The notes under the pieces are model-generated. The model ran no database searches. It saw only the letters and a program-made list of their open reading frames with translations, and was not told the DNA's origin. DNA of 22,048 bases from a virus, in the IMG/VR virus record IMGVR_UViG_3300029989_000166, positions 1-22,048 of that record; one strand, written 5' to 3'. The stretch's first letter is position 1; every line of letters starts with the position of its first letter. The position numbers were made by a program, and so were the translations under genes. Below are positions 1 to 22,048 of this stretch, piece by piece.

Positions 1-57
1 CCTGAATTATTCTTGATGATGGCTGTTGGTTTTGCTTTAGATTCGCTGATTGGATGA
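1..57 (+). CDS. C-terminal end of a host gene, probably a membrane protein (partial)
   Basis: Frame 1 is open from the window edge to a TGA at 55-57 and encodes 18 residues, ending AVGFALDSLIG. The stretch is hydrophobic, as expected for the last transmembrane segment of a membrane protein, but it is too short to name. The stop codon lies inside the left arm of a 13-bp hairpin at 45-77, the arrangement of a gene end with an overlapping terminator. Because it lies outside the attachment site at 192-238, I take it as chromosomal rather than phage. The reading frame could be chance; the hairpin on the stop codon is the main support. Confidence 0.45.
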   Translation, partial: PELFLMMAVGFALDSLIG

Positions 58-77
58 GTTGAAGTCATCCAATCAGC
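45..77 (+). terminator. Rho-independent terminator of the host gene at 1-57
   Basis: The arms 45-57 (GCTGATTGGATGA) and 65-77 (TCATCCAATCAGC) pair perfectly over 13 bp with a 7-nt loop. ATTTTAT follows, a modest U-tract on the plus strand. The left arm contains the stop codon of the upstream frame. Confidence 0.55.
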
Positions 78-150
78 ATTTTATACGCTCATTCTTTGGA
101 GTGCAAGCATTACTTAAAGTCGTACTCTCACGAAATACAGGAATAAAAAA

Positions 151-182
151 AACGCAATTACCAACAAGTTGACAATTGCGTT
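151..182 (-). terminator. Terminator downstream of the original host tRNA-Arg
   Basis: The arms 151-159 (AACGCAATT) and 174-182 (AATTGCGTT) form a 9-bp stem, with a possible inner CAAC/GTTG pairing. On the minus strand the stem is followed by a run of T, from the A-run ending at about 152. It begins 10 nt after the 3' end of the tRNA-Arg fragment at 192, so it is most simply the native terminator of the host tRNA gene, left on the host side after integration. Confidence 0.6.
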
Positions 183-191
183 TTCAATAAG

Positions 192-238
192 TGACCCCGA
201 TGGGATTCTAACCCATGACCTTCAGAACCGGAATCTGA
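192..238 (-). pseudogene. Displaced 3' half of tRNA-Arg(CCG); prophage attachment-site junction
   Basis: On the minus strand this covers tRNA positions 27 to 73: anticodon stem TCAGA/TCTGA, loop TTCCGGT with anticodon CCG, variable loop AGGTC, T-stem ATGGG/CCCAT, acceptor 3' strand CGGGGTC and discriminator A. Upstream of position 27 the match to a tRNA collapses: there is no D-stem or 5' acceptor strand. The T-loop reads TTAGAAT instead of TTCGAAT, losing the conserved C56, so this copy is decaying. A 3' tRNA fragment whose homology breaks in the anticodon arm is what a tyrosine integrase leaves at the end of a prophage that reconstitutes the tRNA at its far end. The phage/host boundary is therefore near 238. 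Bases 239-388 contain no gene that I can support. Confidence 0.75.
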
Positions 239-388
239 ATTGCTATTCTGTATAGTTGGTTGATATTTATCCTTTTGTGATTTGAGTTTGTTTTTGGTTG
301 TAAAACATTCGTGGAACAAATATGTTATTTCATGTTTTATAAAGTGATAAATTACCACATGCAAATATAGTATTTTATTTTGCAATAA

Positions 389-416
389 AAACGTCCAACT
401 TTTCAGCCGGACGTTT
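389..416 (-). terminator. Terminator at the end of lysis cassette 1
   Basis: The arms 389-396 (AAACGTCC) and 409-416 (GGACGTTT) form an 8-bp stem with a 12-nt loop. It lies 20 nt beyond the stop codon of the spanin-like gene. T-rich tracts follow on both strands, so it may work in both directions; its main role is to stop leftward late transcripts before the host junction. Confidence 0.7.
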
Positions 417-436
417 CTTTTTAGTAGTTTATCTCT

Positions 437-1057
437 CTATTTCAACTCCACATACTTCAAATAAGTAAAACTTGTGTTTGGATTCTTCGATAAAATATCA
501 AGTTTTATTGCCTTTACGCCCCAACTCCACCACAAGAACTTATGCTTCGGAATTCTTGAAACTACAGTCGTAAGGCTATCTCTGGTATTTACCTTTAATA
601 AAATAGAATCACCTTTGAAACACCCTGAAACGTCCGTCCATTGATCGGAGTAATTCAAACATTTAGTTGAATCGACATACTGAATCTTTGTGTTTATCAC
701 TGCGGAGGTTTGAGTTCCGACATTCGTCACATTCTGGACGTTTTTAAGCTTCAAATTCAGTGCTTCGATAGTTTTCAAGTCTTCGTGCCTATATCGCTTA
801 AATTCGTCACTTGTGTAGACAAGAGAGTTTATTTTTGCAGCATTTAGATTGATTATAGAATCCTTTCCGTGAATATTTTTCAAACCAGTTTTGTAGGCAG
901 CTTTGTAACTCGTGTAATTCGAGTTAAGAACCTCCACATTTGAACTCTGCCGAATGGCTTCTTTTTTCTCTTTCTGATACAAAGAATAAAAAGTCAATAA
1001 CAAAATAGCTAAGATTGCTATCAATCCGAGCTTCCAGTGTTTTAAGATTAGTATCAT
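437..1057 (-). CDS. Spanin-like membrane-anchored coiled-coil protein of lysis cassette 1 (DUF6549-like)
   Basis: The 206-residue product has a transmembrane helix at about residues 8-27, a charged helical region, and a periplasmic C-terminal part with two cysteines. It ends in a pattern (KLDILSKNPNT then a YVELK tail) that resembles the DUF6549 family of Bacteroidota prophages. An inner-membrane anchor plus coiled coil in the last gene of a holin-endolysin operon is the architecture of an i-spanin, the subunit that helps disrupt the outer membrane. That role is inferred from context and topology. The start overlaps the stop of the 77-residue gene as ATGA, implying translational coupling. No separate o-spanin lipoprotein lies in the operon; the nearest lipoprotein is divergent, at 2500. 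Confidence 0.6.
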   Translation of the reverse strand: MILILKHWKLGLIAILAILLLTFYSLYQKEKKEAIRQSSNVEVLNSNYTSYKAAYKTGLKNIHGKDSIINLNAAKINSLVYTSDEFKRYRHEDLKTIEALNLKLKNVQNVTNVGTQTSAVINTKIQYVDSTKCLNYSDQWTDVSGCFKGDSILLKVNTRDSLTTVVSRIPKHKFLWWSWGVKAIKLDILSKNPNTSFTYLKYVELK

Positions 1058-1287
1058 GTTGTTTCGTTTTTAGTTTCGTGACTTTGTGCGATTAATCCAA
1101 GTGCAGTGAAGAATCCAAACACATACCAACTGTAATTTATAAACCACATAGGAGTTTTAACTCCAATCGTATCAGTACCCAATGCGACAACTATCGCACA
1201 AATCAATACACATGTGTTGCGAATCTTCTTCCACTTCTTAGGAGTTGGGTTGGTGAACGCAACCCACCATTGTTTTAGTTTTTTCAT
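1054..1287 (-). CDS. Small two-TM holin-like protein of lysis cassette 1
   Basis: The 77-residue protein has a strongly basic amphipathic N-terminus rich in Trp and Lys (MKKLKQWWVAF, then PKKWKKIRN). Two hydrophobic segments follow at about residues 25-42 and 47-66, and the tail is polar. Small basic two-TM proteins next to endolysins are common in Bacteroidota phages and are usually taken as holins or antiholins; function is inferred. The gene is coupled by ATGA overlaps to the amidase upstream and the spanin-like gene downstream. The 74-residue protein at 16515-16739 has the same layout in the other cassette. Confidence 0.55.
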   Translation of the reverse strand: MKKLKQWWVAFTNPTPKKWKKIRNTCVLICAIVVALGTDTIGVKTPMWFINYSWYVFGFFTALGLIAQSHETKNETT

Positions 1288-1883
1288 ACCAGTTCTACAA
1301 TTTTAGTTATTCCGTTCACATGAATATCTACAATCGCTTTCTTTCCGGATTCACTCAAAAGAAACTTGCAGTCTTTTTCGTTATCCATGAAAAGGTTCTC
1401 TGTCAGAATTGAAGCGCAATCAGTATCACGGAGTACAGCAAAGTTGCTATCGAAGTCAGGGTCTTTATCCGACCAATCACCGCGACCTTTTGCTGTCTTG
1501 CCTGCGAGGATTATTTCGGCTTCTTTCCAAATAACTGAAGCATATACGTCAGAAACGGACTGACCCAAGTAAGTATGATCTTCCCAGCCTTGAGCCTTTC
1601 CCTCTGCACTGGCATTCACATGGACTGAAACAAGAAGACAGTTTTTGCGACCAACCTGCTCCGACACTGCGTTCACTCTTTTACAACGAACATTCAAAGG
1701 AATATCATTTTCTTCAGGTACCAAGATTCTTGCATCAATACCTTTTGTTCTTAGTTGTTTTACAACTTCTTGAGCTATCTCTCTGGTATATTCCCATTCA
1801 AATAGCTGTGTTCCGTCGCCCCATTTTTTGGAACGCTTGCCTGGAGTTTCTTTTCCATGGCCGTTGTCAATTAGTACAATCAT
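1284..1883 (-). CDS. N-acetylmuramoyl-L-alanine amidase, Amidase_3 family (endolysin of cassette 1)
   Basis: The 199-residue zinc hydrolase cleaves the amide bond between N-acetylmuramic acid and L-alanine in peptidoglycan. The Amidase_3 signature is complete: IDNGHG with zinc ligand His9, Glu29 in the LFEWEYTRE segment, His88 in SVHVNAS, and catalytic Glu162 in LTENLFMDN. The catalytic domain fills the whole protein, with no cell-wall-binding domain and no signal peptide, so release through a holin is expected. It starts 6 nt after the 169-residue holin gene and its stop overlaps the next start. Family assignment is firm; the lytic role comes from context. Confidence 0.9.
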   Translation of the reverse strand: MIVLIDNGHGKETPGKRSKKWGDGTQLFEWEYTREIAQEVVKQLRTKGIDARILVPEENDIPLNVRCKRVNAVSEQVGRKNCLLVSVHVNASAEGKAQGWEDHTYLGQSVSDVYASVIWKEAEIILAGKTAKGRGDWSDKDPDFDSNFAVLRDTDCASILTENLFMDNEKDCKFLLSESGKKAIVDIHVNGITKIVELV

Positions 1884-1889
1884 AATAAT

Positions 1890-2399
1890 TTAGTTTAAAG
1901 TTGTTTTACTGACGTTATTTTTAATTAGGTTTGATATTGCTTTTACTTTGTCGTCTCCTAAAATACTTGCGATTTCAATCATTGTTTCGATTGTTTCGTG
2001 CGATACAAGTGCTTTTGATTTTCCTTTATCCAGATTCTCTCTTACACTTATGCCCTCGATAACAAGAAGTCCAATGACCCCAAGTATTGAAAAAACCGGA
2101 ATATTGAATATTCCAAACAAAGGAACTATGCTTACAAGCGTAGTCAAATAGCTAAGCACAAAATCAAAAAGAAACCCAATGAATAGTAAATTCATATACT
2201 GTACGTCCTTTTGTATTGTCTGTCTTAACCCCCTTGAGGTTGTTTTAAAGCAACCCAGCCGTTTACTTGCATCAATACCAGTCTTCAGGTCGACTAAAGA
2301 GGCTACGAGAACCACAAGCCAAAGGATGAAAACAATAACTAATCTCATAAAGAATGCCGACATATCGCCAGCTAGCAAGGATGGAATGAATAATAACAT
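1890..2399 (-). CDS. Phage holin family protein (first gene of lysis cassette 1)
   Basis: The 169-residue membrane protein has hydrophobic helices at about 18-36, 68-90 and 95-117, then a polar helical C-terminus. The first helix followed by VDLKTGIDASKRLG and TSRGLRQTI matches the layout of the phage holin 4 type common in Bacteroidota, though the assignment is by eye. Holins form the membrane lesions that release or activate the endolysin. Met13 or Met18 could be alternative starts that still keep helix 1; the longer start is taken because it leaves an ordinary leader. I did not find a convincing minus-strand promoter in the 100-nt intergenic stretch shared with the divergent lipoprotein gene. 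Confidence 0.7.
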   Translation of the reverse strand: MLLFIPSLLAGDMSAFFMRLVIVFILWLVVLVASLVDLKTGIDASKRLGCFKTTSRGLRQTIQKDVQYMNLLFIGFLFDFVLSYLTTLVSIVPLFGIFNIPVFSILGVIGLLVIEGISVRENLDKGKSKALVSHETIETMIEIASILGDDKVKAISNLIKNNVSKTTLN

Positions 2400-2426
2400 G
2401 TCTTTAATTTTAAGCGTTTGATAATT

Positions 2427-2472
2427 TATTTTTGCGTGATGAAGATGTTATAATTTATTATTTGTATTTTTG
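2427..2472 (+). promoter_or_regulatory. Tandem Bacteroidota -7 boxes upstream of the lipoprotein gene
   Basis: TATTTTTG occurs at 2427-2434 and again at 2465-2472, both followed by CG. Each fits the TAnnTTTG -7 consensus of Bacteroidota promoters exactly. No good -33 TTTG is found at the usual spacing. The second box would place transcription start about 20 nt before the ATG at 2500. Two copies 38 nt apart suggest tandem starts, with the house sigma factor allowing expression in the lysogen. Confidence 0.5.
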
Positions 2473-2499
2473 CGATTATTAATTTAAAATTTATCCAAA

Positions 2500-3069
2500 A
2501 TGAAAAAGTTATTATTTGTTGCCTTAGTGGCAATCGCTTTTATTTCTTGCGGGAAGGATGAAGTAAAAGGATTCAAACTTGATCCTAACGCAATGGTAAG
2601 TATTAAACCTACAGCGGGTGCTTGGAATGCTCCAATGAAAGTAATATCTACAACAGTGCACTTAAGTGCGCTTGATATTGTAAAACAAGCTAACGGAATG
2701 ACATTTCAAAATATTCCAATGTTTGGAAATCAATCTGTAGATGTTGGATTTGGAAGCTCTCAACGTGATACTATTTCTAACCCACCGGCATTGAAATTTT
2801 GGGCCACACAGATAATTGACCAATTCGGGGTTCTTGATACAACATTTATAACTTCTACTGATTGTGTGCTTTGCCGTCCTTTGTTAGGCAAAAGAGATAC
2901 AGTAGGATATGTTCCAAATTCAGTTTTAAGATCAGCTGAAAAACAGATAAAATTAGCTTACAAAACTTTTGACAACGAAGCAGTTTATAGACTTTTCAAT
3001 GATGCATTCACATTCGTACCTATTACAGGAACTGAATGGAGAGAATTAAAAAGAATCAATCAACAATAG
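2500..3069 (+). CDS. Lipoprotein, probable prophage moron
   Basis: The 189-residue protein starts with a signal peptide for lipoprotein signal peptidase: MKK, a hydrophobic core, then FISC with Cys17 as the lipidated residue. The following GKDE is acidic, which in Bacteroidota is compatible with export to the cell surface. The mature part shows no domain that I recognise; it has a CxxC pair (Cys122, Cys125) in TDCVLCRP. The gene is divergent from lysis cassette 1 and convergent with the tail-fibre gene, with its own promoter boxes and terminator. This is the usual form of a moron expressed from a lysogen. Superinfection exclusion or host-surface modification would be typical roles, but nothing in the sequence decides between them. 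An o-spanin role is less likely given its orientation and size. Confidence 0.75.
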   Translation: MKKLLFVALVAIAFISCGKDEVKGFKLDPNAMVSIKPTAGAWNAPMKVISTTVHLSALDIVKQANGMTFQNIPMFGNQSVDVGFGSSQRDTISNPPALKFWATQIIDQFGVLDTTFITSTDCVLCRPLLGKRDTVGYVPNSVLRSAEKQIKLAYKTFDNEAVYRLFNDAFTFVPITGTEWRELKRINQQ

Positions 3070-3075
3070 CATTTT

Positions 3076-3110
3076 AAAAGAGCCGATAACGTTATCGGCT
3101 CTTTTTTTTT
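3076..3110. terminator. Bidirectional terminator: perfect 30-bp palindrome between convergent genes
   Basis: Bases 3076-3090 and 3091-3105 are exact reverse complements, centred on AACGTT, so the stem has only a minimal loop. A T-run to 3110 follows on the plus strand and TTTT on the minus strand. It closes the lipoprotein gene (stop at 3069) and the tail unit, whose last gene stops at 3113. Confidence 0.85.
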
Positions 3111-3112
3111 GT

Positions 3113-6100
3113 TTAATTTGCCCCGTAAATTGTATAGTCAAATGCAGCATCAGTCAGAGTTCCTGACATGTTTCTAATTGTTACCGTAAACGTATTTGTG
3201 CCCCTGCTCGTTACCCTAGCTATGACATTATCGGCCAAGCATGTCAATTGAACTGTGTAATTAGCTCCTCCCAAATGAGGAACGTAATAAATACCTGTAC
3301 CTCCCTTTGTTACATAGACAGTATCTAAACATTTCTTTGCACCCCACTTATTAGAATGGGTTGAACCACTCGCAACGCTCCCAGTAGCAAGTACCCCTGG
3401 CGAATCGGTGAATCCTTTCTCAAACTTTCCAACTCCTTGTTTGAAATAGAAGTACTCAGTTGCATTGTAGTACATAAAGAATCCGTCATTAGCCATTTCC
3501 AAACGAGTAATTCCACCTTGATACTCCATCCATGCATTAGAATCAGAAACTACCACTATATCGGCAGATGTTTGACCAATAAAGTTAACACCCACTTGAA
3601 ACGTGTACTTCACAAGATATGTGCCTGCTGATAAGTAAACATTGGCACCATCTAGGTAATTCGTTGCAACAAGACTTCCTCCGCTATTATATACTTTCAC
3701 CATTTGAATGAAATCGCTAATCTCAATACCGTCAGGAGGAGATGCTGAAACTGTATCTATTATCTGAGCATGAAATTTTACATTTGTATTTGATGGTATT
3801 GATAGATAACCTGTAACTGTATAATATACTGTATCGACAAATAAGTCGTTGTGAAAATCATTTACAACTCCTCCAATTACACCACTTGTATTGAATTCTA
3901 ATGCACACCGTACCCAATTGGCATTTACAAGCGAATCAAGCGTTGGTAATACCCCGGTATGTAATCGCACCTTTTCGGTATTATTTGCATAACCTACTAA
4001 TGCACCATTCTCAATCATGAAGTTACCAAACTGACCTGAAAACGCTTTTAGATTTCCATATCTGTCTACTGAGAAATTAGCATTACTTGCATTCGGTGCT
4101 CCCGACCATATCGGATATTGTGCCCCTGCAAGTCCATTCATACCCGCCATTACATTGCCGTTTTCATCCGTAACAGCCATTACGTTACCGAGGACTAAAC
4201 CGCCATTGATTGAGGCTGATCCTTTGATTGCGTTTTTTACGTAGTCATCTTCGACTGCCATTTTCCAATCAGTTGCCCTATTTCCTCTCTCTAACTGTAC
4301 ATTTGCAAAATAAATCGGATTAGAATCCCCATCTGGCAAATAAAAGTAGAAATTTTGGCTATCAATTTGGTCAGCACTTGCAGCCCATGTATATGTACAC
4401 TTATTCCAAGATGTCGACAATGCAAAAGATTTATTAAGCGACAATCCAATTCCTATAGGATTACCTGAATCATAACCAACCCCTACAAATGTAATTACGA
4501 CAGGCGTTGTAGCTTTTGAGTAAAATGAGAATGTCAATAGTTCGCCTTGTTTTATACCTGCAAATATTGGTTGTCCTAATCTAATGTTTGATGAAACCCT
4601 TAGTGCTTTTCCAAATCTTGAATCATTAATAACCTCTCTGATAGTTCCACCTCCAAAACTTCCACCAACATTGAACAGTCCATTTGAATAGTCACCATTT
4701 CGGTATAAATTTCTACCGCCAACCTGTAGATTATCAACAGTACTTTGAGCAGCAATAGCTAAATCCTTTCCCTTAGTTGCAATAGAGTTCAATAAATTTG
4801 TTCTCTCTGTATAATAACTATTGAATCTAACCCTCAATACCGAACCGTTACCATTTCCAAGAGCCCATGACGTAGTAACATCGTTTAGATTTGAACCAAT
4901 AAATGTATTTAGTGCATCGTATGCATTCGAATATGCAGTTGTCGGAATAGCAAATGTGTATGCTTGACTTAGATTTAACGGCTTCTCTGTTACGATTACA
5001 AGCCATTCCTTTAATAACGCAGGTTTCTCGGACGGTGAAATAATATCATCGCTTGCCATATCTGCTATTAATGAAATAGCCGTAGCTGCTGCACTCACGG
5101 CTGAATTTGCTGTCGATTGTGCTGCATTAGCTACTGCGGTTGCACTCGCTTGTGCTGCATTTGCTTTACTTGTAGCATCAGCCGAAGCGGTGTTTATTGC
5201 GTTTGATTGTGCCGTAGATGCAGCATTATTTGCTAGACTATCTAAGTTACTTTGTATTGACTTATTTGCCAACTCTAATTTGCTCTTGTAAGACGAATAA
5301 GACGAATCCCAAGCAGAATATTTATTGTCAACATCTGCTTTCTCTGATACGGTCGTTTTGCCGTCAGCAATTGCATTATTGATCGAAGCTAATAGATTGT
5401 CTTTTGCTCCCGACATTGTGACTTTAGCATTTAGCAAGTCAGTTTTTGCAGAACCAATTAAATAGGAATTAGAATAAATAACATTATACCCTGCAACTAG
5501 GTCGTTAAAGTCCTTAGTTACCTGATTTTTATATTTTTCAATTGCCTGCGCTTCGGATGTTGATATCACCCCATCCTTAAACGAACCATCAACGTAAGTG
5601 TTTAAACTTGATACACTTGAATTAGCAGCATTTGCGGTTGATTGAGCATTGTCTGCAGCTTGTTTTGCTTCTGTAATTTTTATTTCAAAATCTTCTTTTG
5701 CAGGGTTGTAATCAGTTGCCTTATTCCCAATCTCAAATTGTATATTAGTAATATATAACGGGTTAGAATCGTCTTGCGTTGATAAAATATACAACGTTTC
5801 ACCATCAAACTCATCGTTAATAGCTTTCTGCGTAGACGTAAACCTCTGCCAACTAGACGAAATGGGAACGAAAGAGTTATCCATCATTACTCTAGATGCA
5901 TTATCGTTTCCAATACCTGAAAAACCAATTCCACCACTTATGGGGGTTGTCGATTTTATCCAAAATGATATTGTAACAAAATCACCTGCTTTAATCCCTC
6001 CAAGGACAAGACCTCTAAATCTAGTATGTGCGCTAAACTTGAATGCATGTCCAAATACTGAATCAGTAACAACCTCTCTAATTGTTCCAGGACTGAAAAC

Positions 6101-9088
6101 ATCACCAACACCAACTAACCCATTTGAAAAATTTCCATTCTGATACAAATTTCTACCACCAATAACCAAATTATTTACAGCAGTATCATCAGTATATTTC
6201 ACGGCTTTAATCCAATCACCCGAAACGAAACTACCCGAAGAACGTGCAGTTGTACACTTATACAAATCTCCATTATTCAGCCACAAATCAGCTGCTAAAT
6301 AAGGCGTAGTAGGTTGTGAATCGAATACAGTTCTCTTGCCATTTGCAATAGCTGTAGCCGTACCTGCTGCTGTTAGTGCTTGTTGTGTTGCAGTGTCGGC
6401 AATAACTCCCCATTCCCATGCAGATGTTGAGCCATTATACTGAAATCTCCAACATTTACCGTTGGAAGTATTTGTGTAAGTATCATTCGCATGTTGATTG
6501 CGTATCGTTTCGGTTGTCCACTCAGATGCGGGTGAATTTGTCAGCAACGCATCTACCTGTCTGAACCACGATATGATCTGACCGTCAATTTGTGCTTGCT
6601 TATCTGCTCCTACCACATCAGCATAGTTTTTTGCTTCTAAATAGGCTGCATTGGCCTTATTGGTTGCATCGGTTGCAGCTGTGCTTATTGCAGTGTCTTT
6701 TGCAGTATTAGCCTTAGTTGTAGCATCGTTATAAGCGAGTTGAACGGCTTCTGATTTTGCATCAGCGATACCGGCTCCAACTTCTTTGTAGGTTTCACCG
6801 GATTTAAACAGCACATGCGCTGCAAGCTCCATTTGCTTTGTAGTGGAATTGTATTTGAAGTAAGATGATAGGTTTCTATCCCCAATAAACAAATCGCCAT
6901 ACAGACGCATCATTGTTTTCCATTCCGAATTGTCGTAAACTCGTCCAATTTCTATCGCGTTCTTATCAATCAGGTTATAGCTATTTACACCCTGATAAAA
7001 CGTTTGTTTTCCACCGTCCACTACATTGACCTCTATAAGCGATTGGCGAGCCGTATTGGTTCTATTACCAAACTGAACTACCTGATCACCAATGGAAGCA
7101 TTTAGCGTTCCGTCAATATCTGTTTTACTGATTCGAATATAATCGGCACCAATGGATGTAACACGGCTCATGTAGTATTTAATCATGGTCATACCACTGA
7201 GCTGTTGACAGCGTATTTGGTCATCAACTACAAATTGATTGGTAATCTGTCCGTTTTTGGTGTCGAAATTAAGTTGTAAATAGCTTCCACCATCTGCAAC
7301 AGATAGCACTTCAAGATTGGCAGCCGAATATACCATTATTCCGCCCTGAAAGCGTATTTGATTTATTTGAACTTCGCTGAAGTATGCTGTTTTTCGTACA
7401 GTCATAATATCGGCTTCAATAACCGTATTACCCTGTTCATCTTCGTAGATAGCAGCACCAGCTCCCGCAAATTTATCTTGTACAAAATCGGGTGTTGCAA
7501 GATCGCGAACTACCGCCCCTTTTTGAAAGGTAATGCGTTCGGCTGCCGTATCAGGTTCTTTGGCGCTCAAAAACTCACTCTTTGAACGCAACGAAGACAT
7601 TACGTTATTATCGCTAGCAGGTCGAGCATCGTAGTTCTGAAGTATATCCACATTCCCAACTCCGGCAAGCCCTGTTTGTACAGTAGTTTGAAGCGATGAC
7701 AATGCGCCCTCGACTTTCTTTTCCCACTTTTCATCGAGGTAATTTGAAACCGTGGCACTAATCTTACCAGTGTACAAGTTCTTTTCAAGCGAAGCAATAC
7801 GAAGAAGCGATTCAATGTTCTTTTGTGGTATTTTGATAGTCACTAAATCGCCGGCTTTCAAGTCGGTTTTTCCTCGCATCCATCGGTTATCTATCTGCAC
7901 ATCGAATTTAATACGCTTACGGCTGTAGAACGATAGCCAGTCAGTTGCTTTTAGGCGTAGTTTTGCGATAGCGTTATTCACGTAGGTTGCAGGCATAATC
8001 ACACCTGTAAAGTTGAATTTATCGCCTGCCTTTGCCTTTTTCAGCGCACTTGGAACAGTCGGTTTATTTCCGGCAGCATCGGCCAGCGCTGTTTCATCTT
8101 TTTGCTCTATGAGGGTTAGTTTCTTGAGCGTATTATTCCACTGAAATTCGAACGAGCAACCCATCAAATCACCGGTCAGGAAATTTACACGTGCTTCGCT
8201 TCCAACGGCTATATCAGTTAGATTAAAATCAATATCATTGCAAATAATTTCAGCGCTATTGGCACCTCCTACACTGGTTATTGATCCCAAAAAGAATGGG
8301 AATATATCTTCGAAAACAACACGTTTTTCAACGATCCGTTTTATTTCACTTGTATTTTCTAAATATAGTTCGGGTAGCTTCAAATAACCCTGTTCGTCGG
8401 CATTGGCATTCGGAACGTTTTTATTCCCACCCACAGGATAAATGCGGGTAATGGTATCGCCCTTATCAACGTTTTGTTTGGTAACTTCATACAATCCGTT
8501 TCCCTTGCCTTGAATAAATGTCAACCCGGTTGCATTTTCTATGCGTTCAACATAGTTTATTTCCTTGTTAGCAAGTAAGAATTCAACGTTGAATTCGGTA
8601 GATAGCGTTGTAAGCACATCCCTACAACTCATAGAGCTAAACGAAATGTTTTTATAGTCAGTATCAACAATGCTTCCACGTGTCCAACCGGTGTCTATCC
8701 CCAAGGGGTTAGCAACTGTTTTATTTGTATTCCAAACAACAATATCAACGAAATCAATGAGCTTTCCGGTAAGTTGAAAAGTAGAAGCTCCTGTAAGTGG
8801 GTTGGTTATCAATTTATCGAGAAGCGTGTACAACGGATGTTCGAAAATAAGATCGTACACCCATTCGACATCCGATTTTTGGGTAAACTCATCATCTCGA
8901 TTCAACGTATAATTCACTCCATTGTATTTCAGATAATCACCGGTTTGAATATCTAGCTCGGCCTCGGCAACAATTCCGATTTGAACCTCCAAAACACCCA
9001 TGATAGCCTCTTTGTATGTTGCGCTTTTTTCTGAAATATAGCAACATACTATTTCAATATCGTTTACCAATCTATAAATACTAATCAT
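3113..9088 (-). CDS. Tail-tip / central fibre protein with duplicated carbohydrate-binding-like modules
   Basis: This is the largest protein in the window (1991 residues) and the probable host-binding tip of a siphophage tail. Residues 1 to about 430 resemble the hub domain of Tal-type tail proteins, including the segment DTITRIYPVGGNKN. Residues 520-760 form a beta-rich region with a GNRTNTARQ motif seen in tail-tip proteins. Ala-rich helical stretches (from about 775, 1140 and 1285) alternate with two copies of a jelly-roll-like module beginning GGRNLYxNG (about residues 970-1130 and 1450-1610). There are also two helical SxSE units (DGVISTSEA near 1172, DDIISPSEK near 1345) and the phage motif TPYLAADLWLNNGDLYKCT near 935. 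The C-terminal 350 residues are unique beta-rich sequence and probably the receptor-binding end. It overlaps the distal tail gene by 8 nt. I see no lytic domain. Confidence 0.85.
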   Translation of the reverse strand: MISIYRLVNDIEIVCCYISEKSATYKEAIMGVLEVQIGIVAEAELDIQTGDYLKYNGVNYTLNRDDEFTQKSDVEWVYDLIFEHPLYTLLDKLITNPLTGASTFQLTGKLIDFVDIVVWNTNKTVANPLGIDTGWTRGSIVDTDYKNISFSSMSCRDVLTTLSTEFNVEFLLANKEINYVERIENATGLTFIQGKGNGLYEVTKQNVDKGDTITRIYPVGGNKNVPNANADEQGYLKLPELYLENTSEIKRIVEKRVVFEDIFPFFLGSITSVGGANSAEIICNDIDFNLTDIAVGSEARVNFLTGDLMGCSFEFQWNNTLKKLTLIEQKDETALADAAGNKPTVPSALKKAKAGDKFNFTGVIMPATYVNNAIAKLRLKATDWLSFYSRKRIKFDVQIDNRWMRGKTDLKAGDLVTIKIPQKNIESLLRIASLEKNLYTGKISATVSNYLDEKWEKKVEGALSSLQTTVQTGLAGVGNVDILQNYDARPASDNNVMSSLRSKSEFLSAKEPDTAAERITFQKGAVVRDLATPDFVQDKFAGAGAAIYEDEQGNTVIEADIMTVRKTAYFSEVQINQIRFQGGIMVYSAANLEVLSVADGGSYLQLNFDTKNGQITNQFVVDDQIRCQQLSGMTMIKYYMSRVTSIGADYIRISKTDIDGTLNASIGDQVVQFGNRTNTARQSLIEVNVVDGGKQTFYQGVNSYNLIDKNAIEIGRVYDNSEWKTMMRLYGDLFIGDRNLSSYFKYNSTTKQMELAAHVLFKSGETYKEVGAGIADAKSEAVQLAYNDATTKANTAKDTAISTAATDATNKANAAYLEAKNYADVVGADKQAQIDGQIISWFRQVDALLTNSPASEWTTETIRNQHANDTYTNTSNGKCWRFQYNGSTSAWEWGVIADTATQQALTAAGTATAIANGKRTVFDSQPTTPYLAADLWLNNGDLYKCTTARSSGSFVSGDWIKAVKYTDDTAVNNLVIGGRNLYQNGNFSNGLVGVGDVFSPGTIREVVTDSVFGHAFKFSAHTRFRGLVLGGIKAGDFVTISFWIKSTTPISGGIGFSGIGNDNASRVMMDNSFVPISSSWQRFTSTQKAINDEFDGETLYILSTQDDSNPLYITNIQFEIGNKATDYNPAKEDFEIKITEAKQAADNAQSTANAANSSVSSLNTYVDGSFKDGVISTSEAQAIEKYKNQVTKDFNDLVAGYNVIYSNSYLIGSAKTDLLNAKVTMSGAKDNLLASINNAIADGKTTVSEKADVDNKYSAWDSSYSSYKSKLELANKSIQSNLDSLANNAASTAQSNAINTASADATSKANAAQASATAVANAAQSTANSAVSAAATAISLIADMASDDIISPSEKPALLKEWLVIVTEKPLNLSQAYTFAIPTTAYSNAYDALNTFIGSNLNDVTTSWALGNGNGSVLRVRFNSYYTERTNLLNSIATKGKDLAIAAQSTVDNLQVGGRNLYRNGDYSNGLFNVGGSFGGGTIREVINDSRFGKALRVSSNIRLGQPIFAGIKQGELLTFSFYSKATTPVVITFVGVGYDSGNPIGIGLSLNKSFALSTSWNKCTYTWAASADQIDSQNFYFYLPDGDSNPIYFANVQLERGNRATDWKMAVEDDYVKNAIKGSASINGGLVLGNVMAVTDENGNVMAGMNGLAGAQYPIWSGAPNASNANFSVDRYGNLKAFSGQFGNFMIENGALVGYANNTEKVRLHTGVLPTLDSLVNANWVRCALEFNTSGVIGGVVNDFHNDLFVDTVYYTVTGYLSIPSNTNVKFHAQIIDTVSASPPDGIEISDFIQMVKVYNSGGSLVATNYLDGANVYLSAGTYLVKYTFQVGVNFIGQTSADIVVVSDSNAWMEYQGGITRLEMANDGFFMYYNATEYFYFKQGVGKFEKGFTDSPGVLATGSVASGSTHSNKWGAKKCLDTVYVTKGGTGIYYVPHLGGANYTVQLTCLADNVIARVTSRGTNTFTVTIRNMSGTLTDAAFDYTIYGAN
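4248..4738 (-). repeat. Second copy of the duplicated jelly-roll-like module in the fibre gene
   Basis: This segment encodes VGGRNLYRNGDYSNGL, then GGGTIREVINDSRFG, through to VQLERGNRATDW. It matches the segment at 5689-6180 residue for residue in many places, and the DNA is recognisably related, for example CCTCTCTGATAGTTCCA here against CCTCTCTAATTGTTCCA in the other copy. The two copies start about 1440 bases apart and are nearly equal in length. Confidence 0.75.
5689..6180 (-). repeat. First copy of the duplicated jelly-roll-like module in the fibre gene
   Basis: This segment encodes IGGRNLYQNGNFSNGL, then SPGTIREVVTDSVFG, through to IQFEIGNKATDYNP. The fold call (CBM4/9-like jelly roll) rests on the NL..NG.FSNG opening, which is common in phage fibre proteins. 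It is a diverged duplicate of 4248-4738. Confidence 0.75.
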
Positions 9089-9863
9089 TGAGTGATGCTT
9101 TTAGAGTGAATTTTAGCAGATTATCAGCTACAAACTGCGCCTTAAACCCTTCTTTAAAATATAGCTGAACACTTGAATTGTCAGGGAGTATCAATGTTCT
9201 AAACCCTGATTTGTAGCAGAGAGAATGCAGTTGGCAGATGTTAGTGTACAGCTGGGCAATACTGTCGGCTTTTGCAAAACAGGTTAGCGTAATGCTTCGA
9301 AGTTCCCGGTACTGTGCTTTAGTGTACAATTCAGTAGTGCTTATCTCAATACGGTTGGCAATGTCGCGAAGTCCTTCCGTTTTTGAAATCGTAAGTCCAA
9401 AATCGGCTTGTAGATTATAATTATCCAGTCGAAAGGATCCTGAATTAGATGCAATTACTGTCAATGGTTTAAAAATATATGCATCTTGCCAAAAATTAGC
9501 GGAAATAGTAGCTACCAAATCATATTCAACCACTTTTATATCCGATCGGCAAATAACATTGAAACTATCATAATCGAATGATAATACAGTACAGCTAATA
9601 CAGGCCGTTTTAAAGGCGTTTATTAGATTTACAAGGGTTTGCTTGTCTGAGGCATGAATAACGACGTTTAGCCCCAATTCCCGCCCATCTAGCTCTATAT
9701 CTTCGGCGCTTACAAATGGCTCGATAGAAGTTCCCCAATTATACTCGGTTTGGCCTTTACGCTTTGGCATATCAAAAATACCTTCAAGAGCAATGCCCGG
9801 ACCTTTAGTCACCGGCATTGCTCCGAAAGTAAGTATATCCACATTGTTGAGTTTATAGCTCAT
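9081..9863 (-). CDS. Distal tail protein (Dit-like)
   Basis: The 260-residue protein lies between tape measure and tail-tip genes, the position of the distal tail protein that joins tail tube to tip. The N-terminal half has the features of a Dit ring domain (an early beta-rich part, then LNVVIHASDKQTLVNLINAF and a cysteine-containing strand region). The C-terminal half repeats a similar pattern (ELRSITLTCFAKADSIAQLY), suggesting two related beta domains. Its start lies inside the end of the 164-residue gene (11-nt overlap), and its stop overlaps the fibre gene. The role is assigned mainly from synteny and length. Confidence 0.7.
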   Translation of the reverse strand: MSYKLNNVDILTFGAMPVTKGPGIALEGIFDMPKRKGQTEYNWGTSIEPFVSAEDIELDGRELGLNVVIHASDKQTLVNLINAFKTACISCTVLSFDYDSFNVICRSDIKVVEYDLVATISANFWQDAYIFKPLTVIASNSGSFRLDNYNLQADFGLTISKTEGLRDIANRIEISTTELYTKAQYRELRSITLTCFAKADSIAQLYTNICQLHSLCYKSGFRTLILPDNSSVQLYFKEGFKAQFVADNLLKFTLKASLND

Positions 9864-10347
9864 ATGTTTCTCTATTTTTTATGTTTAGTTTGGTTTCTCC
9901 ACGAGTAGTGGCATTCGAATACAAGTTCACGATCACACGTGCGTTTTCGGTGGCTGTAACGAAGACCTGAGCATCGTCTAGGGCATCAATCACAACAAAT
10001 GCATTCCCCGAAGCTTTGACAATCAAAAACGCTTTGTGCTTAGCATAAATACGAGATACAGCGTAATCGGTAAGCGTAACCTCAAAATCACACTTACCAA
10101 GTAAAACCAATCTTTCAGGATTTCGAACCACACGTTTTCGGTCAACGAATACACCTTGTTGAAGAAGATCTTCCTGATACTTTTTCATGTATTCTAAACA
10201 TGGGAAATTAGTTGCCAGGCAAAAATCTATTCTATCGTAGAATGTTTTAATCAGATCCTCGATTGTTTTTGACTTTTTCAATTGCTTACGGCCATCGGTA
10301 CACCCTTTGAGTGCTTTCGATTCTTCTATCAAATAGTTTAGTTCCAT
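9853..10347 (-). CDS. Conserved Bacteroidota phage tail-region protein, function unknown
   Basis: The 164-residue product lies 3 nt after the tape measure stop and overlaps the Dit gene. The N-terminal 75 residues are helical, with the pattern KTFYDRIDFCLATNFPCLEYM then QGVFVDRKRV, a pattern I have seen at this position in other Bacteroidota siphophages. Residues about 90-150 form short alternating strands (AFLIVKASGNAFVVIDALDD, then AQVFVTATENARVIVNLY), with polar turns at regular spacing of roughly 16-18 residues, like a small beta-solenoid. A structural or tip-assembly role is likely from position. No enzyme motif is visible. Confidence 0.65.
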   Translation of the reverse strand: MELNYLIEESKALKGCTDGRKQLKKSKTIEDLIKTFYDRIDFCLATNFPCLEYMKKYQEDLLQQGVFVDRKRVVRNPERLVLLGKCDFEVTLTDYAVSRIYAKHKAFLIVKASGNAFVVIDALDDAQVFVTATENARVIVNLYSNATTRGETKLNIKNRETYEL

Positions 10348-10350
10348 AGT

Positions 10351-13300
10351 TTATCCCCTGCTTCGGGTTCCTTTAGTATTATTATTAATTGCTGTTAGTT
10401 CATCTTTCAATTCTTTAATTGAATCGCTAAGGCCATCTGTATTATCGGCTGATCTTTTCGTATTAAGCTCTATCTTACGAGTATTTTCCATAATTACTCC
10501 AACCGAAGCGCTTATATCAACCGTTTTGGCCTGATCCACTTTATTGCCATACAAAAGCCATTCTTTGATCGAACGAATATCGAGCGAAGTCATCGTCCAA
10601 AGTCCAACAAGCTGTGAAGCTGTTGCCTCGGTAGTAGCTGCAGAAAGTTGTCCGGTTACGCCTGATTTTTTCGAATCTTCCAAATACGGGTCGAGTGCGT
10701 TTTTATATTGAGCCGCTTTGGCGTCGAGTGCGTTGGTAAGTACGTCAATAGCTGCCTGCTCTGATTGGGAGATAGTGCCATCTTCCATGGCCGAAGCTAT
10801 GGAGTTCATAATTCCGGTAACTTCCGGTTGAAGCTTATTTTTAAGTTGATCTATCAAAGCGGTTTTTATCCAACCTCTTACAACTTCAAATGATTTCTTT
10901 GCCTGATCTTCTCCACTACTCCACACATCTGCATAAGCATTGGCGAGTGAGTCAATAGCAGACATTACATCGGTACCGGTTAGTGCTTCGATATACGAAT
11001 CTTTTAGCTCCTCAATCTTTTTCTTATTTGCATCGATTGTATCCTCGTAATTAGCAATTGCTCCACTATCCACTTTTTTCTTTGAATTCTCAGCAGTGAT
11101 TTGTTTTGCAATTGCCTCGTTTTGAGCTTTCAGATTTTCCATTTCGGAAGTTACCAACTGAGCCTTTGTTGTCGAAAATGCTTTAGTGATTGAATCCTCC
11201 AAATCATCATACGATTTCTTCAGCGAATCGATAAGCCCCTGTTGTTTCTTAATCTCCTTTTCAGCCGCCTTTGTTTTTGAGTCGAAAAGTTTAAACCCAT
11301 TGACAAGCATATCAACAGAACCCTGAATAATTTGCATAGGATTTCCCGAAGCAATACCCATGGCAAGGGTGGCAGCTCCGCCAACCATTCCCATCACTTC
11401 ATCAGCCGTTTTTTTCTGATCGTCGGTAAGCATACCTAAATCACTCAACCCACCAACAACAGATCCGAGTATCTGCTGAACACCATTCAAAGCAGCACCG
11501 GCAGCGCCAGCCATCGAAGCGGTAGCACTTGCAGCCTCAGTTTCTAGTTTTGCTAAATCGGCTGTTGATGTTTTAGGGTCAAGTTGTCCCGCTTTTAAAG
11601 CTGCGCCGGCTTTTGTATTACCCGAAATAGCATTACCAAGTTGGGCAAATGGATTATTTTGGTTTTTATTTCCGGCAACAGTCGTTTGAGCTGAATTAAT
11701 ATCAGCAAGCATTTTCTTTGCAGTTTCAGAAGACAGTTTTCCGGCAGCTTCTTCGGCTACTATCCTGGCCTTGATATCAGCAATAAGTTTTTCTGTAGTT
11801 TCTTTCGAAGCCTGTAGTTTATCATTGGTAGCAGCTTTGTAAAGGTCAGTTTCTTGAATTTTAGCGGCTGTAAGTTCGCTTATTTTTTTGTCGCGTTCCA
11901 TCGTGGCAATCCCGGCAGCAGCTAGTTCTCCACTCTGCACTAGTTTTACAATATCTTCGTTGTAATTAGTTTCAACCTTTACACGCTCATCGGCATACTG
12001 CAAAGCGATTTTAGCCATTTCTTCACCCCATAATCTTGTGGCTTCGGCTTTCTTTTCGCCATAGGCGTTTACTATATTAAGTTCGGCAGCACCTAGTTTA
12101 GACCCTAATTCATGCTTAGGGTCTATCGTGTTAAGCGATGATTTAATATCACCCGAATCAGTAGAAAGGGGTTTAAAATTCTTATCACCACGGTGAGCTT
12201 TGTTATACGCATCAATTATTGAAACCTCTTTATCAGTGACTTTTTGTACCTCTTCGTTTTTTTCAAGCTCAATTTGTGCAAGTCGTGTTTGAAGATTATC
12301 TTCCGAATTTTTAAGCAGAAGATTGGCTGTTTGGTTTTGTAAATCCAACAATAAACCCTGTAAGTCTTGTTTAGCATTGTACTCTCCGTCTCCCTCTCTT
12401 TGAGCTTGCCTTTCGGCAGCAATGCGTGCTTTCTTCTCAGCAGCTAAACGTGCTTTAAGTTGAGCCGGAGTTTCTGAAACAGTAGGTTTTTCTTTTACTA
12501 CCGATTGAGTAGTAGCAGATCCAAATTTTACTTCAGCGTCTTTCTGAACTTCTGTAAATAGTCCTTTTGCTTGCTTTGCCTTTCCAAGTAGATTCTTTAG
12601 TTCATTATCCACATAAGTAGTAGTTCCACCAAACTGACCTTGTTGTTGATAAACTGTTTCGTCAAATAATTTCAGAAATGATTCTTTTACTGATCCACCA
12701 TTTTGAATTACGCCCTTAATTTGAGCTAAAAGTTCCAATGATTGTTTGCTGTCTTTCCCAAATTTAGCATCAATAAGAGCTTTTACTTTTGCGGTAACGT
12801 CTCCTTGTGTTTTTGCCAAATCATTTGAAGCGTCAGCCGTAGCCGTTGTCATAGCTCGTGCTCGTGCTGACTTTATTATTTCCTCGGTAATGGTTCGCTG
12901 AGCAAGTGCAACGTTATTCAACGCCGTTTTTTCATCGCCTAAGCCTTTCAGATATTGGCCGTATTGCGACATAATAGCATCCTTGGCACTCTTATACTCC
13001 TCAGTGCCTTTTTTAGCCGCTTTGAGCCTAGCAAATAGAGTATCGACCTGTATTACCTCCCCACGGATAGACGTTTCTGTATTTTGAGCCGTTTCGTTTA
13101 GTTTTTCGTGGGCTTTTTGTGCTTCTGTTGTACGAGTAGCTAAATAATAAATTCCTCCGGCCAATGCAGCTATCGCAACTGCAGCAGCAACGTAAGGGTT
13201 AGTAAGCATTGTTTTGTTGAGTAAACTTTGAGCAGCTGTACGAACTTCCAATGCTGATATTTCGGCAATTTCGGAGGCGGTAAGCGTTACGTTTGCAGCA

Positions 13301-14229
13301 ATAAGGCCACCATTAGCAGCAACGGCCAACGCTTTGTTGGCAATGCTTACCTGTTCGGCTACATTGGCAATGATAAGCCCGGCTCTGTACGCTCCATAAG
13401 TACCAACTAGGCCAATAATTACTTTACCTACTGTTTCGTAGTTCTCAATGAGTAATGAACCCATACCTACAGCATCATAAAGTACACCTTTGTTAGCTGT
13501 ACCCATTTCGTTATACATCATTGCTAGTTTATCCTCAAGGTTAGAAATCTCACCTGTGAGGCTTTCGGATATTTTCGCATTTGCTCCGGTAACACCTTTC
13601 AAGTCACCAAGAGAAAGGATATACTTTTGAATTGCTGAGTTGGTGTTATCAACTGTAGTTTGTTGTTCTTTGAACGAGAATGTAACTTTATCACCATTGG
13701 CCGATGCTTTGATACCAAACTCTTTCAATCGTTCGAACTGTCCGGTTTGTGCGTCGAGAAGCGCTTCTGCAAGTTGGTCGAATGATTTACCGGTGGAGCT
13801 GGCAAGGTCGCCAAGTTTTACAAGTTCTTCACGAGTTGGAACAAAGCCCTGGTTAGCCATTTTTATAAAGGCAGCTGTCACCTCATCCAATTGAAATGGA
13901 GTTGTAGCAGCAAACTGAGCTATCATGTCAAGCGCATCGTTTCCGGCATCGTTTCCAAGCGTATTGCGAAGTACGATTCCGAACTTCTCAAACTTGGCTG
14001 TAGTATCAAGAATATCCTTTCCTAGCATACCGAGCGCAGCGGTACCACCAATAGCACCGAGCGCAGTACCTACACCGACAAAACTATCTTTCATTTTATC
14101 GCCCTCTTTAACGGCATCTGTGCTAAAGCTCTTGATTATATTTGAGGCTTCTTTTGCGTCATTTCGTAGCCCGGAATTGTCTATTCCACTGGCGAAAAAC
14201 AATGCTCCATCTTGATTTTGTATACCCAT
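10351..14229 (-). CDS. Tail tape measure protein
   Basis: The 1292-residue protein sets tail length and probably takes part in DNA ejection. Residues about 45-240 match the tape-measure N-terminal domain, including FGIVLRNTLGND, AATTPFQLDEVTAAFIKMAN and FDQLAEALLDAQTGQFERLK. Hydrophobic segments lie near 265-295 and 345-365 (VAAAVAIAALAGGIYYL). Long Lys/Ala/Glu-rich coiled-coil stretches fill 370-830 and 1000-1110. Another hydrophobic patch lies near 915-985. At about 0.15 nm per residue the tail would be near 190 nm. A strong terminator lies just upstream, so it probably has its own promoter (TATATTTTA at 14254-14246). Confidence 0.92.
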   Translation of the reverse strand: MGIQNQDGALFFASGIDNSGLRNDAKEASNIIKSFSTDAVKEGDKMKDSFVGVGTALGAIGGTAALGMLGKDILDTTAKFEKFGIVLRNTLGNDAGNDALDMIAQFAATTPFQLDEVTAAFIKMANQGFVPTREELVKLGDLASSTGKSFDQLAEALLDAQTGQFERLKEFGIKASANGDKVTFSFKEQQTTVDNTNSAIQKYILSLGDLKGVTGANAKISESLTGEISNLEDKLAMMYNEMGTANKGVLYDAVGMGSLLIENYETVGKVIIGLVGTYGAYRAGLIIANVAEQVSIANKALAVAANGGLIAANVTLTASEIAEISALEVRTAAQSLLNKTMLTNPYVAAAVAIAALAGGIYYLATRTTEAQKAHEKLNETAQNTETSIRGEVIQVDTLFARLKAAKKGTEEYKSAKDAIMSQYGQYLKGLGDEKTALNNVALAQRTITEEIIKSARARAMTTATADASNDLAKTQGDVTAKVKALIDAKFGKDSKQSLELLAQIKGVIQNGGSVKESFLKLFDETVYQQQGQFGGTTTYVDNELKNLLGKAKQAKGLFTEVQKDAEVKFGSATTQSVVKEKPTVSETPAQLKARLAAEKKARIAAERQAQREGDGEYNAKQDLQGLLLDLQNQTANLLLKNSEDNLQTRLAQIELEKNEEVQKVTDKEVSIIDAYNKAHRGDKNFKPLSTDSGDIKSSLNTIDPKHELGSKLGAAELNIVNAYGEKKAEATRLWGEEMAKIALQYADERVKVETNYNEDIVKLVQSGELAAAGIATMERDKKISELTAAKIQETDLYKAATNDKLQASKETTEKLIADIKARIVAEEAAGKLSSETAKKMLADINSAQTTVAGNKNQNNPFAQLGNAISGNTKAGAALKAGQLDPKTSTADLAKLETEAASATASMAGAAGAALNGVQQILGSVVGGLSDLGMLTDDQKKTADEVMGMVGGAATLAMGIASGNPMQIIQGSVDMLVNGFKLFDSKTKAAEKEIKKQQGLIDSLKKSYDDLEDSITKAFSTTKAQLVTSEMENLKAQNEAIAKQITAENSKKKVDSGAIANYEDTIDANKKKIEELKDSYIEALTGTDVMSAIDSLANAYADVWSSGEDQAKKSFEVVRGWIKTALIDQLKNKLQPEVTGIMNSIASAMEDGTISQSEQAAIDVLTNALDAKAAQYKNALDPYLEDSKKSGVTGQLSAATTEATASQLVGLWTMTSLDIRSIKEWLLYGNKVDQAKTVDISASVGVIMENTRKIELNTKRSADNTDGLSDSIKELKDELTAINNNTKGTRSRG

Positions 14230-14245
14230 TTTTCAGCGTTTATAC

Positions 14246-14254
14246 TAAAATATA
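14246..14254 (-). promoter_or_regulatory. Putative phage promoter element (TATATTTTA) before the tape measure gene
   Basis: On the minus strand TATATTTTA reads from 14254 to 14246, 16 nt before the tape measure ATG. The same 9-mer precedes three other units (14754-14762, 17225-17233, 17253-17261). It starts right at the base of the long terminator hairpin, as expected where transcription must restart. Confidence 0.4.
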
Positions 14255-14305
14255 ATTGCACAAAAAAAGTCCTCGTTTCACAACGAAGACTTTTTTTGTG
14301 CAATT
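14254..14305. terminator. Very long hairpin terminator before the tape measure gene
   Basis: The left arm 14254-14277 and right arm 14282-14305 pair over 18 bp (AATTGCAC, then A7/T7, then GTC/GAC), one C/A mismatch at 14272/14287, and 5 more bp (TCGTT/AACGA), closed by a TCAC loop. The A7/T7 tracts inside the stem supply the U-tract for either strand. It lies 19 nt beyond the stop of the exported-protein gene and isolates that unit from the tape measure gene. Confidence 0.85.
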
Positions 14306-14323
14306 TAAACTCAAACTATGAAA

Positions 14324-14701
14324 TCACACATCATTTTTGACAAAATCATCATTCAAATAACCACTAATTTTATATCGTATCGGCTTACCGTAATCATTCA
14401 ATGATAGAATACTGTATTTGTTTAAGCCAATTTTACTGTAACTACATAAACCATAATCAGGGTTTCGATAGGCATCGACAAAGGCAATTTTTTGCACAAT
14501 AAGCTTTTCGAATGGCATGATATCGGTCTGTACTTGCACTACCTGAGTAGTAAGGTTAGAAACGATAGCGTTTGCCTGAATTTGGTAATCATGTTGCTGT
14601 ACTCCGAAAATCTGCAACTGGTCTGTTTGGTGGTAAGTACCACTCGCATTCGTAGCCATGAATCCAATCAGCGCTACGCAAATCAATAAAAATCTTTTCA
14701 T
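14324..14701 (-). CDS. Small exported protein of unknown function
   Basis: The 125-residue product has a clear signal peptide: MKR, a hydrophobic core, and ATNASG with likely cleavage near residues 19-21. It lacks a lipobox, so it should be periplasmic or secreted. The mature part is polar with a single Cys in LCSYSK; I recognise no family. It follows the unusual tRNA gene, has a putative promoter about 50 nt upstream (14754-14762), and ends at a strong terminator. A separately transcribed small secreted protein inside a late block fits a moron or an accessory lysis factor; the sequence does not tell which. Confidence 0.6.
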   Translation of the reverse strand: MKRFLLICVALIGFMATNASGTYHQTDQLQIFGVQQHDYQIQANAIVSNLTTQVVQVQTDIMPFEKLIVQKIAFVDAYRNPDYGLCSYSKIGLNKYSILSLNDYGKPIRYKISGYLNDDFVKNDV

Positions 14702-14753
14702 AAATTTTTGTTTTAAATGAATAATAGAAAATTCAATAAGTTACTATGGACTT

Positions 14754-14762
14754 TAAAATATA
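14754..14762 (-). promoter_or_regulatory. Putative phage promoter element (TATATTTTA) before the exported-protein gene
   Basis: On the minus strand TATATTTTAAAGT reads from 14762 to 14750. These 13 bases are identical to those at 17233-17221 before the cassette 2 holin. The 10-bp palindrome TAAACGTTTA at 14761-14770 overlaps its upstream edge and could be an operator half-site pair. The start codon is 53 nt downstream. Confidence 0.4.
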
Positions 14763-14910
14763 AACGTTTACAGTTTGTCTGCATGTTGGCAGTATTTCTG
14801 CGGGGATTCCTATTCGGTTACGTTTACCGAAAATAATATCCAGTTAGCTTAAGTGATCAGCTTCAACTAAACTTCAACTACTTTCAAAATCCCCTTTCTC
14901 TTTTGGTTTG

Positions 14911-15017
14911 AGCCTCTTAACGGATTCGAACCGCCGACCTACTCAATGATGATACAAGGGCATTTTATGCAGATTGTACCGCTCATTGAATTGCTCTACC
15001 AACTGAGCTAAAAAGGC
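14911..15017 (-). tRNA. tRNA-like gene with a 34-nt enlarged anticodon arm; no usable anticodon loop
   Basis: All parts outside the anticodon arm are canonical: acceptor GCCTTTT/AAGAGGC with one wobble, TA at 8-9, D-arm GCTC AGTTGGTA GAGC, variable loop AGGTC, T-stem GGCGG/CCGTT with loop TTCGAAT, and discriminator T; CCA is not encoded. The total is 107 nt, exactly 34 more than a 73-nt tRNA. The anticodon arm is 51 nt instead of 17. ATTCAATGA pairs with TCATTGAGT (9 bp, one wobble), then come an internal GC/A loop, 7 bp of GGTACAA/TTGTATC, and a 16-nt apical region with a possible GCAT/ATGC. So positions 27-43 form one long hairpin and no 7-nt decoding loop is present. The string CTTGTA in the 3' arm might be a relic of a Thr(TGT) loop, but it does not fold as one. 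It lies 33 nt after the cassette 2 spanin-like gene. Confidence 0.6.
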
Positions 15018-15026
15018 AACTACAAA

Positions 15027-15036
15027 TAAAAATATA
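15027..15036 (-). promoter_or_regulatory. Putative promoter element for the tRNA-like gene
   Basis: TATATTTTTA on the minus strand, a one-base variant of the TATATTTTA motif, ends 9 nt before the predicted 5' end of the tRNA. This is the distance expected of a -7/-10 box. It lies inside the 33-nt gap after the preceding gene, so the RNA may have its own start as well as read-through from cassette 2. Confidence 0.3.
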
Positions 15037-15050
15037 AATCAAAAACACGT

Positions 15051-15722
15051 TTACTTCATTATCAAAATAGCACCGACCGCACCAACTACACCATACACCC
15101 ACTTCTCAGCCTTTTTGAAGATGCTTTCTTTCTTGTTGAGAGCTTTATTTTGTACGGCAATAGTATTATCCTTTGTAGCAATCAATCGCACTTTACTCGC
15201 GATAATGGTATCTTTAATTACAATTTGCTGCTCACCCAAGTACAATCGCCGGCTGTAGCTTTCTGCCTCAATGTTTAGATTTAGATTTGTGCTGTCAAGT
15301 GCAACATTTTCAGACCTTAGCGAATCATTAGCTTGCCTGTATGCATCTAAAAACGGTTTGCAATCTTCACCAGCGTACTGTGCCAAGCTGTCAGCTCTAT
15401 TTTTCTGTTTAGTCGCAGAAATTCCACGCTTATTTGCGATTTGCTCCCAATACACTGCACTGGTTCGTGCGGCAACTGTTTTCTTTGCCTCTTGGGCTTT
15501 CACGCTGTCAATCTCAGCGTTTTTCTTCCAAAGTTCAGCCGTTTGTACAGAATCAACTATAGAAGCTCTGAAATCGGCTGCAATGGCGTTATCTACTTTT
15601 GCCGTTACTTTGGCTTTAGAGCAACTATCCATGTGAATAGTGCCGAATCCAATTGCAAATGCAATTACGAATAGTGCGCCAATAATTATTTTTGTCTTGT
15701 AGGCGTTGAATAAATTCTTCAT
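15051..15722 (-). CDS. Spanin-like coiled-coil membrane protein of lysis cassette 2
   Basis: The 223-residue product has an N-terminal transmembrane helix (about 11-29). A long Ala/Lys/Asp-rich helical region follows (about 40-205), with heptad-like spacing and recurrent NDSLRSEN and IVIKDTIIASK-type segments. A second hydrophobic helix lies at the very C-terminus (VYGVVGAVGAILIM, about 209-222). An inner-membrane-anchored periplasmic coiled coil after holin and endolysin suggests an i-spanin-type role, by topology and context only. The C-terminal helix is unlike a classical i-spanin and could let it span both membranes as a u-spanin-like protein, or tether both ends to one membrane. It shares no clear sequence with the cassette 1 counterpart at 437-1057. 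Confidence 0.55.
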   Translation of the reverse strand: MKNLFNAYKTKIIIGALFVIAFAIGFGTIHMDSCSKAKVTAKVDNAIAADFRASIVDSVQTAELWKKNAEIDSVKAQEAKKTVAARTSAVYWEQIANKRGISATKQKNRADSLAQYAGEDCKPFLDAYRQANDSLRSENVALDSTNLNLNIEAESYSRRLYLGEQQIVIKDTIIASKVRLIATKDNTIAVQNKALNKKESIFKKAEKWVYGVVGAVGAILIMK

Positions 15723-15724
15723 GA

Positions 15725-15859
15725 TTATTTATCTTTTAAAAATTCAGTAACTAAATCAATTGCTTTCCCGATCTCTTTAGGGTCAGGATGTTCCATTTCA
15801 GCGCCACGTCTCCAATTATTGTAATTAATCAGTATTTCTCTGGCTTGTTGAATTGTCAT
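15725..15859 (-). CDS. 44-residue conserved-looking small protein
   Basis: ATG at 15859-15857 overlaps the amidase stop as ATGA, giving an open frame to TAA at 15727-15725. The protein begins MTIQQAREILINYNNWRRG and ends AIDLVTEFLKDK, with EHPDPKEIG between. A short helix, the NxWRRG motif, a proline/acidic link to xEIGxAID, then a second helix is a pattern that I associate with small proteins of Bacteroidota phages. Function is unknown. The start/stop coupling, and a stop only 2 nt before the next gene's ATG, argue strongly that it is real. Confidence 0.7.
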   Translation of the reverse strand: MTIQQAREILINYNNWRRGAEMEHPDPKEIGKAIDLVTEFLKDK

Positions 15860-16512
15860 ACGTTCAAATTTTTAAGCAGTTTTACAATACGTTCGTCAGG
15901 ATAAAGATCCGATTTATCAGCTCTAAAGTTGGAATGAGAATATACGCCAGAAATACCTTGCAATGCATCAAAACTAACATCGAAATTGCCGTCCTTAAGT
16001 CCATTATTTTCAATGCCGTTAGCTTTCATGAGAATAGGAAGCAACTCGGCTAATGCTTGAATTTGAGCAAACGAATAGCGTTGAAAGTATTTAAACCCTC
16101 TCCAATTGCATTTCACCACTTCAAGTGTGTTGCTGATCGGTTTTCCGTAGGCATTGAAATACACACCGTCCTTTTCGGTAAGCCCGCCCCAACAATCCAA
16201 TTCAATACCAATCGAATGCTTATTAAGTAGCAGATTACGTTCTGCAAAATCCTCAAATTTCATTTTCTTCAAATCGGCTTCTTTTACGCCAAGGTGATGC
16301 GCCCATTGATTTGATGGAAAGCACTTGTTTATAGTTCCGTCAATGCCAATTATAGCATAGGTAGCAATGCGAGCTGTATCTGATTTCCACGAGTCCATAT
16401 CACCAATGGCCGACTCCGGGTTACTTACAGTATGGTGCAATACGATTTGATTTTTTACCTCAACTACTGGGTAGTACTGACTTTTGTCAATAGGTGTTTC
16501 TTTGATTTTCAT
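15856..16512 (-). CDS. N-acetylmuramoyl-L-alanine amidase, Amidase_2 family (endolysin of cassette 2)
   Basis: The 218-residue T7-lysozyme-type zinc amidase has the strand IVLHHTVS with zinc ligand His26 (His27 adjacent), then SDTARIATYAIIGIDGTI, QWAHHLG and IGIELDCWG with Glu104. The closing YSHSNFRADKSDLYPD supplies His193 and probably Asp202, with Lys200 near the active site. It cuts the same bond as the 1284-1883 amidase but belongs to an unrelated fold family. A 15-residue upstream extension is open, but I chose the ATG at 16512: it sits 2 nt after the preceding stop and starts the conserved MKIKETPID. No signal peptide is seen, in keeping with holin-dependent release. Confidence 0.9.
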   Translation of the reverse strand: MKIKETPIDKSQYYPVVEVKNQIVLHHTVSNPESAIGDMDSWKSDTARIATYAIIGIDGTINKCFPSNQWAHHLGVKEADLKKMKFEDFAERNLLLNKHSIGIELDCWGGLTEKDGVYFNAYGKPISNTLEVVKCNWRGFKYFQRYSFAQIQALAELLPILMKANGIENNGLKDGNFDVSFDALQGISGVYSHSNFRADKSDLYPDERIVKLLKNLNV

Positions 16513-16514
16513 GA

Positions 16515-16739
16515 TTATTCTTTGGTTAGTTTGGCAGTTCCGGCTATTGCTACACACGCTGCAACGACATAGCCAAGTACACTGATTAGGGTTTGATTGA
16601 GGTTGAGCGACATGGTGCCGTTAGTGACAAGTACTGCAGCAGCAGAACCCCCAACCGAAAGCGCATAGTCTTTCAACTTTTTGAAGAAAGCGGGCGATTT
16701 TGCTTTCCAACGTTCTATAAAAATGTTAGTTTTTTTCAT
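16515..16739 (-). CDS. Small two-TM holin-like protein of lysis cassette 2
   Basis: The 74-residue protein has a basic amphipathic start (MKKTNIFIERWKAKSPAFF, then KKLKDY) and two hydrophobic segments at about 28-42 and 50-68, with a short polar linker and a basic tail. The pattern of basic helix followed by a Gly/Ala-rich TM pair is common beside endolysins in Bacteroidota phages and suggests a holin or antiholin. It overlaps the upstream holin gene by 14 nt and is 2 nt from the amidase start. It mirrors the 77-residue protein of cassette 1 in size and topology. Confidence 0.6.
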   Translation of the reverse strand: MKKTNIFIERWKAKSPAFFKKLKDYALSVGGSAAAVLVTNGTMSLNLNQTLISVLGYVVAACVAIAGTAKLTKE

Positions 16740-17187
16740 TTTTCAATCCGATATATTGTTTTAAACTAGAAAATATCTGTGTTGTAAGCACTTCGTATAT
16801 CAATGATATGGGTTGCGACTTCGGCCAATACAGTTTTGCGTTCCGAAATGTATTTGTGAGATAGTAGTAAGAAACTACATAGGTAATGGCATTAATTCCT
16901 TTCTTCCCTAGCCATTCGTCACCCATAAGTCGTGGAATAAGGTAAATAAATAGGGCTGCCATCCCGAAAAAGCCAATTTGTTTAATCGAATCAAAAGCCT
17001 TCGTAATACTAAACTCTGTGTTATTCGCTTTTTTATCGGTTTTCATTCCCATTAAGAAATTTCCTAACCACGATATAAAAAGGACTATGAAAACATAATA
17101 TATCGGACTAATTATAGCTAATGCTGTTATCCACACCGAATACAGAAAGGATTTTAATACGTTATCCCAGTACAGATCGAGGTTCAT
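16726..17187 (-). CDS. Phage holin-like membrane protein (first gene of lysis cassette 2)
   Basis: The 153-residue protein has hydrophobic segments at about 12-45 (probably two helices with a tight turn), 68-87 and 97-112, and a polar C-terminal helix. The segment IVLFISWLGNFLMGMKTDKK resembles the first helix and exit loop of the phage holin 4 type. Its position at the head of an operon with a small 2-TM protein and an amidase supports a holin. Sequence similarity to the 169-residue holin of cassette 1 is weak at most. The putative promoter TATATTTTA lies 38 nt upstream. Confidence 0.6.
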   Translation of the reverse strand: MNLDLYWDNVLKSFLYSVWITALAIISPIYYVFIVLFISWLGNFLMGMKTDKKANNTEFSITKAFDSIKQIGFFGMAALFIYLIPRLMGDEWLGKKGINAITYVVSYYYLTNTFRNAKLYWPKSQPISLIYEVLTTQIFSSLKQYIGLKNEKN

Positions 17188-17224
17188 AGGCGTTTACAAC
17201 TTAAAAGGTGAATTTATTTTACTT

Positions 17225-17233
17225 TAAAATATA
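17225..17233 (-). promoter_or_regulatory. Putative promoter element of lysis cassette 2
   Basis: On the minus strand TATATTTTAAAGT reads from 17233 to 17221 and matches 14762-14750 exactly over 13 nt. It is divergent from the plus-strand copy at 17253-17261, so the 89-nt gap between the two operons would carry back-to-back promoters. Confidence 0.4.
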
Positions 17234-17252
17234 GTTTCTCATTTTTTTTGAA

Positions 17253-17261
17253 TATATTTTA
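17253..17261 (+). promoter_or_regulatory. Putative promoter element of the tail chaperone operon
   Basis: TATATTTTA on the plus strand lies 15 nt before the ATG at 17277 and would give a leader of only about 10 nt. A T8-G tract (17242-17250) lies just upstream. The tape measure copy of the motif also has a T-tract plus G upstream, inside the terminator hairpin. Confidence 0.4.
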
Positions 17262-17276
17262 CTTGAAAATCAATCT

Positions 17277-17795
17277 ATGAGTGTACAATTTCTTTTTCAA
17301 CTGGAAGCCGATACGATTACCGAAAAGCCGGTGCGTATTCCTTTCGATTTTCCCGACAAATCGAGCGTCCCTGAAGGGCAAGTAATCGATGATATTATAA
17401 CTATCAATCCACTAACCACCCGCACATGGTTCGCCATCAAACCGCTGATACTGCGAATTGAAAAAGAAGATTTTGAAGCGTTGCTGGAAGCGGAAGGAAA
17501 GGTTATCCCGGAGTATGATTTAATTCAGCTAATGGCAAAATATGACGAACTACTATTTGATATTATCTGCATTGGCATACACAATAAAAAAACGGATCCA
17601 CCGGCATGGTTTCGGGAAGTGCTGAAAGACAATAGTATTTGGAAGGATATTTATATTTTGCTGAATGCCGTATTGTACCGGGTCGGTTACAACCCTTTTT
17701 ACAACTCTATCACGACATTGAGGAACGTGAGTCCATTGACAGAGCCGGAGTTAATAGCCGCTCAAAAAAACCTCGAAAGCTGGACCAACCAGTAA
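17277..17795 (+). CDS. Tail assembly chaperone, short form (gpG-like)
   Basis: The 172-residue product has the beta-rich start and helical body (EKEDFEALLEAEGKVIPEYD) expected of a tail chaperone that coats the tape measure protein before tube polymerisation. Identification rests on size, a following out-of-frame ORF reachable by a -1 slip, and position between tail tube and tape measure genes. The heptamer A AAA AAC lies 7 codons before the stop codon. Unlike its neighbours it is on the plus strand, with its own promoter-like element and a shared terminator at 18067-18103. Confidence is high that the G/GT pair is real, moderate that its role is the classical one. Confidence 0.75.
   Translation: MSVQFLFQLEADTITEKPVRIPFDFPDKSSVPEGQVIDDIITINPLTTRTWFAIKPLILRIEKEDFEALLEAEGKVIPEYDLIQLMAKYDELLFDIICIGIHNKKTDPPAWFREVLKDNSIWKDIYILLNAVLYRVGYNPFYNSITTLRNVSPLTEPELIAAQKNLESWTNQ
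17765..17792 (+). promoter_or_regulatory. Programmed -1 ribosomal frameshift site
   Basis: The slippery heptamer A AAA AAC occupies 17765-17771 in the zero frame (codons CAA AAA AAC), the canonical X XXY YYZ form. After an 8-nt spacer a small hairpin CTGG-ACCAA-CCAG (17780-17792, extendable by one G-U pair) could act as stimulator, though it is weak. Slipping back one base places the ribosome in the frame that is open to 18067. Confidence 0.8.
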
Positions 17796-18067
17796 GTATG
17801 TTTATGTTTTTAGTGAACTGTAACGAAGCATTTGGATATACCCATGAACAAACGTTGGATAGCAGTTACTCACTTCTTCAGTGTATGTTGTCAGAATATA
17901 GCTACATGTGGAACGAACGCAATGCCGACACTAATACTGAAAATGGAGAAATAGAAGGCAAAGACTTTGAATGGGTAGAGCTACCCGATTTCAATGATCC
18001 AACCAAAACGAATCGATACAAGAAATACAAAGATGTTGGTGGCCGAATAGGCAATTCCAATAACTAA
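17771..18067 (+). CDS. Tail chaperone T-domain, read by -1 frameshift (gpGT-like fusion)
   Basis: This frame continues the upstream ORF after a -1 slip: 165 zero-frame residues joined to 98 residues starting PRKLDQPVSMFMF, giving a fusion of about 263. The T part has a short helical segment (CNEAFGYTHEQTLDSSYSLL) and an acidic stretch (ENGEIEGKDFEWVELPDF). In phages such as lambda the G domain binds the tape measure and the T domain recruits tail tube subunits, so the minor fusion is essential. An ATG at 17798 could also allow independent initiation of the last 89 residues. The frame is open further upstream only as a shadow of the G gene. Confidence 0.75.
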   Translation, partial: PRKLDQPVSMFMFLVNCNEAFGYTHEQTLDSSYSLLQCMLSEYSYMWNERNADTNTENGEIEGKDFEWVELPDFNDPTKTNRYKKYKDVGGRIGNSNN

Positions 18068-18103
18068 AAAAATCCTCTGCAAATAGTTTGCAGAGTATTT
18101 TTT
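18067..18103. terminator. Bidirectional terminator between chaperone operon and tail tube gene
   Basis: CTCTGCAAA (18075-18083) pairs with TTTGCAGAG (18087-18095) around a TAG loop. After one C/T mismatch the stem continues with 7 bp of A/T pairs, so both strands have a U-tract. It separates the convergent stop codons at 18065-18067 and 18120. Confidence 0.85.
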
Positions 18104-18119
18104 GTTTAATGATTTACGT

Positions 18120-18668
18120 TTACACTGCAGCCAACACTTCTCTCGAAAAAGCAGGCTTTACAATTCCAGCGGCTGTAATAGCAGCATTTTTGTACCAGCG
18201 CACTAAAAGTAATTCGGGTTTATCAGAACCCGGTGCTTGGCTAATCTTAGCCATTACCCTTGCGTTTACAATAGTATAAACGACTTTAGTACCTTTATGT
18301 ACCTGAGTTTCGCATTGGAATGTTTTACTGATATCAGGAACAGTTGTAGGTTCGAACCAAATATCTTTTGGACTACCTTCTGTACCTGTATCATGGATTC
18401 CACCTGCTAAAATGGCAATTAAATCATTGCTTGGACTAACATAAGCGCACTCAATAAAATCGGTTGTGTCTTTTACAAACGTTGAATAGTAGGGGTCATT
18501 ACTTCCCTCTTGATCAATCTTGACCTCTTTGGGGTCAGAAAAATTGAATACAACCGAACCTTTGAATGGTAATGGAAGATCGACTAAAGTAGTCGCTGCA
18601 ACTCCATCTCCGGGAGTGCCATAACGCGTAGCAGCTACGCCCATGGCGATTGGTTTTACTTCTGGCAT
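18120..18668 (-). CDS. Major tail tube protein
   Basis: The 182-residue protein has the composition and length of siphophage tail tube proteins: a Gly-rich start (AATRYGTPGDGVAATTLVDL), a beta hairpin with acidic turns (VFNFSDPKEVKIDQEGSNDP), and further strands to a PELLLVRWYKNAAIT end. It follows four neck genes and precedes the chaperone region, the usual slot. It forms hexameric rings around the tape measure. The unit ends here at the 18067-18103 terminator. Confidence 0.75.
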   Translation of the reverse strand: MPEVKPIAMGVAATRYGTPGDGVAATTLVDLPLPFKGSVVFNFSDPKEVKIDQEGSNDPYYSTFVKDTTDFIECAYVSPSNDLIAILAGGIHDTGTEGSPKDIWFEPTTVPDISKTFQCETQVHKGTKVVYTIVNARVMAKISQAPGSDKPELLLVRWYKNAAITAAGIVKPAFSREVLAAV

Positions 18669-18674
18669 AATTTT

Positions 18675-19055
18675 TTATTTATCTGTTGAAATTAATACTC
18701 TTATATTGATACAATCAAATCCTTGTTTAGCTTCCGGTATCCTGGCACTGAATGATATTTCAGGCGATAAATACTTTCCACTAACATTGGTTAGGCCATC
18801 TAAGGCAGTTCGAACAGCACGCTTTACTGTTTTCATTTTAGCACGATCAACCATTCCATTATCGGCAAGCTTAATGAAGATATTGATGTTTACCGGAACT
18901 ACGTTGATATAGTCAAGTTCATTGAACTGAAGATTGTTTATCACAATGTGATTAGTTGTTTCTCCAGTCTTAGAACTGTCTTTATAAACTATAAGTCCTG
19001 TATTTGCTGCGTTCACAACATTGTAAACAGCATCTATTACATCGAATTCATCCAT
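18675..19055 (-). CDS. Tail completion / terminator protein
   Basis: The 126-residue protein lies immediately before the tail tube gene, the position of the lambda gpU-type tail terminator that caps the tube and joins it to the head. It opens with an acidic helix (MDEFDVIDAVYNVVNA), followed by strands and a long basic helix (DRAKMKTVKRAVRTALDGL), then strands to the end, consistent with the gpU-like alpha/beta fold. Start and upstream stop overlap as TAATG. Assigned on synteny, size and secondary structure. Confidence 0.6.
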   Translation of the reverse strand: MDEFDVIDAVYNVVNAANTGLIVYKDSSKTGETTNHIVINNLQFNELDYINVVPVNINIFIKLADNGMVDRAKMKTVKRAVRTALDGLTNVSGKYLSPEISFSARIPEAKQGFDCINIRVLISTDK

Positions 19056-19513
19056 TATACTCCTGCTTTTTTAAATACTGATTGAATGGCTTTTTTCATC
19101 CACTGTTCGGTTTGAATACTTGCACCGGTGATAACGTCAAGCCCTTCCATTGCTTCCACAAAAACTGAATAATTCATCCCGGCAACACCAATCAGAACCA
19201 TTCCATTATTGTAGGATTTTGCAACTTCTTTGGCAATTCTATTACCGTTTTCAATACCCTTATCCCCTTCGGTACCTTTACCTGATTTCTGAAAATTAGA
19301 ATCCAGTATTGTACCATCTGAAACAATGATATATCCAATGGAGCTTCTAAGGTTTCCGGTTTGATCCTTGTAGTTTCCTTGCTCGCGAGCAAGCTTTACA
19401 AATTGCTCTCCGGCAGCTTGAAGTAATGTATAGATTTTTGCATTTGCCTTTTTCTGAAAAATTGAAGTCCAACGATCTAAATCACTACTCGAAAACAATG
19501 GATCAAGGTTCAT
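19055..19513 (-). CDS. HK97 gp10-like neck / tail-joining protein
   Basis: The 152-residue product carries the family's two recognisable segments: DQTGNLRSSIGYIIVSDG in the middle and VAGMNYSVFVEAMEGLDVITG near the C-terminus, after an N-terminal helix (FVKLAREQG). HK97 gp10-like proteins sit at the head-tail interface. It overlaps its neighbours by 4 nt (ATGA) upstream and 1 nt downstream. Confidence 0.8.
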   Translation of the reverse strand: MNLDPLFSSSDLDRWTSIFQKKANAKIYTLLQAAGEQFVKLAREQGNYKDQTGNLRSSIGYIIVSDGTILDSNFQKSGKGTEGDKGIENGNRIAKEVAKSYNNGMVLIGVAGMNYSVFVEAMEGLDVITGASIQTEQWMKKAIQSVFKKAGV

Positions 19514-19806
19514 ACGCTAATAACTGAATGGGTTTGATACGGAGTCCAGCATATAATCGGCTTGCTTACACCAATTGCAGTTATTTCGATTTTCAAAACT
19601 CCTGGAACTGGCTTTTCTTTGGTGTAGAACTCGCCCTGTACAATTACTTCATTTCCGGCTGCATTATGCCTGATAATGTTATTAGTACTCAAGGCTTCGT
19701 ATCTTCCCATTATGGTTGATTCTGTAGGCGGTCCGGAAATCCATTCGCCATCTACCATCGAACCACTATCGCTAATCAATTTTGCAGTATGTGGGTATCT
19801 TACCAT
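19510..19806 (-). CDS. Head closure / head-tail adaptor protein
   Basis: The 98-residue, all-beta-looking protein has YPHTAKLISDSGSMVDGEW at its start and GRYEALSTNNII in the centre. It resembles head-completion (SPP1 gp16-like) stopper proteins, which open with a strand pair bearing an insertion annotation-type loop and are similar in length. It lies between the connector gene and the gp10-like gene, as in other siphophages, and overlaps the upstream gene by 7 nt. Confidence 0.65.
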   Translation of the reverse strand: MVRYPHTAKLISDSGSMVDGEWISGPPTESTIMGRYEALSTNNIIRHNAAGNEVIVQGEFYTKEKPVPGVLKIEITAIGVSKPIICWTPYQTHSVISV

Positions 19807-20129
19807 GAACTATTTGCTTTACCTCGTGGAACAACTATTTTATTCAGCGCACTTGCTTTCTCCGGCTCTCCGTTAGCGTTATACAAAGACCTTGCAGTGC
19901 TAATGTAATACGATCGTGGATAGGTTTCTGAAAGCTTGTTTTCTGAAAAGTCAGGACGATTCCCAACAAAGGCGTACAAGTCAGCAGCGCACAGATTCAC
20001 TTTCGTATCTACTTCGTCACTGTACGTGCCCGCTCCTGATATGGAGCGGACAGTAAGTACTTTAGTCAGAAAGTTAGCGGACGTATCCTCCAACCCCGGA
20101 AAAGACAATATGGCTTCTGAAATAGTCAT
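19800..20129 (-). CDS. Head-tail connector protein (DUF6706-like)
   Basis: The 109-residue, mainly helical protein begins MTISEAILSFPGLEDTSANF and has CAADLYAFVGNRPDFSENKLSE in the middle, then a Tyr-rich helix. It resembles small helical connector proteins directly downstream of capsid genes in Bacteroidota phages (DUF6706-like, by memory). The likely role is the ring between portal and stopper. It begins 6 nt after the capsid gene. Confidence 0.6.
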   Translation of the reverse strand: MTISEAILSFPGLEDTSANFLTKVLTVRSISGAGTYSDEVDTKVNLCAADLYAFVGNRPDFSENKLSETYPRSYYISTARSLYNANGEPEKASALNKIVVPRGKANSSW

Positions 20130-20135
20130 CTTCTA

Positions 20136-21251
20136 CTACTCAGGTTTATCGGTTGCCTCGGTGTCGTTAGAATCCCAATCTGCACCATCTGTTTTCAAGA
20201 TGTACATTGCTTCAGGATCATTGATTACCGGGATAGCATTCGCTTCGGCCTTTGTCCATTCTTTGAATGGTTCAAGCTCGCTCCACTTAGAAGTAAGTAC
20301 GAAATCTTTCTTCACAGTAATAGCTAACTTGTTGTAAGCTTCCGAATTTTCACCTGCAATTGGTCCGTGTTGAATATCCCCAACTTGAAGATTTTCTAAG
20401 AAACAAACGCGGTTTGCTTCCCATGGGTTAACTGTAGTACGAGCGTGCGATTTATCCTCAATACGGATAGAGGGATCAACAATCACAATAGTAACCGGTT
20501 TTTCCTGTGCAGACAAATAATCATTGATTACTTGTTTTGTTACAGTCAATTTGGTTGTATTGTTTACCCAACCTTTAAGGGTATCGACAGTTGATTTTTG
20601 TTTCTTCAACAAACTGAAATCACTTGAACGCATTACAACGTAGCTGATTGATACGCCGTCAGCTGCAGCAGCAACGATTGTATCTTCAATGTCTTGAAGA
20701 CCATTAGCAGTAGCAGTTGTAGCCCAATTTACAGAAACTTTTTTCTTGTTTGCTCCTGGCATTCCGCATCCAACGAATTCTTCAGTAACAATACCATTGT
20801 TATTGTCAGAACTCAAGGTGAAACCACCCTTTGACATCAGTTGCATACACCACCATTCGAAACGACCACGTACACCATTGTACACAAAGTCAAGGTCATT
20901 AAATGCCAAGTCCAAAATTGCTTTCAATCCGGCATCACCTTGTACGTCGCGAGATAGTGCTTGGTACTCATTCCATTCACTTTCGTTCAAACCACGTTTG
21001 ATGGCAGTTTTAGGAATATCACCGGACATTTTGCCCACTACTTCACGCTTCTTTTGAGGAGCCTTAGAATCGTAGCTGATTACGTCGGCAATAACAGGCG
21101 CACCCTTTTCACCGCTCAGAGTTTCCCATTTAAGGGACATTTTTTGTTTGATTCCGAAAAAGTTAGGAAAATATACAGGTTTTACGGTTCTAGCGCTTAA
21201 ACGTGCTTCCATGTTTTTGGAATTCACTTGTTTGATTAAACTTCTTTCCAC
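20136..21251 (-). CDS. Major capsid protein (lambda gpE-like)
   Basis: The 371-residue protein fits the gpE-type HK97-fold major capsid: an N-terminal region with VYFPNFFGIKQKMSLKWETL, an extended segment (ADVISYDSKAPQKKREVVGK) like the gpE E-loop, a helical spine (DLAFNDLDFVYNGVRGRFEW), and a C-terminal half with ITVKKDFVLTSKWSELEP. The start used is GTG at 21251; the next ATG is 13 codons in (MEARLSARTVKPV). I keep GTG because MERSLIKQ resembles the starts of relatives. It lies 26 nt after the decoration gene, and expression should be the highest in the unit. Confidence 0.8.
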   Translation of the reverse strand: MERSLIKQVNSKNMEARLSARTVKPVYFPNFFGIKQKMSLKWETLSGEKGAPVIADVISYDSKAPQKKREVVGKMSGDIPKTAIKRGLNESEWNEYQALSRDVQGDAGLKAILDLAFNDLDFVYNGVRGRFEWWCMQLMSKGGFTLSSDNNNGIVTEEFVGCGMPGANKKKVSVNWATTATANGLQDIEDTIVAAAADGVSISYVVMRSSDFSLLKKQKSTVDTLKGWVNNTTKLTVTKQVINDYLSAQEKPVTIVIVDPSIRIEDKSHARTTVNPWEANRVCFLENLQVGDIQHGPIAGENSEAYNKLAITVKKDFVLTSKWSELEPFKEWTKAEANAIPVINDPEAMYILKTDGADWDSNDTEATDKPE

Positions 21252-21277
21252 TTTTTGTTTATTTTAAAGGGTTTGAC

Positions 21278-21856
21278 TTACACAAAACGAATGTTCAACT
21301 TGGCCTTAATGGCTTCGTCAATAGGATACGGCATAACCGATTCGATAACGGTACCATTGGCAAGCAATCCACTCTGTTGATTGGCAACAGTAGTATCTAC
21401 TTTGTTCATGGTAATAGCTTCAGGAGTGTACTTGTAAGCAGCACTTCCAGCAGCAGCAGCAGCGTTGGCCAACACTAAAATACTGTCTTTAGCAGCAGCA
21501 GTTAGCGTTGCATCAACAGTGATAATGTCTTTTGTAGCATCAGTTTTAACGATGGCAGTAATCGTAGCAGCAACTTTGGCAAGTCCCGAAGGAGTAACCA
21601 CATCACCAACTACAAATAAATGGCCTTTTAATACTGGATAATCTGTCGCGGTAGCACCGGCAGCAGCCTGCATTTTTGCAGTTTTTACAACATGATAAAG
21701 ACCATTGGCATCTTTACCCACAACAACAAGAGGAGGAAGCTCATCAACTACCGATTTTACGTCAGCGCGAGCAATGGTACCACCGCCTGTAACATCTTCA
21801 AGGATTGACTCAATCCCCGGAGCATACTGAAATTCAGTTTCTTTTTTTCTGTACAT
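21278..21856 (-). CDS. Head decoration / head fibre protein
   Basis: The 192-residue protein lies just upstream of the capsid gene, the slot of decoration proteins. The central part (YPVLKGHLFVVGDVVTPSG) reads like a decoration-protein beta domain (phage head fibre type), followed by an Ala-rich region, DATLTAAAKDSILVLANAAAAAG. The C-terminal 50 residues (EAITMNKVDTTVANQQSG to AKLNIRFV) are a typical ending for these proteins in Bacteroidota phages. Assigned by position and pattern; a scaffold role is less likely. Confidence 0.6.
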   Translation of the reverse strand: MYRKKETEFQYAPGIESILEDVTGGGTIARADVKSVVDELPPLVVVGKDANGLYHVVKTAKMQAAAGATATDYPVLKGHLFVVGDVVTPSGLAKVAATITAIVKTDATKDIITVDATLTAAAKDSILVLANAAAAAGSAAYKYTPEAITMNKVDTTVANQQSGLLANGTVIESVMPYPIDEAIKAKLNIRFV

Positions 21857-21874
21857 GATTTTTTAAAATTAAAA

Positions 21875-22048
21875 TTATTTACCTAGTCCCAAATCTACAG
21901 TTCCGACGGCAACAGTGCTATCGCTGTTCATTATTTTACCCCATTCCTCAACTGACTTTTCGCCAGCAGGTTTTCCGGTTGGTTGTACGTAATGATCGCC
22001 CACCATGTCAACCATTAGCGACTGTACAAACTCAGTATGATCAGTTAC
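21875..22048 (-). CDS. C-terminal 57 residues of a head-region gene (cut by the window edge)
   Basis: On the minus strand an open frame enters at the right edge and stops with TAA at 21877-21875, 18 nt before the decoration gene start. The tail includes VEEWGKIMNSDSTVAVGTVDLGLGK. Upstream of the decoration and capsid genes one expects a prohead protease or scaffold, but the fragment shows no motif that decides it. Confidence 0.6.
   Translation of the reverse strand, partial: VTDHTEFVQSLMVDMVGDHYVQPTGKPAGEKSVEEWGKIMNSDSTVAVGTVDLGLGK

Follow-up and report, generated by a model that had tools for sequence, protein, structure and literature searches.

The gene at positions 14911-15017 of the window, i.e., of the entire IMG/VR record of 22,048 bases that was analyzed here, raises the question of what a phage may gain from an RNA that has the body of a tRNA and no place for an anticodon. 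A first-pass annotation had placed it correctly and considered everything outside the anticodon arm to obey tRNA rules; it did not give the strand, which is the minus strand (15017→14911), as for the parts of the gene and for its neighbors between 14256 and 16557 described below. Covariance search with cmscan assigned the complete stretch to the tRNA family RF00005 (48.8 bits, E = 7e-8, gathering score 29) with the whole model matched and the insert placed in the anticodon loop. The acceptor stem is formed by GCCUUUU (15011-15017), all seven positions of which pair with 14912-14918 (one G.U pair), the 3' strand AAGAGGC being followed by discriminator U73 (14911-14918). The D-arm GCUC-AGUUGGUA-GAGC (14993-15008) has four out of four pairs and a canonical D-loop, and the T-arm GGCGG-UUCGAAU-CCGUU (14919-14935) five out of five pairs, two of them G.U, and a canonical T-loop. 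Just like the acceptor, D and T parts, the variable region is canonical, the elbow nucleotides are intact and the core residues U8, A14, G15, G18G19, A21, C48, U54 and A58 are all present. All 21 tRNA stem pairs are formed (17 Watson-Crick and four G.U), and the predicted cloverleaf of the 107-nt RNA (MFE -35.5 kcal/mol, z = -3.6) was not equaled in stability by any of 200 shuffled sequences. The gene ends with U73-CAA, such that CCA is not encoded. Cmscan, fold, stem pairs and core residues thus bear out the tRNA character of the body. With default settings ARAGORN did not call a tRNA at this position; when introns were allowed, it read the gene as a tRNA-Met(CAT) interrupted by 32 nt of intron, which we rejected as an artefact of the sequence CAUCAU.

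The anticodon arm comprises 51 instead of the normal 17 nt (14941-14991). In full agreement with the earlier description, the excess amounts to exactly 34 nt: the 5-bp stem AUUCA/UGAGU flanks 41 nt (14946-14986) where a tRNA has its 7-nt anticodon loop. According to the predicted fold (MFE -17.4 kcal/mol), the arm is a single long hairpin consisting of 9 bp, a 2x1 internal loop, 7 bp, a 3x2 internal loop, 4 bp and an AAA loop. When the 41-nt segment only was shuffled, equal stability was reached by two of 5000 dinucleotide shuffles (z = -4.1) and four of 5000 mononucleotide shuffles (z = -4.5), so both the fold and the shuffles are in line with the hairpin proposed before. Since 66 of 8800 overlapping 51-nt segments across the window form hairpins of the same stability, a stable hairpin by itself is uncommon, not unique. 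The unusual feature is a hairpin that continues the anticodon stem exactly and does so within a cloverleaf. A second copy of the palindrome was not found within the window. As had been noted, no 7-nt loop that could present U33 and an anticodon remains, the 41-nt segment being paired into the hairpin in the predicted fold.

To which isotype the body belongs was derived from a comparison of 66 non-loop positions with those of roughly 65 tRNAs, drawn from Bacteroidota genomes plus a few other sources, a set that was collected with a placeholder-loop query and scored with the loop left out. All 15 best tRNAs were Thr(CGU), agreeing at 54-57 of the 66 positions, followed by lysine and Thr(UGU) (53) and alanine (48). 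Judged from these similarities, the gene body is of the Bacteroidota tRNA-Thr(CGU) type, with which it has in common G1-C72, C2-G71, C3-G70, A26, U73, the AUUCA-type anticodon stem and the AGGUC variable loop, whereas the loop UUCGUAA of the cellular tRNAs is replaced by the 41 nt lacking a CGU anticodon. Compared with each of six host-type relatives, 5-7 stem pairs differ, with both partners exchanged in 3-4 of these and no pair broken, and only 1-2 unpaired positions differ. Intact pairing, two-sided changes and the small number of unpaired differences imply that the body evolved under tRNA constraint. Part of the stem variation is the tRNA-Thr family's own, and it shows evolution as a tRNA, not evolution after loss of the loop. 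The four G.U pairs, compared with 0-1 in the six host-type relatives, are a possible hint at relaxed selection. Neither lost core residues nor, outside the replaced loop, broken pairs that would speak for a pseudogene were detected.

The phage from which the window stems is a Bacteroidota siphophage, represented by late genes. Its major capsid protein (Phage_cap_E) is 66% identical to that of a phage scaffold from human feces and otherwise closest to proteins of Porphyromonas and Riemerella phages; further late genes encode the tape measure protein and two amidases. The latter belong to different families within one and the same fragment (Amidase_3 at 1284-1883 and Amidase_2 at 15856-16557). 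Between the capsid/tail and the lysis genes, two overlapping open reading frames reside on the plus strand (17277-18067), opposite to most late genes; their overlap resembles, solely by position, that of tail-assembly chaperones expressed by frameshifting.

The location in the lysis gene region, which had been assumed before, is corroborated by the gene order. The upstream lysis cassette includes the endolysin (Amidase_2, 15856-16557; PF01510, E = 1e-9; PHROG amidase), the gene of which is followed by one for a protein of 223 residues (15051-15722). This protein begins with a hydrophobic stretch, has a body of coiled-coil-like character, has no match in Pfam or PHROG and may be called spanin-like by position only. 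A 33-nt leader (15018-15050) extends from the stop of this gene to the tRNA-like gene. Downstream follow an open reading frame for 125 amino acids with a signal-like N-terminus and no family match in Pfam or PHROG (14324-14701) and a strong hairpin resembling an intrinsic terminator (inverted repeat I1, 14256-14303; 20 pairs, T-rich tail). Two related contigs, in which the 223-residue protein is 86% and 83% identical, carry an ordinary tRNA-Met(CAU) at the same site, in the order leader, tRNA-Met(CAU), terminator-like hairpin, and alignment with one of the related contigs (L124) proved their leader homologous to the 33 nt in the window. The position is therefore a tRNA slot, the content of which varies between lineages. 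In three relatives identified via the tape measure gene, neither ARAGORN nor Rfam indicated a tRNA in the stretches examined, and ARAGORN did not detect any in the capsid relative from human feces. A role as attachment site or in tRNA-dependent lysogeny (PMC10865867) was considered and rejected because the gene is complete, resides among late genes and no integrase was seen in the 22 kb.

With regard to its distribution, the insert has so far been found in one clonal phage population only. Its core 20-mer occurs in just four other IMG/VR contigs, which originate from four metagenomes and all represent the same phage population; the clone thus comprises five contigs including the window, and these are identical at the tRNA-like gene. 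The only copy differing by more than one base, contig L121, exhibits 124 differences within about 0.9 kb of the tape measure gene (12379-13306) and none elsewhere in 6.6 kb. This replaced segment is a sign of recombination, and with all its differences confined there the contig was rejected as a test for constraint. Beyond the same phage, the palindrome was not encountered in IMG/VR, and the INPHARED phages do not contain homologous DNA. Searches of the open-access literature did not turn up any account of inserts of this type. Among the signs by which the first-pass annotation proposed to recognize a pseudogene, homologues with a normal arm exist (the Bacteroidota tRNA-Thr(CGU) and the tRNA-Met that occupies this site in relatives of the phage) and the insert is unique to one population, while for compensatory changes the identical copies offer no differences in the extension that could be compared.

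Modified anticodon arms in other phages were sought by a scan of viral sequences for the D-arm and T-arm consensus of tRNAs separated by 46-76 nt, which yielded at least 119 stretches, with 7, 55 and 2 stretches in stricter scans; as the patterns were tuned to one D/T consensus and the classes given below were drawn by eye, this is not a controlled survey. Some of the matches are neighboring or truncated tRNAs, and most have matching acceptor stems. Many phages contain tRNA bodies with anticodon-arm inserts of 13-50 nt that are of several kinds, some of which restore the cognate anticodon upon removal. In class A, 37-50 nt comprising a hairpin and a motif similar to ACAGCAA are inserted into the 5' side of the anticodon stem, and their removal restores the stem, U33, purine 37 and mostly one anticodon (UUU, GUU, UGU, UCU, CCU, UAU or UCC). 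Such loci include L005, L022, L027, L030, L034, L037, L038, L058, L065, L067, L068, L089, L094, L099, L103 and others, and several inserts per phage are present for L073, L082, L094, L097 and L105. By its sequence features, class A gives the impression of short tRNA introns of a type not described before. The gene studied here does not fall into it: the ACAGCAA motif is absent, the insert is located in the loop and the anticodon is not restored. In class B (L013, L032, L041, L050, L051, L062, L064, L069, L071, L076, L078, L088, L092 and L104), a conserved fold of the GGUGAAGGACCAAA type, with a 4-5-bp helix and GUAAA, replaces the anticodon arm in combination with different acceptor stems, and an anticodon loop was not found. 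Class C consists of smaller recurrent folds with different acceptors. Three more recurrent arm replacements were observed, each across different acceptor stems (L114/L120/L273/L282, L256/L259/L260/L263 and L258/L268/L284).

Single extended hairpins, i.e., class D, are found in the window's gene, L048, L070 and L014/L031, and in stability over shuffles the former ranks second or third among the matches listed (z = -4.1 to -4.6). The 89-kb record containing L070 (G299) harbors a Gly(GCC) and a Thr(UGU) tRNA (27827-27925 and 74597-74696) with hairpin inserts of 27-28 nt, both at position 36/37 with the cognate anticodon intact. The same region of this record also gave a match resembling RNase P RNA (80.7 bits compared with a gathering score of 100). 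In the 342-kb record of L014 (G298), a tRNA-Thr with its anticodon loop interrupted by a 42-nt hairpin (70392-70506) accompanies 28 ordinary tRNAs predicted by ARAGORN, none of them for threonine, and is hence the only tRNA-Thr of 29. L070 with its second tRNA and L014/L031 resemble the gene in the window by having one extended hairpin arm with an excess of 27-42 nt and, for L070 and L014/L031, by a relation to threonine, their anticodons being threonine anticodons; they differ in regaining the cognate anticodon upon removal of the insert, which the window's gene does not. Rfam recognized nothing but tRNA in a sample of the insert-bearing viral tRNAs. It may be, although we put this forward as a tentative proposal that we on balance doubt, that all these genes belong to a broad, unrecognized set of phage tRNA-like RNAs in which the body is kept and the anticodon arm is exchanged for extended hairpins, conserved small folds or intron-like inserts of 37-50 nt, serving non-decoding functions or subject to an unknown removal pathway.

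Cellular genomes were covered by a scan of GTDB (one genome for each of 84,980 species) for tRNAs with a GGC acceptor and a long arm. The matches were mostly archaeal, and tRNA introns are known in archaea. Four bacterial records were retrieved: a Bacteroidales contig in which 43 nt are inserted before CGU (L130), a tRNA from Parcubacteria interrupted by a 23-nt hairpin (L172), a tandem artefact (L151) and L152. An insert resembling that of L093 was noted in a member of the Bacteroidota (G014:C1:696529-696619). Among 395 Bacteroidota genomes, the long-gap pattern was present in three (one of them an artefact) and the normal-gap pattern in 290. Insert-bearing tRNAs are thus rare in the Bacteroidota genomes tested.

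The occurrence of such inserts in other phages lends some weight to the possibility that the transcript is a tRNA precursor containing a short hairpin intron of an undescribed kind, which an unknown nuclease and ligase would convert into a decoding tRNA: other phage tRNAs with 27-42-nt hairpin inserts in the loop regain their cognate anticodon on removal, and inserts of 37-50 nt within the anticodon stem form a separate and larger family. For the gene studied here, we consider it improbable. All contiguous 34-nt excisions that keep U33 and purine 37 would equip the threonine body with AUC, GUC, GAC or GAG, and a threonine anticodon (NGU) neither exists as a loop in the gene nor arises from any single 34-nt excision. 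A simple intron is therefore disfavored for a threonine tRNA, unless the gene changed isotype. On paper, removal of two parts (28+6 nt) would create CUUGUAU with the threonine anticodon UGU; this was rejected as contrived because T-N-G-T is, by our own estimate, expected by chance about half the time. Comparison with established introns leads in the same direction. Group I introns of bacterial and phage tRNA genes likewise interrupt the anticodon loop, but have a ribozyme core and are mostly longer than 200 nt (PMC8450103), whereas the insert has 34 nt, lacks a group I core and matches no intron family of Rfam at E values up to 1, which upholds the initial judgment that it is too short for this type. 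Archaeal and eukaryotic bulge-helix-bulge introns share with it the position in the anticodon loop and the short, structured nature. Here, however, the gene is that of a bacterial virus, the predicted fold lacks a bulge-helix-bulge at the insert borders, having 2x1 and 3x2 internal loops 7 bp apart, and removal gives no threonine anticodon. In addition, an RtcB ligase was not found in any of the 30 viral records, most of them fragments, in which inserts of this kind were inspected.

The reading to which we lean, while granting it somewhat less than an even chance, is that of a tRNA-Thr-derived, non-decoding RNA that continues to be processed as a tRNA and occupies the tRNA slot of the lysis transcript. 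Behind the lysis genes of this phage, the slot is taken by a tRNA-Thr gene, the loop of which has given way to 41 nt extending the stem to a 20-bp hairpin; the RNA would be co-transcribed with the lysis genes. Given intact acceptor, T and D parts, it could be recognized and excised as a tRNA by RNase P, 3' processing and CCA addition; it should be unable to decode and would probably not be charged by threonyl-tRNA synthetase. If kept for a purpose, it would most likely act as a structured element in the processing or stability of the lysis transcript, a role that does not require the anticodon arm. The role of "processing punctuation" suggested in the first-pass annotation fits the position. 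Against this explanation count the four G.U pairs, the hairpin inserts of other phages that have the look of removable introns, and the fact that no relative of the phage is known to retain such an arm. A rival reading is decay, i.e., a palindromic insertion or replacement that destroyed the loop of a cargo tRNA so recently that the unmaintained RNA still has an intact body. Phages often gain and lose tRNAs, the insert is confined to a single clonal population, the arm is normal in every near relative of the body, a normal tRNA occupies the same slot in related phages, and the excess of G.U pairs points the same way. On the other hand, not a single stem pair of the body is broken, the clone is present in five contigs, and the insert is no fresh perfect palindrome, being interrupted by two internal loops and yet far more stable than expected by chance. 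Plain decay, the dull alternative in the original proposal, is thus weakened by the retention of every body pair and by 3-4 two-sided changes; we retain it as a reading that is rather unlikely.

The two remaining suggestions made at the outset, a decoy for the titration of anticodon nucleases or tRNA-modifying enzymes of the host and an unconventional aminoacyl donor, appear very improbable. Anticodon nucleases and most modifiers of the anticodon loop require this loop, and since none remains to be presented, the decoy is not supported; threonyl-tRNA synthetase relies on anticodon bases, which argues against the donor. A point in favor of the decoy is that phage tRNAs have been proposed to evade tRNA-targeting defenses via mutations in the anticodon loop (PMC10264068). 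Two known kinds of RNA offer partial parallels to the favored non-decoding RNA. Hairpin intervening sequences of bacterial 23S rRNA likewise extend a stem by a palindromic, partly paired insert, while the phage insert resides in a tRNA-like RNA and is without known excision. The tRNA-like module of bacterial Y RNA (YrlA) is also tRNA-shaped without a decoding function; the phage gene differs in having a complete cloverleaf with acceptor stem, and cmscan with Rfam gave no YrlA match to it.

As judged from its sequence, the phage gene probably yields a tRNA-shaped RNA that is unable to read codons. If this RNA is made and stable, it would be a natural tRNA with its decoding end swapped for a long hairpin and would allow asking what phages use tRNA-shaped RNAs for besides decoding. 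On its own, the gene in the window is a curious variant. More striking is the wider set of insert-bearing phage tRNAs to which it leads, with short inserts that are not group I introns and that standard finders miss or misread. At least one insert-bearing tRNA is the only one of its isotype in a tRNA-rich phage, and this raises the question whether a tRNA splicing pathway for inserts of 27-50 nt exists in bacteria or phages.
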